Assembly: GCA_017620615.1 (NCBI GenBank)
Contig: JAGAUW010000028.1
Location: forward strand, 1-64,000
Source: Clostridia bacterium
Lineage (GTDB): Bacteria > Bacillota > Clostridia > Monoglobales > Monoglobaceae
DNA length: 64,000 bases
Direction of reading: 5' to 3'
In this document: piece by piece, positions 1 through 64,000 of the stretch
Layout: each line of letters starts with the position of its first letter
Position numbering within the stretch: position 1 is the stretch's first letter
Translations under genes and position numbers: made by a program
Notes under the pieces: generated by a model
The model's database searches: none
Told to the model about the DNA's origin: nothing
The model's input: the letters and a program-made list of their open reading frames with translations, nothing else

Positions 1-1
1 C

Positions 2-67
2 AACATACCTGACGAAAAAGAACTACTTTCTTTAATGGATGAAATACGCAATGAAAAAAGTGCGTAA
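2..67 (+). CDS. 3' end of an unidentified protein (partial)
   Basis: An open frame enters from the left edge and ends at TAA (65-67). The visible tail is 21 residues, acidic and helical in character (PDEKELLSLMDEIRNEKSA). It is followed 8 bases later by a strong terminator, which supports its being a real gene end. The family cannot be recognised from this fragment. Confidence 0.55.
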   Translation, partial: NIPDEKELLSLMDEIRNEKSA

Positions 68-75
68 AAATGGAC

Positions 76-115
76 TAAGCGGTGCAACCGCAATAGTTAC
101 ACCGCTTATTTTTTT
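76..115 (+). terminator. rho-independent terminator of the left-edge gene
   Basis: A 9-bp perfect stem TAAGCGGTG (76-84) / CACCGCTTA (100-108) is followed by seven T (109-115). It lies between the left-edge gene and the convergent recG, so it may also stop read-through from recG, although the T-run on the minus strand is weaker. Confidence 0.8.
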
Positions 116-172
116 AATGTCCTTAGCAACCCGACGCTTTTGCCTGACCGGTTTTGTGTTTTAAAATATTTA

Positions 173-2227
173 TCAGTTCAGAATTCCGTTTTCAGATACT
201 TCGGAAAAACGTTTGAAAATTTGTGCTGAAAGAGCTTGGTTTTTCGGACTATCCAGGGTTTTGTCTTCGGATAGCAACTCGTCTGCGGCTGTTTTGGCAA
301 GGGCGAGGAGATGCATATCGGTTGAGAGATTTGAAACTTTGAGTTCCGGTAATCCGTGCTGACGAATTCCAAAAAATTCACCGGGGCCACGGAGCTCTAA
401 ATCTTTTTCCGAGATTTTGAAGCCGTCCGAGGTTTTGCACATAATTTTCATACGTTCCTTTGCGATGTCACCAACATCTGAAAACATTATGCAATAAGAG
501 GACTGCTCGCCTCGTCCAATTCTGCCTCTCAACTGGTGAAGCTGTGAAAGGCCGAAGCGCTCAGCATTTTCGATAATCATAATAGAGGCGTTGGGAACAT
601 CGACACCTACCTCGATTACTGTGGTGGAAACAAGAATATCAATCTTGCCTTTTGAAAAACGACTCATTATGTCCTGACGCTCAGTGCTTTTGAGTTTTCC
701 GTGTATAACCTCGATTTCAAGGTCGGGAAAAACATTAGTGCGAAGTTTTTCGGCATATTCAACGGCAGATTTTGCGCTCAAAGTCTCAGATTCTTCGATA
801 AGAGGACAGACAATATATGCTTGCCTACCCATCTTTATGTTTTCGTAGAGAAATGAAAAAACACGTTTTCTCATTTTTTCGCCCACTGCATAGGTTTCAA
901 TAGGCTTTCTTCCCGGTGGAAGTTCGTCAATCACTGAGATGTCAAGGTCACCGTAAAGAATGAGGGATAAAGTTCTTGGGATAGGTGTGGCTGTCATAAC
1001 CAGAGTGTGTGCCCCAAGCCCCTTTTCGGTCAGTGAAAGGCGCTGACGAACGCCAAATCGATGTTGCTCGTCAGTGATTACTAAAGTGGCATTTTTAAAT
1101 GTGACACCCTTTGAAATAAGGGCGTGAGTGCCAATGATTATTTGTGCTGTGCCATCTGCGATTTTTTTCTTTGCCTCGCGTTTTTCAGGGGCGGAAAGTC
1201 CGCTGTGAAGCAAAACCGTTTCAAAACCAAATTGCGAGAAAAGGGCTTTGAGATTTTTGAAATGTTGGCTTGCCAGAATTTCAGTGGGAGCCATAAGCAC
1301 AGCCTGATAGCCGTTTTCTGCCACTGCATACATAGCTGCTGCTGCCACAATGGTCTTTCCTGAGCCAACGTCACCCTGGATAAGCCTGTTCATAGGTGTG
1401 GGTTTTTGGATGTCGGCAGAAATTTCGTTTATCACACGTTTTTGTGCATTTGTCAGGTCAAAAGGAAGCTTTTCGGCAAAGTCTTTGATGCATTTTACAT
1501 TTTTAATGGGAGTTGCATAATAGTTTCTGCGTTCGTTCCCCAAAAAACGGATGCCACATTGCAAAACCAGAAATTCTTCAAAAGCAAAGCGCTGGCGGGC
1601 GGATTCAAAGTCTTCAAAGGTTTTGGGGTTATGGATATCCGAGAGGGCTTCCATAACATTTTTGAAGCCGTAACGATTTCTTATATCTTCAGGAATTATG
1701 TCGGGTAAAGTGCCCTCTAACTCCGAAAGTGCTAAGCGGACAGCATTCCGTATATGGGTTTGGGAGAGCCCGGCGGTGGAGGGGTATACCGGAACAATTT
1801 TGCCGGTTTTGGTCATAATGCTTGATGCTTCTTCAACCACGGGATTTACCATTTCAAAGTGCCTGCCGCGGAATATGGCTTTTCCATAAAAAGCAAATTC
1901 CGCACCTCTCTCGAGAGTTGCGGAAATATAGGGTGCATTGAACCAGCTGAGCTGCAGAAGGTCGCTGCCGTCGCTTACCATAACGCGGGTTATGGACATA
2001 CGTCTGCCCTTGCGGTAGGATTTTATTTCGCTGGCAAGGCTTGCCATAACGCACACAGTTTCACCGTCCATAAGGTCAGAAATAGCCTTGATTTCACGAC
2101 GGTCTTCAAGCTGACGAGGGAAGTGAAAAATTAGATCGTTCACGGTCTCGATGCCGAGCCGTGCAAAGAGCTTGGCACGGGCTTCGCCTATACCTTTAAG
2201 ATACTGTATGCTTGTTTGTGGTTTCAT
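173..2227 (-). CDS. recG: ATP-dependent DNA helicase RecG
   Basis: RecG is a superfamily 2 helicase that remodels stalled replication forks and branched recombination intermediates. The 684-residue product has the usual RecG length. The N-terminal 160 residues form the wedge/OB region. Helicase motifs follow: Walker A GDVGSGKT near residue 285, the DEQH box in ITDEQHRFG near 385, motif III TATPIPRTL near 412, and motif VI in QLRGRIGRG. The start ATG has a CGGAG site 8 bases upstream. It is the last gene of asp23-fakA-recG, 15 bases after fakA, a placement typical of Bacillota. Nothing suggests truncation. Confidence 0.97.
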   Translation of the reverse strand: MKPQTSIQYLKGIGEARAKLFARLGIETVNDLIFHFPRQLEDRREIKAISDLMDGETVCVMASLASEIKSYRKGRRMSITRVMVSDGSDLLQLSWFNAPYISATLERGAEFAFYGKAIFRGRHFEMVNPVVEEASSIMTKTGKIVPVYPSTAGLSQTHIRNAVRLALSELEGTLPDIIPEDIRNRYGFKNVMEALSDIHNPKTFEDFESARQRFAFEEFLVLQCGIRFLGNERRNYYATPIKNVKCIKDFAEKLPFDLTNAQKRVINEISADIQKPTPMNRLIQGDVGSGKTIVAAAAMYAVAENGYQAVLMAPTEILASQHFKNLKALFSQFGFETVLLHSGLSAPEKREAKKKIADGTAQIIIGTHALISKGVTFKNATLVITDEQHRFGVRQRLSLTEKGLGAHTLVMTATPIPRTLSLILYGDLDISVIDELPPGRKPIETYAVGEKMRKRVFSFLYENIKMGRQAYIVCPLIEESETLSAKSAVEYAEKLRTNVFPDLEIEVIHGKLKSTERQDIMSRFSKGKIDILVSTTVIEVGVDVPNASIMIIENAERFGLSQLHQLRGRIGRGEQSSYCIMFSDVGDIAKERMKIMCKTSDGFKISEKDLELRGPGEFFGIRQHGLPELKVSNLSTDMHLLALAKTAADELLSEDKTLDSPKNQALSAQIFKRFSEVSENGILN

Positions 2228-2242
2228 AAGTGTTCTCCGATT

Positions 2243-3880
2243 TTATTCAACCGAAATGATATAGTAATAAACGGGCTGACCACCATAACAAAGGGAAATA
2301 TCCATATCTGAAAACTCGCTTTCGAGTTTTGCTATCAGGCGGTCGGCGTCTTCTTTCTTTGTTTCCTCGCCATAATAAACGGTGATAACGCCGCTTTCGT
2401 CGTTTGTCATCTGGGTACAAAGCTCAAATGCTGCGTCTTCAGGGGTTTTTGTAACGGCGGTGATTTCTTTGCCGTTTACACCAAGGCAGTCACCAAGTTT
2501 TATTTCTTTGCCGTCAAGGACGGTGTCACGAGCCGCAAAAGTAACCTGACCGCAGGAAACAAATTCGGTCATTTCAATCATAGCGGCGGTGTTGTCCGAG
2601 GGTTCCATTCCCTCATCAAAGCCCATTATAGCGTTGATTCCTTGTGGGATATTTACAGTTGGAATAACAATAACCTGTTTGTCTGTGAGGGGGTCAACCT
2701 GCTCTGCTGCAAGAATGATGTTTTTGTTGTTTGGCAGGATGTAAACAACCTCGGCAGGAATTTTTTCAACAGCACTCAAAATGTCCTGAGTGCTTGGATT
2801 CATAGTCTGTCCACCCTCAATAATCTGGTCGACACCAAGGGAACTGAAAATTTCGGAAAGACCGCTGCCTGCTGAAACGGCTGCAAAGCCATAACGCTTT
2901 TGGGGTTCGGACTTTGTTTTGTCCATAGTGGGTTTTTCTGTGGGCGTTTCGGCATTATCAAGCTTTTCTTCGTGCTGATATTTCATATTATCAATTTTGA
3001 GATTTGTCAGTTCGCCGAGTTTTATTGCTTGTTCCAGCACAAATCCCGGGTGGTTTGTGTGGATGTGAACCTTTACAATTTCTTCATCGTCAATAACCAG
3101 CATACAGTCGCCCTTGTCGGAAATCGCTGTGCGGAACTGTGTAATCTGGCGGTCTGATGTTTTGTTGATGATAAATTCTGTACAGTAGAGATATTTTATA
3201 TCTGCTGACTCGGTTGTTTTTGGAGCCGAGGAAACAGTTTCTGTTTTGTCTATACTTTCTATTGCGCTGCCGTTTTCAAAGGCGAGAACTGCACCTTCGA
3301 AAATGGTGACCAGGCCTTTTCCACCGGCGTCTACAACCCCTGCTTTTTTCAGGGCAGGGAGAAGCTCGGTGGTGCCTTTGAGACTTATTTCGCCTGCCTC
3401 AAGGACTGCACGCAAAAACTTACTCAAATCGTCAAATTCTGTCCATTTTTCTTCGGCGAATTCTGACATTTCACGGATTACCGTGAGAATTGTACCCTCT
3501 GTGGGCTTCATAACAGCTCGGTATGCAGTGGTTTTTGCTGAAACTAAAGCGTCCTTAAGGCTCGAAATGTCGAGGGTTTCCTTATTCTCAACGGCTTTTG
3601 AAAAACCGCGGATAATCTGTGAAAGGATAACGCCTGAGTTTCCTCTTGCGTTCCGAAGAGAAGCTGATGCCAGCTTTGAAAGAAGCTTGCCGCAACTTGA
3701 TGCATCATCTGCAAGAGTCTGGCTTGTTGCACCGCTGAAAGTAAGGCTCATATTTGTGCCTGTGTCACCATCGGGAACGGGGAAAATATTCAGGTCGTCA
3801 ATGAGCTTGCGGTTATTTCTTAAATTTGCCGCAGCTGACTCTATCATCAGCCGGAGCATTGATATATTTAAATTGTTCAT
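2243..3880 (-). CDS. fakA: fatty acid kinase FakA (DAK2/DhaL domain, YloV-type)
   Basis: FakA phosphorylates fatty acids bound to a DegV-family FakB protein so that they enter phospholipid synthesis. The N-terminal 200 residues are a DhaL nucleotide-binding domain with the Mg/ATP signature FPVPDGDTGTNMSLT near residue 33 and later NARGNSGVILSQ. The C-terminal part (about 320-545) is the DegV-like half typical of YloV proteins. Length (545) matches the family. The start has GAGGTGG upstream. It sits between asp23 and recG, the common yloU-yloV-recG order. A DegV/FakB-type protein is encoded at 7284-8126 in the same window and is a plausible partner (inference). Confidence 0.93.
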   Translation of the reverse strand: MNNLNISMLRLMIESAAANLRNNRKLIDDLNIFPVPDGDTGTNMSLTFSGATSQTLADDASSCGKLLSKLASASLRNARGNSGVILSQIIRGFSKAVENKETLDISSLKDALVSAKTTAYRAVMKPTEGTILTVIREMSEFAEEKWTEFDDLSKFLRAVLEAGEISLKGTTELLPALKKAGVVDAGGKGLVTIFEGAVLAFENGSAIESIDKTETVSSAPKTTESADIKYLYCTEFIINKTSDRQITQFRTAISDKGDCMLVIDDEEIVKVHIHTNHPGFVLEQAIKLGELTNLKIDNMKYQHEEKLDNAETPTEKPTMDKTKSEPQKRYGFAAVSAGSGLSEIFSSLGVDQIIEGGQTMNPSTQDILSAVEKIPAEVVYILPNNKNIILAAEQVDPLTDKQVIVIPTVNIPQGINAIMGFDEGMEPSDNTAAMIEMTEFVSCGQVTFAARDTVLDGKEIKLGDCLGVNGKEITAVTKTPEDAAFELCTQMTNDESGVITVYYGEETKKEDADRLIAKLESEFSDMDISLCYGGQPVYYYIISVE

Positions 3881-3907
3881 TTAATCCACCTCGTAAATTA
3901 TGAAAGG

Positions 3908-4258
3908 TTAAACACGGACACTTTCTACGTTTACACGTACGGAGGAAACTTCCATACCGGTCATTTTTTCTACGTTATATTTAACATTGCTGCGGATTGT
4001 TTCACCGATTGTACCGATGTTGAGGCCATATTCCACAATAACGTGCAGAGAAATTTCGATAACGCTGCCACTTGCTTTAACCTTGACGCCTTTGTCAAGG
4101 TTTTCCTTTTTGAGAAGCTTTGCGATACCATCCTTGCTGCTTTGTGAACACATACCCACAACACCATAGCACTGGGTGGCGATGTAGCCTGCTAAGTTTG
4201 CGATAACTGTGTTTGAGATATTTATAATGCCTTTGTCGTTTTTGATTTCAGCACTCAT
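3908..4258 (-). CDS. Asp23/Gls24 family envelope protein (YloU-type)
   Basis: This 116-residue protein belongs to the Asp23/Gls24 (DUF322) family, small cytoplasmic or membrane-associated proteins linked to envelope stress and fatty-acid metabolism. Visible family features are ISNTVIANLAGYIATQCYGVVGM at the N-terminus, a central strand region (SLHVIVEYGLNIGTIGETIR) and the C-terminal VRVNVESVRV. An in-frame ATG seven codons upstream exists, but AGGAGG stands seven bases before MSAEIKND, so 4258 is chosen. It is the first gene of the operon and is preceded by a good sigma-A promoter at 4318-4346. Confidence 0.92.
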   Translation of the reverse strand: MSAEIKNDKGIINISNTVIANLAGYIATQCYGVVGMCSQSSKDGIAKLLKKENLDKGVKVKASGSVIEISLHVIVEYGLNIGTIGETIRSNVKYNVEKMTGMEVSSVRVNVESVRV

Positions 4259-4317
4259 GTTTAAACCTCCTGTAGTCACTTGGGCTTAAGTTGTTTTTAC
4301 ACAACTTTACAAAATAT

Positions 4318-4346
4318 ATAATACATCATTTTTGCTGCGAGGTCAA
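4318..4346 (-). promoter_or_regulatory. sigma-A promoter of asp23-fakA-recG
   Basis: Read on the minus strand: -35 TTGACC (4346-4341), a 17-base spacer, -10 TATTAT (4323-4318). The start of transcription would lie about 55 bases before the asp23 start codon. It is back to back with the rlmB promoter. Confidence 0.75.
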
Positions 4347-4419
4347 GAGGGTTTGGGTATAAATAATCTGTCGATAAAAGAAGAATGAGGTTTTTTTGGA
4401 AAGTGTGACTAAATTTTTA

Positions 4420-4448
4420 TTGCGTTTTGATGCAAAATATGATAGAAT
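4420..4448 (+). promoter_or_regulatory. sigma-A promoter of the rlmB-led run
   Basis: -35 TTGCGT (4420-4425), 17-base spacer, -10 TAGAAT (4443-4448), about 37 bases before the expected transcription start-to-ATG interval of rlmB at 4492. Confidence 0.65.
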
Positions 4449-4491
4449 GGAAACTGTATAAGTATGTGTAAATTGAATCGGAGACTGAGAT

Positions 4492-5232
4492 ATGGAAGAT
4501 AAGATTTTTGGAACAAATCCTGTGCTTGAAGCGCTCCACGCAGGGAGAGAAATAGACAAGATTTTCATTCAGGATGGGGCGAGACATTCAAGGCTTGCTC
4601 AAATAACAGCCGCGGCAAAAAAACGCGGAATCAGGTATACCTTGGTAGGAAAAGCCAAGCTTGACGAGCTGTCGGAGGGTGGAAACCACCAAGGAGTTCT
4701 GGCTCTTGCGGCGATGCACAGTTATTCTTCGGTTGAAGAAATTTTGGCGCTTGCCAAGGAGAGAGGCGAAAAACCCTTTGTTATAATTGCGGAAAATCTT
4801 TCTGACCCGCATAACCTTGGAAGCATCATACGAACTGCAAATGCAGCCGGAGCACACGGGGTGATTATCCCCAAAAACCGCAGTGTGGGACTTACCTCAA
4901 CGGTTGCAAAGGTTGCGGCTGGGGCGCTTGAGCATACACTTGTCGCAAGATGCACAAATATAGGCGCATGTATTGAAGCATTGAAAGATGCAGGGCTTTG
5001 GATTGTTGGCACTGCACTTGAGGGCAGTATGCCCATTTATGACTGCGATATGACCGGTGCAACAGGCATTGTTATCGGCAGTGAGGGCGAGGGAATGAGC
5101 CGCTTGACCCGTGAGAAATGCGATTTTCTCGTTAAAATACCTATGCTTGGAAAAGCAGAATCTCTCAATGCATCTGTTGCAGCAGGAGTTATAATGTATG
5201 AAGCGGTAAGACAAAGAGAAGCTAAAAAATAG
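4492..5232 (+). CDS. rlmB: 23S rRNA (guanosine-2'-O-)-methyltransferase RlmB
   Basis: SpoU-class (SPOUT) methyltransferase that 2'-O-methylates a guanosine in 23S rRNA using SAM. The 246-residue protein starts with the substrate-binding domain signature FGTNPVLEALHAGR. The SPOUT motifs follow: NLSDPHNLGSIIRTANAAG near 102, IVIGSEGEGMSRL near 198, and the knot motif KIPMLGKAESLNASVAAGV near 215. In many Bacillota rlmB follows cysS-mrnC; here it is separate from them. The Shine-Dalgarno site (GGAG) is modest. The next gene begins 12 bases after its stop. Confidence 0.94.
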   Translation: MEDKIFGTNPVLEALHAGREIDKIFIQDGARHSRLAQITAAAKKRGIRYTLVGKAKLDELSEGGNHQGVLALAAMHSYSSVEEILALAKERGEKPFVIIAENLSDPHNLGSIIRTANAAGAHGVIIPKNRSVGLTSTVAKVAAGALEHTLVARCTNIGACIEALKDAGLWIVGTALEGSMPIYDCDMTGATGIVIGSEGEGMSRLTREKCDFLVKIPMLGKAESLNASVAAGVIMYEAVRQREAKK

Positions 5233-5244
5233 GGGAGAAAGATA

Positions 5245-6777
5245 ATGATTTCAATGCACAAAAGCACCGCGCTTTGCGGAATTGACGGATATATTGTGGA
5301 TGTTGAAACGGATATTTCAAACGGACTTCCGGGCTTTGATATAGTGGGGCTTCCGGATGCGGCTGTAAAGGAATCAAAAGAGAGACTTCGTGCGGCTATT
5401 AAAAATTCGGGGCTTACCTTTCCATCAAAGCGTATAACCGTCAATTTGGCGCCTGCTGACATAAAAAAAGAGGGGGCGCACTTTGATTTGCCTATCGCTC
5501 TTGGGATTCTTGCGGCGTCTGACCAGGTGAATACAAAACTGGGTCAGGATGCAGTTTTTTTGGGTGAGCTTTCGCTAAATGGGGATCTAAGACGTGTGAA
5601 CGGTGTTCTTCCTATGGTGATTTCGGCATATCAAAAGGGAATAAAAACGGTTTTCCTGCCCGTTGAAAATGCCAATGAAGCGGCGGTTGTCAAGGGTGTT
5701 GAGGTGTTTGGCGTTAAAAACCTTTGTGAAATTCTGGAGCATTTTATTTCGAAAAAGATTATAAATCCTACAGTTGTTGACATAGACGAACTTCTTAGAA
5801 ATGCAGAAAAGGAAAAATATGATTTTGCGGAAGTAAAGGGTCAGCTTTATGTGAAAAGGGCACTTGAGGTGGCGGCAGCAGGCGGTCATAATATTCTGAT
5901 GATTGGGCCACCTGGGTCTGGTAAGACAATGATAGCACGACGGATACCCTCAATTCTTCCTGACCTTACCTTTGAAGAATCCTTGGAGGTTACAAAAATC
6001 CATAGTATAGCAGGGAATCTTTCGTCGAACAGCCCGCTTATTTCAGAGCGTCCTTTCAGACATCCCCATCATACAATTTCGTCAGTGGGACTTTCGGGTG
6101 GTGGTTCAAATCCAAGGCCTGGGGAAATTAGCCTTTCACATAATGGCGTGCTGTTTATGGATGAGCTTCCTGAATTTCGTCGGGATGCATTGGAAGCTAT
6201 GCGTCAGCCCCTTGAGGACGGAGAGATTACCATAACCCGTTCAGGCGGAACTGCTACATACCCGTCAAATGTTATGCTGGTGGCATCTATGAACCCGTGC
6301 CCTTGTGGGTATTATGGTGACAAGGTGAGGGAATGCAGTTGCTCACAGTCGCAGATAATGAAATATATGGGAAAAATCAGCGGACCACTTCTTGACAGAA
6401 TTGATTTGCATATTGAAGTTCCGTCGGTGAAGTATGACGAGCTTGAAACCAAAGAAAAGGGCGAAAGCTCTGAAGAGATAAAGAAAAGAGTTGACAGGGC
6501 AAGAAAAATTCAGGTAGAAAGATATAAAGGTCTTGGAATTTTCGCCAACAGTCAGCTGACGCCTGAGCTTATGAGCAAGTATTGTGTTCTTGGGGAAGAA
6601 GCAAATATGCTTCTTAAACAAGCATTTGAGGCGCTTGGCATGAGTGCAAGAGCACACAATCGCATTTTAAAAGTTGCAAGGACAATTGCTGACCTTGCTG
6701 AGTGCGAAAATATTGAGGCGGAGCATATTGCTGAAACAATACAGTACCGTGCGCTCGACAAGAAATTTTTTAATTAA
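5245..6777 (+). CDS. YifB/ComM family Mg-chelatase-like AAA+ ATPase
   Basis: A 510-residue protein with the full YifB/ComM layout: an N-terminal Lon-protease-like domain (MHKSTALCGIDGYIVDVETDISNGLPGFDIVGLPD), a central AAA+ module with Walker A GPPGSGKT near residue 222 and Walker B VLFMDELPEF near 308, then a Mg-chelatase-type C-terminus. ComM promotes branch migration during natural transformation in Gram-negatives; the role in Clostridia is less clear. AGGGGAGAAAG lies before the ATG. It is a member of the rlmB-led operon. Confidence 0.92.
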   Translation: MISMHKSTALCGIDGYIVDVETDISNGLPGFDIVGLPDAAVKESKERLRAAIKNSGLTFPSKRITVNLAPADIKKEGAHFDLPIALGILAASDQVNTKLGQDAVFLGELSLNGDLRRVNGVLPMVISAYQKGIKTVFLPVENANEAAVVKGVEVFGVKNLCEILEHFISKKIINPTVVDIDELLRNAEKEKYDFAEVKGQLYVKRALEVAAAGGHNILMIGPPGSGKTMIARRIPSILPDLTFEESLEVTKIHSIAGNLSSNSPLISERPFRHPHHTISSVGLSGGGSNPRPGEISLSHNGVLFMDELPEFRRDALEAMRQPLEDGEITITRSGGTATYPSNVMLVASMNPCPCGYYGDKVRECSCSQSQIMKYMGKISGPLLDRIDLHIEVPSVKYDELETKEKGESSEEIKKRVDRARKIQVERYKGLGIFANSQLTPELMSKYCVLGEEANMLLKQAFEALGMSARAHNRILKVARTIADLAECENIEAEHIAETIQYRALDKKFFN

Positions 6778-6789
6778 AGGACAGATAAA

Positions 6790-7287
6790 ATGAAGCTTAA
6801 TATAGTTTTGGTAGAACCTGAAATTCCGTCGAATACGGGAAATATTTCAAGAACCTGCTCGGTTATTGATGCGCGTCTTCATCTTGTACACCCTCTTGGC
6901 TTTGACATAAGTGAAAAGGCTGTGAGGCGCGCCGGGCTTGATTACTGGGATGAACTGGAGATTTTTGAATATAATAGCTTTCAGGAAATCAGGGAAAAAT
7001 ATCCCCGCGGTGTGTTTTATTTCTGCACCACCAAGGCACCGAGGAGTTATAGCTCAGTAGAGTTCCCTGCTAGAGAGGATAAGGATATATTTTTGGTGTT
7101 TGGTAAGGAAACAAAGGGCCTCCCTGAGGATTTACTGAGAGAAAATCTTGAATATTGTATCAGGATACCGATGAAAGAAAATAAACGTTCTCTAAATCTT
7201 TCAAACTCTGTTGCGATAGTTGCATACGAGGTTTTAAGACAAGGGAACTTTGAAAATTTAGAAGAGAAAGGATGTTTTTTGAAATGA
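6790..7287 (+). CDS. trmL: tRNA (cytidine/uridine-2'-O-)-methyltransferase TrmL
   Basis: SPOUT methyltransferase that methylates the wobble base 34 ribose of certain leucine tRNAs. The 165-residue size fits the minimal SPOUT fold of TrmL. Motifs visible are VEPEIPSNTGNISRTC near residue 8, FGKETKGLPEDLL near 107, and the C-terminal knot RIPMKENKRSLNLSNSVAIVAYE. The stop overlaps the degV start in an ATGA arrangement, implying translational coupling. Confidence 0.93.
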   Translation: MKLNIVLVEPEIPSNTGNISRTCSVIDARLHLVHPLGFDISEKAVRRAGLDYWDELEIFEYNSFQEIREKYPRGVFYFCTTKAPRSYSSVEFPAREDKDIFLVFGKETKGLPEDLLRENLEYCIRIPMKENKRSLNLSNSVAIVAYEVLRQGNFENLEEKGCFLK

Positions 7288-8126
7288 TTAAAATAATGAC
7301 AGATATGTCTGCTGACATTACAAAGGAACAGGCTGAGAGATATGGCATAAAGGTTTTACCTTTTTATATCAATTGTGGTGATGAGAGTATCTTGGCGGAT
7401 ATTGATTATACGCCCCAGATGTTTTATGAAAAGTTTAAGGTTGGGAACGAAATGCCTTCAACAAGCCAGGCAACACCTGATATACTGGAAAATATGTATC
7501 GCGAACTGGGTAAGGAAAATGAGATTATTCATATTACTATTCCGGCAAACAGCAGTGGTATTGTGAACACTGCTCGTATGATAGCCGCTGACCTTGAGGA
7601 AGAGGGCTTTGATATTACAATAATTGATTCAAGTATGTATAGCTATGGGATCGGAGCCAATGTCATTGAGGCGGCACAAATGGCGGAAGACGGTGAGTCA
7701 AAGGAGAAAATAGTTGCATTCCTCAAAGAACGCTTTGAAAAGGACAAGGTTTATTTCATAGTGGATGATTTGACTACGCTTAAAAAAGGCGGAAGAATTA
7801 AGGCGACAACCATGGTTGTGTCATCTGTCCTTGATATAAAGCCAATCCTTTGGTCAAATGACGGTATGGTCGAAGCTTTTGCGAAAGTTAAAGGCATAAA
7901 GCGTGCCATTGCAAAAATTGTTGACCATGTTGAAGAAAACATCCTTGACCCAGAAAACGCTGAAATTTACGTTCTGCACGCAGAGGCACCCGATAAAGCG
8001 GAAATTTTGAAAGCGATGCTTGAAGAAAGAATTTCGCCAAAATCGGTGAGCATTGCGGAAGTTGGGCCCATTATCACTTGCCATGCGGGGCTTGGAGTTT
8101 TTGGCTTGTATTTTAAGCATAAATAA
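7284..8126 (+). CDS. DegV family fatty-acid-binding protein (FakB-type)
   Basis: DegV/FakB proteins bind a single fatty acid and present it to FakA for phosphorylation. This 280-residue protein begins MIKIMTDMSADITKEQAERYGIKVLPF, with the family's buried-ligand signatures TSQATPDILENMYREL near 58 and IDSSMYSYGIG near 115, and the C-terminal GPIITCHAGLGVFGLYF. An ATG 12 bases upstream exists, but AGAGAAAGGA spaces well to the ATG at 7284, which overlaps the trmL stop as ATGA. FakA in this window (2243-3880) is the likely partner kinase; which lipid it binds is unknown. Confidence 0.9.
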   Translation: MIKIMTDMSADITKEQAERYGIKVLPFYINCGDESILADIDYTPQMFYEKFKVGNEMPSTSQATPDILENMYRELGKENEIIHITIPANSSGIVNTARMIAADLEEEGFDITIIDSSMYSYGIGANVIEAAQMAEDGESKEKIVAFLKERFEKDKVYFIVDDLTTLKKGGRIKATTMVVSSVLDIKPILWSNDGMVEAFAKVKGIKRAIAKIVDHVEENILDPENAEIYVLHAEAPDKAEILKAMLEERISPKSVSIAEVGPIITCHAGLGVFGLYFKHK

Positions 8127-8155
8127 AATATTTTGGGTACAGAGGTTGATTTTGT

Positions 8156-8686
8156 ATGTATCTTGAAAAAGAGGAAATGAAATTTTCGGTGGTTTATGCC
8201 ATAAAACAGTATAAAGCACCAATAAATATGGACCTTACCTATCGGATTTTTACCTGGGATAAGGAGATTATGCAGTATTTTGACTTGGCGGAAGTTTTGG
8301 CGGAGCTTTTGGAGGACGGGTATATAGTGAAAAAGTTTTATCGCAATGAGGAGGCTTTTTCACTTACTGAAAGCGGTGAAGAGGCGTATCGGTTTTTTAA
8401 AACCCGAGTTCCTTATAGCGTAAGGCAAAAAATAGACGATGCCATCGGGCGGGTCAAGTATGACGAAATTGTTGACCCCAATGCCGTCAAGGCGGAGGTC
8501 ATTCCTGTGACGAATGAGCAGTACATGGCGAGGTGCAGTATTTTGGAGAATAAGGTTCCGATTATTGAACTTAATCTCAATATGGGCAAGCGTCAGGATG
8601 CAGAGCGCGTAGCTCGTCACTTTAAAGAAAATTCACAGAAAATTTATGAGGAAATTCTTAAAGTGTGTACAGAAGACAAGGCTTAA
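8156..8686 (+). CDS. DUF4364-type winged-helix protein
   Basis: A 176-residue soluble protein that resembles the DUF4364 family of Clostridia: an N-terminal winged-helix segment ([23 protein letters not shown] to [22 protein letters not shown], about residues 10-75) and a C-terminal mixed domain ending in a helix. This fold points to DNA binding, but no target is known. An internal ATG at 8177 is possible but has poor spacing, so 8156 is kept, with AGAGG 11 bases upstream. It lies between degV and mnmG in the same run. Confidence 0.72.
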
Positions 8687-8699
8687 TGGAGGGAATATT

Positions 8700-10574
8700 T
8701 TGTTTGTAGCAGACAGTTATGATGTAATAGTTATAGGCGGAGGACACGCCGGTGTTGAGGCGTCATTTGCAGCAGCTCGGCTTGGGGCAAAGACCTGCCT
8801 TTTTTCAATAAGCCTTGACAGCATTGCAAATCTTCCTTGCAACCCAAGTATCGGGGGAACAGCAAAGGGCCATCTGGTGCGTGAAATTGATGCACTTGGT
8901 GGCGAAATGGGAAAGGCGGCAGATGCCACGCTTTTGCAGTCGAGAATACTGAATCGGGGGAAAGGCCCTGCTGTGTATTCTCTGCGTGCCCAGATTGACC
9001 GACGCGCATATCAGAATGAAATGAAGCATCGCCTTGAACTGTGCGAGGGACTTGATGTGCGTCAGGGAGAAATTGTGAAAGTAAATCTTGATGAAAATGG
9101 TGCTGTAAGGTCGGTTGAAACCCGTATGGGAGCGGAGTATCTTTGCCGTGCGGTTATTGTGTCAACCGGTACATATTTGAAGTCGAGAATAATAATTGGT
9201 GAATTCAGTCAGGAAAGTGGTCCTGACGGGGTTTTCCCGGCGACCGAGCTTTCAAAGAACCTCAGGGATATCGGGGTTGAGCTTGTGCGGTTCAAAACCG
9301 GAACACCACCGAGAGTGAACAGACGGAGCATTGATTTTTCACAGCTTGAAGAACAACTTGGAGACGAAGAAATTACTCCATTTTCGTTTGAGACAAAGGA
9401 AGAACTTAAGAATACAGTCAGCTGTTTTGTAACGTATACCAACGAAAAAACTCACAAGGTTATTCTTGACAATATTCATCGTTCTCCTCTTTATGGCGGG
9501 GATATAAAGGGCATTGGTCCGAGATACTGTCCGTCTATTGAGGACAAGATTGTGAGGTTCAAAGATAAGGAGCGGCATCAGCTTTTTATTGAGCCTATGG
9601 GTGAGGATACTGAGGAAATGTATATTCAGGGATTTTCAAGTAGTCTCCCTGAAGACGTGCAGATAGAGATGTTGAAAACCCTTCCCGGTCTTGAAAACGC
9701 ACACGTTACGAGAAATGCTTATGCTATTGAATATGACTGTTGCAATCCTTTGCAGCTAAAAAACACTTTGGAGTTTAAAAATATTCCGGGGCTTTTTGGT
9801 GCGGGTCAGTTTAACGGAACTTCTGGCTATGAAGAGGCTGCGGCACAGGGGCTTGTTGCGGGAATAAATGCGGCAAGAAAGCTTCAGGGAAAAGAGCCTT
9901 TCACTTTGGACAGAAGTGATGCATACATTGGCACACTCATTGACGATTTGGTTACAAAAGGCACAAACGAGCCGTACAGAATGATGACATCACGTTCGGA
10001 ATATCGCCTTATACTCCGTCAGGACAATGCGGATTTGAGACTTACTGAAAAGGGCTTTGAAATAGGGCTCATCAGCAAGGCGCGGTATGATGAGTTTTGT
10101 GAAAAGAAACGTTTGATAGAAGAAGAAAAAGAGAGACTCTGGGGGATTGTTTTCCCGCCCTCAAAGGAAGTTAATGATTTTTTGGAGAGTGTGGGCAGTA
10201 CCACGGTTTCAAGTGGAATAAGGGCCTCTGATATGCTGAAAAGGCCTGAGGTTTCATATGAGGGAATGGCGGTTTTGGACAAGGACAGAAAACCACTTCC
10301 AAAAGAGGTCTGTGAGCAGGTGGAAATCAGCATAAAGTATGAGGGATATATAAACCGTCAGATTGCTCAGGCAAATCAGTTTAGGAAAATGGAGAATAAG
10401 AAAATTCCTGAAAGCATTGATTATGAAAAAATTGGTGGTTTAAGACTTGAGGCAAGGCAAAAGCTTGAAAAAATAAGACCCGCATCAATCGGTCAGGCAT
10501 CAAGAATATCAGGGGTTTCCCCTGCTGACATTGCGGTTTTGGTGGTTTATCTCAAGCAGAATAAAATAGTTTGA
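8700..10574 (+). CDS. mnmG: tRNA uridine-5-carboxymethylaminomethyl modification enzyme MnmG (GidA)
   Basis: MnmG is the FAD-dependent subunit that, with MnmE, installs cmnm5U34 in tRNAs reading split codon boxes. The FAD Rossmann motif [13 protein letters not shown] occurs near residue 9. Other signatures are [38 protein letters not shown], and the C-terminal MnmE-binding region ([18 protein letters not shown]). An upstream in-frame ATG at 8646 would overlap the previous gene by 41 bases. A TTG at 8700 has GGAGGG six bases before it and yields 624 residues, the normal length, so it is chosen. MnmE is not in this window. Confidence 0.95.
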
Positions 10575-10609
10575 TTTTCCCCGCCGTAGCTGGCAGGATG
10601 GAGTTTGCT

Positions 10610-11506
10610 ATGAAAAAAATAGTGGCAGGACCCAACGATGCAGGACAAAGGCTGGACAAGTTTTTAGCAAAGCTTTTAAAGACTGCATCAATGGGGATGA
10701 TTTACAAATGGCTCAGAAAGAAAAGGGTCAAGGTCAACGGCAAGAAACAGGAAATTTCGTATGTTTTGAATGTTGGTGACGTTCTTGAACTTTATGTCAA
10801 CGATGAGTTTTTTGAGAATGAAAAAAAAGAACAAGCCTTTGAATTTGAAGAGGGGATTTTGTGCATAGCGTACGAGGATGAAAACATTCTTGTTGCAGAT
10901 AAGCCGTCAGGGGTAGCTGTGCACGGAGAAAAAGGATGTCTTTTGGACAGCATAACTGCTTATCTTGTGAAAAAAGGGGAGTTTTCGCCTGAAAAAGAAC
11001 ACACCTTTGCCCCAGCCCTTTGCAATAGAATTGACAAAAACACCTCGGGGCTTGTTATTGCGGCAAAAAATGCCAAAGCTCTTCGGATAATAAACGAAAA
11101 AATACGGGACCGTGAAATAAACAAATACTATCTTTTGCGGGCGGAAAATCCTGAAAGACTTGAAAAATCGGGCAAGATAGCAGGATATACCGTGAAAAAT
11201 GAAAAAGAACGAAAGGTTTATTTCTTTAAAAAAGAGATGCCAAATTCAAAGTATTGTGAGACGCTTTTTCGAAAACTTGATGATGACGGGGTCTTTGAGG
11301 TCCAGCTCCTTACGGGGCGGACCCATCAGATAAGGGCAAGCTTTGCGTCAAAGGGATGTCCTTTGATTGGAGACGTTAAATACGGGGCGAAGAAAAACGG
11401 AAGAAAAGACTTCCAGCAGCTTCGGGCGTATAAAATAGAATTTGATTTTAGGACGCCAGCAGGTGAGCTTGATTATCTTGATGGGAAAGTGATTGTGCTA
11501 GAATAA
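10610..11506 (+). CDS. RluA-family 23S rRNA pseudouridine synthase
   Basis: RluA-type synthases isomerise uridines in 23S rRNA. The product (298 residues) has an N-terminal S4 RNA-binding domain (AGQRLDKFLAKLL to VLELYV, about residues 8-65) and a catalytic domain with the aspartate in CNRIDKNTSGLVIAAK near residue 138. HRLD is more usual; NRID is a known Bacillota variant by my recollection. The C-terminal LLTGRTHQIRASFASKGCPLIGD is the standard motif. GGAG six bases before MKKIVAG supports 10610 over upstream in-frame starts. Which uridines are modified cannot be told. Confidence 0.88.
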   Translation: MKKIVAGPNDAGQRLDKFLAKLLKTASMGMIYKWLRKKRVKVNGKKQEISYVLNVGDVLELYVNDEFFENEKKEQAFEFEEGILCIAYEDENILVADKPSGVAVHGEKGCLLDSITAYLVKKGEFSPEKEHTFAPALCNRIDKNTSGLVIAAKNAKALRIINEKIRDREINKYYLLRAENPERLEKSGKIAGYTVKNEKERKVYFFKKEMPNSKYCETLFRKLDDDGVFEVQLLTGRTHQIRASFASKGCPLIGDVKYGAKKNGRKDFQQLRAYKIEFDFRTPAGELDYLDGKVIVLE

Positions 11507-11542
11507 AAATTGATATATGAAAGGGCGGTGAGATTTTGGCAT

Positions 11543-14500
11543 ATGAAATGGACAGATGAACAGCGTGAAGCGATTGAATACAAAGGACAAAATATTCTTC
11601 TTGCGGCGGCAGCAGGCTCGGGAAAGACTGCTGTTTTGGTGCAGAGGATAATTGAGCTTGTGAAAAATGATAAAATCTCACTGGATGAACTGCTTGTGCT
11701 TACCTTTACTGAAGCGGCGGCAGGCGAAATGAGGGAAAAAATAAAAAAGGCTATTCTTTCCGAGCTGAAAGAGAACCCGAATGATGAACACCTCATAAGG
11801 CAAAGACTGCTTATGCATTCTGCAAGCATATCAACAGTGCATTCTTTTTGCCTTAATACTATCAAAAATAATATACAGATGACAGATTTGCCTGTTGATT
11901 TTACCATAGCGGATGAAACCGAAAATGCAATTCTTTTGAGAATGGCGCTGGATGAGGTTCTTGAAAAATATTATAAGAATATTGATAAGGACAAGTCTTT
12001 TGCTGATTTGGTTTCGGGTTATGGTGGCACGAAAAATGATGGTGAGCTGAGAAAATGGATTTTGTCGCTCCATAGCTTCAGCCGTAGTATGGCGTACCCT
12101 GAAAAGTGGCTAAATGAAGCCGTTCGTGCCTATCGGGACGTGTTTCGCTTTGGCACTTTTGGCGGATGGTGGAAGAAAACTCTTTCGGAACTTGTAGAGC
12201 AGTCAAAAGAGGAGATTTTTGAAATTTATAGGCAAATTATTGCTGATACAGAAACAAAGCTTGGAGAAGAGCATCCGTATTTCGTTTTCCTGAGTGATGA
12301 GTTTGCAGATGTTCAAAGGGTTTTTTCTCATATTGATACAGATAGCTATTCGTCGATGAAAGTTGCACTTGACGGTTTCAGCCACAAGAGAATGGTGCCT
12401 GGCAGAAGAAAAGCAGAGGAAATAGAGCTTGCAGAACAGACCCGAATCAAAAGCTTGCGGGATTTGGCAAAGAGTGTTTATGTGGAACTGTGCGATGCCT
12501 TTGTTCTCGATGAAGAAACGGTGATTGAGCGTATAGCGAGGTCTTATCCTGTGGTTAGAACGCTCAAAAATATGGTGCTGATGCTGGAAAGAGGTTACAG
12601 CCGAAAAAAGAGGGAAAAAGGCCTTCTTGACTTTAATGATTTGGAGCATGAAACCTTGATGCTCCTTGTGAATAAAAATGGGGAAGAAACATCTGTTGCA
12701 GAAGCACTTGGAAACAAGTATAAAATGATTCTTGTTGATGAGTATCAGGATACAAACAACATTCAGGATGTGATTTTTGAGACGATATCTCAAAACAACA
12801 GCAATATCTTTATGGTTGGTGACCTGAAACAGAGCATTTATAAGTTTAGAAATGCTGTGCCGAAGCTGTTTTCGGACAAATATGAGCTGTATGGAACAGA
12901 AAAGGATGCCGGGCACTTAATCAGGCTTTTTAAAAACTTCAGAAGTCGTAGCGGTGTTGTTGATACGGTGAATTTTGTGTTCAAAAATATTATGTCGCCT
13001 GATGTGGGGGATGTGAACTATACACCCGAGGAGTTTCTTGTTCGGGGTGCTGATTATCCCGCTGTGAGTCGCACAAAAGATTTTTCCACAGAGTTTCACC
13101 TTGTGCGTGCAGTGGACGATGCGGAGAATACCCTTGAAAAAGAAGACCGTGTGAGGCTTGAGGCAAGGGTCGTGGCGAGCCGCATTCGTGATATGATTGA
13201 CAGCAGAATGGAGGTTTTTGATAAGGAATTAAAGGTGATGCGCCCCATACGCTATAAGGACATAGTGGTGCTTATGCGAAAGACCAAGGACGAGGCTCCA
13301 ATTTTTGAGAGTGTGTTTGGCGAAAATGATATTCCGTCATACAGTGATGTGGGACACAGCTACCTTGATTCCCTTGAAATAAACACGGTACTTTCGTATC
13401 TTCAGATAGTGGACAATCCACATCAGGATATACCGCTTATTGCAATTTTGCGCTCACCCATATGGGGCTTTTCGGCGGAGGAGCTGGCGAAAATTCGTGA
13501 AAATCATAAAGACGGATGCTTTTTTGATGCACTGACTTTGGCGGCGGAGAATGGAAATTTGCGCGCGGCTGAATTTTTGAATAAACTTGTGAAGCTTAGG
13601 AAAAATGCTCAAAATGAGGGCGTTGAAAGGCTAATATATCGCATTTGTTATGACAGTGGATATTATGCATTGGTGGGTTCGTTGGACCATGGTGCTGAGC
13701 GCCAGGGAAACCTTAAAATTCTGTTGGAGCGCGCTACGGAATTCGAGCGTACAAAAATGAGTGGTCTTTTCAGTTTTGTTAACTTCATTGAAACCATGAG
13801 GGCTGAGAACAAGGATATGACTCCTGCCAAGCCTTTTGGTGAGGGTGAGGATGTGGTCAGGATAATGAGCATTCATAAGTCCAAAGGCCTTGAATTTCCT
13901 GTGGTTGTCCTTTCTAACACTGCCAATGGATTTAATCTTAGAGATGCCTCAAATGCTATTGTCTGGGATGAACAGGGTGGAATAGGTCTGGATTTTGCGG
14001 ATACCCGTATGCGAATCAGGTATATGTCGCTGAGCAAAAATCTGGTGGGGTTAAAGCTTAAAAAAGATATGATTTCAGAAGAAATGAGACTTTTGTATGT
14101 TGCGCTTACCCGTGCCCGTGAAAAGCTCATTATCACCGGAACCTTTGACCTGTCAAGAAATAAATTAAAAAATCATATCTGGCGAGCTGACGGAACGGTC
14201 CCCTGTGCTTATGTAAGGAACATCCATTGTTACAGGGACTGGCTTTGTGCAGCACTCCTCAGACATCCGGGAGCCAAGGCTCTGAGAGATTATTGCGAAA
14301 TTCCTGAAACAGAGCTTGAAAAGAGCGCAACTTTTGATTTTGTTACATATGTTCACGAGAATTTTGAAGATGTGCTGAAGGTGGGAAACCTTGATGTTGG
14401 AGCTGATTTGGAGGCTTTAGATGATGTGCCGCATGTTAAAACTATCAGAGAGATGCTTGCCTTTGAATATAAAAACAAGAAAAAAGCAACTCTTCCGGTA

Positions 14501-15121
14501 AAGCTGTCTGTCAGCGAAGTGAAAAGAATGCAGTCGGATGATGGTGAATATGTTCAGTTGATTGAACCCTTGAGAAGCACTGAGAGAAGTGAGTTGAAAA
14601 AGATCAGTGGAGCAGAACGCGGAACCATTGTTCACTTTGTTTTGCAGATGATTGATCCTAAAAAGATAAACGGCACCCAAGATGTTCGGGCATTGGTTGA
14701 AAAACTAAGAAATGAAAAGATTTTGAATGAGGCTCAGGCGAGGGCGGTTGACTGCGAAAAAATTGCAGAATTTTTCCTCGGGGAAATGGGAAAACGCTTG
14801 AAAGAAGCCGAGCGCATAGAGACGGAGTTTGGCTTTTACACAACGGTGACAGCAGACGAAATTTACAAAAACGGAATGGAAGATACAATTCTTTTGCAGG
14901 GTATTATTGACTGCTTTTTTGTGGAAAAAGACGGACGGGTTGTTCTTCTGGACTTTAAAACCGATTATATAAAGGATGCAAACGCTCTCAGAAAGGCAAA
15001 GGAAAAGTATAGTGTCCAGATTAAGTATTATAAAAAAGCACTGGAGGAGATTTTGGAAAGGCCCACAGCTGAGGCTTATTTATACTTTTTTGACTGCGGA
15101 GAGCTTGTAGCGATGGATTAG
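11543..15121 (+). CDS. addA: AddA (RexA) helicase-nuclease subunit
   Basis: AddA is the UvrD-like helicase and nuclease subunit of AddAB, which resects double-strand breaks. The product is about 1192 residues. Walker A AAAAGSGKTAVLVQRI lies near residue 22, motif II ILVDEYQDTNNIQ near 397, motif III DLKQSIYKFRNA near 430, motif V VRIMSIHKSKGLEFPVVVL near 772, and motif VI RLLYVALTRAREKL near 853. A C-terminal RecB-like nuclease has the catalytic LLDFKTDYI plus downstream QIKYYKKAL. Start 11543 (MKWTDEQRE) fits homologues and follows GGTGAG. AddB normally precedes addA; here an RluA synthase does, so AddB must be encoded elsewhere if the complex exists. Confidence 0.94.
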   Translation: MKWTDEQREAIEYKGQNILLAAAAGSGKTAVLVQRIIELVKNDKISLDELLVLTFTEAAAGEMREKIKKAILSELKENPNDEHLIRQRLLMHSASISTVHSFCLNTIKNNIQMTDLPVDFTIADETENAILLRMALDEVLEKYYKNIDKDKSFADLVSGYGGTKNDGELRKWILSLHSFSRSMAYPEKWLNEAVRAYRDVFRFGTFGGWWKKTLSELVEQSKEEIFEIYRQIIADTETKLGEEHPYFVFLSDEFADVQRVFSHIDTDSYSSMKVALDGFSHKRMVPGRRKAEEIELAEQTRIKSLRDLAKSVYVELCDAFVLDEETVIERIARSYPVVRTLKNMVLMLERGYSRKKREKGLLDFNDLEHETLMLLVNKNGEETSVAEALGNKYKMILVDEYQDTNNIQDVIFETISQNNSNIFMVGDLKQSIYKFRNAVPKLFSDKYELYGTEKDAGHLIRLFKNFRSRSGVVDTVNFVFKNIMSPDVGDVNYTPEEFLVRGADYPAVSRTKDFSTEFHLVRAVDDAENTLEKEDRVRLEARVVASRIRDMIDSRMEVFDKELKVMRPIRYKDIVVLMRKTKDEAPIFESVFGENDIPSYSDVGHSYLDSLEINTVLSYLQIVDNPHQDIPLIAILRSPIWGFSAEELAKIRENHKDGCFFDALTLAAENGNLRAAEFLNKLVKLRKNAQNEGVERLIYRICYDSGYYALVGSLDHGAERQGNLKILLERATEFERTKMSGLFSFVNFIETMRAENKDMTPAKPFGEGEDVVRIMSIHKSKGLEFPVVVLSNTANGFNLRDASNAIVWDEQGGIGLDFADTRMRIRYMSLSKNLVGLKLKKDMISEEMRLLYVALTRAREKLIITGTFDLSRNKLKNHIWRADGTVPCAYVRNIHCYRDWLCAALLRHPGAKALRDYCEIPETELEKSATFDFVTYVHENFEDVLKVGNLDVGADLEALDDVPHVKTIREMLAFEYKNKKKATLPVKLSVSEVKRMQSDDGEYVQLIEPLRSTERSELKKISGAERGTIVHFVLQMIDPKKINGTQDVRALVEKLRNEKILNEAQARAVDCEKIAEFFLGEMGKRLKEAERIETEFGFYTTVTADEIYKNGMEDTILLQGIIDCFFVEKDGRVVLLDFKTDYIKDANALRKAKEKYSVQIKYYKKALEEILERPTAEAYLYFFDCGELVAMD

Positions 15122-15133
15122 GAGGCGAAATTT

Positions 15134-16237
15134 ATGAAAGCATTGATTTTTACGGTGACGGCGGGTCAGGGGCACAATCAGGTTGCCAAGGTTTTGTGTG
15201 ATTGCCTCAATGAAAAAGGTGTTGAAACCATATCGGTGGATGCTTTTGAATATATAACGCCTGTTCTCAAGGAGACTATTTCTCAAGGATACCTTGTCTC
15301 TACAAAACGCCTGCCTAAGATTTATGGGAAAAGCTATCGATTTTTAGAAAAACGTGATGAGGACAGCCTTGACAGTATTGTGGTGAAAATGCTCAGCGGA
15401 ATTTTGTCGAAAAAGCTGGTGAGCTTTGTGAAAAATTATTCACCTGATGTGATTATTTGCACACACGTCTTTGCGTCAATCATGGTGAGTGCTGTGGCAA
15501 GCAGTCTTGATGCAAATATAAAGACGGTAGGGATTGTAACGGATTTCACTATGCATCCGTATTGGGAGGATGCAAAGCTTGATTATTATGTAACAGCAAG
15601 TGAACTGCTTAGCAATCAGGCGGAGAAAAAAGGAATTTCTGCCTCAAAGCTTGTGCCCATAGGAATTCCCATTGACCCAAAGTTTGCTGAAAAGAGAGAC
15701 CAAAAGGATGCCAGAAAGTGTCTTGGGCTTTATGACAAGACTACGGTTCTGGTTATGAGTGGAAGTATGGGCTATGGAAAGATAGGCAAAATGATTAAGG
15801 CTCTTGATGAGACAAACCTTGATTTTCAGATTGTGTCGGTGTGTGGATATAATGAACGTCTCAAGACAAGAATTGACCGTATGGACTTTAGGCATACCAT
15901 ATATAATTTTGGCTTCTCGGACAAAATTGACTTGCTGATGGATGCGGCAGACTGCCTTGTTACCAAGCCAGGAGGGCTTACCACCAGTGAGGCGCTTGCA
16001 AAAGGTCTTCCGATGATTATGGCAAATCCTATCCCTGGGCAGGAGGATAGAAATGTGGAGTTTCTCCTGAACAACGGTGCAGCACTGAAAATGAGTTCTA
16101 CATTCCCCATTGATGAGGCACTTTTTCAGTTGCTTGGGAATAAAAAACGGATTTCTGCTATGCGGGAGGTCATTTCGTTCTTGGGAAAGCCAAATGCAAC
16201 GTGGGATTTTGTTGAATTTATTTTGTCACTAAACTAA
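15134..16237 (+). CDS. UgtP/MGDG-synthase-like glycosyltransferase (GT28)
   Basis: GT28 enzymes such as UgtP transfer sugars from UDP donors to diacylglycerol, giving glycolipids that anchor lipoteichoic acid. The N-terminus ALIFTVTAGQGHNQVAKVLCDCL matches the MGDG synthase N-terminal domain with its glycine/histidine loop. The C-terminal donor-binding segment DCLVTKPGGLTTSEALAKGL near residue 275 and IPGQEDRN are typical. Length (367) fits UgtP/YpfP. AGGAGGCG precedes the start, 12 bases after addA. Diacylglycerol as acceptor is inferred from family; MurG is excluded by the N-terminal domain. Confidence 0.87.
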   Translation: MKALIFTVTAGQGHNQVAKVLCDCLNEKGVETISVDAFEYITPVLKETISQGYLVSTKRLPKIYGKSYRFLEKRDEDSLDSIVVKMLSGILSKKLVSFVKNYSPDVIICTHVFASIMVSAVASSLDANIKTVGIVTDFTMHPYWEDAKLDYYVTASELLSNQAEKKGISASKLVPIGIPIDPKFAEKRDQKDARKCLGLYDKTTVLVMSGSMGYGKIGKMIKALDETNLDFQIVSVCGYNERLKTRIDRMDFRHTIYNFGFSDKIDLLMDAADCLVTKPGGLTTSEALAKGLPMIMANPIPGQEDRNVEFLLNNGAALKMSSTFPIDEALFQLLGNKKRISAMREVISFLGKPNATWDFVEFILSLN

Positions 16238-16261
16238 ATTTGATTTTAAAGGAGAGATTTG

Positions 16262-16951
16262 ATGCTTGGGACATGGGTGAATTGCATTGCGGTTGTTTTG
16301 GGCGGAGGAATAGGACTGATTGCAAAACGGGGAATATCCGAAAAGCTCAACAAAAGCATTATGGGGGCTTTAGCTCTTTGCGTACTTTATATAGGCATAA
16401 GCGGAGCGCTGGAATGCCAGAACGTCTTGGTTGTAATTTTGTCAATGGTTATTGGAACAATAATAGGGGAAGGGCTTGATCTTGATGCGAAAATCATACG
16501 GCTTGGAGAAGGTTTGGAAAAACGAGTAAATAAAAATGGTGCTGATGGAACGATAGCAAAAGGGTTTGTAACAGCAAGTCTGCTCTTTTGTGTTGGTGCC
16601 ATGGCTATTGTGGGCTCGCTTCAAAGCGGAATATCAGGTAATCACGAAACACTTTTTGCCAAATCCCTTATGGATGGGATAGCCGCTGCGGTGCTTGCTT
16701 CAACTCTTGGCTTTGGTGTGTTGATTTCTGCCGGATTTGTGCTTGTTTATCAGGGAGCAATCACCCTTTGCGCATCGTTTTTGGAGCCACTGCTTACGGA
16801 TGTGATTATTGCAGAAATGACCAGCACCGGCTCGCTTCTTATTGTTGCACTGGCGTTTAATATGCTGAAAATTACTAATATAAAGGTTATGAATTATGTT
16901 CCCGGCGTTTTTATTCCAATTGTGATTTATTGGGTTTTGGAGTTATTTTAA
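16262..16951 (+). CDS. DUF554 family integral membrane protein
   Basis: A 229-residue hydrophobic protein with about six to seven transmembrane stretches. It matches the DUF554 (YdfK/YqgA) family: N-terminal GTWVNCIAVVLGGGIGLIAKRGI, a central FCVGAMAIVGSLQSGI, and AKSLMDGIAAAVLASTLGFGVLISA. Function is unknown; transport is often guessed. AAGGAGAG lies upstream of the ATG at 16262. It is co-directional with, and 25 bases after, the glycosyltransferase. Confidence 0.88.
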   Translation: MLGTWVNCIAVVLGGGIGLIAKRGISEKLNKSIMGALALCVLYIGISGALECQNVLVVILSMVIGTIIGEGLDLDAKIIRLGEGLEKRVNKNGADGTIAKGFVTASLLFCVGAMAIVGSLQSGISGNHETLFAKSLMDGIAAAVLASTLGFGVLISAGFVLVYQGAITLCASFLEPLLTDVIIAEMTSTGSLLIVALAFNMLKITNIKVMNYVPGVFIPIVIYWVLELF

Positions 16952-16969
16952 TTTTGCGGAGGAGATAAA

Positions 16970-17476
16970 ATGAAAAGAATTGCACAGTTTGAAAAGGTAA
17001 GCAATGAACAGTTTGTTCTTGGTTGGGCGGATTGCTTTGGTACGGGGAAAGGGATTTATGATGCTTTTGATTATGTAAAGCTTCCAAAACGTGCCACAAA
17101 AGGCTCTGCCGGATATGACTTTTTTGCGGTGAAGAGTGTGGTGCTATTACCCGGTGAGAGCATAAAAATGCCTACCGGCATCAGAGTGAAAATTGATGAG
17201 GGGTGGGTGCTTAAAATTTATCCCCGAAGCGGACTTGGATTTAAGTACAGACTCCAGCTTAACAATACCGTTGGGATTATTGACAGTGATTATTATTACT
17301 CGGACAACGAAGGACATATTTTTATCAAAATAACAAATGATTCAAAGGATGGAAAAACTGTCACAATAAATCGTGGCGATGCTTTCGCACAAGGGATATT
17401 CCTTGAATACGGGATAACAGTTGATGATGATGTGACAGATGTGAGGAACGGTGGATTTGGCAGCACATCAAAATAA
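16970..17476 (+). CDS. dut: dUTPase-family nucleotidohydrolase
   Basis: Trimeric dUTPases hydrolyse dUTP to dUMP and pyrophosphate and so keep uracil out of DNA. All five motifs are recognisable in the 168-residue protein: KGSAGYDFFA (I, near residue 45), PRSGLGFKYRL (II, near 84), NTVGIIDSDYY (III, near 98), RGDAFAQGIF (IV, near 131) and the C-terminal NGGFGSTSK (V). About 40 N-terminal residues extend beyond the minimal family. The substrate could also be dCTP in the related deaminase group, but motif III with its aspartate favours dUTP. Last gene before a bidirectional terminator. Confidence 0.88.
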   Translation: MKRIAQFEKVSNEQFVLGWADCFGTGKGIYDAFDYVKLPKRATKGSAGYDFFAVKSVVLLPGESIKMPTGIRVKIDEGWVLKIYPRSGLGFKYRLQLNNTVGIIDSDYYYSDNEGHIFIKITNDSKDGKTVTINRGDAFAQGIFLEYGITVDDDVTDVRNGGFGSTSK

Positions 17477-17482
17477 AAAAAG

Positions 17483-17514
17483 AAGGAACGTTTTGGTTTT
17501 CCAAAACGTTCCTT
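17483..17514. terminator. bidirectional terminator between dut and cysK
   Basis: A perfect 14-bp stem AAGGAACGTTTTGG (17483-17496) / CCAAAACGTTCCTT (17501-17514) with a TTTT loop, flanked by A-rich and T-rich runs on both sides. It serves the convergent dut (+) and cysK (-). Confidence 0.88.
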
Positions 17515-17526
17515 TTGTATTTCTTT

Positions 17527-18456
17527 TTATTCAGCAAATAGAGCTGTTGACATATAACGTTCGCCTGTGTCAGGGAGTAAAACCACAATGGTTTTTCCCT
17601 TGTTTTCAGGGCGCTTTGCAATTTCGCTTGCTGCAAAAAGTGCTGCACCTGATGAGATACCAACCAGAATTCCCTCGGCTTTTGCAAGGAGGCGGCTTGA
17701 CTGATAGGCGTCGTCTTCTGTAACAGTGATTATTTCGTCAATTACAGAGGTGTCAAGGGCTTTGGGCACAAAGCCTGCTCCTATCCCCTGAAGACCGTGG
17801 GGGCCTGACGTGCCTTTGGAGAGAACGGGAGAGCCAGCTGGTTCAACTGCTACAACCTTTATGTCAGGATTTTGCTCTTTTAAATATTTTCCTGTGCCGC
17901 TGATTGTTCCGCCTGTGCCCACACCTGCAACAAAAATATCAACTTTTCCATCGGTATCCTTCCATATCTCAGGACCGGTTGAGAGGTAATGTGCCTTTGG
18001 ATTCGAGGGGTTTTCAAACTGTGATGGAATGAAGCTGTTCTTGGTGTTTTCAGCAAGCTCGGTGGCTTTCTGGATTGCTCCACTCATACCAAGCTTTCCG
18101 TCGGTGAGTACAATCTCTGCACCATAGGCTTTCAAGAGGTTTTGACGTTCAATACTCATAGTTTCGGGCATTGTGAATATAGTTTTGTAACCCTTTGATG
18201 CTGAAATTGCTGCAAGACCGATGCCGGTATTGCCACTTGTTGGCTCGATTATCACAGAATCGGGTTTTAAAAGACCTTTTTCTTCTGCATCTTCAATCAT
18301 TTTTTTTGCGATGCGGTCTTTGGAACTTCCTGCAGGGTTGAAATATTCAAGCTTTGCGAGGATTGTGGTGCTGAGCCCGGTTTTGTCTTTATATCTTGAC
18401 AGACAAAGAAGCGGTGTAGTGCCGATGAGGTCACTTACTGAGTCGAAAATTTTCAT
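17527..18456 (-). CDS. cysK: cysteine synthase A (O-acetylserine sulfhydrylase)
   Basis: PLP enzyme that makes cysteine from O-acetylserine and sulfide. The PLP lysine sits in [16 protein letters not shown] near residue 44. Substrate loop [11 protein letters not shown] near 70, phosphate-binding [13 protein letters not shown] near 176, and SSGAALFAA near 265 are all present. The length (309) fits CysK. It is the last gene of an operon that starts with cysE, so the first and last genes encode the two enzymes of cysteine synthesis. Confidence 0.95.
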
Positions 18457-18504
18457 ATTTTAAAGCCCCTTTCCAAAGTTAAAACTAAAAGGTTTGATAT
18501 GTAT

Positions 18505-19449
18505 TTATTTCTTTGCCAGGACTTCTTTTGCTTTTTCTACGATTGTCTTTGTGTCAAGACCATAAATCTCGAAAAGCTTTGCCGGAGTACCGGAACGGCC
18601 GAACACATCTTGTGTGCCAACTCTTGCCATGGGAACAGGTGCGTTTTCTGCCAGAACTTCAGCAACGGCACTTCCAAGACCGCCGATTATATTATGTTCT
18701 TCAGCAGTAACGATTGCGCCGGTTTCCTTGGCTGCTTTTATGATGATTTCTTTGTCGATGGGTTTTATGGTGTGGATATTAACTACCCTTGCTGAAATGC
18801 CAAACTCTGCGAGAGCGGTTCTTGCTTCAAGTGCATAGGGAACCATAAGACCTGTTGCAATAATTGTAAGGTCAGAGCCACCTTCAAGCTCAATGCCCTT
18901 GCCGATTTCAAATTTGTAGTTTTCGTCAAAAATGGTTGGAACAGCAAGTCTTCCAAATCTGAGGTATACAGGGCCTTGATGGTCGATTGCAGCTTTAACT
19001 GCAAGACGAGCTTCTGTCGCATCAGCAGGATTGATGATTGTCATATTGGGAATTGTACGCATAATACCTATATCTTCAAGACACTGATGAGTAGCGCCGT
19101 CCTCGCCAACAGAGATTCCTGCATGAGTTGCACCGATTTTTACGTTTAAAGCAGGGTATCCAATGGAGTTGCGGATTTGTTCAAATGCTCTGCCTGAGGC
19201 GAACATTGCAAAGGAGCTTGCGAAAACTATGTTGCCGCAAGTAGACATTCCTGCTGCAACAGAGAGCATATTGCCTTCGGCAATACCTGCATTTATAAAT
19301 CTTTCGGGATATACTTTTTTGAAGCAGTCGGTTTTGGTTGATTTTGAAAGGTCGGCATCAAGAACGATAATTCTTTCATCACAGCCAAATTCTGCAAGAG
19401 CTGCACCGTAAGCTTCACGTGTTGCTATCTTTTCACCGATTTTGTACAT
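18505..19449 (-). CDS. transketolase, C-terminal subunit
   Basis: The 314-residue product carries the pyrimidine-binding and C-terminal domains of transketolase. It begins with KIATREAYGAALAEFG, has the TPP-activating glutamate region RFINAGIAEGNMLSVAAGM near residue 50, and ends with the C-terminal domain (IHTIKPIDKEIIIKAAKETGAIVTAEEH). The start ATG shares its A with the TAA of the N-terminal subunit gene (TAATG). Split transketolases of this kind are common in Clostridia; both halves are needed for the pentose phosphate pathway. Confidence 0.92.
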   Translation of the reverse strand: MYKIGEKIATREAYGAALAEFGCDERIIVLDADLSKSTKTDCFKKVYPERFINAGIAEGNMLSVAAGMSTCGNIVFASSFAMFASGRAFEQIRNSIGYPALNVKIGATHAGISVGEDGATHQCLEDIGIMRTIPNMTIINPADATEARLAVKAAIDHQGPVYLRFGRLAVPTIFDENYKFEIGKGIELEGGSDLTIIATGLMVPYALEARTALAEFGISARVVNIHTIKPIDKEIIIKAAKETGAIVTAEEHNIIGGLGSAVAEVLAENAPVPMARVGTQDVFGRSGTPAKLFEIYGLDTKTIVEKAKEVLAKK

Positions 19450-20294
19450 TAGAGTGCACCTCCTAAAGAATTTATGTATTCATCAAGTTCACGAGTACCT
19501 ATCTCGCACTGCTCAACAGAGGGAGCGCTGCCGTGCCAGTTGCACTGGTTTTCCATGAACGAAACACCTTTGCCTTTTATGGTGTTTGCGATAATTATTG
19601 TGGGCATTCCTTTTGTTTCTTTGGCTTTTTTGACGGCATCTTCTATTTCACCAAAATTGTGGCCATCTATTGTGAGAACGTTCCAGTTGAAGGCTTCAAA
19701 TTTCTTATCAAAAGGTGTTGGGTTCATGACGTCACGTATATTTCCGTCAATCTGGAGGTTATTGAAATCAAGAAAAACAGTGAGATTGTCAAGCTTATAG
19801 TGAGCGGCAAACATAGCCGCTTCCCATACCTGACCCTCTTCACATTCGCCGTCGCCGATGATGGAATAAACCCGATAGTCTTTTTTGTTGATCTTTCCGG
19901 CAAGTGCCATTCCGCAGGCTGCACTTATGCCCTGACCGAGTGAGCCGGTTGACATATCCACGCCTTTTACCCCTTTCATATCAGGGTGTCCCTGAAGATA
20001 GCTTTCGGCATTTCTGAATGTTTTGATGTCTTCTTTTGGAATAAATCCACGCTCCGCAAGGGCGCCGTAAAGGGCGGGGGAAGCGTGACCTTTTGAAAGG
20101 ACAAATCTGTCACGGTCGGGATTTTGGGAATTTTTGGGGTCGATATTCATTTCTGACATAAAGAGATATGCCAGAATATCTGCTGAAGAGAGCGAGCCAC
20201 CCGGGTGACCAGATTTGGCGTTGCAGGTTGCTTCAAGCACCATTTTTCGGATGTTTGCAGCAGACCGCTTGAGCTCTGTGTAATTGTTGTTCAT
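19449..20294 (-). CDS. transketolase, N-terminal subunit
   Basis: The 281-residue N-terminal half binds the diphosphate of TPP. The motif GDGECEEGQVWEAAMFAAHY ending in FLDFNNLQ lies near residue 150, and HPGGSLSSADILAYLF near 30. An upstream in-frame ATG would add 18 residues, but GGAGG nine bases before MNNNYTELKR supports 20294. It is translationally coupled to the C-terminal subunit gene by a TAATG overlap. Confidence 0.92.
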   Translation of the reverse strand: MNNNYTELKRSAANIRKMVLEATCNAKSGHPGGSLSSADILAYLFMSEMNIDPKNSQNPDRDRFVLSKGHASPALYGALAERGFIPKEDIKTFRNAESYLQGHPDMKGVKGVDMSTGSLGQGISAACGMALAGKINKKDYRVYSIIGDGECEEGQVWEAAMFAAHYKLDNLTVFLDFNNLQIDGNIRDVMNPTPFDKKFEAFNWNVLTIDGHNFGEIEDAVKKAKETKGMPTIIIANTIKGKGVSFMENQCNWHGSAPSVEQCEIGTRELDEYINSLGGAL

Positions 20295-20344
20295 GGTTGT
20301 TGGCCTCCGTTTGCTTGAAAATTGTTTATATTGTGGTATAAAGC

Positions 20345-21181
20345 TCAACTGGCTTTAAACCCGTTTCCCAACACTTCGTGGGCGTCGGAGAGAACGACAA
20401 AAGCACCGCTGTCAATAAGCTTTATAAATTTTTTCAGTTTGTTTATTTCGTATTTTTTTACCACACACATAAGGACGGTTTTTTCATTTTTTGTGTAGTG
20501 AGATGATGCGTGGAGTGCGGTGGTACCGCGGTTTAGTTGCTCATAAATGCCCAAAGAAATTTCTTCGGGTTTGTCCGATATGATATAAGCGATTTTTGCA
20601 AAATCAATGCCCTCAAGCATCAAATCTACCACGTGAGAGCAGAAGAAGAGTGCTATTGCAGAATAAAGGATGACCTCCCAACGTCCAAAAGTTAACCCTG
20701 CTAAAAGAACAATGGAAATATCAATTATCAGGATGAATCGACCTATTGAAAAGGAAGGGAAATGTTTTTTCAAAATTTGGGCAGCAATATCTGTTCCTCC
20801 CGTGGTTGAGCCCGACCAGAAGACTATGCCAAGCCCAAGACCCATAAAGCTTCCACCGTATATTGCTGACAAAAGGACGTCCTGTGTCACAGGGGTTAAA
20901 AAAGAAAAAATGTCGGTAAATACAGATAAAGATACCATGCCAAAAAGTGACGAAATGAGAAAACTTTTGTCAAAGTATTTTAGACTAAACAAAAATATGG
21001 GAATATTCAAGAACAAAATTGAAATTCCCACAGGAATTTTTGTCAGGTGGTTGATGAGGATTGAAACACCACTTAAGCCACCGGGGGCAATGTCTGCAGG
21101 AATCAAAAATAGATTTAGTGACAGTGCTACAACAAATGAGCCCAGCAAAACAAAGAAATATTTTTTCAAAGAGGCAAGCAT
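20345..21181 (-). CDS. YitT family membrane protein (DUF161 + DUF2179)
   Basis: A 278-residue membrane protein with five or six N-terminal transmembrane segments (ADIAPGGLSGVSILINHL; FWSGSTTGGTDIAAQILKKHFP) and a C-terminal cytosolic DUF2179 domain (ISDKPEEISLGIYEQLNRGTTALHASSHYTKNEKTVLMCVVKKYEINKLKKFI). Function is unknown. AGGAG ten bases before MLASLKK supports the start at 21181 rather than an ATG 39 bases upstream. It is embedded between mrnC and the transketolase genes on the cysteine operon. Confidence 0.9.
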   Translation of the reverse strand: MLASLKKYFFVLLGSFVVALSLNLFLIPADIAPGGLSGVSILINHLTKIPVGISILFLNIPIFLFSLKYFDKSFLISSLFGMVSLSVFTDIFSFLTPVTQDVLLSAIYGGSFMGLGLGIVFWSGSTTGGTDIAAQILKKHFPSFSIGRFILIIDISIVLLAGLTFGRWEVILYSAIALFFCSHVVDLMLEGIDFAKIAYIISDKPEEISLGIYEQLNRGTTALHASSHYTKNEKTVLMCVVKKYEINKLKKFIKLIDSGAFVVLSDAHEVLGNGFKAS

Positions 21182-21226
21182 TTTCACACATCTCCTAAAG
21201 TTTAATATGTAAAAATGCAAAGACTG

Positions 21227-21631
21227 TCAGATGATAAGATTTCGCATAAGCTCAAGAATTCTTTCGCTGTCGCCTTTTAAGTAAAGATAGCCAATCAGCG
21301 CCTCAATGCCGGTAGCAGATTTGTAGTCAATCAAATCTGCATTTTTGGGCGGATGCGAGTTTGTGTTTCTGCCCCGTTTGTAGACCGCAGTTTCCTCTTC
21401 GGTGAGGATGTCCTTTATTTTCTGATAAAGGTCGGACTGAGCCTTTGCGTTGACCATAGTGATTGCCGCTTTGTGTAGCTTTTGAACAGGCATATTCAGG
21501 TCTTTTAAAAGATAAGTCCTGACAAAAAGCTCATACACCACATCACCAAGATATGCAAGAGCAAGGGGCGAATATTGGCTTGGGGGGACTTTTTTACCCA
21601 CTTCAAATTCTTCAATAAAAGTATCAAGCAT
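21227..21631 (-). CDS. mrnC: mini-ribonuclease III
   Basis: Mini-III is an RNase III catalytic domain without an RNA-binding domain and matures 23S rRNA ends. The 134-residue protein has the catalytic block PLALAYLGDVVYELFVRTYLL near residue 24 and the second acidic region ATGIEALIGYLYLKGD near 105. It follows cysS by 19 bases, the usual cysS-mrnC order in Bacillota. Confidence 0.93.
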   Translation of the reverse strand: MLDTFIEEFEVGKKVPPSQYSPLALAYLGDVVYELFVRTYLLKDLNMPVQKLHKAAITMVNAKAQSDLYQKIKDILTEEETAVYKRGRNTNSHPPKNADLIDYKSATGIEALIGYLYLKGDSERILELMRNLII

Positions 21632-21650
21632 AAGATTTACCTCGACTCAA

Positions 21651-23057
21651 TCAGGCTTTTGTGATTTGCTGGCCTTGTGGGGTGTCTTTTACTATTATAC
21701 CCATTTCACGAAGTTTATCACGCAGCTCGTCTGATTTTGCCCAGTTTTTTTCCTTGCGGGCTGTTTCACGTTCTTTTAAAATAGCGTTTATTTCGTCATC
21801 GGTGTCGTTAGCTGCATCCTTTGTAAGAAGTCCAAGAACGCCGCCAAGCTCACGGATTGTGTCAATGGTTGCGGAAATAGTTTCCTTTGAAAAATCGGTG
21901 CTTCCGATGATGTTTTTGTTTGCTTCTGAAACAAGCTCGAAAATAACAGAAATTGCATCCGCTGTATTGAGGTCATCGTCCATTGCGGTAATGTATTTTT
22001 CTTTGAGAGCAGCAACGGTTTCTTTGTATGCGATTTCTTTTTCTGAAAGGTTAGCTGCGCTTGCTGCATTTTTCATTGCAAAGGTCATATCCCCAAGGCA
22101 GTTATAAATTCTGTCAAGAGCAGATTTTGCCGACTGCATAAGGTCTTTGCTGAAGTTTATGGGGCTTCTGTAATGTGCTGAAAGCATAAAGAAACGGATA
22201 ACCTCATAGTCAAACTCCTCGGCGATTTCACGGACTGTGAAGAAGTTACCAAGAGATTTTGACATTTTTTTGTTGTCGATGTTTATATAGCCATTGTGCA
22301 TCCAATAGTTGGCAAAGGTAACGCCGTGGGCACATTCGCTCTGTGCGATTTCGTTTTCGTGGTGGGGGAAGATGAGATCCTGTCCACCGCTGTGGATGTC
22401 AATGGTTTTTGCTAAAAATTTGTTTGCCATAGCGCTACACTCGATGTGCCAGCCCGGTCTTCCCATCCCCCAGGGACTTTCCCAGGCGGGTTCGCCCGGT
22501 TTTTGCTTTTTCCAGAGGGCAAAGTCCATAGGGTCACGCTTATCTTCGTTTATGTTTATTCTTGCGCCGCTTTCCAAATCTTCAAGTGGCTGGTGTGAAA
22601 GCTTTCCGTATTCTTCGAATTTTTTTGCTGCAAAATATACGTCGCCGTCTACGTTATATGCATAGCCATTGTCTTCAAGCTCTTTTACTATTTCAATGAT
22701 TGCGTCGATGTTGTCGGTCGCTCTGGGATGGAAGGTGGCACGCTTGATGCCAAGACCATCAGCGTCTTTGAAATATTCAGCGATATATTGGTCGGCAAGC
22801 TCTTTGACAGTGATGCCCAACTCGTTTGCCTTGTTTATCATTTTGTCGTCGATATCAGTGAAATTCTGGGCGAAATATACCTTGAAGCCACTGTATTCAA
22901 GATAGCGGCGGAGGGTATCAAAAATAATAAAGGGACGTGCGTTTCCTATGTGAAAATAGTTATACACTGTGGGGCCGCAGGAATACATACGGATAACGCC
23001 TTTTTCCACGGGAACGAGCTCTTCTTTTTTTCTACTTAATGTATTGAAAACTTTCAT
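21651..23057 (-). CDS. cysS: cysteine-tRNA ligase
   Basis: Class I synthetase charging tRNA-Cys. The 468-residue protein has a zinc-site cysteine in [20 protein letters not shown] (HIGN signature, residues 24-43), further zinc ligands in WHIECSAM and [10 protein letters not shown] near 205-240, and [10 protein letters not shown] near 267. The C-terminal DALR-like domain follows. Located between cysE and mrnC. No T-box leader is visible before the operon. Confidence 0.96.
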
Positions 23058-23086
23058 TTTGATAGTCCTTTCTGTAACGGGGAAAT

Positions 23087-23743
23087 TTATTCCTCGGGAT
23101 TGTCGTTTTTAAGACTTGATTTAAGATGGTCAAGTTCAACACGCAACTTGCAAAGCTCCATTGAAACAGGGTCCGGAATGTGAATCTGGTCCAAATCGAT
23201 TTTTGCAGGAGCGATTTTTACGTTGTCACGTTTCACTATGTGGGCAGGAACACCGACACAAGTACTGTTGGGTGGAATTTCGTTTAGCACAACTGCGTTG
23301 GCGGCAATTTTGCTGTTGTCACCCACTGTGAATGGACCAAGAACCTTGGCACCGCTGCCGATGGTGACATTGTTGCCGATAGTGGGGTGACGCTTTCCCT
23401 TGTCTTTTCCTGTACCGCCCAGAGTCACGCCCTGGTATATGGTGCAGTTGTCACCGATTATGGCAGTTTCACCAATCACCACACCCATGCCGTGGTCAAT
23501 GAAAAGACCTGTGCCAATCTGTGCTGCGGGATGGATTTCTATTCCTGTTTTGCGTCTTGCACGCTTTGAAACCCAGTCGGCAAGGAAATAAAAGCCGTGT
23601 TCGTAAAGTTTGTGAGCAAAACGATAGCTGAGTATTGCCTTTACACCGGGATATAAAAACAATACCTGAAGCCTGCTTCTTGCGGCGGGGTCACGTTCAA
23701 AAGCCAGATTAACCTCGAGCTTTAATGTTTTAAAAAAGTTCAT
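23087..23743 (-). CDS. cysE: serine O-acetyltransferase
   Basis: CysE acetylates serine with acetyl-CoA in the first committed step of cysteine synthesis. The 218-residue protein has a short N-terminal helical domain and a left-handed beta-helix of hexapeptide repeats, with the catalytic histidine in [14 protein letters not shown] near residue 90 and [20 protein letters not shown]. It is of the short Bacillota type. GAGG nine bases before MNFFKTLK supports 23743. First gene of the operon; a promoter lies 50 bases upstream. Confidence 0.95.
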
Positions 23744-23790
23744 ATAATAAAACCTCACAGTTTTCTGTGGATAAATTTACATACATAAAT

Positions 23791-23819
23791 ATTATACACT
23801 AAAGTTTTGATATAGTAAA
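23791..23819 (-). promoter_or_regulatory. sigma-A promoter of the cysE operon
   Basis: Minus strand: -35 TTTACT (23819-23814), 17-base spacer, -10 TATAAT (23796-23791). A small CACAG/CTGTG hairpin (23756-23769) lies in the short leader just upstream of the GAGG ribosome site. Confidence 0.65.
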
Positions 23820-23955
23820 GTGATTTCTCACAAAAATTTGTCATAAAATCAGCTAAATATATATCTTAAAATTTATTGTATGCTGTAAGGATTCACAAAG
23901 TTACCGAAATGGCATCATAAAAAGGAGGCATACAATAAAAGTTTTTCTAAACCTA

Positions 23956-23984
23956 TTGAAATTATTTGTCGGTTAATGTATAAT
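23956..23984 (+). promoter_or_regulatory. sigma-A promoter of the GT2 gene
   Basis: -35 TTGAAA (23956-23961), 17-base spacer, -10 TATAAT (23979-23984), giving a leader of about 27 bases to the TTG at 24018. Confidence 0.7.
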
Positions 23985-24017
23985 AATACTGATATATTGT
24001 GTTGGATTTGAGAGTCT

Positions 24018-25331
24018 TTGGAATATGACCTTGAATGGACGGAATATTTATTATTGAACAAAGATTTATGTATTGATAAAGGGAAGGCGGTTTCCGCGTT
24101 GGTATTTAAAGTATTTATTGATATATGTCAGCTTTTGCTGTTTTTTATTGCAGGATATTATTTTGTTCTTGCTTTGTTTTCCCTTACGGTTTCAAAAAAA
24201 GAAACGGTGGTAAGTAAGAAAAATAAATTTGCCCTGCTTATTGCGGCTCACAACGAAGAGGCTGTTGTGGGGGATTTGGTGAAGAGTCTTAAAAATCTTG
24301 ACTATCCATCTGATTGCTATGAGATTTTTGTTGTTGCCGACAACTGTACTGACAACACCAAGAAAATCGCAGAGGATTGTGGTGCGGTGGTTTTTGAAAG
24401 ATTTGATGAAAGTGAACGGGGCAAGGGGTTTGCCATGGAGTTTGCTTTTGAAAAGATTTTCGCTCTTGATAAGGGATTTGAATATATTTGTGTGTTTGAT
24501 GCTGACAATGTTGTGAATGAGGATTTTCTGTTTCATATGAATAACAAGATAAATCAGGGCTATCGGGCGGTTCAGGGATACCTCGACAGCAAAAATCCTG
24601 CTGACTCGTGGCTTACATTTTCGTATTCGTTGTGGTATTGGATAAACAACAGACTTTCTCAGCTTTCACGGGGAAACCTGGACCTTGGCTGTCGTCTGGG
24701 CGGTACGGGGTTTGCGGTGGCTTCTGAACTTATAAAAGAATATGGCTGGGGGGCTACTTGTCTTGCGGAGGATACTGAGTTTACACTTAAACTTGCTCTT
24801 AGTGACATAAAGGTTGGGTGGTCTCATGAGGCTGTGGTATATGATGAGAAACCTACCCAGATGTCAACGTCTATGAAACAGCGAAAAAGGTGGATGCAAG
24901 GACTTGCGGATGTTTCTTCTCGGTATGTCAAACCCCTTTTGAAAAAAGGGATAGAGGAAAGGTCTGCGAATGCTTTCCATATGCTTATGAACTTTTGGGG
25001 TGACACACTTTATCCTGTGACGCTTGGTTATTTCCTCGTGGTTTATGGGATGATTTTCTTTGCAGATGAGAAATCTTTGATTTATGATCTGTTTTGTACC
25101 ATGTGGCTTGATCAGTGGAAATTTTTACTTCTTTCGGTGCTTGTTTTCGGGAATATTTTTGTAATTCTTGCAGGACTTTATAATGACAAAAAGCTTGACC
25201 GAAAGGTGATTAAAAACTTTTTTGGATTTGTAATTTACCTTATTACTTGGATTCCTATTGGAATTTGGGGGATTGTAAAGAAGGATGAAAAAGAATGGTT
25301 TCACACACCGCATTCGGGCGGTAAGTCCTGA
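24018..25331 (+). CDS. membrane GT2 glycosyltransferase (cellulose-synthase-like)
   Basis: A processive-type family 2 glycosyltransferase. After one transmembrane helix (about residues 30-57, FIDICQLLLFFIAGYYFVLA) the GT-A domain has AAHNEEAVVGDLVKSL near 76, VVADNCTDNT near 105, the metal-binding FDADN near 165, a TED-like LAEDTEF near 255, and QRKRWMQG near 292, the QxxRW acceptor motif. Two or more transmembrane helices end the 437-residue protein. Sugar and acceptor are unknown. The start is uncertain: the TTG at 24018 lies 27 bases downstream of the predicted transcription start with only a weak GAGAG site, and later TTG codons are possible. Confidence 0.82.
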   Translation: MEYDLEWTEYLLLNKDLCIDKGKAVSALVFKVFIDICQLLLFFIAGYYFVLALFSLTVSKKETVVSKKNKFALLIAAHNEEAVVGDLVKSLKNLDYPSDCYEIFVVADNCTDNTKKIAEDCGAVVFERFDESERGKGFAMEFAFEKIFALDKGFEYICVFDADNVVNEDFLFHMNNKINQGYRAVQGYLDSKNPADSWLTFSYSLWYWINNRLSQLSRGNLDLGCRLGGTGFAVASELIKEYGWGATCLAEDTEFTLKLALSDIKVGWSHEAVVYDEKPTQMSTSMKQRKRWMQGLADVSSRYVKPLLKKGIEERSANAFHMLMNFWGDTLYPVTLGYFLVVYGMIFFADEKSLIYDLFCTMWLDQWKFLLLSVLVFGNIFVILAGLYNDKKLDRKVIKNFFGFVIYLITWIPIGIWGIVKKDEKEWFHTPHSGGKS

Positions 25332-25354
25332 GGGGTGGTGAAAAGGAGGGAAAA

Positions 25355-25873
25355 ATGGATATTTTTATTGAGGAAATGGTTGAAAGAAAAAGAACGGTAA
25401 AGGATGTAGCTATAGTTTTCGGTCTTATGATATTGAGCGTGATTTTTGCCTATCTTCTTTTAGTGGTGGTTTTTCCGCTTATTCCACAGCTTGGCTCGGT
25501 TTTGTTTGCGTTGACAGCAGGGGTTATATATCTTGCTTATCGGTTCTCTATGTCCTTTAATGTTGAATACGAATATTCTCTGGTTAAAAATGAAATAGAC
25601 ATTGACAAAATTATGAACAGAAGAAAGAGAAAAAGACTCACAACTGTTAACATAAAAGGTCTTGAGGCTTTTGGACGTTGTGGCGGAAATCACGAGTATG
25701 AGAGGTTTGTAGGTGACATTTCTGTAAAGAAGATTTATGCTTGTGAAAAAAAGGATGATGAAAACAATTATTTTGTGGTTTATTTTGAAAACAGTATGAA
25801 AATGATGACTGTTTTTTCGCCGTCAGAAAAAATTGTCGAGGTAATTGAAAAGCTTAATCCTAAAAGGGTATAA
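25355..25873 (+). CDS. small membrane protein with two transmembrane helices (DUF6106-like)
   Basis: A 172-residue protein with two hydrophobic segments (about residues 20-43 and 48-65) followed by a charged cytosolic domain (YEYSLVKNEIDIDKIMNRRKRKRL, later GDISVKKIYACEKKDDENNYFVVYF). The layout resembles DUF6106 proteins of Clostridia, but I am recalling that family rather than testing it. GGAGGG lies before the ATG. It ends three bases before the AcpS-NnrD start, so co-expression is likely. No function can be given. Confidence 0.72.
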   Translation: MDIFIEEMVERKRTVKDVAIVFGLMILSVIFAYLLLVVVFPLIPQLGSVLFALTAGVIYLAYRFSMSFNVEYEYSLVKNEIDIDKIMNRRKRKRLTTVNIKGLEAFGRCGGNHEYERFVGDISVKKIYACEKKDDENNYFVVYFENSMKMMTVFSPSEKIVEVIEKLNPKRV

Positions 25874-25876
25874 ATT

Positions 25877-27091
25877 ATGGTAAATTGCGGTGTTGATATT
25901 ATAGAAATTTCACGGATTGAAAAAGCGGTCAAAAAAAACAAGAAATTTTTGGACAGGGTGTTTTCGAAGGGTGAAATTGATTATTTCAGGCGAAATGGAA
26001 ATAGAATGGAAACTCTGGCAGGTTTTTATGCTGCCAAAGAAGCTTTTCTCAAGTATAAAAAGTGTGGCATAAAAAGTCTTGAGCTTTCTTGCGTTTCAGT
26101 GGAGCATGGTAGTGCAAATGTCCCGTTTATAGTGTATAAAGGCGCGAGACAGTCGGTGTCTTTAAGTATTTCTCACCACAAAACTTCTGCGGTGGCAGTG
26201 GTTTGCGGTAATGAATTTGATGCACCCTATGTTGATTCAGAAATGGGAGAAATGATTCCAAAACGAAGAGCTGATGCCCATAAAGGTAATTGCGGTCGGG
26301 TTTTGGTGATTGCAGGTTCGAGAGGAATGACGGGGGCTGCTGTGCTTGCGGCAAAAAGCGCGCTTCGCTCGGGTAGCGGGCTGGTGACAGTGGCGGTGCC
26401 AAAGGATGAAAGAATAATTGTTGCCTCTATGGTGCCTGAAATTATTACGGTGGGTCTTGATGCTGAAAACGGTATCATTTGCTGCGGTGCAATAAAGGAA
26501 ATTCTTGCTGAGGCAGGAAAAGCGGATGCAGTGGTTTTTGGACCCGGACTTTCGCAAAATAAAGATATAAAAGATATTCTTTTTGGGCTTCTTACTCAGT
26601 ACAGCGGCAAGCTTGTGATAGATGCAGACGGGCTCAATGCCCTGAAATCGGATTGCGAAATTCTTAAGGAAAAGAAATGTCAAGTGGTTATAACGCCTCA
26701 TCCCGGTGAAATGGCAAGGCTTTTGGGAGTTACAACCCAGGATATAGCGAAAGACAGATGTGGTATAGCGTCGCGCTTCGCAAAGGAATATGGGGTGACT
26801 GTGGTACTTAAAGGAAAGGACACTGTCGTGGCGGATGAAAATGGTGATGTAAAAATCAATCCCACAGGAAATCCGGGGATGGCAACAGCCGGCATGGGCG
26901 ATGTCCTTTCGGGAGTTATTGCATCGTTTTTGGGACAGGGGCTTGAGTGTTTTGATGCAGCGGTTCTGGGCGCGTATATTCACGGCAAAGCAGGTGACTT
27001 AGCGAAATGCGAAAAAGGTATCCACGGGCTTATTGCATCGGATGTTTTGGAAAAAATGCCTTTGGCAATTAAGTCAGAAGTTGATATATAA
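25877..27091 (+). CDS. AcpS-NnrD fusion: holo-ACP synthase joined to ADP-dependent NAD(P)H-hydrate dehydratase
   Basis: One 404-residue frame joins two enzymes. Residues 1-115 are AcpS, which transfers phosphopantetheine from CoA to acyl carrier protein: CGVDIIEISRIEKAV with the Mg aspartate, FYAAKEAFLKY with the glutamate, and LSISHHKTSAVAVV. Residues 130-400 are the ribokinase-fold NnrD, which repairs hydrated NAD(P)H: KGNCGRVLVIAGSRGMTGAA, VIDADGLNAL, VITPHPGEMARLLG, and the catalytic GNPGMATAGMGDVLSGVIA. The usual partner NnrE epimerase domain is absent. No frameshift is needed to join the parts. alr follows 26 bases later, as often found for nnrD or acpS genes. Confidence 0.9.
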   Translation: MVNCGVDIIEISRIEKAVKKNKKFLDRVFSKGEIDYFRRNGNRMETLAGFYAAKEAFLKYKKCGIKSLELSCVSVEHGSANVPFIVYKGARQSVSLSISHHKTSAVAVVCGNEFDAPYVDSEMGEMIPKRRADAHKGNCGRVLVIAGSRGMTGAAVLAAKSALRSGSGLVTVAVPKDERIIVASMVPEIITVGLDAENGIICCGAIKEILAEAGKADAVVFGPGLSQNKDIKDILFGLLTQYSGKLVIDADGLNALKSDCEILKEKKCQVVITPHPGEMARLLGVTTQDIAKDRCGIASRFAKEYGVTVVLKGKDTVVADENGDVKINPTGNPGMATAGMGDVLSGVIASFLGQGLECFDAAVLGAYIHGKAGDLAKCEKGIHGLIASDVLEKMPLAIKSEVDI

Positions 27092-27117
27092 AATCTGGAC
27101 AAAAGGAGACGGCTACT

Positions 27118-28311
27118 TTGGAAGAAAGAAACAGAGCGTGGGCAGAAATAGACCTTGATGCCCTGAAACATAACCTGAGAGAAATAAAAAGATGCATAAA
27201 AAAAGACACCCGTATGATGGCTGTTGTCAAGGCTGATGCGTATGGACACGGCGTTTTTGAAGTGGCAAGAACTGCTATTGAAAATGGGGCTGACTATCTT
27301 GGCGTTGCCTGGGTTTGTGAGGCTGTTGAACTTCGGGAGCTGGGAATTAACGTGCCGATTATGGTGCTTGGGAACTCTGCTTACAGTGAGATAGAAGAGA
27401 TTGTAAAGTATGATATTACGGCTACTGTTTCGGATGTTGGCTTTGCTGAAAAGCTTTCAGATACAGCAAAAAAACTTAATAAAACAGCAAAAATTCATAT
27501 AAAAATAGACACAGGGATGTCCAGAATAGGATTTCTTTCAGATACTGAAGAAAGAAAAAAAGATACCTGCGGCAAAATTTTAAAAATCTCAAAGCTTTCG
27601 GGCGTTGAAATTGAAGGGATTTTCTCGCATTTTGCATCGGCTGATGACGAAGATACTGATTATACTTATATGCAATATAATCGGTTTTTGGCAGTTGTGG
27701 AAGAATTGGAAGAAATGGGTCTTCAAATTCCCATAAAGCATATATGCAACAGTGCGGCGGCGGCGAAATTCCCTGAAATGCACCTTGATATGGTGAGATT
27801 GGGTATAATGATGTATGGTCTTTATCCATCAAAGGGGTTTGATAAAAGGCTTTTGGATTTAATTCCTGTTATGAGCTTTAAGGCTCGTATTACTGCGATA
27901 AAAGAACTTGATGAAGGCGTGTCGCTCAGCTATGGAAGGACATACTGCACAGAGGGCAAATCAAAGATTGCCACGGTGTCGGTAGGGTATGCTGACGGAT
28001 ACCCAAGGGCTCTTTCAAATTTCGCAGAAGTTGCGGCAGGAGGAAAAAGAGCAAAACAAGTAGGAAGAATTTGTATGGACCAATGTATGATTGACGTTTC
28101 AAAGGTTAATAATATAAATGTCGGTGACGAAGTTACCTTGTTTGGCAAAGCATCAGAAAATGGTGTTTCGGCAGATTGCCTTGCGGACGCTTTGGGCACA
28201 ATAAATTATGAAATAGTGTGCAATGTGGCAAGGCGGGTTCCCCGCGTTTATATCAAGGATGGAATGGTTGTTAAATCACTCAATTACATTTTGCGTGAAT
28301 ATGGCATGTAA
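27118..28311 (+). CDS. alr: alanine racemase
   Basis: PLP enzyme interconverting L- and D-alanine for peptidoglycan. The PLP lysine is in VVKADAYGHG near residue 38. Catalytic tyrosine region SLSYGRTYCTEGKSKIATVSVGYADGYPR lies near 270 and CMDQCMIDVS near 322. Length (397) is normal. The start is TTG (27118), set by AAAGGAGA nine bases upstream; no in-frame ATG lies nearby. Confidence 0.95.
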   Translation: MEERNRAWAEIDLDALKHNLREIKRCIKKDTRMMAVVKADAYGHGVFEVARTAIENGADYLGVAWVCEAVELRELGINVPIMVLGNSAYSEIEEIVKYDITATVSDVGFAEKLSDTAKKLNKTAKIHIKIDTGMSRIGFLSDTEERKKDTCGKILKISKLSGVEIEGIFSHFASADDEDTDYTYMQYNRFLAVVEELEEMGLQIPIKHICNSAAAAKFPEMHLDMVRLGIMMYGLYPSKGFDKRLLDLIPVMSFKARITAIKELDEGVSLSYGRTYCTEGKSKIATVSVGYADGYPRALSNFAEVAAGGKRAKQVGRICMDQCMIDVSKVNNINVGDEVTLFGKASENGVSADCLADALGTINYEIVCNVARRVPRVYIKDGMVVKSLNYILREYGM

Positions 28312-28324
28312 ATACATAAATGAG

Positions 28325-28369
28325 TAATTGTATTTGCAATTAGCCCGGACAAGTCATACTGCGTATAAT
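28325..28369 (+). promoter_or_regulatory. possible promoter and operator of the mazEF-like pair
   Basis: A -10 TATAAT (28364-28369) lies 16 bases before the antitoxin ATG, with no convincing -35. Upstream is a 6-bp inverted repeat TAATTG (28325-28330) / CAATTA (28337-28342), which could be an operator or the remains of an alr terminator. Confidence 0.35.
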
Positions 28370-28385
28370 GTAAAAAGGGATTGAT

Positions 28386-28583
28386 ATGGGGGTGCCTTTT
28401 GTGCTAAGTGAATGTGAAAAAAGCAAGGCTGTCCTTGCGGAACTCAGTGAGACTGACGCTGGTTTGCTGAAAAAAGGTTACGAAGAAATGTCCCGCATCA
28501 ATCTTGGTTTGGCAGAGGAGAGTGTTTTTTCGGATAATGAAGCACTCGCACTTGCTGAACAAAAACTTGCGGAGTGTGAATAA
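28386..28583 (+). CDS. MazE-type antitoxin lacking the ribbon-helix-helix domain
   Basis: A 65-residue acidic protein directly before mazF. Its second half, [18 protein letters not shown] followed by an acidic tail, resembles the C-terminal toxin-binding part of Bacillus EndoAI/YdcD as I recall it (RRGYMEMAKINL...). EndoAI carries an N-terminal ribbon-helix-helix of about 45 residues; here the first 25 residues ([20 protein letters not shown]) do not look like one. AAGGGA precedes the ATG. The role as antitoxin is inferred from position and this resemblance. Confidence 0.7.
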
Positions 28584-28585
28584 TT

Positions 28586-28930
28586 GTGATAATTAAAAGA
28601 GGCGACATTTATTACGCAGATTTGAGCCCTGTGGTGGGCTCTGAACAAGGCGGGGTGAGACCTGTGCTTATCATTCAGAATGATATAGGCAACAAATACA
28701 GCCCTACGGTGATTGCCACGGCCATTACCTCGCAGATAAACAAGGCAAAAATGCCGACACATATTGAAATTGATGCCAATGAATATGGGCTTTCAAAGGA
28801 TTCGGTGGTTCTGGCAGAGCAAATAAGGACCATCGACAAAAGACGGCTCAAAGAGAAAATAGGGCATTTGGATGATGAACTTATGACCAGAGTAAATGAA
28901 GCACTTGAAATAAGCTTCGGACTTATTTAG
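28586..28930 (+). CDS. mazF: MazF/EndoA-type mRNA interferase
   Basis: A 114-residue MazF homologue of the EndoA (NdoA) group, which cuts mRNA at short sites. It has the family N-terminus [20 protein letters not shown], then [12 protein letters not shown] with the catalytic arginine near residue 25, [15 protein letters not shown] with the catalytic threonine near 48, and [18 protein letters not shown]. It starts with GTG two bases after the antitoxin stop, with GGAG inside the antitoxin 3' end. No lesion is seen, so it should be active when not neutralised. Confidence 0.93.
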
Positions 28931-28956
28931 CCCGAAAAAATTGGAGGAGGATAAAA

Positions 28957-29430
28957 ATGAAAAAGAACAATAAGAGATTCAAAATCGCATTGGCACTTGT
29001 GGTGCTGAGCCTTATGTTTACGGTGGTTTTGGCAGAGCCGGGCGGCGAGGATGACCCACTGATTACCAAATCATATATTGATGATGTGTTGATGCCGAAA
29101 ATTGAAAAGTATGTTGAAAGTGCCATAGCGGGCCTTAAAACAGGAAACGGCACAGTAGGTGCTGCGGCAACTTTTGAGGTTGTGGAAGCAAGTGCCGGGC
29201 AGGAAATAATCTGTTCAGCAGGAACAGAGCTTATTTTAAGAATGGGAAAAGCAACAATCATTGCCACCGAAAAGGGCGGAATTGCAGACACAACAGCAGG
29301 CTTTGATTTGGCGGACGGAAGTGATATGCCATCCAACCACCTTTTGATTGTTCCATTGGCTGATGGCAGAGGTATAAAAGCAAACAGTGACGTTATTGTG
29401 ATGATTAAAGGCGGTTTTACTAAAAAATAA
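28957..29430 (+). CDS. secreted or surface protein of unknown function
   Basis: A 157-residue protein with a basic N-terminus and a hydrophobic core (KKNNKRFKIALALVVLSLMFTVVLAEPGG), a probable signal peptide cleaved near residue 26. The mature part has a linker (LITKSYIDDVLMPKIEKYVESAIAG) and a compact C-terminal domain with GTELILRMGKATIIA and SNHLLIVPLADGRGIKANS. I believe similar proteins occur widely in Clostridia without assigned function. GGAGGA is upstream of the ATG and a hairpin terminator follows. Confidence 0.75.
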   Translation: MKKNNKRFKIALALVVLSLMFTVVLAEPGGEDDPLITKSYIDDVLMPKIEKYVESAIAGLKTGNGTVGAAATFEVVEASAGQEIICSAGTELILRMGKATIIATEKGGIADTTAGFDLADGSDMPSNHLLIVPLADGRGIKANSDVIVMIKGGFTKK

Positions 29431-29444
29431 GGTTTATATATAAT

Positions 29445-29474
29445 AAAATGGCTTGCCCGAGGGAAAGCCATTTT
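29445..29474 (+). terminator. terminator after the secreted-protein gene
   Basis: Ten-base arms AAAATGGCTT (29445-29454) / AAGCCATTTT (29465-29474) followed by GCTTTT. It lies between convergent genes and may act in both directions. Confidence 0.7.
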
Positions 29475-29478
29475 GCTT

Positions 29479-30333
29479 TTATACAAGGTAGGATTCTTTT
29501 GTGATTTTCCTGAATTCTGACAAGGCTTTTTCAGCGGAAGATTTATCTTTGAAGATGCCAAAGACTGATGAGCCGCTGCCACTCATAAGTGAGTATGAAG
29601 CCCCAAGTGCCAGCATTTTGTTTTTATATTCTTTTATTTCGGGATGCATATTTTCAGCAACGGTTTCAAGGACGTTTCCTGCTGACTTTGCCAATGCATC
29701 AATATCGCTGTTTTGAAGTGCCGAGATTGACGTCTTTATGTCAGGGTGTATGGTGGTTTCGTCAAGAATAAGATTTTTATAAACATAGGCGGTTGAAATG
29801 CTGACTTTGGGTTTCGCCAGAACAATAAATGCGTTTTTGAGTGGGGGAAGCGGGGTAAGAATCTCGCCAATACCCTCTGCGAGCATACAACCACCGCATA
29901 GGAAAAATGGGACATCTGCTCCCAGAGATTTTGCCAGAGTTTTGAGTAGGTCATCATCAAGGGGATTTTCAAAAATCATGTTGAGTGCAGAGAGGGTCCC
30001 TGCGGCATCCGAAGAGCCGCCGCCAAGGCCTGCTCCTGAGGGAATGTTTTTGCGTAAATGAATTCTTGCCTGTGCGGTTATGCCCACTTTTTCAAAAAAT
30101 AATTTTGCCGCTTTTACAACAAGGTTGTTATCATCTGAGGGAATGCTTTCGTTGTCGCAGGAAAACTGGATGGAGGATTTGGACGAATCACAGACGGATA
30201 TTTTTAAAATATCAAAGAGCTTTATCTCCTGCATTATCATTGAAAGATTGTGATAACCGTCATCGCGACGGTTCACTACATCAAGGGCAAGGTTGATTTT
30301 CGCAGGGCATTTGATTTCTAATTCTTTTTTCAT
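29479..30333 (-). CDS. ispE: 4-diphosphocytidyl-2-C-methyl-D-erythritol kinase
   Basis: GHMP kinase of the MEP isoprenoid pathway. Length is 284 residues. Visible motifs: CPAKINLALDVVNRRDDGYHNL near residue 9, the ATP loop IPSGAGLGGGSSDAAGTL near 91, and MSGSGSSVFGIF near 255. It lies downstream of ftsH, but a strong hairpin separates them, so ispE may have its own promoter or depend on read-through. Confidence 0.95.
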   Translation of the reverse strand: MKKELEIKCPAKINLALDVVNRRDDGYHNLSMIMQEIKLFDILKISVCDSSKSSIQFSCDNESIPSDDNNLVVKAAKLFFEKVGITAQARIHLRKNIPSGAGLGGGSSDAAGTLSALNMIFENPLDDDLLKTLAKSLGADVPFFLCGGCMLAEGIGEILTPLPPLKNAFIVLAKPKVSISTAYVYKNLILDETTIHPDIKTSISALQNSDIDALAKSAGNVLETVAENMHPEIKEYKNKMLALGASYSLMSGSGSSVFGIFKDKSSAEKALSEFRKITKESYLV

Positions 30334-30353
30334 AATGGCATCCTCTTTAAAAT

Positions 30354-30387
30354 AAACGAGAAATTTGCAAGGACAAATTTCTCGTTT
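30354..30387 (-). terminator. terminator of ftsH
   Basis: A perfect 14-bp stem AAACGAGAAATTTG (30354-30367) / CAAATTTCTCGTTT (30374-30387) with a 6-base loop. On the minus strand it is followed by a T-rich stretch. Confidence 0.75.
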
Positions 30388-30393
30388 TTTGTA

Positions 30394-32286
30394 TTATTCA
30401 TTATCTGTGTTTTCTGATGATATTGTTTCGTCCTCAACGGATATTTCAGGGTTAGTTGAAACTTCGTCAGTTGCTGGAGTTTCAGCGAAAAGTGCATCAA
30501 ATTCATCGGCATCAACTTTTTCCTTTTCAAGAAGAAGTTCTGCGGTTGTTCTTACTTTGTCTGCGTTTTCTTTGAGAAGCTCTTCGCAGCGTGCATAACA
30601 CTCGTCAATTATGCGTTTGATTTCGCTGTCAATTTTTGCTGCCACATCTTCGCTGTAATCCTTGGTGTGACCAAAGTCGCGACCGATAAAAACCTCATCG
30701 TTGCTGCTTCCGAAGCTGCGTGTTCCAAGAGCTTCACTCATACCATATTTGATAACCATATTTTTGGCAATTGAAGTGGCTCTTTCGATGTCGTTTGAAG
30801 CACCTGTGCTGATGTCTCCGAGGAACAGTTGCTCTGAAACTCTGCCGCCCAGGAGCGAAATAATTTCTTCGAGCATTTCAGTCTTTGAGGTGTATGAAAC
30901 ATCTTCCTTCGGAAGAGACAATGTGTATCCGCCGGCTCTTCCACGGGGAATGATTGAAATCTGGTGAACACGATCCTGAGTGGGGAGAAGCTTTGAAACA
31001 ACAGCGTGGCCTGCTTCGTGGTATGCTGTGAGATTACGTTCTTTTTCGGTGACAATACGAGTCTTCTTTTCGGGACCTGCAATAACTTTCATAATGGACT
31101 CTTCAAGGTCAAACATGGTGATTGAGGTTGCACCGTTCTTTGCTGCACGGAGAGCCGCTTCGTTCATAAGGTTTTCAAGGTCTGCACCTGTAAAACCAAC
31201 GGTGGTTTTTGCAAGAACATCAAGCCGGACATCATCTGCGAGTGGCTTACCTTTAGCGTGGACCTTGAGGATTTCCTCTCTGCCCTTGACGTCAGGGGCA
31301 TCAACCAGAACCTGACGGTCAAAACGACCGGGACGGAGAAGTGCACTATCGAGAATGTCAGGACGGTTGGTTGCAGCAATTACGATAACACCTTCGTTTA
31401 TGCCGAAACCATCCATTTCAACAAGAAGCTGATTTAAGGTTTGTTCTCTTTCGTCATGACCGCCACCGAGACCTGCACCTCTTTGTCTTCCTACGGCGTC
31501 GATTTCGTCAATGAAAACTATACATGGTGCGGATTTTTTCGCGTGTTCAAAAAGGTCACGAACACGGGATGCACCAACGCCCACGAACATTTCTACGAAG
31601 TCTGAACCTGAGATGGAGAAGAAAGGAACACCTGCTTCGCCGGCAACTGCTTTGGCGAGCAAGGTTTTACCTGTTCCGGGAGGCCCTACAAGAAGAACAC
31701 CTTTTGGAATCCTTGCGCCGAGGGCACAGAATTTTTTGGGGTCCTTGAGAAAATCAACAATTTCTTTAAGTTCTTCCTTTTCTTCGTCTTCGCCTGCTAC
31801 ATCATCAAAGGTTTTTTTGTTTTTATCGTCAACGGTTACTTTCGCACGGCTTTTGCCAAAGGACATAACGCCGCCCTTGCCACCGCCTTGTGACTGGCGC
31901 ATAAAAATAACCCAGAAGACAATCATGATGACAATGAGACCAAGTGATGGCAAAAAGCTCAGCCACCATGGTGGAGAAACCGGTTCGGGAGTATCTACTT
32001 TGAGTGTGCCAGCAGCAACCTGACGGTCAATCTCGTCGCCTGCACTCAGGTAAAGAATGGAATAGCCAGGAGTCGCAACCTCGATTTTTGTGTTGTCGAG
32101 AAGTGTGGCATATGCTGTGCCTTCCACCATTTGAAGCTCGGTTACCTGACCTGTTTTTATCATAGTGAGAAGGTCGGAGTAAACGTATTTTGTGGTTGGC
32201 TCGGGCGTGGATGTAACCACGAATATGGTGAGAATTATAAGAAATAAAATTAAATAAAAGCTTAAACCGCGTAAAGGTTTTTTCAA
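30394..32286 (-). CDS. ftsH: ATP-dependent zinc metalloprotease FtsH
   Basis: Membrane-bound AAA+ protease that degrades misfolded membrane proteins. Two transmembrane helices (about residues 8-25 and 103-125) flank an extracytoplasmic loop. Walker A is [13 protein letters not shown] near 200, Walker [16 protein letters not shown] near 258, [24 protein letters not shown] near 308, and the zinc site HEAGHAV near 425. The acidic C-terminal tail is typical. The start codon is TTG with GGAGG seven bases upstream. Length 630. Confidence 0.96.
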
Positions 32287-32363
32287 GGGATCGCCTCCAG
32301 TTTGAATTTTGAATATATATTCCGCAACGTTGGGCGGACAAAATATACCAGTTTAATGTATAT

Positions 32364-32392
32364 ATATTACCATATATTTCTTTTAAAAACAA
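32364..32392 (-). promoter_or_regulatory. sigma-A promoter of ftsH
   Basis: Minus strand: -35 TTGTTT (32392-32387), 17-base spacer, -10 TAATAT (32369-32364), leaving a leader of about 70 bases. Confidence 0.55.
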
Positions 32393-32434
32393 TAGGATAA
32401 CTGAAAAATTCAAAAAAATGTAACATTCTTAGTA

Positions 32435-32463
32435 TTGACAAAAGGTGTCTATACAATTACAAT
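32435..32463 (+). promoter_or_regulatory. sigma-A promoter of the cyclophilin gene
   Basis: -35 TTGACA (32435-32440), 17-base spacer, -10 TACAAT (32458-32463), about 33 bases from the expected start of transcription to the ATG. Confidence 0.75.
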
Positions 32464-32502
32464 TAAATTTAGAATATAAAAAGTCGAAAAAGGAGTTTTC
32501 TT

Positions 32503-33261
32503 ATGAAAAATAATAAAAATTCAAATAAAAATAAGAAAAAAAATTCCCCAACCAAAGTTATATCGGCTGTTGCGGGTATTATTGCTGCGGTGTGTGTGGC
32601 GGGCTTGTTTGTCATCGGGGCGACAGGTGGTTTTGAAAGATTTGGATATACTTCCGGTGATGAAGCCTTGATAACCCAGACCAAAAACACAGCAAATGAA
32701 AACGGTGAGCTTGCGGTAGCCCAGGGAAAAAATGAGGAGGACAAAAATATGACAGAGGAAAATGTAAAGGTTTTGGTTGAAATGGAAGACGGTGGAGAGT
32801 TCGTTCTTGAACTTTACCCATCATATGCACCACAGACAGTTCAGAACTTTGTGGATTTGGTTTCGGATGGTTTTTATGACGGCGTGGGATTTCACAGAGT
32901 TGTAGACGGCTTTATGGCACAGGGCGGTGACCCTGAGGGCACAGGTATGGGTGGAAGCGGAGTTCAGATAACGGGTGAATTTTCATCAAACGGTTTCAGC
33001 CAGAACACCCTTTCGCATCAGCGTGGTGTGATTTCGATGGCACGTTCGATGGACCCTGACAGTGCGTCAAGTCAGTTCTTTATCTGCTATGATGATGCAA
33101 GCTTTCTTGATGGACAATATGCAGCTTTTGGAAAAGTTGTAGAGGGTATGGATGTTGTTGACGGATTTCTGGATGTTGAAAGAAAACCCAACTCAATGGG
33201 TGAAGTGGCGAGTCCCGTTACACCAATCACAATGAAAAAAGTTACAATCATTGAAGACTAA
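32503..33261 (+). CDS. membrane-anchored cyclophilin-type peptidyl-prolyl isomerase
   Basis: The 252-residue protein has a lysine/asparagine-rich cytosolic start (about 18 residues), one hydrophobic helix (VISAVAGIIAAVCVAGLFVIG), a linker, then a cyclophilin domain from about residue 83: VLVEMEDGGEFVLELYP, GFHRVVDGFMAQGGDPEGTG, SSQFFICYDD and GQYAAFGKVVEGMDVVD. It probably folds exported proteins at the outer membrane face, as either a membrane-anchored or a released form. AAAGGAG precedes the start. A terminator follows. Confidence 0.92.
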   Translation: MKNNKNSNKNKKKNSPTKVISAVAGIIAAVCVAGLFVIGATGGFERFGYTSGDEALITQTKNTANENGELAVAQGKNEEDKNMTEENVKVLVEMEDGGEFVLELYPSYAPQTVQNFVDLVSDGFYDGVGFHRVVDGFMAQGGDPEGTGMGGSGVQITGEFSSNGFSQNTLSHQRGVISMARSMDPDSASSQFFICYDDASFLDGQYAAFGKVVEGMDVVDGFLDVERKPNSMGEVASPVTPITMKKVTIIED

Positions 33262-33273
33262 AAAGCAAAGTAA

Positions 33274-33315
33274 AAGCCCTGCTTCCTAAAATCAGGAGGC
33301 GGGGCTTATTTTTTT
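33274..33315 (+). terminator. terminator of the cyclophilin gene
   Basis: Stem AAGCCCTGCTTCCT (33274-33287) / AGGAGGCGGGGCTT (33294-33307) with G-U pairs, then a seven-T run (33309-33315). It marks the left chromosomal border of the phage region. Confidence 0.8.
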
Positions 33316-33325
33316 ATGCAAAAAA

Positions 33326-33712
33326 TCAGTCGGGATTGCCTGAAGTACAAATATTTTTAAAGACATGGAGAATATCGGCTGAAAATTTATAACAATGGGC
33401 GAGGCTATCCGTAAAATATATAACTGTATCATTAGAAATAGAAATGTTTAAAATGTTTTCAAGCAAAAGCCGTTTTTCATCATCCAGCGTAATAAAAGTT
33501 TCTTCTTTGGAAGAGGTTTCGGGGATATTTAAAAGTTCTAAAGGGGAGATATTCAAAGCGTTGGCAAGCTTAAAAATTTTGTCCCTTTTCATGTTTTTTA
33601 TGTAACCGCTTTCCCATTTCTTTATGGTGCTCTTGCTTACACCCACCATTTCTCCCAGTTGTTCGAGGGTAAAGCCGTGTTCAATCCGTTTTTGTTTGAT
33701 ATCGATAGGCAT
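33326..33712 (-). CDS. XRE-family phage repressor (CI-like)
   Basis: A 128-residue protein with an N-terminal Cro/C1 helix-turn-helix (IKQKRIEHGFTLEQLGEMVGVSKSTIKKWESG, about residues 4-37) and a C-terminal half without a recognisable peptidase. GAAAGGAT seven bases before MPIDIKQ supports the start at 33712; earlier in-frame ATGs exist. It is divergent from the plus-strand regulator at 33904, the classical lysogeny switch arrangement. The lack of a LexA-type peptidase domain means any induction is not by simple self-cleavage. Confidence 0.82.
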   Translation of the reverse strand: MPIDIKQKRIEHGFTLEQLGEMVGVSKSTIKKWESGYIKNMKRDKIFKLANALNISPLELLNIPETSSKEETFITLDDEKRLLLENILNISISNDTVIYFTDSLAHCYKFSADILHVFKNICTSGNPD

Positions 33713-33752
33713 ATTTGTCATCCTTTCATCTTGCGTGAATTTGAAGCTGTTT

Positions 33753-33769
33753 AGCAAAAAACTTTTGCT
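33753..33769. promoter_or_regulatory. inverted repeat, candidate operator
   Basis: AGCAAAA-AAC-TTTTGCT, a perfect 7-bp inverted repeat, lies 6 bases downstream of the repressor -10 box, where a bound dimer would block its own transcription. Confidence 0.45.
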
Positions 33770-33774
33770 GACAT

Positions 33775-33803
33775 ATTATATCACAGGATTTCCAAATTTG
33801 CAA
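33775..33803 (-). promoter_or_regulatory. promoter of the XRE repressor
   Basis: Minus strand: -35 TTGCAA (33803-33798), 17-base spacer, -10 TATAAT (33780-33775). Confidence 0.7.
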
Positions 33804-33809
33804 CTACAT

Positions 33810-33871
33810 TTGACATAAAAGTAAAAAAATGTTAATAATGACTTGACAAAAATGGAAAATAATGGTAATAT
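33810..33871 (+). promoter_or_regulatory. tandem promoters of the rightward phage genes
   Basis: Two sigma-A type promoters in series: TTGACA (33810-33815), 17 bases, TAATAA (33833-33838); and TTGACA (33843-33848), 17 bases, TAATAT (33866-33871). They face away from the repressor promoter across a gap of only six bases between the two -35 boxes. Confidence 0.7.
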
Positions 33872-33903
33872 TGAAAACGAAATTCAAAATTGGAGGTGGA
33901 AAA

Positions 33904-34194
33904 ATGAATAGAAGGTTGCTGAAAGAAATTATGCTGCAAAGGGGTTTCACGGCGAAAAGGCTTGCTGAAAGTATACCGATTGGTAAAATTGTTTTTTGGG
34001 GTCGGCTTTGGGGAATATCTGAATTCACATTGTTTGAAATCCAGCAAATTTCGAAAATTCTGGAGCTTGACAGGCGAGAAATAATGCTTATTTTTTTTAG
34101 ACAAAAGTTTCCTAAAGGAAACAAAAAAAGGTGGCAGGCAGTGAAAAATGGAGACAAAGCACCCCGATATTTTAAAAATTTTGAAATTTGGTAA
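33904..34194 (+). CDS. Cro-like/DUF739-type phage regulator
   Basis: A 96-residue basic protein preceded by GGAGGTGG. Its layout (MNRRLLKEIMLQRGFTAKRLAE, then EFTLFEIQQISKILELDRREIMLIFF) resembles small Cro-like helix-turn-helix proteins of Gram-positive phages (DUF739 type). The central part, where the recognition helix should be (IPIGKIVFWGRLWG), departs from the usual pattern. Its 3' end overlaps the next gene by 47 bases. It is the first gene of the rightward transcript. Confidence 0.7.
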   Translation: MNRRLLKEIMLQRGFTAKRLAESIPIGKIVFWGRLWGISEFTLFEIQQISKILELDRREIMLIFFRQKFPKGNKKRWQAVKNGDKAPRYFKNFEIW

Positions 34195-34333
34195 ACAGGA
34201 GAGCGAAAAAATATTTTTTTGTGAGGTGTGTGGAGAAACATTTGATGAATTTGATGATTACAGAATGACAGATAGATTTGGAAGATGTTTTTGTGGTCTT
34301 AAATGCAGAGCAGAATATTACAGCAGAGATTGA
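34148..34333 (+). CDS. small zinc-finger-like phage protein
   Basis: A 61-residue protein with paired cysteines, FFCEVCGETF near residue 23 and FCGLKCRAEYY near 48, suggesting one zinc site (CxxC ... CxxxC). It starts inside the Cro-like gene, with AAGGTGG 12 bases upstream, and ends 12 bases before the activator gene. No function is known. Confidence 0.6.
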   Translation: METKHPDILKILKFGKQESEKIFFCEVCGETFDEFDDYRMTDRFGRCFCGLKCRAEYYSRD

Positions 34334-34345
34334 GGAGATGTTTTT

Positions 34346-34714
34346 ATGACAAAGAAAGAACTTATGCAGATTTATTACCTTAACCGTGAGATTATGAACG
34401 ACACTGAGGAACTGGTAAACCTCAAAATAGAGGCGCGTCAGAATGAAAATAAAGGAACTTTTATGGCTAGCAATATCAAGGAACGGGAACAGAAGATTGT
34501 GACAAAAATAAGAAAGTGCAGTGAACTCAAAGAACGGATTGACAAGTTTCTTGAGTCCATTGATGACAGCCTCACGAGACAGATTTTTTATTATCGGTAT
34601 GTGAAATGTATGTCGTGGAAAAAGGTTTCGTATATGACAGGGGGTTATAACAGTGAAGAGGGTGTGAGGAAGATAGCAGAGAGGTATCTCGCAAAACATT
34701 CTGCTGATATTTAA
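34346..34714 (+). CDS. phage late-transcription activator-like protein (sigma-70 region 4 / DUF1492-like)
   Basis: A 122-residue protein with an N-terminal coiled coil (about residues 1-70) and a C-terminal helix-turn-helix (LTRQIFYYRYVKCMSWKKVSYMTGG to VRKIAERYL). This resembles the ArpU/RinA or DUF1492 late regulators that lie just before terminase genes in Gram-positive phages. Directly after it comes a -10 box with repeats but no -35 box, a plausible target. GAGGAG is upstream of the ATG. Confidence 0.7.
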   Translation: MTKKELMQIYYLNREIMNDTEELVNLKIEARQNENKGTFMASNIKEREQKIVTKIRKCSELKERIDKFLESIDDSLTRQIFYYRYVKCMSWKKVSYMTGGYNSEEGVRKIAERYLAKHSADI

Positions 34715-34729
34715 AAATGTAAAAAAGTG

Positions 34730-34767
34730 TAAAAAGTCCGTTTTGGATAAAATGTCCGCACTATAAT
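34730..34767 (+). promoter_or_regulatory. candidate activator-dependent late promoter
   Basis: Two near-identical 11-mers, TAAAAAGTCCG (34730-34740) and TAAAATGTCCG (34748-34758), sit 18 bases apart just upstream of TATAAT (34762-34767). No -35 hexamer is found at normal spacing, as expected for a promoter that needs an activator. Confidence 0.5.
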
Positions 34768-34809
34768 ACAGTTGAAAAGAATTTGTAAACAGAAAGCGAG
34801 GTGGCAAGA

Positions 34810-35076
34810 GTGGAAAAGCCAAGGTGCAATGATTTGGATTTTGGGGATGCCAATATAATAAGTGAGTATATAAACCGAAAGAAAAAAGATGCCTGCAGGC
34901 TGATTGACACAATACTTCAGGAGATAGGAAATCCTGAAAGAATATCCAGTGCACCACTTAATCAGCTCTCTTCGGTGATGGGGACTTTGATTGACAAATT
35001 CGGGGCTGACGAAAAGGATAAATCCCTTGACGGAACTCTTGCCACATTATTTGATGATTTTGAGGATGTGAGATAG
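34810..35076 (+). CDS. probable terminase small subunit
   Basis: An 88-residue acidic helical protein (SEYINRKKKDACRLIDTILQEIG ... LNQLSSVMGTLIDKFGADEKD) directly before the terminase large subunit. Position and size fit the DNA-recognition subunit of the packaging motor, although no clear helix-turn-helix is visible. GAGGTGG five bases before the GTG at 34810 sets the start; a GTG at 34801 is also in frame. Confidence 0.55.
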   Translation: MEKPRCNDLDFGDANIISEYINRKKKDACRLIDTILQEIGNPERISSAPLNQLSSVMGTLIDKFGADEKDKSLDGTLATLFDDFEDVR

Positions 35077-35088
35077 AAAGTATAAAAA

Positions 35089-36291
35089 ATGAGGAAATAC
35101 AAAAATCTTACTGACAAACAAAATGAGCTTATGGAAATTGCAAAAGGTGGGCTAAGACGAATAAACATTCTGCACGGAAGCGTCAGATCTGGAAAAACCT
35201 GGATAAGCCTTGTGCTTTGGTGTGTTTGGATAAGGAATATGCCAAAGGATGCGGCTTATCTTATGACGGCAAAAACCCTTACTACACTTAAAAGAAACTG
35301 TCTTGATTTGCTTGAAACTCTGGCAGGAAAAAACAATTTCAGTTATTCTATATCAAAAAAAGAGGGGACGCTCTATGGAAGAAAGATATATCTCGAGGGT
35401 GTGAATGATGCGGGGGCAGAAAGCAAAATCCGAGGAATGACTCTTCAGGGAGCATATTGTGACGAGATTACGCTGTTCACCGAGGAATTTTTCAGCATGC
35501 TGCTTTCAAGACTTTCGGAGAAGGGCGCAAAGCTCTTTGGAACTACAAATCCGGACAACCCAAATCACTGGTTTAAAGTCAAATATATTGACCGTCGCGA
35601 GGAACTTGACTTCTTTTTGATGGAATTTCTGATTGATGACAACACTTTTTTGGACCCTGCCTATGTTGAGGAATTGAAAAAAGAATATACAGGGGTGTTT
35701 TATAAGCGGTTTATCTTGGGCGAGTGGTGCAGTGCAGAGGGGCTTGTCTATCCTATGTTTGATAAAGCATTGCATGCCATCACGGAAATTCCAAAGTCTT
35801 GCGGAAATGAGGAATATTATATATCCATAGACTATGGTACGCTTAATCCTTGTAGTATGGGACTTTGGAGGCTTGATGACAAAAGTGCAGTCAGAATAAA
35901 AGAGAGCTATTATTCGGGAAAGGCACAAAAAATGTTGCTTACTGATGAAGAATATTATGAGAGGCTCAAAAATTTGGCGGAAGGGTTCCCGATAAAGTGT
36001 GTAATAATAGACCCGTCAGCAGCAAGCTTTATTGCTACAATAAGGCGTCACGGGGAGTTCAGCGTGAGAAAGGCAGACAACAGTGTTCTTGATGGAATAA
36101 GAGTCACGGGGACGCTGCTCCAAAGCGGAAAGCTCTTGATTCACGAAAGCTGTGAGGATAGCATCCGTGAATTTGGAAGTTATTCGTGGGACGGGGAATC
36201 TCAGGAGGACAAGGTTTTGAAAGAGTTTGACCATGCAATGGATGACATAAGATATTTTTGCTTTACAGTTGCGAAAAAAAGACTTCTTTAA
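35089..36291 (+). CDS. phage terminase large subunit
   Basis: The packaging ATPase and nuclease, 400 residues, of the PBSX/SPP1-like group. Walker A ILHGSVRSGKTW near residue 27 and Walker B GAYCDEITLFTEEFF near 124 are clear, followed by the coupling motif FGTTNPDNPNHW. The RNase H-like nuclease has acidic residues in YISIDYGTLNP near 245, CVIIDPSAASF near 303, and the final DDIRYF. All catalytic elements look intact, so packaging could still work. Confidence 0.93.
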   Translation: MRKYKNLTDKQNELMEIAKGGLRRINILHGSVRSGKTWISLVLWCVWIRNMPKDAAYLMTAKTLTTLKRNCLDLLETLAGKNNFSYSISKKEGTLYGRKIYLEGVNDAGAESKIRGMTLQGAYCDEITLFTEEFFSMLLSRLSEKGAKLFGTTNPDNPNHWFKVKYIDRREELDFFLMEFLIDDNTFLDPAYVEELKKEYTGVFYKRFILGEWCSAEGLVYPMFDKALHAITEIPKSCGNEEYYISIDYGTLNPCSMGLWRLDDKSAVRIKESYYSGKAQKMLLTDEEYYERLKNLAEGFPIKCVIIDPSAASFIATIRRHGEFSVRKADNSVLDGIRVTGTLLQSGKLLIHESCEDSIREFGSYSWDGESQEDKVLKEFDHAMDDIRYFCFTVAKKRLL

Positions 36292-36311
36292 AGAGTGAGG
36301 AGGAAAAAAAT

Positions 36312-37640
36312 TTGTTTGAAGAAATAAAGAATTTTTTTGGAAAGGTGATAGGAAATATGTTTGATAAAAATTCGATACGCAAAGCGATTTCTTCGGAAAT
36401 TGCGGTATCAGACGAAATGAGCATGGCTCTTTCGGTCTGGAGAGAGATGTATGAGGAGGTGGACGGTCTTCATTTGCCTGCATCTATTGCTTTTGAAATG
36501 GCAAGGCTTGTTACGGTGGAAATGAACTCGGTAATTTCGGGTAGCAAAAGGGCGGAATTTCTGAATGATACATATAAGGATATTATTGAAAACATAAGAA
36601 TTCCTGTGGAATATGGCTGTGCCAAGGGTGGGCTTGTGATGAAACCATATGTGTCAAAGGGAAAAATCCTGGTGGATTTCATTCAGGCTGATAAATTCCT
36701 GCCCACCTCGTTTGATGAATCAGGAAACATCCGCAGTGCAGTCTTTATTCAGACAATTACCCGTGATGGTGGCTTTTATACAAGGCTTGAAAAACACAGC
36801 TTTGTGGGTGATACATATGAGATTTCAAACAAAGCATTTTTTTCGAGGACAAGGGATAATCTTGGAAATCCAATTTTTTTGGCAGATGTTCCTGAGTGGC
36901 AGGATTTGGCAGAAACAATATCTATCGGCAATGTGAAAAATCCGTTATTCGGATATTTCAAGCCTGCCATCGCCAACTGCATCGACCCGTCATCGCCACT
37001 TGGTGTATCGGTTTTTGCCAATGCGGTTAATCTCATTGAGGATGCAAACCGTCAATACGAAAGACTTTTGTGGGAGTTTGAAAGCGGAGAGAGGGCGCTT
37101 ATTGCAAATGCTATGGCGTTTAAGCGTGACAAAAACGGAAAACCAAGTCTTCCTGACAAAAGACTTTATCGCACGTTGGATGTTGACGATATGGATTTCT
37201 TCCGTGAATGGTCGCCAAAAATCAGAATTGATGAAATTGCGAAAGGCTTAAATCGAATTTTCAGGCAGATTGAATTTAATTGCGGTTTTGCTTATGGAAC
37301 AATTTCTGAGATAAATGATACACAAAAGACAGCTGAGGAAATCAGGGCATCAAAGCAGAGGAGCTATGCCACGGTTTCGGACAACCAGAAGGCACTGAAG
37401 AAAGCACTTCTTGAGCTTGTGTATGCTATGGATGTGTGGTGCACACTTTATGATTTGGCGCCAAAGGGAGAGTGTTCGGTATCATTTGATTTTGATGACA
37501 GCATTGAGGCAGACCGCAAAACCCAATTTGAAGAAAAACAGGCCTTGGTTGATGCGGGAATTATGGCACCCTGGGAGTTCCGTATGTGGTATTTTGGTGA
37601 GGACGAGGACACTGCAAAGAAAAGTATTTTGAATAAATAA
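36312..37640 (+). CDS. phage portal protein (SPP1 gp6-like)
   Basis: A portal monomer of about 442 residues, consistent with the SPP1-type family: helical N-terminus, VEYGCAKGGLVMKPYVSKGKILVDFIQADKFLP near residue 92, the wing/stem region SVFANAVNLIEDANRQYERLLWEFE near 230, and the crown with TQKTAEEIRASKQRSYATVSDNQKAL near 335. Start is TTG 36312 with GAGGAGG eight bases upstream; a longer in-frame version would overlap the terminase. The region 37641-37753 after it holds a GGAAAA/TTTTCC hairpin and no clear gene. Confidence 0.88.
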   Translation: MFEEIKNFFGKVIGNMFDKNSIRKAISSEIAVSDEMSMALSVWREMYEEVDGLHLPASIAFEMARLVTVEMNSVISGSKRAEFLNDTYKDIIENIRIPVEYGCAKGGLVMKPYVSKGKILVDFIQADKFLPTSFDESGNIRSAVFIQTITRDGGFYTRLEKHSFVGDTYEISNKAFFSRTRDNLGNPIFLADVPEWQDLAETISIGNVKNPLFGYFKPAIANCIDPSSPLGVSVFANAVNLIEDANRQYERLLWEFESGERALIANAMAFKRDKNGKPSLPDKRLYRTLDVDDMDFFREWSPKIRIDEIAKGLNRIFRQIEFNCGFAYGTISEINDTQKTAEEIRASKQRSYATVSDNQKALKKALLELVYAMDVWCTLYDLAPKGECSVSFDFDDSIEADRKTQFEEKQALVDAGIMAPWEFRMWYFGEDEDTAKKSILNK

Positions 37641-37753
37641 AATTTGTCCGCAATGACGATAAACTAAGGATGCTTGCAGAGGGAACTGCGATAAAAAACC
37701 GAAAAGCATTTATGGAAAATGGTTAAGTTTTCCGCAAGAAAGGAGTTATAGCT

Positions 37754-38311
37754 ATGACGAGAGAGGATTTAAGAGGAATTATTGAAGGGATAACAGATGA
37801 ACAACTGAAAAAAATTCTGGATATAAATTCTTCTGACATCGGAAAAGCAAAAAACGATGGACAGGAAATGAAAATGGCTCTTGATGCCGCCAACAAAAAA
37901 GTGGCGGAGCTTGAGGGACTGATGGAGAAACTTAAAAACAGTCAGTGTGAGGCAGAAGAAATGAAAATGAAAATAGACGAGCTGCAAAAAGTCATTGACG
38001 AAAGGAATGTTCAGTCAGAAAAGCAAAAGAGAGCCGAAGAAATGAAAAACAGATTTGCTGCGGTTGTGGGTGAGGCAAAGTTCTTAAACGCTTTCACCGA
38101 AAAAGGAGTATTTGAAGAATTTTCAAAGGCACTGGAAAATCCTGAAAATCAGGAAAGAAGTGACAGCGAAATTTTTGCTCAGCTCACAACAGCAGAAAAT
38201 CTATTTGACCAAAGGGCAGAGGTGCCTCATATTGTTGCCTCAACAATGGGGTTTGGCGGCGAGCTTGAGAAAGGCGAAATCCGTGAAATTATGGGGCTTC
38301 CTGCCGAGTAA
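37754..38311 (+). CDS. phage scaffold protein (GP20-like)
   Basis: A 185-residue acidic protein with a long coiled coil (about residues 28-100, AANKKVAELEGLMEKLKNSQ and following) and a C-terminal segment after LNAFTEKGVFEEFSKAL. This resembles Phage_GP20-type scaffolds and fits its place between portal and capsid. No protease domain is present here or nearby, so scaffold removal would be by exit rather than cleavage. AAAGGAG precedes the start. Confidence 0.8.
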   Translation: MTREDLRGIIEGITDEQLKKILDINSSDIGKAKNDGQEMKMALDAANKKVAELEGLMEKLKNSQCEAEEMKMKIDELQKVIDERNVQSEKQKRAEEMKNRFAAVVGEAKFLNAFTEKGVFEEFSKALENPENQERSDSEIFAQLTTAENLFDQRAEVPHIVASTMGFGGELEKGEIREIMGLPAE

Positions 38312-38334
38312 ATCAGATTTGGAGGAAAAAGTTT

Positions 38335-39210
38335 ATGGCAAATGCTATTGCAAAATTCAAAAAGTATATTGATACCCTTGACGAAGTTTATAAGGTATCA
38401 TCAGTGACATCCGTTCTTGACGGCAACAGCCGACTTGTGAGAATGGGTGCAAATGCAAACGAGATTATTATTCCCAAGATGAGTATGGATGGTCTTGCGG
38501 ATTACAGCCGTGAGAATGGTTATATCGGTGGCGATGTGACTCTCACAAACGAAACAGTTACATTTAATTATGAAAGAGGACGTTCTTTTACCATTGATGC
38601 AATGGACAATGAAGAAACAGCAGGCGTGGCTTTCGGTCAGCTTTCTGGTGAGTTCATCAGAACAAAGGCGGCGCCTGAAATCGATGCATTCCGTTTTGCA
38701 CAGTATGCAGGAGTCCAAGGCATCGGCACTGCTGAGGGTGACCTTGACGACCCGCAGGATACACTTGCGGCACTTATTGCGGCACAGAATGCAATGGATG
38801 AAGCAGAAGTTCCAACAGAAAGCAGAATTTTGTTTATTACACCCGTGCTTTATAACGGCGTGATGAATATTGACACTACAAAATCAAAGGCGGTTCTTGA
38901 TTCCTTTGCACAGATTGTAAAGGTACCCCAGAGCAGATTCTATACTGCAGTGAACCTTTATGACGGTTCATCCGAGGGCGAGGTTGCCGGTCACTTTGTA
39001 AAGGATGCAGAAAATGGTAAAAACATCAACTTTATGGTGGTTGAAAAGTCAGCTACAATCCAGTATCAGAAGCACGTGGTAAGCAAGGTTGTTACCCCTG
39101 AAGAAAATCAGGTTTCTGATGCGTGGAAGTTCTTCTACCGTTCTTATGGCATTGCGGATGTTTATGAAAACAAGACACACGGCATCTATCTCCACAAGGC
39201 AACAAAATAA
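38335..39210 (+). CDS. phage major capsid protein
   Basis: A 291-residue HK97-fold-type capsid protein. It begins directly with KFKKYIDTLDEVYKVSSVTSVLDG, without a cleavable delta domain, and contains VTFNYERGRSFTIDAMDNEET and LFITPVLYNGVMN, the latter typical of the P-loop/A-domain of clostridial phage capsids by my recollection. The gene follows the scaffold by 23 bases with GGAGGAAA. Confidence 0.87.
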   Translation: MANAIAKFKKYIDTLDEVYKVSSVTSVLDGNSRLVRMGANANEIIIPKMSMDGLADYSRENGYIGGDVTLTNETVTFNYERGRSFTIDAMDNEETAGVAFGQLSGEFIRTKAAPEIDAFRFAQYAGVQGIGTAEGDLDDPQDTLAALIAAQNAMDEAEVPTESRILFITPVLYNGVMNIDTTKSKAVLDSFAQIVKVPQSRFYTAVNLYDGSSEGEVAGHFVKDAENGKNINFMVVEKSATIQYQKHVVSKVVTPEENQVSDAWKFFYRSYGIADVYENKTHGIYLHKATK

Positions 39211-39230
39211 AACTTTTCGGGAGGATTGTT

Positions 39231-39323
39231 GTGCGATTTGTAGGACTTGTTGACAAAAAGAGAACAGCCGCAAAGCAACCAAAAAAGAAAAAGGCGGTGA
39301 ACAGCAAGGATGTTAAAGGATAA
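39231..39323 (+). CDS. small basic protein between capsid and connector genes
   Basis: A GTG-started 30-codon frame with GGGAGGA five bases upstream and a stop overlapping the next gene's start by 14 bases. The product is strongly basic (KKRTAAKQPKKKKAVNSKDVKG). Position suggests a minor head component or a regulator of packaging, but nothing more can be said. It is easily missed because of its length. Confidence 0.55.
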   Translation: MRFVGLVDKKRTAAKQPKKKKAVNSKDVKG

Positions 39324-39663
39324 AATAAGCTTTGATTTTTATTACAATACATATAGCTGCGAAAATGAGGGCGACCTTGATGCAGAAAATTTTGACCGCT
39401 ATATAAACCGTGCAAAAAGAGTGCTTGACGGCTTTTTGCTGAAGGATGAGATTTCTTCTGAAGAGAGTCTTGAGGTTATGCTCTGTATATGTGAAATAGC
39501 AGAGTGTTTGTATCGGGAAGAAAATATCAGCTCAGTCAAAAGCGAGACGGTGGACGGTTATTCGGTTACTTTTAATCGAGAAGGCAGTATCAAGGAAAGG
39601 ATAAAAACTATCGTTCTTGGACACCTTGGAAAAACAGGACTTCTTTATGCGGGGGTGGAGTGA
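39310..39663 (+). CDS. head-tail connector (gp6-like adaptor)
   Basis: A 117-residue acidic helical protein with DAENFDRYINRAKRVLDGFLLK and a C-terminal LGHLGKTGLLYAGVE, matching size and position of the adaptor that binds below the portal. GGCGGTGA lies 10 bases before the ATG. The stop overlaps the next start (TGATG). Confidence 0.7.
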   Translation: MLKDKISFDFYYNTYSCENEGDLDAENFDRYINRAKRVLDGFLLKDEISSEESLEVMLCICEIAECLYREENISSVKSETVDGYSVTFNREGSIKERIKTIVLGHLGKTGLLYAGVE

Positions 39664-39986
39664 TGCTTGAAAATGGAGTTGTCACCGTGTTTTCTCAAAA
39701 AACAAAGGGCGGGGACTTTGTCAAAATAGCTTGCTGCCCTGCGTGGATTTACAAAAAAGAACGACTGAGAAACAAAGCGGACGGAGTGTATCTTAGGGAT
39801 AGCTTTGATGTCAGGATTGGTCTTTCACACCTTGAAAATGTTTCAGTTGGGGATTTGATTTTTTTTGGTGAAATTGAGGAAAGCGACTTTTTTGCCGGTA
39901 AGTGCAGAAGAATTGCTACCATCACCAAAAATGAAAAGGGGACTTTCCCTCACTGGCATTTATGGGCAGAGTATGAGTACAGATAA
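39663..39986 (+). CDS. probable head closure (stopper) protein
   Basis: A 107-residue protein with a beta-rich look (FVKIACCPAWIYKKERL ... SVGDLIFFGEIEESDFF ... HWHLWAEYEYR). Its place after the adaptor and its length fit the stopper of siphoviruses. No specific family motif is recognised, so the assignment is by order. Confidence 0.5.
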   Translation: MLENGVVTVFSQKTKGGDFVKIACCPAWIYKKERLRNKADGVYLRDSFDVRIGLSHLENVSVGDLIFFGEIEESDFFAGKCRRIATITKNEKGTFPHWHLWAEYEYR

Positions 39987-40007
39987 TTGATAAGAGGAGA
40001 GGTTTTT

Positions 40008-40421
40008 ATGATTGAAAAAATAGCAGAGTTCTTTTCAACCTGCCCCGAACTTTCGGAGAGCGGCGTTATGATAAATTATCTGGACAAAGAGCCTTTTTCG
40101 GCGGCACTTATTATGTGCGGTGAGGATACACTCGAAGCCGAATATACAGATGGTGGACAGAGAAGATGCGAAAAATTCATTCTGGCAATCAGGCAGGAAT
40201 ACAGCGGAGCAAATTCCCAAAATTCCTCGGCGGCAAAAAGGTGCGAGGCAATAGAACAGTGGGTGAAGGCTCAAAATGATAGCGAAAATCTTCCGCAGTT
40301 TGACAGCTTGATAAGTGTACTTTCTGTATCGATTGGAAAGGGCTTTGAAATAACCCAGACAGGAAGTGTTGATGCAAGGTTTGAAGCAGAAATAAAAGTG
40401 GTTTATTTTATGGAAAAATAA
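40008..40421 (+). CDS. probable tail completion (tail terminator) protein
   Basis: A 137-residue protein after the stopper gene. It starts at MIEKIAEFFSTCPEL with GGAGAGG upstream; an earlier ATG at 39987 is less well placed. Proteins of this slot (gp17-like) cap the tail tube. The sequence FILAIRQEYSGANSQN and the C-terminal ARFEAEIKVVYF are compatible, but the call rests mainly on synteny. Confidence 0.5.
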   Translation: MIEKIAEFFSTCPELSESGVMINYLDKEPFSAALIMCGEDTLEAEYTDGGQRRCEKFILAIRQEYSGANSQNSSAAKRCEAIEQWVKAQNDSENLPQFDSLISVLSVSIGKGFEITQTGSVDARFEAEIKVVYFMEK

Positions 40422-40425
40422 TTTT

Positions 40426-40472
40426 ATGCAGAGGTGCAGAAGGATTGTATAATCTCTGACCTCTGCATTTTT
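40426..40472 (+). terminator. hairpin between head and tail genes
   Basis: ATGCAGAGGT (40426-40435) / ACCTCTGCAT (40459-40468) form a 10-bp stem followed by five T (40468-40472). Tail genes start 17 bases later without a visible new promoter, so this is more likely an attenuator or processing/stability hairpin than a full stop. Confidence 0.55.
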
Positions 40473-40488
40473 AAAAGGAGAAATTTTT

Positions 40489-40971
40489 ATGGCAGAAATA
40501 ATTAAAAGATACAAAAAACTGGCGTTTTATGGTGTTCCGACGGAAAATGGCAGTGGTTATACATTTTTCAGGATGAAAGGCTTTGATGAAATTTCAACAG
40601 CCAAAAATCCAAAGGAATATTCAAGACAGTATATTGATGAAGAATTTGAACAGACCGATGTGGTGGCGTATACTCCGTCAATTTCGTTTGGGTTTGACAG
40701 ATTCATGGATGATGCTGTTCATGATGATATTATATCAATTTTTAACCATGAAAAAGTGGGTGCAGATGCTGTAAGACCCATAATTATGGTGGATATGGCG
40801 GATGACGAAAAGGGTGCTGTAAAGCGTGATTTTTCGGTCATTGCTGAAAATGAGGGTAGCGGTATGGATGCCTATAAATACAGCGGTACTTTCAGAGTGA
40901 AAGGCGAAAAGGTATTTGGAAAAGCAGTAAGCAATGATGACTGGCAGACATGCATATTTGAGGAAATTTAA
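40489..40971 (+). CDS. major tail tube protein
   Basis: A 160-residue protein with an AAAGGAG ribosome site, likely the tail tube subunit. It contains FRMKGFDEISTAKNPKEYSRQYIDEEFEQTDVVAYTPSISFGFDRF, a pattern typical of clostridial phage tail tubes, and the C-terminal SGTFRVKGEKVFGKAVS. Its place before the chaperone pair agrees. Confidence 0.78.
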   Translation: MAEIIKRYKKLAFYGVPTENGSGYTFFRMKGFDEISTAKNPKEYSRQYIDEEFEQTDVVAYTPSISFGFDRFMDDAVHDDIISIFNHEKVGADAVRPIIMVDMADDEKGAVKRDFSVIAENEGSGMDAYKYSGTFRVKGEKVFGKAVSNDDWQTCIFEEI

Positions 40972-41046
40972 AACTTGAGAAAAACTGCCCGCACGAATAG
41001 AATTTGTGTGGGCAGGAAATTCAAAAACAGTGATTTGGAGGGGAAA

Positions 41047-41370
41047 ATGGTTCTTGAAATATATGGAAATTATGCAGAAATCAAGGGAAACAAAAGACTT
41101 CTTTCTTTGTGTCGTGAAATAAAAGAGTCCGCAGCAAATGAAATTCAAAATATCTCTGCGGGCTTCGATGATGAAAATGAAATATGTGACAGAGTGAAAA
41201 AATTTCTTGAAAAAAGCCTTGAAAAGCTTGTGGGAAAGAGACAGGTAAAAAAAATATTTCAAAATGTGGAAAAAACAATACCCAAGCTTTCAGGTGCACT
41301 TTGTTATGTTATCTCTGAAATAGGGTCGAGGCTTGGGGATATGGAGAGTGATGAAAATGATGAAAGCTGA
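41047..41370 (+). CDS. tail assembly chaperone (gpG-like, DUF6673-like)
   Basis: A 107-residue acidic helical protein set by TTGGAGGGG before MVLEIYG. Its position between tail tube and Gp15 and its helical content (LCREIKESAANEIQ, VKKFLEKSLEKLVGKRQVKKIF) fit the first tail chaperone. The Gp15 gene starts within its last codons. I see no slippery heptamer there, so the two are likely made from separate starts. Confidence 0.6.
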   Translation: MVLEIYGNYAEIKGNKRLLSLCREIKESAANEIQNISAGFDDENEICDRVKKFLEKSLEKLVGKRQVKKIFQNVEKTIPKLSGALCYVISEIGSRLGDMESDENDES

Positions 41371-41923
41371 ACTTTTAAATCTAGCCGAAAATGTGGAAAT
41401 AGACGGAGTGGAATATAAGATAAACACTGATTTTTCGGTTTGGATTGAGATTGAGCAGATTTTTTTGTTGAAAGAAGACGGCAAAGAGGCTGCAGCGAAG
41501 ATCCTTTCGCTTGCGTATCCTTATCTCCCTCACAACCCTGTTGCTGCCTTTGAAAAGGTGGTATGGTTTTATTCGGGTGGTATGGATGCCGAAAAAACGG
41601 AAAGAAAATGCTTTGGTGCTCCTCTTTATGACCTCAAAAGAGATTTTAAGTTTTTGTGGGCAGACTTTTTGGGGAAGTTTGGAATAGACCTTTTGAAAAC
41701 CAATATGCATTGGTGGCAGTTTAGACTATTGATTTCGGCATTGGATGATGGGTGCAAATTCCCAAAGGTTGTGGGATACCGGTCTTTGGATACCGCAAAA
41801 ATCAAGAATAAGGAGCTTAAAAACTTCTATGAAAAAATGAAAAAGCAATATAAACTTCCGGATATACGGACCGACGAAGAGCGAGAAGAAGAACTTGCAG
41901 ACATCCTCTCGGGAGCGTTTTGA
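41357..41923 (+). CDS. tail assembly protein, phage Gp15 family
   Basis: A 188-residue protein typical of Phage_Gp15. It has the N-terminal INTDFSVWIEIEQIF and the conserved C-terminal MHWWQFRLLISALDDGCKF and RSLDTAKIKNKELKNFYEKM. GGAG ten bases upstream favours the ATG at 41357 over those at 41351 and 41360. It is the second chaperone in this tail module. Confidence 0.82.
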   Translation: MMKAELLNLAENVEIDGVEYKINTDFSVWIEIEQIFLLKEDGKEAAAKILSLAYPYLPHNPVAAFEKVVWFYSGGMDAEKTERKCFGAPLYDLKRDFKFLWADFLGKFGIDLLKTNMHWWQFRLLISALDDGCKFPKVVGYRSLDTAKIKNKELKNFYEKMKKQYKLPDIRTDEEREEELADILSGAF

Positions 41924-41972
41924 AAGGGCAATCACTGTTTTTAAAGAAAACAACTGATAAGGAAGGATTTAT

Positions 41973-43181
41973 ATGTCATTTGATTTTCAAAAATATATGG
42001 AGCGACTCAAAAACGAGGCCGGCAAAAATGATATTGGCAAAATGATAGCATCGGGCATAGGAGTGGGGCTTAGTCAAAATTCTTATCTTGCTGTGACAGC
42101 CCTGGAAAATGTTTATGTAGAGCTTGAAACTGTTACTAAAAATGCTGCAAAAAATGCAGAAAAGCTTGCGAAAAAACGTCAGGAAAGAGAGCTTGCCAAT
42201 CTCAAAAATTCACTTAAGCTTGAAATTATCAGCGAGCAGGAATACTATGAAAAACTGAAAAAATATCGGGATGAGAATTTGAGAGAGGGCACGGATAGCT
42301 GGTACAAATACACCGAGGAAATAATAGGTTACAACAAGCGTCTTATGGACGAAACTGCAAAACAGCAGCTTGAAATGCTTGAAAAAGTTCACTCCCTCCA
42401 GAAAGAACTTGAAGAAAATCTCAAAGCCGATGATGGACCGTGGTTTTCTTCACTTAAGGTTCTTCTTAAAAATGTAAATTCTGATGGAAGCAGTCAAGGA
42501 TTTGTGTGGAACAAGCTGTCGGACTTTGAAAGAGAAATTGACCTTTTGGGGCGTTATCGAAATGCAATTCTGGCTCTTAAAAATCTGGGGGATATTCCAG
42601 ACGGGATATTTTCTGAAATTGCCAAAATGGACGTAAACGAAGCCATTTCGGCAGCAGGCGTTATACTTTCTGCATCCGAAGAAGCGCGTAAAAATTTTAT
42701 TCAAGGATATTTGACCCGAAATTCTTTGGCGGAAAGTATTGCGAGGGAACTCAATGGAGTTTTGAACAAAGAGGCACTTCGTGAGGCAGGAATTGTCAGC
42801 ATTGATGATTTTGATAATGGTTATGCCAGTGTTGATAATAAACAGGAAAACATATTTATAAAAACCCTGGAGGATAATTTTGATGTGGTGCCAAAGAGCT
42901 ATTATCAGCTTGGGCTTGACTCGGGTGAAGCATTTGGGGATGGACTCAAAACAGAAATTTCAAATGTGATGCTTGAAATGCGGTCACTTATGCTTTCGCA
43001 AATGGCTGAAATCGTGGTGGATATGCAAAAAATGACGGGCGGAGTATCCGGCGTATTAACAGAGAATACAACCTACAAAACTACTTATAACTTCAATGCG
43101 TCAAAGGATACCACCACTCAGCAACTGTCGACTGCCCGTAATGCCGCAACGCTTTACCGGTTGAGAGGAGGTAATAACTGA
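41973..43181 (+). CDS. short tape measure protein
   Basis: A 402-residue, largely alpha-helical protein in the tape measure slot between Gp15 and Dit. Residues 50-140 form a coiled coil (KLAKKRQERELANLKNSLKLEII). The C-terminal part (YYQLGLDSGEAFGDGLKTEI, then NTTYKTTYNFNASKDTTTQQ) resembles the ends of clostridial tape measures. No hydrophobic helices, common in tape measures, are visible. The length would predict a tail of only about 60 nm by the usual rule of roughly 0.15 nm per residue (estimate). AAGGA precedes the ATG. Confidence 0.65.
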   Translation: MSFDFQKYMERLKNEAGKNDIGKMIASGIGVGLSQNSYLAVTALENVYVELETVTKNAAKNAEKLAKKRQERELANLKNSLKLEIISEQEYYEKLKKYRDENLREGTDSWYKYTEEIIGYNKRLMDETAKQQLEMLEKVHSLQKELEENLKADDGPWFSSLKVLLKNVNSDGSSQGFVWNKLSDFEREIDLLGRYRNAILALKNLGDIPDGIFSEIAKMDVNEAISAAGVILSASEEARKNFIQGYLTRNSLAESIARELNGVLNKEALREAGIVSIDDFDNGYASVDNKQENIFIKTLEDNFDVVPKSYYQLGLDSGEAFGDGLKTEISNVMLEMRSLMLSQMAEIVVDMQKMTGGVSGVLTENTTYKTTYNFNASKDTTTQQLSTARNAATLYRLRGGNN

Positions 43182-43183
43182 TT

Positions 43184-44038
43184 ATGCTTACACTTATATA
43201 CAAAAATGAACTGGGTGAAATAGTTATGAGGGGCGAAGGTGACGATTCACCTTTTAAGATAACTGCAATAGAGGGCTTGGGGCTTGTTTCGAGAGAATAT
43301 AATACTGCAGTATATTCAGGCTATGACGGACAGGAAACTTTAAGCTCAAGGGCGACGGCACGAAGTATAACTATTGCACTTGAGGCGCTGGGCAAAAATG
43401 CTGCCGAAAGTGTGCGTGATGCCATTGGTGTATTCAGCCAAAGCGGAATGCTGTATATAAAAAGTGATAACTTAGACAGGCGCATATATTGCAATCAAGT
43501 GCAAATCCCTGATGTAACTCGCGTGCTTCGCGGACAAATTGCAACATTTGCCGTGCAGTTTGTGTGCGACAGTCCTTTCTTTGAGGACGGCGAGGATACG
43601 GTGGTGTCTCTTTATAAAAGAACAAAGGTACTTGAGACTCCATTTTCGCTTCCTGCCGTATTTGGCAAGATTATTCTTGGTGGCAGCATTGAGATTAAAG
43701 GGATGGTTTCGGTTGAGCCAATTATAAGTATATACTATCCAACCGCACTTGAAGATGTTGAAAGTATCATATTGACAAACGAAACTACGGGGAAGAGCAT
43801 ACAGCTTGACTATGCGCCAAAAGGGGAAGAAATGGTAACGGTGGATATAAAAAACCGAAAAATTGTCAGCAGCGTTAGTGGAAATATCATAAATCATCTT
43901 TCAAAGGACACCTTTTTGGGAGATTTTGTGCTTGAAAGAGGTGCGAATATGATTTCACTGAACGTTGGCGACTTAACCCCTGATTTTACTGTAGAATGCA
44001 GATACAACAATCTATATAATGAGGCGGTGATAGTGTGA
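43184..44038 (+). CDS. distal tail protein (Dit)
   Basis: A 284-residue protein of the siphovirus tail component family. It begins with FKITAIEGLG after a short strand region and has the N-terminal ring domain ending in IPDVTRVLRGQIATFAVQFVCDSPFFED, a hallmark of Dit proteins, then a C-terminal galectin-like part. GAGGAGG upstream. It forms the hub between tail tube and the tip. Confidence 0.82.
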   Translation: MLTLIYKNELGEIVMRGEGDDSPFKITAIEGLGLVSREYNTAVYSGYDGQETLSSRATARSITIALEALGKNAAESVRDAIGVFSQSGMLYIKSDNLDRRIYCNQVQIPDVTRVLRGQIATFAVQFVCDSPFFEDGEDTVVSLYKRTKVLETPFSLPAVFGKIILGGSIEIKGMVSVEPIISIYYPTALEDVESIILTNETTGKSIQLDYAPKGEEMVTVDIKNRKIVSSVSGNIINHLSKDTFLGDFVLERGANMISLNVGDLTPDFTVECRYNNLYNEAVIV

Positions 44039-45195
44039 ATGATATATTTTTTTATGACTTTGATTTTAATTTGCTTGCGGATTTCCCGAGAGTTGTATCT
44101 CTCAATATAGAAAAGAAGTATTGTGGATACGGAACTTTTGAGGTACATTTTTCATTGTCTGAAACAGATATCATAACCTTGCTTGAAAATAATCCATACT
44201 TGTTTGTGGTTGCAGGCGGAAGCTCAGCAATAGTTACCGGCTGGAGAATAGATGAGGATATAGCTATCTTTGGCAGAACTCCCGAATGGCTTTTAACAAA
44301 AAGGGGAGTCCAGCCATTTGCTAAAACAGCAGCAACGGCGGAGGTTATCGCCCGCGATGCTGTGACCTCTGGTGCAGGAGATTTTGTTGCTTTGGGTGAG
44401 CTTGCAGGATTTGGTACAGCACAAAGCTATTCAACAGACAAGGTAAGGGTGCTTTATGATGTTGTATGCGAGGTTCTTGAAAAACAAGCTTTGGGCTTTA
44501 AGCTTGTTCCGGATCTGAGCTTAAAAAAGTTTGTATTTTCGGTATATCAGGGGAGCGAATCATTGTGTATGATTTCACCGTCAAACAGAACGGCTTATGA
44601 TGTGACATACACCGTAGAAAAGCAGGATATGGTAACAAACTGCGGATGGTATGAGAGAAAATTCATCGATATGGGGGGCTGGGATGCATACAACAATTCC
44701 CCCGGCCTTTCTGATAGTAACCCAGAGAATGCATACACATATTACAAAATAACGTCAGACACATATTATCAAAGCGGCGGAAAATATTACAACGTAACAC
44801 AATTTGGTTTGAATTGCATAAAGGATTATTATTTGTATTCCGACACCCCAAACGGCAAGTGGAAAATTACAGATAAGAAGCCAGATACGATTTGGGTGTA
44901 TATTGATAATCCGTCCGAAACAGGTGCGAAGAAATGGGATGCGGTGCTTTCGGGGATAAAAACAGCGGAAGAGGCCCTTGCTGAAATATCTGGGCTGAAA
45001 AGAAGAGCCAAAACAGAGGGTGAAGCAAAGGATGTGGAATACGGCAAAGACTATGTTCTTGGTGACATTGTAAGAGTTCAGACGGAATTTGGAGATTTTA
45101 AAAAAGCGGAGAGGAAGAGGGTTTCTTCGGTCAATATTTACTATGATATTGACAAATCAGGAGTTACCCCTGTTCTCAGCAGTTTGGAGGAATGA
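44035..45195 (+). CDS. tail-associated protein, ReqiPepy6 Gp37-like
   Basis: A 386-residue Tal-type protein. It starts DIFFYDFDFNLLADFPRVVSLNIEKKYCGYGTFEVHF and has IFGRTPEWLLTKRGV, both typical of the Gp37-like family that forms the tail tip below Dit. It starts with GTG overlapping the dit stop as GTGA, indicating coupling. No separate peptidase domain is seen. Confidence 0.8.
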   Translation: MNDIFFYDFDFNLLADFPRVVSLNIEKKYCGYGTFEVHFSLSETDIITLLENNPYLFVVAGGSSAIVTGWRIDEDIAIFGRTPEWLLTKRGVQPFAKTAATAEVIARDAVTSGAGDFVALGELAGFGTAQSYSTDKVRVLYDVVCEVLEKQALGFKLVPDLSLKKFVFSVYQGSESLCMISPSNRTAYDVTYTVEKQDMVTNCGWYERKFIDMGGWDAYNNSPGLSDSNPENAYTYYKITSDTYYQSGGKYYNVTQFGLNCIKDYYLYSDTPNGKWKITDKKPDTIWVYIDNPSETGAKKWDAVLSGIKTAEEALAEISGLKRRAKTEGEAKDVEYGKDYVLGDIVRVQTEFGDFKKAERKRVSSVNIYYDIDKSGVTPVLSSLEE

Positions 45196-45197
45196 TA

Positions 45198-46079
45198 ATG
45201 GGAATAAGTTATAGCTTTATTGATAACAGTATATACGGACCTGATGATATAAATGATATTACAAAAAGCCTGACGGGTGCGGGAATTGCACCATTTGTTT
45301 CAAAGGATAGCTACAATGTTTCTGACCTGAATGAAATGACATCTGCACTTGTTGGCGAGGGTGTTCAGCTTGGAGGATGTCTTTGCAGCGTACACAATGT
45401 GGGCATGGCAGAAATGCATATTGAAATTGCACAGGGAATAGTGTTTTTTGAAAGCGGTGTAAGGCTTGTGGTTGATGAAGAAGGATATGTGTTGTCTATA
45501 ACACCAAATACTGCAGGGTGTATCTATGCGCATTACAGCCCGTCACTTCAGAAAGCAGATATTGTTTTTGGCACTGAATTACCAATAGACGGAGAAAGTG
45601 TGCTTCTTGCCGAAATCTCAGCAGACGGGACACTTTTGGATAAAAGAATTTTTTCGAGGTCAAAAATAGCAACACTTGGCAAAAATATATCTCTTTCAGT
45701 GCCTTTTGTAAGCATAGACCCAGTACTGATACGCACTGACGGCAATACTACGTATTATAAGGTTGCCAAGGTGTCGGGAGTGGATTTAAGCAAGTTTAAT
45801 TATGCAGTTGTGACTGTAGGTGCTGAACCTACTCCCGAAAAGCTGCAGATAACTACATTCTATGACATTGTTAAAAATCAGGGTATATTTTCAATTATAG
45901 ATAATGACTCCGCATTTGCAGGAGGCAGTCTTGGTACTGTTGTAAATTACAGTATGACAAGACTCGTTGAGGTTTGTGACAATGAACTTTGTATCGTCGC
46001 GCTGTGCAGCACAATGAACAATGGCGAAAAATATCTTTATATGTTTAAGAATCATACATATTTTGCGATGCTTATGTAA
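45198..46079 (+). CDS. phage tail or baseplate protein
   Basis: A 293-residue protein with mixed beta structure: YSFIDNSIYGPDDINDITKSLTGAGIAP at the N-terminus, repeated short strands later. The beginning resembles clostridial tail-tip proteins that carry a DUF859/BppU-like role, but I cannot name a family. GGAGG seven bases before the ATG at 45198 sets the start; an ATG six bases earlier has no room for the site. Confidence 0.62.
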   Translation: MGISYSFIDNSIYGPDDINDITKSLTGAGIAPFVSKDSYNVSDLNEMTSALVGEGVQLGGCLCSVHNVGMAEMHIEIAQGIVFFESGVRLVVDEEGYVLSITPNTAGCIYAHYSPSLQKADIVFGTELPIDGESVLLAEISADGTLLDKRIFSRSKIATLGKNISLSVPFVSIDPVLIRTDGNTTYYKVAKVSGVDLSKFNYAVVTVGAEPTPEKLQITTFYDIVKNQGIFSIIDNDSAFAGGSLGTVVNYSMTRLVEVCDNELCIVALCSTMNNGEKYLYMFKNHTYFAMLM

Positions 46080-46091
46080 AGGAGGGGTTTG

Positions 46092-46631
46092 ATGCTTTGT
46101 TTTAATATTAAAAATCAAATAATAGAAAGAACGGATGATTTTAAAGTAGTAGCAGACAGTCGAAATTATTTGACTGCCCACTTTTCCTTTAGTGAGGAAT
46201 GGGAGGGGGATATTGTTGCGATATTTGGAAATGGAACACAATTTTATAATGTAATTCTTTCTGATAATGCGTGCACTGTGCCCTGGGAGATTATAAAGGC
46301 TCCATTTTTCACTGTATCGGCGGTGTGTGGCGACAGAATAACAGCAAACAGTGTCATGGTTGATGTTGAAAAAAGCGGCTATGTTGAAGGGGAGACACCG
46401 AAAGAGCCGACACCTGAAGTATATGAACAGATATTGTCAAGCACAAAAGCTCCATATATAAGTGAAAACGGGAATTGGTGTGCATGGGACAGCAACAAAA
46501 AAACCTTTGTTGACACAGGAGTTAATGCAGAGGGTTATATTCCACAGCGAGGCACAGACTACTGGACAGAAGATGACAAAGCTGAAATAAAAGGATATGT
46601 TGATGATGCAATCTTAGGGGGTGAGTGGTAA
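46092..46631 (+). CDS. BppU-like tail fibre protein
   Basis: A 179-residue protein with an N-terminal beta domain (YLTAHFSFSEEWEGDIVAIFGNGTQFYNVIL, like BppU N-domains) and a C-terminal linker found in clostridial tail proteins (IPQRGTDYWTEDDKAEIKGY then VDDAILGGEW). AGGAGGGG is upstream of the ATG at 46092. Its stop shares the A with the next start (TAATG). Confidence 0.7.
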   Translation: MLCFNIKNQIIERTDDFKVVADSRNYLTAHFSFSEEWEGDIVAIFGNGTQFYNVILSDNACTVPWEIIKAPFFTVSAVCGDRITANSVMVDVEKSGYVEGETPKEPTPEVYEQILSSTKAPYISENGNWCAWDSNKKTFVDTGVNAEGYIPQRGTDYWTEDDKAEIKGYVDDAILGGEW

Positions 46632-47395
46632 TGGCGACGGTGAATGAGAAAATGACGGCTATCGCAGACGCTATCCGTGAGAAGACTGGCGGAATAGCCC
46701 CACTCACTCTTGATGATATGGCAACTGATATTCCAAAGGTATATGAAGCAGGAAAGAAATCACAATATGATGAGTTTTGGGATAGCTTTCAGGATTATGG
46801 AAATGAGATAAGTTATTATTGTGCTTTTGCTGAGGGCGGTAGCGAAGAGTATAAAAAATGGAATGATGTATATAACCCCAAATATGACATAAAACCAACT
46901 AATGCATATAACATGTATTGGCAAAGCGGGCTTGCGGATATATACAATGGTGACAAAATAAATGTTGATTTTTCAAAGGCTACGTCACTGCAATCCTGCT
47001 TTTACAATGCAATAAAAATTGAAAGGCTAAAGGTTGTTTCAGCTATCTCAGCAAGCATTTTGCAGCAGACTTTTGACGGGTGCAGGAAACTTCATACCAT
47101 AGAAAAGTTGATATTAAAAGAAGATGGAAGTCAAGCGCTGGTGAACACCTTTAGGTTTTGTGATGCTCTTGCAAATATATCAATAGAGGGGAAGATAGGG
47201 TATATCGTTAACTTTGCAAACTCGCCAAACCTTACATATGAAAGTCTTATGGGTGAACAAGGAATTGTAAATGCCTTAAAAAATTATTCAGGTACAACCA
47301 CAACAAGAACTTTAACACTACACGCGGATGCAAAAGCAAGATTAAGTGACAGCGATATTGCTATTGCTACGCAGAAAGGATGGACAGTCGGCTAA
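46631..47395 (+). CDS. phage tail fibre tip protein (BspA-like repeats)
   Basis: A 254-residue protein. The N-terminal VNEKMTAIADAIREKTGGIAPLTLDDMATDIPKV is a common adaptor in clostridial phage fibres. The rest has irregular leucine-rich repeats (NVDFSKATSLQSCFYNAIKIERLKV, LQQTFDGCRKLHTIEKLIL), which resemble BspA-type receptor-binding domains. It is likely the host-recognition protein (inference). Confidence 0.72.
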   Translation: MATVNEKMTAIADAIREKTGGIAPLTLDDMATDIPKVYEAGKKSQYDEFWDSFQDYGNEISYYCAFAEGGSEEYKKWNDVYNPKYDIKPTNAYNMYWQSGLADIYNGDKINVDFSKATSLQSCFYNAIKIERLKVVSAISASILQQTFDGCRKLHTIEKLILKEDGSQALVNTFRFCDALANISIEGKIGYIVNFANSPNLTYESLMGEQGIVNALKNYSGTTTTRTLTLHADAKARLSDSDIAIATQKGWTVG

Positions 47396-47580
47396 TGAAA
47401 AAAACAAAGATTGAACTTATAAAAATCACAGCATCAGAGGGTATGATGTTCACCAATGGTGAAACGTACAGCAAGGAAATATATCTCGGCTGTAATGATA
47501 GCCCAGATAATTGGCACGAAATTACAGATGCCGAGTATGCAGAAATTTTGAAAGAAGAGGAAGAAAAGGAAGAAATATAA
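47395..47580 (+). CDS. small acidic protein next to holin
   Basis: A 61-residue protein with an acidic tail (EYAEILKEEEEKEEI). The start ATG shares its A with the fibre stop; an in-frame ATG 15 bases earlier is possible. The slot is where XkdX-like proteins sit, but the sequence is not recognised. The stop overlaps the holin start (TAATG). Confidence 0.5.
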   Translation: MKKTKIELIKITASEGMMFTNGETYSKEIYLGCNDSPDNWHEITDAEYAEILKEEEEKEEI

Positions 47581-48026
47581 TGAATATTCAGACAGCAAAA
47601 GTATATCTTTGCACTGCTTTGGGGTTGGCAGGGAGCTTTGTGACACGGTTATTTGGCGGTTGGACCGAGGATATGATAACTCTTGTGATTTTTATGGCTG
47701 TGGACTTTGTGATGGGTTTGATTGTGGCAGGAGTTTTTCACAAGAGCGACAAATCAGCCACAGGAACGCTTAACAGTCGTGCAGGCTGGAGAGGACTCTC
47801 AAAAAAAGGGGTTACCTTGCTTTTTGTACTTGTAGCGCACAGACTTGATGGGCTTCTTGACACAAATTACATACGGACCACAACTATTATCGGATTTATT
47901 ATAAATGAAGCAATATCCATAATCGAAAATGCAGGGCTTATGGGTGTGCCTTTTCCCGAAATTATCACAAAAGCCATTGATATGCTGAAATCAAAGGGGG
48001 AAAAAGATGACCATGAAAATCATTGA
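47580..48026 (+). CDS. phage holin
   Basis: A 148-residue protein with three hydrophobic segments (about residues 8-25, 34-52 and 85-115) and a charged tail, matching the phage holin/toxin secretion family of Clostridia: VIFMAVDFVMGLIVAGVFHKSDKS, then a LNSRAGWRGLSKKG turn. It opens the membrane for the amidase, whose gene overlaps its end by 20 bases. Confidence 0.88.
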   Translation: MNIQTAKVYLCTALGLAGSFVTRLFGGWTEDMITLVIFMAVDFVMGLIVAGVFHKSDKSATGTLNSRAGWRGLSKKGVTLLFVLVAHRLDGLLDTNYIRTTTIIGFIINEAISIIENAGLMGVPFPEIITKAIDMLKSKGEKDDHENH

Positions 48027-48549
48027 TGTTAAATATCAATGGGAAAGTGAGCTAAAAAAAAGGAACAGCACAGAATATATAATTCTTCATCACAGGGTAG
48101 GGCTTGGCGATGCTCTCAGTATACACAAAGGGCATCTCAAAAACGGCTGGTGCGGGATTGGGTATCACTTTTATGTGAGAAAAGACGGCGCAGTATACCG
48201 AGGACGTCCATTAGCGACAGTGGGCGCACACTGTACGGGATATAACGGGCAAAGCATTGGCGTGTGTTTTGAGGGTAATTTTGAGACGGAAGAAGCCATG
48301 CCGGTAAAACAGAAAAATGCAGGCAAACAGCTTGTTTCACATCTTTTGGGGCTTTATCCCAAAGCGACGGTTAAAAGGCATAAGGATTTTTCAAAGACCG
48401 CTTGCCCCGGCAAAAATTTCCCCTTTGATGAAATAAAGAAAGGAGAATGTGAAATGACGGTTGAAGAAGCAGTAGAAATAATTCAGGCAAAGGCAGGAAT
48501 TGAAGACGGAACGGTTGAATTTTTGCTTTGCTACAAATACGGTGAATAG
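48007..48549 (+). CDS. N-acetylmuramoyl-L-alanine amidase (phage endolysin)
   Basis: An Amidase_2 (PGRP-type) zinc enzyme of 180 residues that cuts the peptide from muramic acid. Zinc ligands are likely H27 region EYIILHHRVG, the histidine of KRHKDFSKTACPGKNFPFDEI and its cysteine; the GIGYHFYVRKDGAVYRGRP motif is clear. A short C-terminal domain begins MTVEEAVEIIQAKAGIEDGTVEFL. The reading frame ends at TAG (48547-48549), but continues in frame with ten more plausible codons (LVLKLAEAMA) to TAA at 48580. GGGGG upstream of the ATG. Confidence 0.9.
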   Translation: MTMKIIDVKYQWESELKKRNSTEYIILHHRVGLGDALSIHKGHLKNGWCGIGYHFYVRKDGAVYRGRPLATVGAHCTGYNGQSIGVCFEGNFETEEAMPVKQKNAGKQLVSHLLGLYPKATVKRHKDFSKTACPGKNFPFDEIKKGECEMTVEEAVEIIQAKAGIEDGTVEFLLCYKYGE

Positions 48550-48607
48550 CTCGTCTTAAAACTTGCCGAGGCAATGGCATAACCTTTTGAGATTTCCCCC
48601 ATATTCA

Positions 48608-48636
48608 TTGACAGAAAATTTCTGGTATTGTATAAT
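48608..48636 (+). promoter_or_regulatory. sigma-A promoter of recD2
   Basis: -35 TTGACA (48608-48613), 17-base spacer, -10 TATAAT (48631-48636): a consensus promoter, about 32 bases from the start of transcription to the recD2 ATG. It marks the right border of the phage region. Confidence 0.85.
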
Positions 48637-48674
48637 GAAGAGAGATTTTCTGAGATGAAAGGGGTGGATGCCTG

Positions 48675-50867
48675 ATGGAAAAGTTTGAGGGAATGGTTGA
48701 GGGGATTATATACGAAAACCAGTCAAACGGCTATACAGTTTGTGATGCATCGTCTGGCGGGCATCTATATACGCTGACGGGGTATATGCCGGGACTTTCC
48801 GAGGGCGAAAAAATAATCGCCATGGGCGAATGGAAAAACCACCCTGAATATGGTCAGCAGTTCAGCGTAAGCTCATTTGAAAGGGTTATGCCAAAAACCG
48901 AGAACGAAATCGAACTGTATTTAGGCTCAGGAGTACTTCCCCACGTGGGCAGAAGCACGGCACGAAAAATGGTGGAGCTTTTTGGTAAGGATGCCCTCGA
49001 AGTGATTGAAAATGAGCCACAAAGGCTCACCGAGATAAAAGGGATTTCAAAGGCAAAGGCGGAAGAAATCCACAAGCGTTATGTTGAACAAATCGGCATC
49101 AAAAATATCGTTGTTTTCTTTCAGCAGTTTGGCGTATCTCCAAACCTTGCGGTGAAAGCTTATCGCACCTTTGGTCAGGGCGTTGTGAGCCTTGCGGGCG
49201 AAAACCCCTTTGCTCTCAGCGGAATTGACGGATTTACTTTCAAAATCTGTGACCGCATCCGTGAAGAAATGAAGCTTCCCCCAACCTTTGAACCAAGGAT
49301 TTGTGCAGGGGTGGTGAGCACTCTTTTAAATGGTGCATACTTGAGCGGTCATACCTATCTTCCAAAAGGTCAGCTTGTGGCACAAACAAAAGCTATGCTT
49401 GAAATTGATGCAACGGCTGTCGAAGATGCTGTGTCAAAGCTTTGCCTTGAGGATACCTTAAAAACCATAAGCTATGAAGAGTTTGACGCGGTTTATCTTG
49501 ATATGTTTTATGATGCCGAAAAAGGCGTCGCAACAAGGCTCAGGGAAATGAGCTCGCTTATCTTTGAAATCAACGGACGTGAGATGGAAGAAGAAATCGA
49601 AAATGCCGAGCGTGAGCTAGAAATGGTGCTTGCTCCAAAGCAAAAGGATGCGGTTTTCACTGCATTCGAAAATTCGGCTATGGTAATCACGGGTGGACCT
49701 GGCACGGGAAAAACCACCATAATAAAAGCTATTATAAATATAATGAAGCGTCAGGGAAAAAAAGTGATGCTTGCAGCCCCAACGGGACGTGCTGCAAAGA
49801 GAATGTCAGAGCTTTCCGGAATGGAGGCAAAAACCATTCACCGACTTCTTGAAAATCTGCCATCTGAGGGCGGGCGTGTGTGCTTTGCAAAAAACGAGAA
49901 GAACAAGCTTGATTGTGATGCGGTGATTGTTGACGAAATGTCGATGGTTGATATTTTGCTTATGCACAGCTTGCTTTTGGCGTTGCCCGTGGGAGCGAGA
50001 CTCATAATGGTTGGTGACTGTGACCAGCTTCCCGCTGTTGGTGCGGGGAATGTTCTTCGGGATATTATTGACAGCGAATGCCTTGCTTGTGTGAAGCTCA
50101 CCGAGATTTTCAGGCAGGCGAAACAAAGTATGATAGTGGTGAATGCCCACCGCATAAACAGCGGGCAGATGCCTTATACAAATAACCCCGAGGATGATTT
50201 CTTTTTGCTAAAATGTAATGATGCGGAGGGGGTTGGTGAGATAATCGCTGACCTTTGTGAAAGGAGAATTCCAACGGCATATGGTGTCGACAAAGTTATG
50301 GACATTCAGGTGCTGACGCCTACACGGAAAACGGCAATCGGTGTCCAGAGCCTCAATGAAGTTTTGCAAAGACGCTTAAACCCCAAGAAAGACAGAATAA
50401 GCGAAAAGACTGTTGGGGGATGCACATTCCGTATCGGCGATAAGGTTATGCAGAATAAAAACAACTATAACCTCGGCTGGACAAGGCTTTCAGACGGCGA
50501 AAAGGGTGAGGGGATATTCAATGGTGACGTGGGCTTTGTGTCGGACATAAATGTTCCAAGACAGACAATGTCGGTGATTTTTGACGACAAAAAGGTGGTA
50601 TATGACTTTTTGGATTTGACCGAAATCGAGCTTGCATACGCTCTCACAGTTCACAAAAGTCAGGGAAGTGAATTTGACGTGGTGATAATGCCCGTTTTTG
50701 ACACCCACAGACTTTTAACCACAAGAAACCTTTTGTATACGGCGGTGACCCGTGCAAAAAAGTTGGTTGTTCTTGTGGGCAAGGAGGAAATTCTTTCCCA
50801 GTTTGTAAGGAATGACAATGTCCAGATGCGATATTCGGGACTTCGTGAAAAACTTATAATAAGATAA
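48675..50867 (+). CDS. recD2: ATP-dependent RecD2-type DNA helicase
   Basis: SF1B 5'-3' helicase, 730 residues, of the RecD2/YrrC group that acts without RecBC. The N-terminal OB fold (residues 1-80) and helix-hairpin-helix region (about 90-180, LYLGSGVLPHVGRSTARKMVELFG) precede Walker A GGPGTGKTTIIKAI near 342, motif II VIVDEMSMVDILL near 418, and the C-terminal YALTVHKSQGSEFDVVIMP and LLYTAVTRAKKLVVLVG. AAAGGGGTGG lies 10 bases before the ATG. Confidence 0.95.
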   Translation: MEKFEGMVEGIIYENQSNGYTVCDASSGGHLYTLTGYMPGLSEGEKIIAMGEWKNHPEYGQQFSVSSFERVMPKTENEIELYLGSGVLPHVGRSTARKMVELFGKDALEVIENEPQRLTEIKGISKAKAEEIHKRYVEQIGIKNIVVFFQQFGVSPNLAVKAYRTFGQGVVSLAGENPFALSGIDGFTFKICDRIREEMKLPPTFEPRICAGVVSTLLNGAYLSGHTYLPKGQLVAQTKAMLEIDATAVEDAVSKLCLEDTLKTISYEEFDAVYLDMFYDAEKGVATRLREMSSLIFEINGREMEEEIENAERELEMVLAPKQKDAVFTAFENSAMVITGGPGTGKTTIIKAIINIMKRQGKKVMLAAPTGRAAKRMSELSGMEAKTIHRLLENLPSEGGRVCFAKNEKNKLDCDAVIVDEMSMVDILLMHSLLLALPVGARLIMVGDCDQLPAVGAGNVLRDIIDSECLACVKLTEIFRQAKQSMIVVNAHRINSGQMPYTNNPEDDFFLLKCNDAEGVGEIIADLCERRIPTAYGVDKVMDIQVLTPTRKTAIGVQSLNEVLQRRLNPKKDRISEKTVGGCTFRIGDKVMQNKNNYNLGWTRLSDGEKGEGIFNGDVGFVSDINVPRQTMSVIFDDKKVVYDFLDLTEIELAYALTVHKSQGSEFDVVIMPVFDTHRLLTTRNLLYTAVTRAKKLVVLVGKEEILSQFVRNDNVQMRYSGLREKLIIR

Positions 50868-50873
50868 AAAATT

Positions 50874-50903
50874 AGCACGCAAGGCCAAAAGGCTCTGCGT
50901 GCT
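50874..50903 (+). terminator. terminator of recD2
   Basis: AGCACGCA (50874-50881) / TGCGTGCT (50896-50903), with an inner GCC/GGC pair around an AAAA loop, followed by TTTG. Confidence 0.75.
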
Positions 50904-50964
50904 TTTGCGTAGTCGTGCAAAAAAGTAATTGGAAAATTTTATAAAAAAAAGCTTTATTTCGGAG

Positions 50965-50993
50965 AAAAAAAGTGCACGACCTGAGCCGTGCAC
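50965..50993 (-). terminator. terminator of the candidate small RNA
   Basis: Minus strand: GTGCACG, an 8-base loop, CGTGCAC (arms 50987-50993 and 50972-50978 on the plus strand) and then seven T (50971-50965). Confidence 0.8.
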
Positions 50994-51134
50994 GAAAAAT
51001 GCAGGACTCATTGTCGCTAAACAATCTTCAATAATGCCGAAACAGTCACTAAAAAAGCGAGCCTGCATTTTTACCAAAAGTAAAAATACTGACAGTTTCA
51101 GCAGATATTAAATTGAAAATTGTTTAGCTTGTTT
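50965..51134 (-). ncRNA. candidate structured small RNA, about 164 nt, with no gene in it
   Basis: The 325-base gap between recD2 and the next gene holds a complete minus-strand unit: a consensus promoter (51135-51163), an expected start near 51128, and a strong terminator (stem 50972-50978/50987-50993 plus seven T). No open frame is present. The RNA can form P1 (arms 51090-51102 and 51036-51048, 12 pairs with one U-U mismatch), hairpin P2 (51067-51074/51080-51087), P2' (51062-51072 with 50995-51005, 11 perfect pairs) and P3 (51010-51014/51021-51025). P2 and P2' exclude each other, and P1 with P2' makes a pseudoknot. The family is not recognised; 6S RNA is one possibility. Confidence 0.6.
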
Positions 51135-51163
51135 AATATATCACATCTTTAAAAAAATGTCAA
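51135..51163 (-). promoter_or_regulatory. promoter of the candidate small RNA
   Basis: Minus strand: -35 TTGACA (51163-51158), 17-base spacer, -10 TATATT (51140-51135). It begins 13 bases after the terminator of the upstream four-helix protein gene, so it serves an independent unit. Confidence 0.75.
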
Positions 51164-51175
51164 TAAGAAAGATGT

Positions 51176-51199
51176 AAAAATCTGTAAATTTTTACAGAT
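51176..51199 (-). terminator. terminator of the four-helix protein gene
   Basis: ATCTGTAAA (51180-51188) / TTTACAGAT (51191-51199) overlapping the stop codon, followed on the minus strand by TTTTT (51180-51176). Confidence 0.7.
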
Positions 51200-51626
51200 A
51201 GTCCTGAACGTGCTGTCTGAGTCTTTCTTCAAGATTTATAATTCTTTTTGCTAAGTCCTGTGCTTCTTCCGATGCTGACTCGTACTGGTTGAGGTATCGG
51301 CTCAGGGACTTTATTCCCATATCACAGCCGTCAGTTATAACGCTTGCAATCTTTTTGTCCGAGTCTTCCATGGCAATAACCATGTTTATTTTCATCCATG
51401 ACATACCTTTTGCCACGATGTTAGGTTCTTTCCCCTCTTCGCCGCATTTGTCAAGATATTTGTGAGTTTCACTGCCAAGTGCCTGATGCTCCTCCTTTGA
51501 TTCGATGAGGATTTGCTTGAATTTTTCGTCCGAAACCTTGTCCAGAACCTCATCTATTGAGCATACGCCCATTTTCAGACCTGCATTACATTGTTTCAAA
51601 AGTTCTATTGTGTCGTGATTTATCAT
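51192..51626 (-). CDS. predicted four-helix-bundle protein (ferritin-like/DUF2383-like)
   Basis: A 144-residue helical protein: TIELLKQCNAGLKMGVCSIDEVLDKVSDEKFKQILIESKEEHQALGSE, then three more amphipathic helices ending RIINLEERLRQHVQDYL. Conserved-looking EExH-like residues (KEEHQALGSETHKYLD) suggest a ferritin-like or DUF2383 fold, though a full metal site is not evident. AAAGGAAG before MINHDTIEL sets 51626 as the start; an ATG 42 bases earlier lacks a site. Function is unknown. Confidence 0.65.
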   Translation of the reverse strand: MINHDTIELLKQCNAGLKMGVCSIDEVLDKVSDEKFKQILIESKEEHQALGSETHKYLDKCGEEGKEPNIVAKGMSWMKINMVIAMEDSDKKIASVITDGCDMGIKSLSRYLNQYESASEEAQDLAKRIINLEERLRQHVQDYL

Positions 51627-51714
51627 ATTTTTCTTCCTTTCTGTGTTTGTTAATGGTATTTTACCCAAAATCTAAAAAAATATATATTTTTTTGAACTTT
51701 CGGACATACTGTGA

Positions 51715-53058
<1,344 letters not shown>

Positions 53059-53065
53059 AAAACGC

Positions 53066-53093
53066 AAACCCCAGGGCAAAAGCTTTGGGGTTT
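53066..53093 (+). terminator. terminator of eno
   Basis: AAACCCCAGGGC (53066-53077) / GCTTTGGGGTTT (53082-53093), 12 pairs including two G-U, loop AAAA, followed by CTCTTTG. Confidence 0.75.
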
Positions 53094-53140
53094 CTCTTTG
53101 TCTTGGAACGAATTTACAAAAATTTCCATTTCTATGGCGT

Positions 53141-53174
53141 TTCGACAATTATCTCAGCACGTGCTTTGTATAAT
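53141..53174 (+). promoter_or_regulatory. spoIIE promoter with a Spo0A box
   Basis: TTCGACA (53141-53147) is the complement of the 0A box TGTCGAA. It overlaps a near-consensus -35, TCGACA (53142-53147), placed 21 bases before -10 TATAAT (53169-53174). Overlong 21-22 base spacers with an overlapping 0A box are the known layout of Spo0A-activated spoIIE and spoIIG promoters in Bacillus. Confidence 0.7.
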
Positions 53175-53218
53175 GAGGGAAAACAGAGGCAAGAGTGAGT
53201 TACAAAGGAGGAAGAAAA

Positions 53219-55573
53219 ATGGCGGAATTGGAAATTTCAAGGTATAACGTACCGAAAAATGAGAGAATAACAAGACCGAAAAATAAAAAAATTTTTTCGA
53301 AAACGGATTGGCTCGTGAGAGTTTTGGGTTTTTTTCTTGCTATGGCGATGCCCTACGGTGAGATGGCGCCTTTCGGGATTTCGTTTCTTGCTCAGGAACG
53401 AAAGCTGTCATTTAAAACGGTGGTGTCTTTGATTGCGATAAGTCTTGGAAGTGCGGCGGTGTGCGACCGATTGAGCTTTGTCAAATATGTGGGCGCGGGG
53501 ATTATTTATATGGCGGTTTTGTTTGTGCTTGAAAATGGTGTGGCATTGAAGCCATTAACCGCCGCAATAGCAGGTGGGTGTGCAATAATCCTTTCGGGGC
53601 TTGTTACAATCTTTTGGGAGGGTTTCAGCTTTTCGGGATTTTTTGGACTTTTGTTTGAGGCACTGCTTGCTGTTCTTGGGGCTTTGGCTTTTGAAAAGAG
53701 TGCAAGTCTTGTGAGAAACAAGGAAATATCCTTGGAAAAAGTCGGAACAGAAGAAAAGCTCAGCATCGGTATTGTGATTGGAATGGCGGTATTGAGCCTT
53801 AAGGAGATTTATATCGGCACAAACTTTTCGGTAATGAATTCTGTTGCAGCAGGAATTTTGCTGGTTATTTCCGCAAGCTGCGGAATGGGGTATTCAACAG
53901 GCACGGGAGTGGTGCTTGGAATTATTTGCGGAATAGGCAGTGATTATTTCCTGCCCATACTTGGGGCGTTTCGCTTTTGCGGATTTTTAGCCGGGCTGTT
54001 TTCGCGATTTGGAAAGGGCGGAACTATTGCAGGGGTTATCCTTGCCAATGCTGTTTTGGTGGTTTATACAGACGGAGCAATGGAGTCGATGCTCACCCTT
54101 TATGAAATTATGGCGGCGGCTGTTGCCTTTTCATTTGTGAAACCCAAAACACTTGCTCTTGCCCAAGAGGCGATATGTCTTGATGCGGAAGAAAGGGCGG
54201 GAATAAGAAAGATAAAAGAAAACTTAAGGGCAAGACTTCACTCGATTGCTACGTCTTTTGAGGCAATGGCAAAGACTCTGGAAAGACTTTCGGACAAATC
54301 AAACGAGGAAAACACCGAGGACGTTGCAACTTTTTTTGATACTGCGGCAGACAAGGTTTGCAAGAAGTGCGGAAAAAGCGGGATTTGCTGGGGTAAGGAT
54401 TTTGACTTTACCTATCGGTCACTTTTTCGGCTTATGGAGACAATGGACGAAAAAGGTATCCTCAATCCGTCGGATGCAGAGCCGCTTTTCAAAACCCGAT
54501 GCATAGACCTCCCGCGGCTTGTGGAGGAGCTCAATCATCAGCTTAATCTGCATCAGGTGAAGCGTGTGTGGCAAAATAAGCTGAAAGAGAGCAGAAAAAT
54601 TGTGGGTGAACAGCTTTTTGGGGTGTCGGATATAATCGGCAATCTTTCGAACGAAATTGAAAGTGATATACGGTTTGATGATATCTCGGAGCGTGAGGTA
54701 AAGCAAAAGCTCTCTGAAAATGGTATAAAGGTGAAGAAGATAGAAGCTTTCAGGGAGCAACAGGGAAGATACAAGGTGGAGCTTACCATAAAGCGTGACC
54801 GCCTGCAAGGTGATGAAATTGATGAAACAAGAAGGGTAATGAAAAATATTTTTCGGGGTGATATTTTGGTGGAAGAAAAGTTTTCTGAGGACGAAAGATA
54901 TATGAAACTTTCGGTGTGTGAGGCTGAAAGATACAAGGTGGAAACGGACTTTGCTCTCAAAGCAGCATCCGAGGAAAACGGGGATAATTACAGATTTTCC
55001 CATATAAGTGGCGGAAAGTATGTGATTGCCTTGAGCGATGGAATGGGAACAGGCAGCCGTGCCGCCCGTGAAAGTCAGGCTATGCTTGAGCTTCTGGATA
55101 GTTTCCTGAGGGCAGGGTTTGATACACAGACAGCGGTTAAGTTCATAAATTCTGTTATGCTACTTAAATCTGACGAAGAAGCCTTTGTGACCATTGATAT
55201 CTGTATAATTGACCTTTATACAGGTGAGGCAGAGTTCATAAAGACTGGGGCGGAGCCCAGCTTTATAATGCAAAAGGGCGGCGTGAATACTGTGAAAGCG
55301 GCGTCCCTTCCTGTTGGGGTTATTGCTGAAATGGAGGCGGAGAGGACCTTTAAAACCATAGCTGACGGTGATGTGATTGTTATGGTGACAGACGGAGTCG
55401 AAACAAGGAACGAGGGCAGTATGTGGGTCAGTGAATTTTTGGAGGAGGCAAGGAAGAACGGAGAAGAGAGGAATCTTGCCGATAAAATTTTATCAAAAGC
55501 GATAGAAAATCAAAACGGAAAAATAACAGATGATATGACGGTGCTTTCGGTGAGACTAAGAGAAGTAAGTTAG
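53219..55573 (+). CDS. spoIIE: stage II sporulation protein E (PP2C phosphatase)
   Basis: SpoIIE dephosphorylates SpoIIAA to switch on sigma-F in the forespore and takes part in polar septation. The 784-residue protein has about ten transmembrane helices between residues 30 and 320, a central regulatory region (about 330-560) with a CKKCGKSGICW cluster, and a PP2C domain from about 570: ISGGKYVIALSDGMGTGSRAARESQAML and VIVMVTDGVETRN. AAAGGAGG before MAELEISR sets the start; an upstream in-frame codon is ignored. Its presence marks the organism as a spore former. Confidence 0.94.
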   Translation: MAELEISRYNVPKNERITRPKNKKIFSKTDWLVRVLGFFLAMAMPYGEMAPFGISFLAQERKLSFKTVVSLIAISLGSAAVCDRLSFVKYVGAGIIYMAVLFVLENGVALKPLTAAIAGGCAIILSGLVTIFWEGFSFSGFFGLLFEALLAVLGALAFEKSASLVRNKEISLEKVGTEEKLSIGIVIGMAVLSLKEIYIGTNFSVMNSVAAGILLVISASCGMGYSTGTGVVLGIICGIGSDYFLPILGAFRFCGFLAGLFSRFGKGGTIAGVILANAVLVVYTDGAMESMLTLYEIMAAAVAFSFVKPKTLALAQEAICLDAEERAGIRKIKENLRARLHSIATSFEAMAKTLERLSDKSNEENTEDVATFFDTAADKVCKKCGKSGICWGKDFDFTYRSLFRLMETMDEKGILNPSDAEPLFKTRCIDLPRLVEELNHQLNLHQVKRVWQNKLKESRKIVGEQLFGVSDIIGNLSNEIESDIRFDDISEREVKQKLSENGIKVKKIEAFREQQGRYKVELTIKRDRLQGDEIDETRRVMKNIFRGDILVEEKFSEDERYMKLSVCEAERYKVETDFALKAASEENGDNYRFSHISGGKYVIALSDGMGTGSRAARESQAMLELLDSFLRAGFDTQTAVKFINSVMLLKSDEEAFVTIDICIIDLYTGEAEFIKTGAEPSFIMQKGGVNTVKAASLPVGVIAEMEAERTFKTIADGDVIVMVTDGVETRNEGSMWVSEFLEEARKNGEERNLADKILSKAIENQNGKITDDMTVLSVRLREVS

Positions 55574-55623
55574 AAAAAGCAGAGAATTTTATATCGTCAT
55601 TTTGGAACAATAAAAAAGTACCC

Positions 55624-55652
55624 TTGAAAAATTTTCAAAAGTGTGCTACCAT
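55624..55652 (+). promoter_or_regulatory. promoter of the membrane protein-bioY pair
   Basis: -35 TTGAAA (55624-55629), 17-base spacer, -10 TACCAT (55647-55652), about 24 bases from the start of transcription to the ATG at 55682. Confidence 0.5.
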
Positions 55653-55681
55653 ATGTTTTAAATAAATGGGAGGGGAAAACG

Positions 55682-56518
55682 ATGTCTGTTCCAAAATGGG
55701 CAAATGCAAAGCAATACAAAGAACATATAAAGGAAAACAAAGGACCCTTTGTGGTTTATGTGCTTTTGCGCGGATTTGTGATTTTGTCTATGGTCATATC
55801 CTGTCTGAGGGGGAATTATGAAAACCTTTTCTTTTGTGCACTTGCTCTTGTTTTGTTTTTGCTTCCCGCATTTTTTGAAAAGAATTTCGGGATTGACCTT
55901 CCAAATATTCTTGAAATTGTGATTTTGTTGTTTATTTTTGCCTCTGTAATTTTGGGTGAAATGGGCAGTTATTATACAAAAGTGCCTTTTTGGGACACTG
56001 TTCTTCACACGGTGAATGGCTTTTTGTGTGCAGCAATCGGTTTTGGACTCAGTGACATACTGAACAGAAACGATAAAATAAAATTCAAGCTGTCCCCTGT
56101 TTTTTTGGCAGTGGTTGCATTTTGTTTTTCTATGACAATCGGCGTGCTTTGGGAGTTTTTTGAATTTTTTTGTGATGTTATTGTGAAAACCGATATGCAA
56201 AAGGACGCGGTTGTGAGCACTATAGTTTCTACTGCCCTCGGTGAAAGCACAAAAGAGCCCAAAGTAATAGAAAATATAAAAGCTGTGGCGGTAAACGGCA
56301 TAGATTTTGGCATAGATGGCTATCTTGATATTGGTCTTTTTGATACAATGAAGGATTTGCTTGTGAACTTTATAGGTGCTGCGGTTTTTAGTGTTATAGG
56401 CTTTGTTTATGTGAAAAGTCGTGGAAAAAGCAAAATTGCCAAGCATTTTATTCCAACCGTTGTTACACCCATCGATGTGAAAGAAAAAAGTTATGAAGAT
56501 GAAAATAAGGGAAATTAA
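55682..56518 (+). CDS. polytopic membrane protein, YjdF/DUF2238-like
   Basis: A 278-residue protein with about six transmembrane helices (VVYVLLRGFVILSMVISCL; FFCALALVLFLLPAFF; ILEIVILLFIFASVILG; VNGFLCAAIGFGL; LAVVAFCFSMTIGVLWEFFEFFCDV; LLVNFIGAAVFSVIGFVYV). The motif PFWDTVLHTVNGFLCAAIGF recalls the DUF2238/YjdF family. Function unknown. AGGGG precedes MSVPKWANA. Its last codons overlap the bioY start by 26 bases. Confidence 0.72.
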   Translation: MSVPKWANAKQYKEHIKENKGPFVVYVLLRGFVILSMVISCLRGNYENLFFCALALVLFLLPAFFEKNFGIDLPNILEIVILLFIFASVILGEMGSYYTKVPFWDTVLHTVNGFLCAAIGFGLSDILNRNDKIKFKLSPVFLAVVAFCFSMTIGVLWEFFEFFCDVIVKTDMQKDAVVSTIVSTALGESTKEPKVIENIKAVAVNGIDFGIDGYLDIGLFDTMKDLLVNFIGAAVFSVIGFVYVKSRGKSKIAKHFIPTVVTPIDVKEKSYEDENKGN

Positions 56519-57023
56519 CCGTGTGGCGATATCTGCCGCTATTATCACTGTGTGCTCGTGGATTTGTCTTCCGGGAGCTGTTCCGTATACCTTCCAAACC
56601 TTTGGAGTGTTTCTTGCGGCGGCACTTTTTGGCGCAAAAAAAAGCACTCTGGCGGTGCTTATCTATATTCTGCTGGGGGTTGTTGGCCTGCCGGTATTTG
56701 CCGGTGGCAGAGGCGGGCTTGGTACAATACTGGGCGAAAGTGGCGGATACATAATGGCTTTTCTGCCCGCATCATATTTGTGCGGACGAATTTGTGAGAA
56801 TAGTCCTGAAAACAAGAAAAAGCAGCTTTTTGGAATGGCTTTGGGTCTTGGTATATGTTATTTCCTTGGAACGTTTTGGGCGTACGCGTTTTATCTTAAG
56901 GGTGGCGGTGTGGCTGCTTTTGGAACTCTTTTGGGTAGATTTGTGCTACCTTTTATTCTGCCTGATATGGCAAAAATAATTATTGCACAAGTCGTTGCAC
57001 AAAAACTTAAAAAGACAATATAA
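56493..57023 (+). CDS. bioY: biotin transporter BioY (ECF substrate-binding S component)
   Basis: A 176-residue S component with six membrane helices. Family signatures are SWICLPGAVPYTFQTFGVFLAAALFG, GLPVFAGGRGGLGTILGESGGYIMAFLPASYLCG and LPFILPDMAKIIIAQVVA. It needs the ECF energising module (EcfAA'T), which is not encoded here. No BirA operator or biotin-related leader is visible; the gene overlaps the previous one and the ribosome site is weak, suggesting coupling. Confidence 0.92.
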   Translation: MKMKIREINRVAISAAIITVCSWICLPGAVPYTFQTFGVFLAAALFGAKKSTLAVLIYILLGVVGLPVFAGGRGGLGTILGESGGYIMAFLPASYLCGRICENSPENKKKQLFGMALGLGICYFLGTFWAYAFYLKGGGVAAFGTLLGRFVLPFILPDMAKIIIAQVVAQKLKKTI

Positions 57024-57053
57024 AATCCGCAAGGGAATGCACCCTGCGGATTT
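57023..57053. terminator. shared terminator between bioY and tatD
   Basis: AAATCCGCA (57023-57031) / TGCGGATTT (57045-57053), extended by GGG/CCC across a one-base bulge, with seven T after it on the plus strand (57051-57057). Confidence 0.8.
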
Positions 57054-57055
57054 TT

Positions 57056-57826
57056 TTAAATTGTGATGCCAAAAAACCTGACAGCGTTTTCTCTTGTGAT
57101 GCGGATAACATCGTCTCTTGGAAGACCTTTGATTTCCGCAATTTTTTCAGCTACCCGAAAGACCAGACTGCTGTCGTTCCTCGTTCCACGGAAAGGCTCG
57201 GGCGCCATATAAGGACAATCGGTTTCGATAAAGATGCGGTCGAGGGGAATTTCTTTCACCGCTTCAATTGCACGGCGGGAGTTTTTGAAGGTTACAACAC
57301 CGGTAAAAGAAATATAAAAGCCCATTTTGATGAGTTCTTTTGCGGTTTCGGCGCTACCCGAAAAACAGTGGAACACACATTTTTTGATGTTTTTTTCGCG
57401 CAAGATTTCTATGCATTCCCCCTTTGATTCACGGTCGTGGATAATCACGGGCATATCAAGTTCTTTTGCTAAATCAAGCTGAGCCCGAAACCATTTTTTT
57501 TGAACATCTGGATGGGTGTCGTCATAATGATAATCAAGACCAATTTCGCCGATGGCAACCACCTTCGGATGACGAGAGAGCTCTCTTAAAGTATCTATGT
57601 CAGAATTTTGCATAGAGTGAGTGCAGCTTGGGTGAACACCAACCGAGGCATAGACAAAATCATATTTTTCTGCAAGAGCAATGGAGGTTTTTGAAGACTC
57701 AATATCAGATGCAATATTGTTGAGAAGTCCAACATTTGCATTTTTGATTTTTTGGATTACTTCGTTGCGGTCACTGTCGAACATATTGTCATCAAGGTGT
57801 GCGTGTGTATCATATAAAAAGTTCAT
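57056..57826 (-). CDS. TatD family metal-dependent deoxyribonuclease
   Basis: A TIM-barrel hydrolase of 256 residues. Metal ligands are visible in LYDTHAHLDD (HxH near residue 7), IGEIGLDYHYD near 92, MPVIIHDRES near 128, CVFHCFSGS near 153 and IETDCPYMAPEPFRG near 203. TatD proteins have 3'-5' exonuclease activity on DNA. AAAGG precedes the start. It lies after the decayed Lrp-type gene, separated by a strong terminator. Confidence 0.93.
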   Translation of the reverse strand: MNFLYDTHAHLDDNMFDSDRNEVIQKIKNANVGLLNNIASDIESSKTSIALAEKYDFVYASVGVHPSCTHSMQNSDIDTLRELSRHPKVVAIGEIGLDYHYDDTHPDVQKKWFRAQLDLAKELDMPVIIHDRESKGECIEILREKNIKKCVFHCFSGSAETAKELIKMGFYISFTGVVTFKNSRRAIEAVKEIPLDRIFIETDCPYMAPEPFRGTRNDSSLVFRVAEKIAEIKGLPRDDVIRITRENAVRFFGITI

Positions 57827-57851
57827 ATTTTTTGCCTTTCTTTTGGTTGAA

Positions 57852-57879
57852 AAACCGGGCGGGGTTCCCCGCCCGGTTT
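57852..57879 (-). terminator. terminator of the Lrp-fusion pseudogene
   Basis: A perfect 13-bp stem AAACCGGGCGGGG (57852-57864) / CCCCGCCCGGTTT (57867-57879) with a two-base loop; minus-strand T run follows. Confidence 0.85.
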
Positions 57880-57881
57880 GT

Positions 57882-58667
57882 TTATTTTAATTTTTTAATA
57901 AAGGTTTCTATGCGGTTTAATGCTTCGTTGATGCTGTCAAGAGAGTATGCATAGGAGCATCTTATATGACCCTCTCCACAGTCACCGAAAGCATTGCCGG
58001 GGATGACTGCAACTTTCATATCATAAAGGAGCTTTTCGCAGAAATCATTTGACGAAAGTCCGGTGCTTTTTATTGACAGAAAGGCATAGAAAGCGCCTTG
58101 TGCCTCGAAATGGTCAAGACCCATATCGTTGGAGACTTTAACAATGATTTTCCTGCGGTTGTCATATTCATCTCGCATAACCTCCCTGTCGTCTTCACTT
58201 TCTGTTACAAACACGGTGCCGCCTTCTTTGTATATTTTGAGAACAAAATGAGTTGCTGTGCTGAGAACACCTTCCATTGGTGCAAGGTGTTCTGAAACGA
58301 AAAGAGAAATATCTTTGATGCTTTCACCTTCAACGGTGATGCCAAAGTCATAACTTCCGCTCATAAGGTTTAAGCATTTAACCTGCGGATATTGATAAAT
58401 GCGCTGAGCTAGACGGTTAAAACCATTATGACGCTGGGGCGTGACTTTGAGTTCTATGTATGCTGAAACGACATTCCTTTCAGGAACCTTGCTCCAATTC
58501 ACAATGGCTCCATAACCAAGGATGACACCATCTTTTTCGAGCTGGTCAATGGCGGCTCCGGCATCGGCAACGGTCATATCCATCATTGTGGCTATCTGTT
58601 CCAAAGACAGCTTGCAGTTGTCGTGAAGAATGTCAACTAACTTCTTTGCATTTTTAATTTAGCTCAT
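57882..58667 (-). pseudogene. Lrp/AsnC regulator fused by deletion to the end of a class I aminotransferase, with an early stop
   Basis: The gene reads ATG-AGC-TAA: GGGAGG precedes an ATG at 58667, but codon 3 is TAA (58661-58659). The frame then continues without break with the Lrp helix-turn-helix (IKNAKKLVDILHDNCKLSLEQIA) and the RAM effector domain (VPERNVVSAYIELKVTPQR ... GVLSTATHFVLKIYKEGG). After about residue 175 it becomes the C-terminal part of a PLP aminotransferase (MRDEYDNRRKIIVKVSNDMG, GAFYAFLSIKSTGLSS, VAVIPGNAFGDCGEGHIRCS). Roughly 290 residues with the PLP lysine are missing. Such regulator-aminotransferase pairs are adjacent in related genomes by my recollection. Restart at the TTG at 58604 would lack a ribosome site. 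Confidence 0.82.
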
Positions 58668-58726
58668 AAATTTTTGCCTCCCGGAGTTTTCATTAAAGTT
58701 TATACAGATTTTTATAGTTGAACTAC

Positions 58727-58755
58727 AGTATACCATTTTTTTGCCAACTAGTCAA
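58727..58755 (-). promoter_or_regulatory. sigma-A promoter of the Lrp-type pseudogene
   Basis: Minus strand: -35 TTGACT (58755-58750), 17-base spacer, -10 TATACT (58732-58727). The promoter, ribosome site and terminator are intact although the coding frame is not. Confidence 0.75.
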
Positions 58756-58804
58756 CTTGAAGAAAATTAAATAAAGAGGTAAACTTTAAAACAACAAAAA
58801 TCCC

Positions 58805-58833
58805 TTGATTTTTACATGGAAATAGTGTAAAAT
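58805..58833 (+). promoter_or_regulatory. promoter reading into the six-hairpin leader
   Basis: -35 TTGATT (58805-58810), 17-base spacer, -10 TAAAAT (58828-58833). Transcription from here would give a leader of about 270 bases before the M23 peptidase gene. Confidence 0.55.
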
Positions 58834-58900
58834 GAAATAGATTGTAACAAAAATTTAACAATATGTTTAAGACAGGTTAATTTTTTATTGATATGATTAT

Positions 58901-59081
58901 AATCAATGTCGTAGGAAACGGCAGAAAGCCGTTTCAAGCGGAATGAATTCCGCAACTTTCAAACCAAGGGTTTGAAAGCTACGCTTGATTGCAATAAAGT
59001 CGGCTTGTGAAAACACAGTTTTCACAATAGTTTGCTAAAATTAGCAAACGGAAACATTAAAATGTTTCACCGACAATTATT
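58901..59081 (+). ncRNA. two tandem three-hairpin clusters (candidate leader RNA or repeat element)
   Basis: The 445-base gap before the M23 gene contains six perfect hairpins in a row. Arms: 58915-58922/58928-58935; 58938-58943/58948-58953; 58956-58965/58969-58978; 59005-59014/59018-59027; 59030-59037/59042-59049; 59051-59057/59062-59068. The first three are enclosed by CGTAG/CTACG (58910-58914, 58979-58983) and AATCAA/TTGATT (58901-58906, 58985-58990). The last three are enclosed by GTCGG/CCGAC (58999-59003, 59070-59074) and AATAA/TTATT (58993-58997, 59077-59081). Each unit thus folds as a four-way junction. It does not match the ydaO/c-di-AMP leader I know from similar genes. A MITE-like origin is the alternative. 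Confidence 0.5.
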
Positions 59082-59111
59082 ATAAAAAAACAGTGCCAAA
59101 GAGGTGATTTT

Positions 59112-60635
59112 TTGAATTTGAAAAACGAGACGGAAGAACAAAAAGTTTTTATTTCAGAAAAAATGAAATCCTTACAATCCAAGCTTCTTGATTTTTGTGA
59201 AAATATAGGTGAAAAGGTTTTAAACATTTTCGAAAGAAAAAATGTCAAACGACTCCCATCAGAAGAAATGCTTGCATACAAAAAAAGCGTCAAGTCTTTG
59301 TGGAGAGAGTCTGGACGAAGTATTTTAAGTGCGTCAGCGACTGCACTTGTTATTATTGTAGTTTGCACAGCGGTGAATCTTTTGGGCTGGAGTCTTGGCT
59401 ATGAAGTTATTGTTGACGGCGAAAATATCGGTATGGTTACAGATAAAGCCGTGGTTTATGATGCAATATGCGAAACCCGTGACGAAATAAAGACTTATCT
59501 TGGCGATGCATCGTATAGCAAAGAACCAGTTTTTGTCCGCAGAATTGTGGAAGAAAAAACTTTGAGCACAAAAGACGACTTAAAGCGCGCACTCCTTTCC
59601 AATGTGGATATGATGGTTGAGGCGTTTGGTGTATATATTGACGGAAAGCTCACGCTTGGCGTTTCAAGTGCTGATGCTGCTGAATGGGTTTTTGCAAGTT
59701 ATAAAAAGAAATTCGCGGGCGAAGAAATAGCAGAGGATATGTCTGTTGATTTTTGCGAAAAAATTGACATCAAGAAAGAATTTCTTCACATAGCGCTTCT
59801 TAACACCCCTGAGGAAGCCCTTGAAAGCCTTTCTGGGAACACAAAAGAGCTTACGTCGTATACCGTCGAGGAGAACGACAGTTTGTGGAGTATAGCAAAA
59901 AAATATGACACGACTGTTGAACATATTCTTGCTATGAATGATGAGATAACCGAAAACATTAGGGAGGGAATGGTAATAAAGGTTGAGGAAGCTGTTCCGC
60001 TCCTTTCTGTACGTACTGTACAGACGGTGTCCCTTGTAGAGCCGGTTCCATATACTGTGGAAAAAATAAAGGATGACAGCCTTTATGAAGGTAGAACAGA
60101 GGTGAAACGAAGCGGTATTGACGGCAGTGCAAAGATTCTTGCCCGTGTTACCAAAATTAACGGCAAGGAAGTTCAAAAAGACGTGCTTGAAAGCGAGACT
60201 GTTTCAGAACCGGTTTCTCAGATTGAAAAAATAGGAACAAAAAAACGCCCTGCCACCACTGGCTCAGGGACGTTTATATCACCTACCTTTGGAACACTCT
60301 CATCCCGTTATGGCGGAAGATGGGGAAGACAACATACGGGTATTGATATTGCAGGCAGTTATAATTCGGCCATTAAGGCGGCAGATGGAGGGAAAGTTAC
60401 CTATGCCGGCTGGATGTCAGGATACGGAAATTACGTGGTTATTGACCACGAAAACGGCTATCAGACAGGTTATGGTCACTGTGCATCCCTTTTGGTCAGT
60501 GAGGGTGACAGAGTGGCAAAGGGTGAGATAATTGCAAAAATGGGCAACACCGGACGAAGCACGGGAACACATCTTCATTTTGAAGTTAAAAAGAATGGGG
60601 AATTTGTGAACCCCTTAAAATACGTAGGATATTGA
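59112..60635 (+). CDS. cell-wall endopeptidase with LysM, G5 and M23 domains
   Basis: A 507-residue bitopic or secreted murein hydrolase. A basic cytosolic part (1-70) precedes one membrane helix (about 76-98, SASATALVIIVVCTAVNLLG). Then come a helical linker, LysM (about 253-297, YTVEENDSLWSIAKKYDTTVEHILAMND), G5 (about 300-375) and peptidase M23 with zinc ligands in RQHTGIDIAG, HENGYQTGYGHCASL and GTHLHFEVKKNG. The start is TTG with GAGGTGAT upstream. The WalR-like regulator follows 25 bases later, which suits a cell-wall remodelling role. Confidence 0.9.
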   Translation: MNLKNETEEQKVFISEKMKSLQSKLLDFCENIGEKVLNIFERKNVKRLPSEEMLAYKKSVKSLWRESGRSILSASATALVIIVVCTAVNLLGWSLGYEVIVDGENIGMVTDKAVVYDAICETRDEIKTYLGDASYSKEPVFVRRIVEEKTLSTKDDLKRALLSNVDMMVEAFGVYIDGKLTLGVSSADAAEWVFASYKKKFAGEEIAEDMSVDFCEKIDIKKEFLHIALLNTPEEALESLSGNTKELTSYTVEENDSLWSIAKKYDTTVEHILAMNDEITENIREGMVIKVEEAVPLLSVRTVQTVSLVEPVPYTVEKIKDDSLYEGRTEVKRSGIDGSAKILARVTKINGKEVQKDVLESETVSEPVSQIEKIGTKKRPATTGSGTFISPTFGTLSSRYGGRWGRQHTGIDIAGSYNSAIKAADGGKVTYAGWMSGYGNYVVIDHENGYQTGYGHCASLLVSEGDRVAKGEIIAKMGNTGRSTGTHLHFEVKKNGEFVNPLKYVGY

Positions 60636-60660
60636 TTTTTTACCCAAGGAGGGCGAAAAA

Positions 60661-61356
60661 ATGAGCAAAAAAATACTTATAGTGGATGATGAGAAACCAA
60701 TTGTTGAAATATTGAAAATAAATCTTCAGAAAGAGGGATATGAAACCCTTGAGGCGTTTGACGGCGAAGCAGCTGTCAACATCGCTATGCAGGAGGAGCC
60801 TGATCTTATGCTCCTTGACGTTATGCTTCCAAAGCTTGACGGTTTTTCGGTTCTTAAGAAAATACGCGAGAAATCTTCTGTGCCGATTTTGATGCTTACC
60901 GCGCGTGAAGAAGAATTTGACAAGGTTTTGGGGCTTGAGCTTGGTGCTGATGACTACATAACAAAGCCCTTCAGCATCAGAGAGCTTATGGCAAGAGTAA
61001 AGGCGCATATGAGAAGAACAGAGACGGCTTTTGCGGATAAGCAGGAAAAGTCTGCCGACAAGCTTGAAATTGGTTCTTTTGTGTTTGATTACAACAGATA
61101 TGAGCTTTACAAAAATGGTGAGCATATCGAAATTACTATCAGGGAATTTGAACTGATAAAGTTCCTGGCAAGCCAGCCAAACAAGGTTTTTTCACGGCAG
61201 AGCCTTCTGGAAAGTGTCTGGGGCTATGAATATTATGGCGACGACAGAACTGTTGATGTTACAGTAAGACGTCTCCGTGAAAAAGTGGAGGATGACCCGT
61301 CAGAGCCACGTTACATAATGACAAAACGTGGTGTGGGTTATTATTTTCAGCCCTGA
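60661..61356 (+). CDS. OmpR/PhoB-type response regulator, WalR-like
   Basis: A 231-residue two-domain regulator. The receiver has acidic residues in ILIVDDEKP near 8, the phosphoacceptor in LMLLDVMLPKLDG (D53), and K in ADDYITKPFS near 102. The winged helix contains LTIREFELIKFLASQPNKVFSR-like residues and VWGYEYYGDDRTVDVTVRRLREKVEDDP, typical of WalR/YycF. WalR normally heads walRK-yycHI-walJ-rlmH; here no kinase follows and rlmH is the next gene (TGATG overlap). The kinase must be elsewhere. Confidence 0.88.
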   Translation: MSKKILIVDDEKPIVEILKINLQKEGYETLEAFDGEAAVNIAMQEEPDLMLLDVMLPKLDGFSVLKKIREKSSVPILMLTAREEEFDKVLGLELGADDYITKPFSIRELMARVKAHMRRTETAFADKQEKSADKLEIGSFVFDYNRYELYKNGEHIEITIREFELIKFLASQPNKVFSRQSLLESVWGYEYYGDDRTVDVTVRRLREKVEDDPSEPRYIMTKRGVGYYFQP

Positions 61357-61838
61357 TGCTTGGCGTTACAATCCTTGCTGTGGGGAAAATGAAAGAAAAA
61401 TTCCTTAATGATGCGGTTGGGGAATACGCGAAAAGACTTTCGGCTTATTGTAAGTTTGATGTGGTGGAGGTAAGGGACGAAAAAACCCCTGAAAACCCGA
61501 CCGAGACAGAAAAAAATATGATACTTGACCGCGAAGCAGAACAGATTTTGCAAAAAATCCCAAAAGGTGCCAAGGTTGTTTCCTTGTGCGTTGAGGGAAA
61601 ACAGATGTCGTCACACAAGTTTGCTGATATGATTTCTGATTTTACGGTGAAGGGCTGCAGCAAAATTGTTTTTGTAATAGGTGGCTCAATGGGACTTTCT
61701 GAAAAGGTGAAAAAAATTTCTGATATACGGCTCAGCTTTTCTGAAATGACCTTTCCGCATATGCTGATGAGGGTTATCCTTGCGGAACAGCTTTATCGCG
61801 GATTTGCTATTTTAAGCGGAAAGACCTATCATAAATAA
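61356..61838 (+). CDS. rlmH: 23S rRNA (pseudouridine1915-N3)-methyltransferase RlmH
   Basis: SPOUT methyltransferase that modifies pseudouridine 1915 in ribosomal helix 69. At 160 residues it is the usual size. Signatures are VTILAVGKMKEKFLNDAVGEYAKRL at the N-terminus, FVIGGSMGLSEKV near 108, and the knot FPHMLMRVILAEQLYRGFAILSGKTYHK at the end. The start overlaps the regulator stop (TGATG), and an inverted-repeat element begins exactly at its stop. Confidence 0.95.
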   Translation: MLGVTILAVGKMKEKFLNDAVGEYAKRLSAYCKFDVVEVRDEKTPENPTETEKNMILDREAEQILQKIPKGAKVVSLCVEGKQMSSHKFADMISDFTVKGCSKIVFVIGGSMGLSEKVKKISDIRLSFSEMTFPHMLMRVILAEQLYRGFAILSGKTYHK

Positions 61839-62111
61839 AAACTCCGTCACAGAAAGGCATCCTCTCATAAAGATAAACCAACTTGAAACTTTGTATTTTG
61901 GCGTCGAACTTTGCAAAAAGCCTCGGCAAGCCATACAGGATTGCCTGCGTTTTTTACTTGTTCGCCATCCAGAATCCTTTGTTTCAAGCATGCATTGTTT
62001 TGACAAATAAAGGAAGTCCTTGAGAAACTTAGCATCTCAAGGACTTTAATCTAATTTTTGTCAAAATTGATTTTTCCCTATGCGAGGATGCCCTTTGTGG
62101 CGGTTTTTATA
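61837..62111. mobile_element. MITE-like element with imperfect terminal inverted repeats
   Basis: The 313-base gap after rlmH is framed by inverted repeats of about 35 bases. The left end (61840-61876) reads CCGTCACAGAAAGGCATCC then TCTCATA; the complement of the right end (62075-62110) reads CCGCCACAAAGGGCATCC then TCGCATA. Inside is a strong hairpin AGTCCTTGAGA/TCTCAAGGACT (about 62014-62045). No convincing gene is present. A 64-codon minus-strand frame (61812-62006) runs through the left end but has no ribosome site. No clear target duplication was identified. Confidence 0.45.
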
Positions 62112-62138
62112 AAAAAAGACCACCAAGGAAATTGGTGG
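62111..62138 (-). terminator. terminator of the 3D-domain gene
   Basis: CCACCAA (62120-62126) / TTGGTGG (62132-62138), followed on the minus strand by TC and seven T (62117-62111). Confidence 0.8.
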
Positions 62139-62150
62139 CCAAAATGTGTT

Positions 62151-63233
62151 TTACTTTAGAATATAAACCTTCATGGGACGACGACCAAAGTTTATAGCTT
62201 CGCCTCGTGTGTTGTAACAAAGGTCAATGCGGTTGCCTTTTATGGCACCGCCGGTATCAGCAGCGATTGCTGTGCCGTAAACATATGAGCCGTCAAGACT
62301 TTCAATATAAAGCTTTGTTCCAAGAGGAATAATGCTTGGGTCAACTGCTACAATTCCGTAACCTGCACGTCTGCCTGTTGCTGTAATGCCATAAGCGGGA
62401 TGGGATGGAGCTTTTCCGCAGCTTGATGCGTCATAAGCGGTTGCGTTCACTGTGAGAACTCGGCTGTATGAAAGACTGCCGCTACGTGAAGTTGTTACTG
62501 TACCTGCTGATGCTATTGTATAACTGTCTATGGTCTTTCTTGGGCCAACTTCAGTAATCTGTGCAACAGCATCACGGATAACTTCTTCTTTGATAACCTC
62601 GCGTTTTACTTCAACTTCGTCTTCATAGAAGACTTTGTATGATACATTCTTTGCACCAGGTTTACCCTTTGATATAACCTTGCGGGCACCCGTGGCCAAA
62701 GCCTTGTTTTCACGCTGAGTGCTTTCATAAGGGATTTCTTCCACTACCTCGATGGTTTCTTCTTTGGTGCGGATAAGTGTAATCTCGTCAAACTCTGAAA
62801 CCTTTGCGGTGTACTGTGGGGTTGTTTTGTCGGTTTCCTTTGCATTATAGCCAAGTTCGTTCAAAATTTCACCAACAGTACGACGTGTCGCAATGTGGAG
62901 AGTAGTTTTCCCCTTTTCAGTAACACTGACGTTAAAGGCTCTGTATATTTCAATTTTCATGCTATCTTTAAGCTTATCAGTTGGTAGTACGTTCATTTCA
63001 TCACGAGTACCAAGCTTGATGTTTTCAGCTTTCAAGACATCTTCAACATATCGATTAAATGTAATAACTTGTTTTGCGGAATTACCCCCGTCAATGATTG
63101 TTATTTGCTTGCACATTACAGACACGGTGCATATGACAGCGACTGCAACAAATGCAAAAATTGATGACAAAAGGATGTTCCGTTTGGCTGATGAGGACAT
63201 GTTAAGCATTCTATCCTTCAGACCATTCAGCAT
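62151..63233 (-). CDS. secreted 3D-domain cell-wall hydrolase with DUF348 and G5 domains (YabE-like)
   Basis: A 360-residue YabE-like protein, a presumed lytic enzyme in wall remodelling or resuscitation. A membrane helix (about residues 20-42, ILLSSIFAFVAVAVICTVSVM) anchors it. Two DUF348 repeats (DGGNSAKQVITFNRYVEDVLKAENIKL; TLHIATRRTVGEILNELGY) and a G5 domain (about 155-230) lead to the C-terminal 3D barrel, with VNATAYDASSCGKAPSHP, VDPSIIPLGTKLYIES and AADTGGAIKGNRIDLCYN carrying the three catalytic-type aspartates. GAGGTGAT precedes MLNGLKDRM. A sigma-A promoter is 56 bases upstream. Confidence 0.91.
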   Translation of the reverse strand: MLNGLKDRMLNMSSSAKRNILLSSIFAFVAVAVICTVSVMCKQITIIDGGNSAKQVITFNRYVEDVLKAENIKLGTRDEMNVLPTDKLKDSMKIEIYRAFNVSVTEKGKTTLHIATRRTVGEILNELGYNAKETDKTTPQYTAKVSEFDEITLIRTKEETIEVVEEIPYESTQRENKALATGARKVISKGKPGAKNVSYKVFYEDEVEVKREVIKEEVIRDAVAQITEVGPRKTIDSYTIASAGTVTTSRSGSLSYSRVLTVNATAYDASSCGKAPSHPAYGITATGRRAGYGIVAVDPSIIPLGTKLYIESLDGSYVYGTAIAADTGGAIKGNRIDLCYNTRGEAINFGRRPMKVYILK

Positions 63234-63288
63234 CAAATCACCTCTGCTTTATTAGATTTTGCCCACCTGGTGGGGTGAGACGGTTACA

Positions 63289-63318
63289 ATTATACACAAA
63301 TTTTTGGCATAAAGTCAA
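63289..63318 (-). promoter_or_regulatory. sigma-A promoter of the 3D-domain gene
   Basis: Minus strand: -35 TTGACT (63318-63313), 18-base spacer, -10 TATAAT (63294-63289). A small CCCACC/GGTGGG palindrome (63262-63274) lies in the leader. Confidence 0.7.
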
Positions 63319-63400
63319 ATTTGATTATCTTGAAATAACCCAAATTAACCTTTTTAATTTTGGAAAAGTGGACTTCAAAAAGTGAAACATTTCAAAATTC

Positions 63401-63430
63401 TCTCGTTTTCTCTCGTTTTCTCTCGTTTCC
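63401..63430. repeat. three tandem 10-base repeats (TCTCGTTTTC)
   Basis: TCTCGTTTTC occurs at 63401-63410 and 63411-63420, with TCTCGTTTCC at 63421-63430; an inverted repeat TTGGAA (63437-63442) / TTCCAA (63451-63456) follows. The rest of the 63319-63551 gap is AT-rich and shows no clear gene. Confidence 0.6.
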
Positions 63431-63551
63431 TTTGGATTGGAAGAGAAAATTTCCAAAATATGACAAAGGTTGACTTGGTAAATTTTAAGATTTCCTCAAA
63501 TACATTGTAATCATATAAGGACAAATTTATTCCAGAAAAAGGAAAATAAAT

Positions 63552-64000
63552 ATGAAAAAAGTAAAAATCAATAGCTTTGAACGGATTGATGACCTTCAGA
63601 CGAAAAATAATCTTATGCTCATACAAAACCCTGATTGGTTCTGTTTTGGGGTTGATGCGGTGTTGCTTTCGCATTTTGCATCAAAAACGGTGAAGAAGGG
63701 CGCTGAGGTACTTGATTTGTGTACCGGAAACGGGATAGTGCCTATTTTGATGTCTGAAAAAACCGATGCCGAAAAGATAGTAGGGCTTGAAATTCAGGAA
63801 GCAGTTGCCGAGATGGCAGAGAGGAGCGTTTCTCTCAATGATCTTGACGAAAAAGTTTTTATACAGTGCGGTGACCTTAAAAATGCCGAAGAAATTTTTG
63901 GAAAAGAGAAATTTGATAACATAACCTGCAATCCTCCCTACAAAGAAGCCACGGGCGGACTCAAAAATTCCAGTGATACTGTGACAATCGCACGGCACGA
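63552..64000 (+). CDS. TrmN6-like SAM-dependent methyltransferase (partial)
   Basis: The first 149 residues of a YfiC/TrmN6-type N6-adenine methyltransferase, cut by the window edge. It begins KKVKINSFERIDDLQTKNNLMLIQNPDWFCFGVDAVLLSHFA, then the SAM loop EVLDLCTGNGIVPILMS near residue 54, VGLEIQEAVAEMAERSV near 78, and the catalytic NPPY in NITCNPPYKEATGG near 128. Such enzymes methylate A37 of tRNA-Val. AAAGGA is upstream of the ATG. Confidence 0.9.
   Translation, partial: MKKVKINSFERIDDLQTKNNLMLIQNPDWFCFGVDAVLLSHFASKTVKKGAEVLDLCTGNGIVPILMSEKTDAEKIVGLEIQEAVAEMAERSVSLNDLDEKVFIQCGDLKNAEEIFGKEKFDNITCNPPYKEATGGLKNSSDTVTIARH

Follow-up and report, generated by a model that had tools for sequence, protein, structure and literature searches.

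A gene-less copy of an apparently unnamed, riboswitch-like RNA class of Clostridia with a predicted transcription attenuator

PreQ1-I riboswitches comprise a pseudoknotted domain followed by a terminator/antiterminator platform in front of the Shine-Dalgarno sequence, and the 3' strand of the pseudoknot serves as the switch strand. Decoys of the Rli55/EutX type are switch RNAs made as stand-alone transcripts, which titrate a regulator common to leader RNAs. For the comparison with pseudoknot riboswitches below, we followed the general terminator/antiterminator model (PMC7266159), and the Rfam accessions of two further RNA classes of interest here, drum and skipping-rope, were taken from PMC7779021.

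Here we analyzed a minus-strand locus in the window, by which we mean the whole stretch of 64,000 nucleotides presented above; the window lies on contig C10 of its own genome, designated G000. A structured RNA is present at the place where a first-pass annotation had seen one. Judged from the sequence data, the locus very probably belongs to a large class of riboswitch-like transcription attenuators in Clostridia that is apparently unnamed, and is one of the copies with no gene behind them. Of the Clostridia genomes sampled, about one quarter contain the RNA family, some with at least ten copies, and the family falls outside all the families of Rfam 15.

Promoter, fold and surroundings of the window copy

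The features of the locus are listed in Table 1. The start of transcription is predicted at ~51128, i.e., base 1 of P1. Both the minus-strand promoter and the strong terminator had been noticed in the first-pass annotation and were recovered here, the former together with an extended -10 TG. In a promoter test on 142 family copies, a -10 element with no more than one mismatch was found in 122 copies, as compared with 66/142 after shuffling; it lies mostly 4-6 nt 5' of P1 and is accompanied by the TG in 96 copies.

Table 1. Positions of the RNA, its structural elements and the neighboring genes in the window
Feature	Position	Strand	Details
Promoter	51135..51163	-	TTGACA 51163-51158, 17 nt, TATATT 51140-51135, extended -10 TG 51143-51142
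RNA	50965..51128	-	~164 nt if terminated; full-length match to model R2 at 50995-51128, 81 bits, E ~6e-16
P1, outer closing helix	51112..51128 (5' arm) with 51016..51032 (3' arm)	-	17 bp; minimum free energy (MFE) fold, covariation
P2, inner helix	51095..51103 (5' arm) with 51035..51043 (3' arm)	-	Fold, covariation; part of the pairing termed P1 in the first-pass annotation
Apical hairpin	51065..51089	-	UUUUUAC..GUAAAAA, A-tract 51072-51068; the local hairpin of the first-pass annotation
PK5, 5' strand of pseudoknot	51059..51067	-	UGCAGGCUC; covariation and duplex energies
PK3, 3' strand of pseudoknot	51000..51009	-	GAGUCCUGCA; common to pseudoknot and antiterminator, invariant in three orthologues
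Conserved U5 tract 3' of PK3	50995..50999	-	Loop of antiterminator; could alternatively pair with the A-tract
Antiterminator hairpin	50982..51010	-	51010-51000 (UGAGUCCUGCA) with 50992-50982 (UGCACGGCUCA), 10/11 pairs; -12.9 kcal/mol in the window copy (L001)
Intrinsic terminator	50965..50993	-	Stem 50993-50985 with 50980-50972, loop UCAG, U-tract 50971-50965; GUGCACGGC-UCAG-GUCGUGCAC, then seven U; -15.2 kcal/mol in the window copy
recD2	48675..50867	+	Convergent neighbor, HHH_RecD2 and OB_YrrC domains; outside the control of the RNA
Upstream gene, 158 aa	51192..51668	-	Weak DUF2383 match, under the curated cut-off

The MFE of the window copy was -62.9 kcal/mol, as opposed to -32.9 kcal/mol (sd 3.4) for shuffled sequences, and none of 200 shuffles was as good (z = -8.8). 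The two long-range pairings described in the first-pass annotation, 51090-51102 with 51036-51048 and 51062-51072 with 50995-51005, both exist and cross each other, and the local hairpin proposed to compete with the latter does so. The former pairing, labeled P1 at that time, is nevertheless only the inner helix, and the 17-bp outer helix had been overlooked. PK5 and PK3 constitute an H-type pseudoknot that is lengthened by A5/U5. We also observed that the A5 tract (51068-51072) has two conserved U5 partners, one in the 5' arm of the apical hairpin (51082-51086) and the other 3' of PK3; the sharing of one A5 tract by two U5 tracts suggests, as a speculation, strand exchange or a triple helix.

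We inspected the ORFs 3' of the terminator of the window copy and found none led by a Shine-Dalgarno sequence; a second terminator and the 3' end of recD2 on the opposite strand are found there. The region had been described as bearing no open frame, which holds for Shine-Dalgarno-led ORFs after the terminator but not for mechanical ORFs, as these traverse the RNA region on the minus strand. What had been taken for the neighbor's own terminator is just a weak A/T inverted repeat, GTAAAAAT-N6-ATTTTTAC. Further away, on the 5' side of recD2, the ORFs at 46625-48549 resemble by eye the end of a prophage or a phage-derived cassette, and include those for a holin-like membrane protein and an N-acetylmuramoyl-alanine amidase-like protein.

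Known RNA families and the distribution of the new one

The Rfam search proposed in the first-pass annotation (6S and all families) yielded no family match at the locus: none of the 4227 families of Rfam 15 matched the window RNA at the gathering score, and searches with relaxed E-values gave only chance matches at the element. Twenty related loci, searched against Rfam at the gathering score, yielded one tRNA and nothing else, and no c-di-GMP riboswitch was matched in the window or in these 20 loci of relatives. Neither skipping-rope RNA (RF02924; cut-off 36.7 bits) nor drum RNA (RF02958; cut-off 43 bits) matched contig C10 of the window's genome, while members of both were found elsewhere, in G031 and G014. 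In these two genomes, which belong to the same taxonomic family as the window's genome, we observed drum, skipping-rope and the window RNA family side by side (L031, L032, L035, and L036), and they represent three unrelated multicopy classes of structured RNA. Skipping-rope RNA resembles the window family in being a pseudoknotted, multicopy sRNA of the same bacterial family, but differs from it in the conserved core (GAGAUG...) and in having its genuine copies at other places in the related genomes. Likewise, drum RNA shares with the window family the multicopy nature, an sRNA-type motif and the host genomes, but differs in sequence, structure and loci. A type III toxin-antitoxin RNA was rejected, as the downstream proteins are diverse and mostly exported, and ToxN was absent from the 25 commonest domains. 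We recognized no published description of the motif in the open-licence literature, the supplements of which (e.g., PMC8040213) may hold an unnamed candidate; the RNA family is apparently unnamed so far. The earlier proposal of an independent, pseudoknotted RNA of a new class is thus in accordance with the present searches, which placed the RNA outside every curated family tested.

Homologues were sought by blastn in 60 relatives, as had also been proposed, and matches were found in 22 genomes, in addition to paralogues in the window's genome. We then used two covariance models. The first, R1, was built from 13 relatives, and its seed included relatives from the window's genus; as MAFFT misplaced the variable stems in the alignment of the raw copies, the R1 seed was made with shortened inserts and later realigned on the true sequences. 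With R1, copies were detected in 28 of 38 genomes from the taxonomic family, with as many as 17 in a single genome. For the second, R2, we used 40 matches from 38 loci, apparently none of which was from the window's genus, although the matches had been picked with R1. R2 recovered the window copy at full length (Table 1) and scored its orthologues (L002 and L003) at 68 bits, whereas it gave nothing on the drum, skipping-rope and 6S matches in L031, L035, L036, and L210. L035 carries a separate copy of the window RNA family besides its Rfam sRNA. R2 matched 74 of the 291 sampled Clostridia genomes, spanning 46 of 181 genera, in which the genome counts are lower bounds owing to the filters applied, and none of the 248 other Bacillota genomes in the phylum sample. 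The window's genome itself possesses at least eight copies. A pattern scan of named genomes placed the family in metagenome-assembled genomes of gut Clostridia (Oscillospiraceae, Ruminococcaceae, Monoglobus, and others), and viral contigs contained no exact-pattern match, which speaks against phage cargo.

Each copy comprises a promoter, a long closing stem (P1/P2), an apical U5/A5 hairpin, an H-type pseudoknot, and a terminator. Tandem copies, found at L054/L190, L014, L082, L114, L119, L121, and L129, each have their own promoter and terminator and differ in the sequences of P1 and P2.

The predicted switch and the genes behind the copies

The covariation proposed to be sought in the predicted stems is present in P1, P2 and the pseudoknot. 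In the 13-sequence seed, P1 was 100% paired, and two-sided changes were seen in 9 of its 12 pairs (12/12 in a larger set of copies) and in all 8 pairs of P2; in the pseudoknot, pairing reached 95% and 3 pairs showed such changes. Among 107 copies, two-sided changes affect 28 of 36 pairs, and the structure including the pseudoknot scored 0.396 against 0.129 when shuffled and no more than 0.058 when slid (0/500); the pattern used to fetch many of the loci fixes UGCA, CUC, and GAG and inflates the pairing there, while the variable columns of the pseudoknot and the pairing of PK3 with the terminator are free from this bias.

When the 3' arm of the terminator was omitted, its 5' arm paired with PK3 at a mean probability of 0.75 and with P1 or PK5 at a probability of ~0; the 5' arm of P1 was accordingly rejected as the main antiterminator strand (probability of pairing with the terminator 5' arm, ~0.001). 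We further compared the duplex energies of the strands of each copy with those of strands exchanged between copies (142 copies; T5 stands for the 5' arm and loop of the terminator, and false copies on the reverse strand had been filtered out before the final tests). The self and swapped energies were -11.5 and -10.7 kcal/mol for PK5:PK3 (z -7.5) and -12.9 and -11.1 kcal/mol for PK3:T5 (z -9.7), whereas the control, PK5:T5, gave no signal (-6.3 vs -6.3 kcal/mol, z +0.8). These results persisted after clustering at 75, 80, and 90% identity, and some shared ancestry is left in the signal of such swap tests. In the window copy, the usual GGAG...CUUC is replaced by UGAG...CUCA, a two-sided change that keeps the antiterminator. 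Aside from these pairings, the 3' arm of P1 with its linker (GUGUCGCAGC type) is complementary to the 3' arm of the terminator (GCUGCGCAC), more so within than between copies. This complementarity (51016-51032 with 50972-50980) co-varies family-wide, is weaker than PK3:T5, and is weak in the window copy.

PK3 therefore has two exclusive, co-varying partners, PK5 upstream of it and T5 in the terminator, and this is the architecture of a transcription attenuator. In the family and in the window copy alike, a terminator and an antiterminator that exclude each other, and that share a strand with the upstream domain, are predicted. The idea that two exclusive folds indicate a regulatory RNA gains support from this, but the first-pass annotation had overlooked the switch between the pseudoknot and the antiterminator (51000-51010 with 50982-50992). 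Because the antiterminator is the less stable of the two hairpins (Table 1), switching would have to be co-transcriptional. If PK5 pairs with PK3, stabilized by a putative ligand or factor, the 5' arm of the terminator would be left free, the terminator would form and transcription would stop, so that the pseudoknot state would be OFF. If the pseudoknot fails, PK3 would capture the 5' arm of the terminator and RNA polymerase would read on. It is the direction of this response, along with its trigger, that we infer here.

Approximately half of the copies are followed closely by a gene. A Shine-Dalgarno sequence with a start codon occurs 15-30 nt past the U-tract in 60 of 209 copies, in comparison with 1, 6, and 2 in the neighboring bins. 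Under looser rules, an ORF starts no more than 45 nt past the terminator in 68 of the 121 loci found by pattern and in 17 of the 48 found by model. Among the 169 copies with readable context, 85 have a Shine-Dalgarno-ATG no more than 45 nt from the terminator, at 15-25 nt in nearly every case, and count as 5' leaders of a gene, which the window copy does not; the description of a stand-alone small RNA is thus true of the window copy but not of the family. The gap between terminator and ORF in the leader copies is too short for another promoter. The remaining copies are tandem, convergent or otherwise gene-less. In the window's genome, most of the sibling copies examined are gene-less, and no ORF lies directly behind the window copy or the copies on C11 and C22 (C22:30320), while the copy on C30 (L189:1375-1510) leads a 46-aa ORF. 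The product of the latter is probably a coiled coil (MKDYKKPYLKLMNEISDSIEKLKK...), and a similar ORF is found behind a copy in G007 (L024).

The N-termini of the downstream products were of the exported type (signal- or membrane-like) in 36 of 48 ORFs against 88 of 453 in the background (Fisher 1e-14), as assessed for ORFs of at least 100 aa by a simple in-script heuristic with the background drawn from the same loci. LRR_5/BspA-type LRR proteins make up 14 of 66 downstream products, and the others include DUF6273, RCC1, SLH, zinc-ribbon, and AMP-binding proteins, among others. No metabolic theme that points to a ligand was found among the downstream genes. Cyclic di-GMP is unlikely to be the trigger: in 13 of the 39 genomes that bear the element, a search for GGDEF gave no match, and both the window's genome and G032, which has up to 17 copies of the RNA family, are among these 13, with the reservation that single draft genomes may be incomplete.

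Alternative readings and comparison with known systems

If the family consisted of trans-acting small RNAs, termination would be constitutive, the pairing of PK3 with its second partner would be no more than a folding intermediate, and ORFs close by would depend on read-through. This would account for the promoter and terminator in each copy, for the commonness of convergent, tandem and gene-less copies, and for the lack of a gene behind most copies examined in the window's genome. The complementarity of PK3 and T5 is also kept in the copies without a close ORF (z -8.2). Nevertheless, this explanation leaves the sharp spacing of 15-25 nt, seen in about half of the copies and too tight to accommodate another promoter, and the strong bias toward exported proteins downstream to be explained, and we consider it rather unlikely. 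The same spacing, phase-locked to the Shine-Dalgarno sequence, argues against a mobile, MITE-like repeat that carries a promoter and a terminator by chance. The dispersed and tandem copies, as well as the gene-less ones that show no fixed orientation to genes, are what such a repeat would leave, but P1 and P2 diverge widely in sequence between copies with their pairing kept and viral contigs lack the exact pattern, so that a mobile repeat is highly improbable. A divergent 6S RNA, the suggestion of the first-pass annotation, would likewise be a stand-alone RNA of similar size (160-190 nt), built around a long, imperfect stem. However, the proper 6S gene of the genome lies elsewhere (G000:C15:10890-11081, 63.8 bits against the cut-off of 46.4), RF00013 does not match the window RNA, and the family is multicopy, pseudoknotted and equipped with a leader-type switch, leaving this candidate virtually no probability.

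For the window copy, the alternative is that it once led a gene, has since lost this gene and is now a functionless leader in decay, in line with the lack of a Shine-Dalgarno-led ORF past its terminator, where a second terminator and the 3' end of recD2 are located instead. On the other hand, G002 and G007 have orthologues in the corresponding position, and between these and the window copy the promoter core, PK5 and the PK3-U5-terminator block as a whole are invariant, whereas P1 and P2 differ among the three with compensation. The switch of the window copy is thus complete in three related species with no gene behind it, and we regard decay as unlikely. A role in trans is favored over a decaying leader: the window copy may be a trans-acting RNA of ~164 nt that titrates a shared effector or otherwise acts in trans, to which we assign slightly less than even credence. 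The gene-less window and sibling copies speak against a purely cis-acting switch, as they would not be needed for one. By extension, and only tentatively, the family could be a new riboswitch class that responds to a putative global signal by adjusting which surface and secreted proteins gut Clostridia make; the gene-less copies would then be trans decoys that tune the regulon, and the double U5/A5 element may form a three-stranded binding site.

If the predicted switch is true, the family would represent an orphan riboswitch-like class that controls surface and secreted proteins (BspA-type LRR, SLH, lipoproteins) of uncultured bacteria in herbivore guts, and would point to a signal, probably not c-di-GMP, that is now directly searchable. 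It is unusual that leader and gene-less copies share the same intact switch, and the cis and trans roles of one RNA class can be tested side by side. Rli55/EutX-type decoys serve as a model for the window copy, in which titration is solely what we infer, and differ from it in that neither ANTAR hairpins nor a cobalamin aptamer were recognized in the window RNA. With preQ1-I-like riboswitches, the window family shares the pseudoknotted domain, the terminator/antiterminator platform and the switch strand, but it differs from them in the long P1/P2, the U5/A5 hairpin in loop 1 and the sequence. Compared with pseudoknot riboswitches in general, the window family is distinguished by its many gene-less copies and by its regulon, in which surface and secreted proteins take the place of a metabolic pathway.
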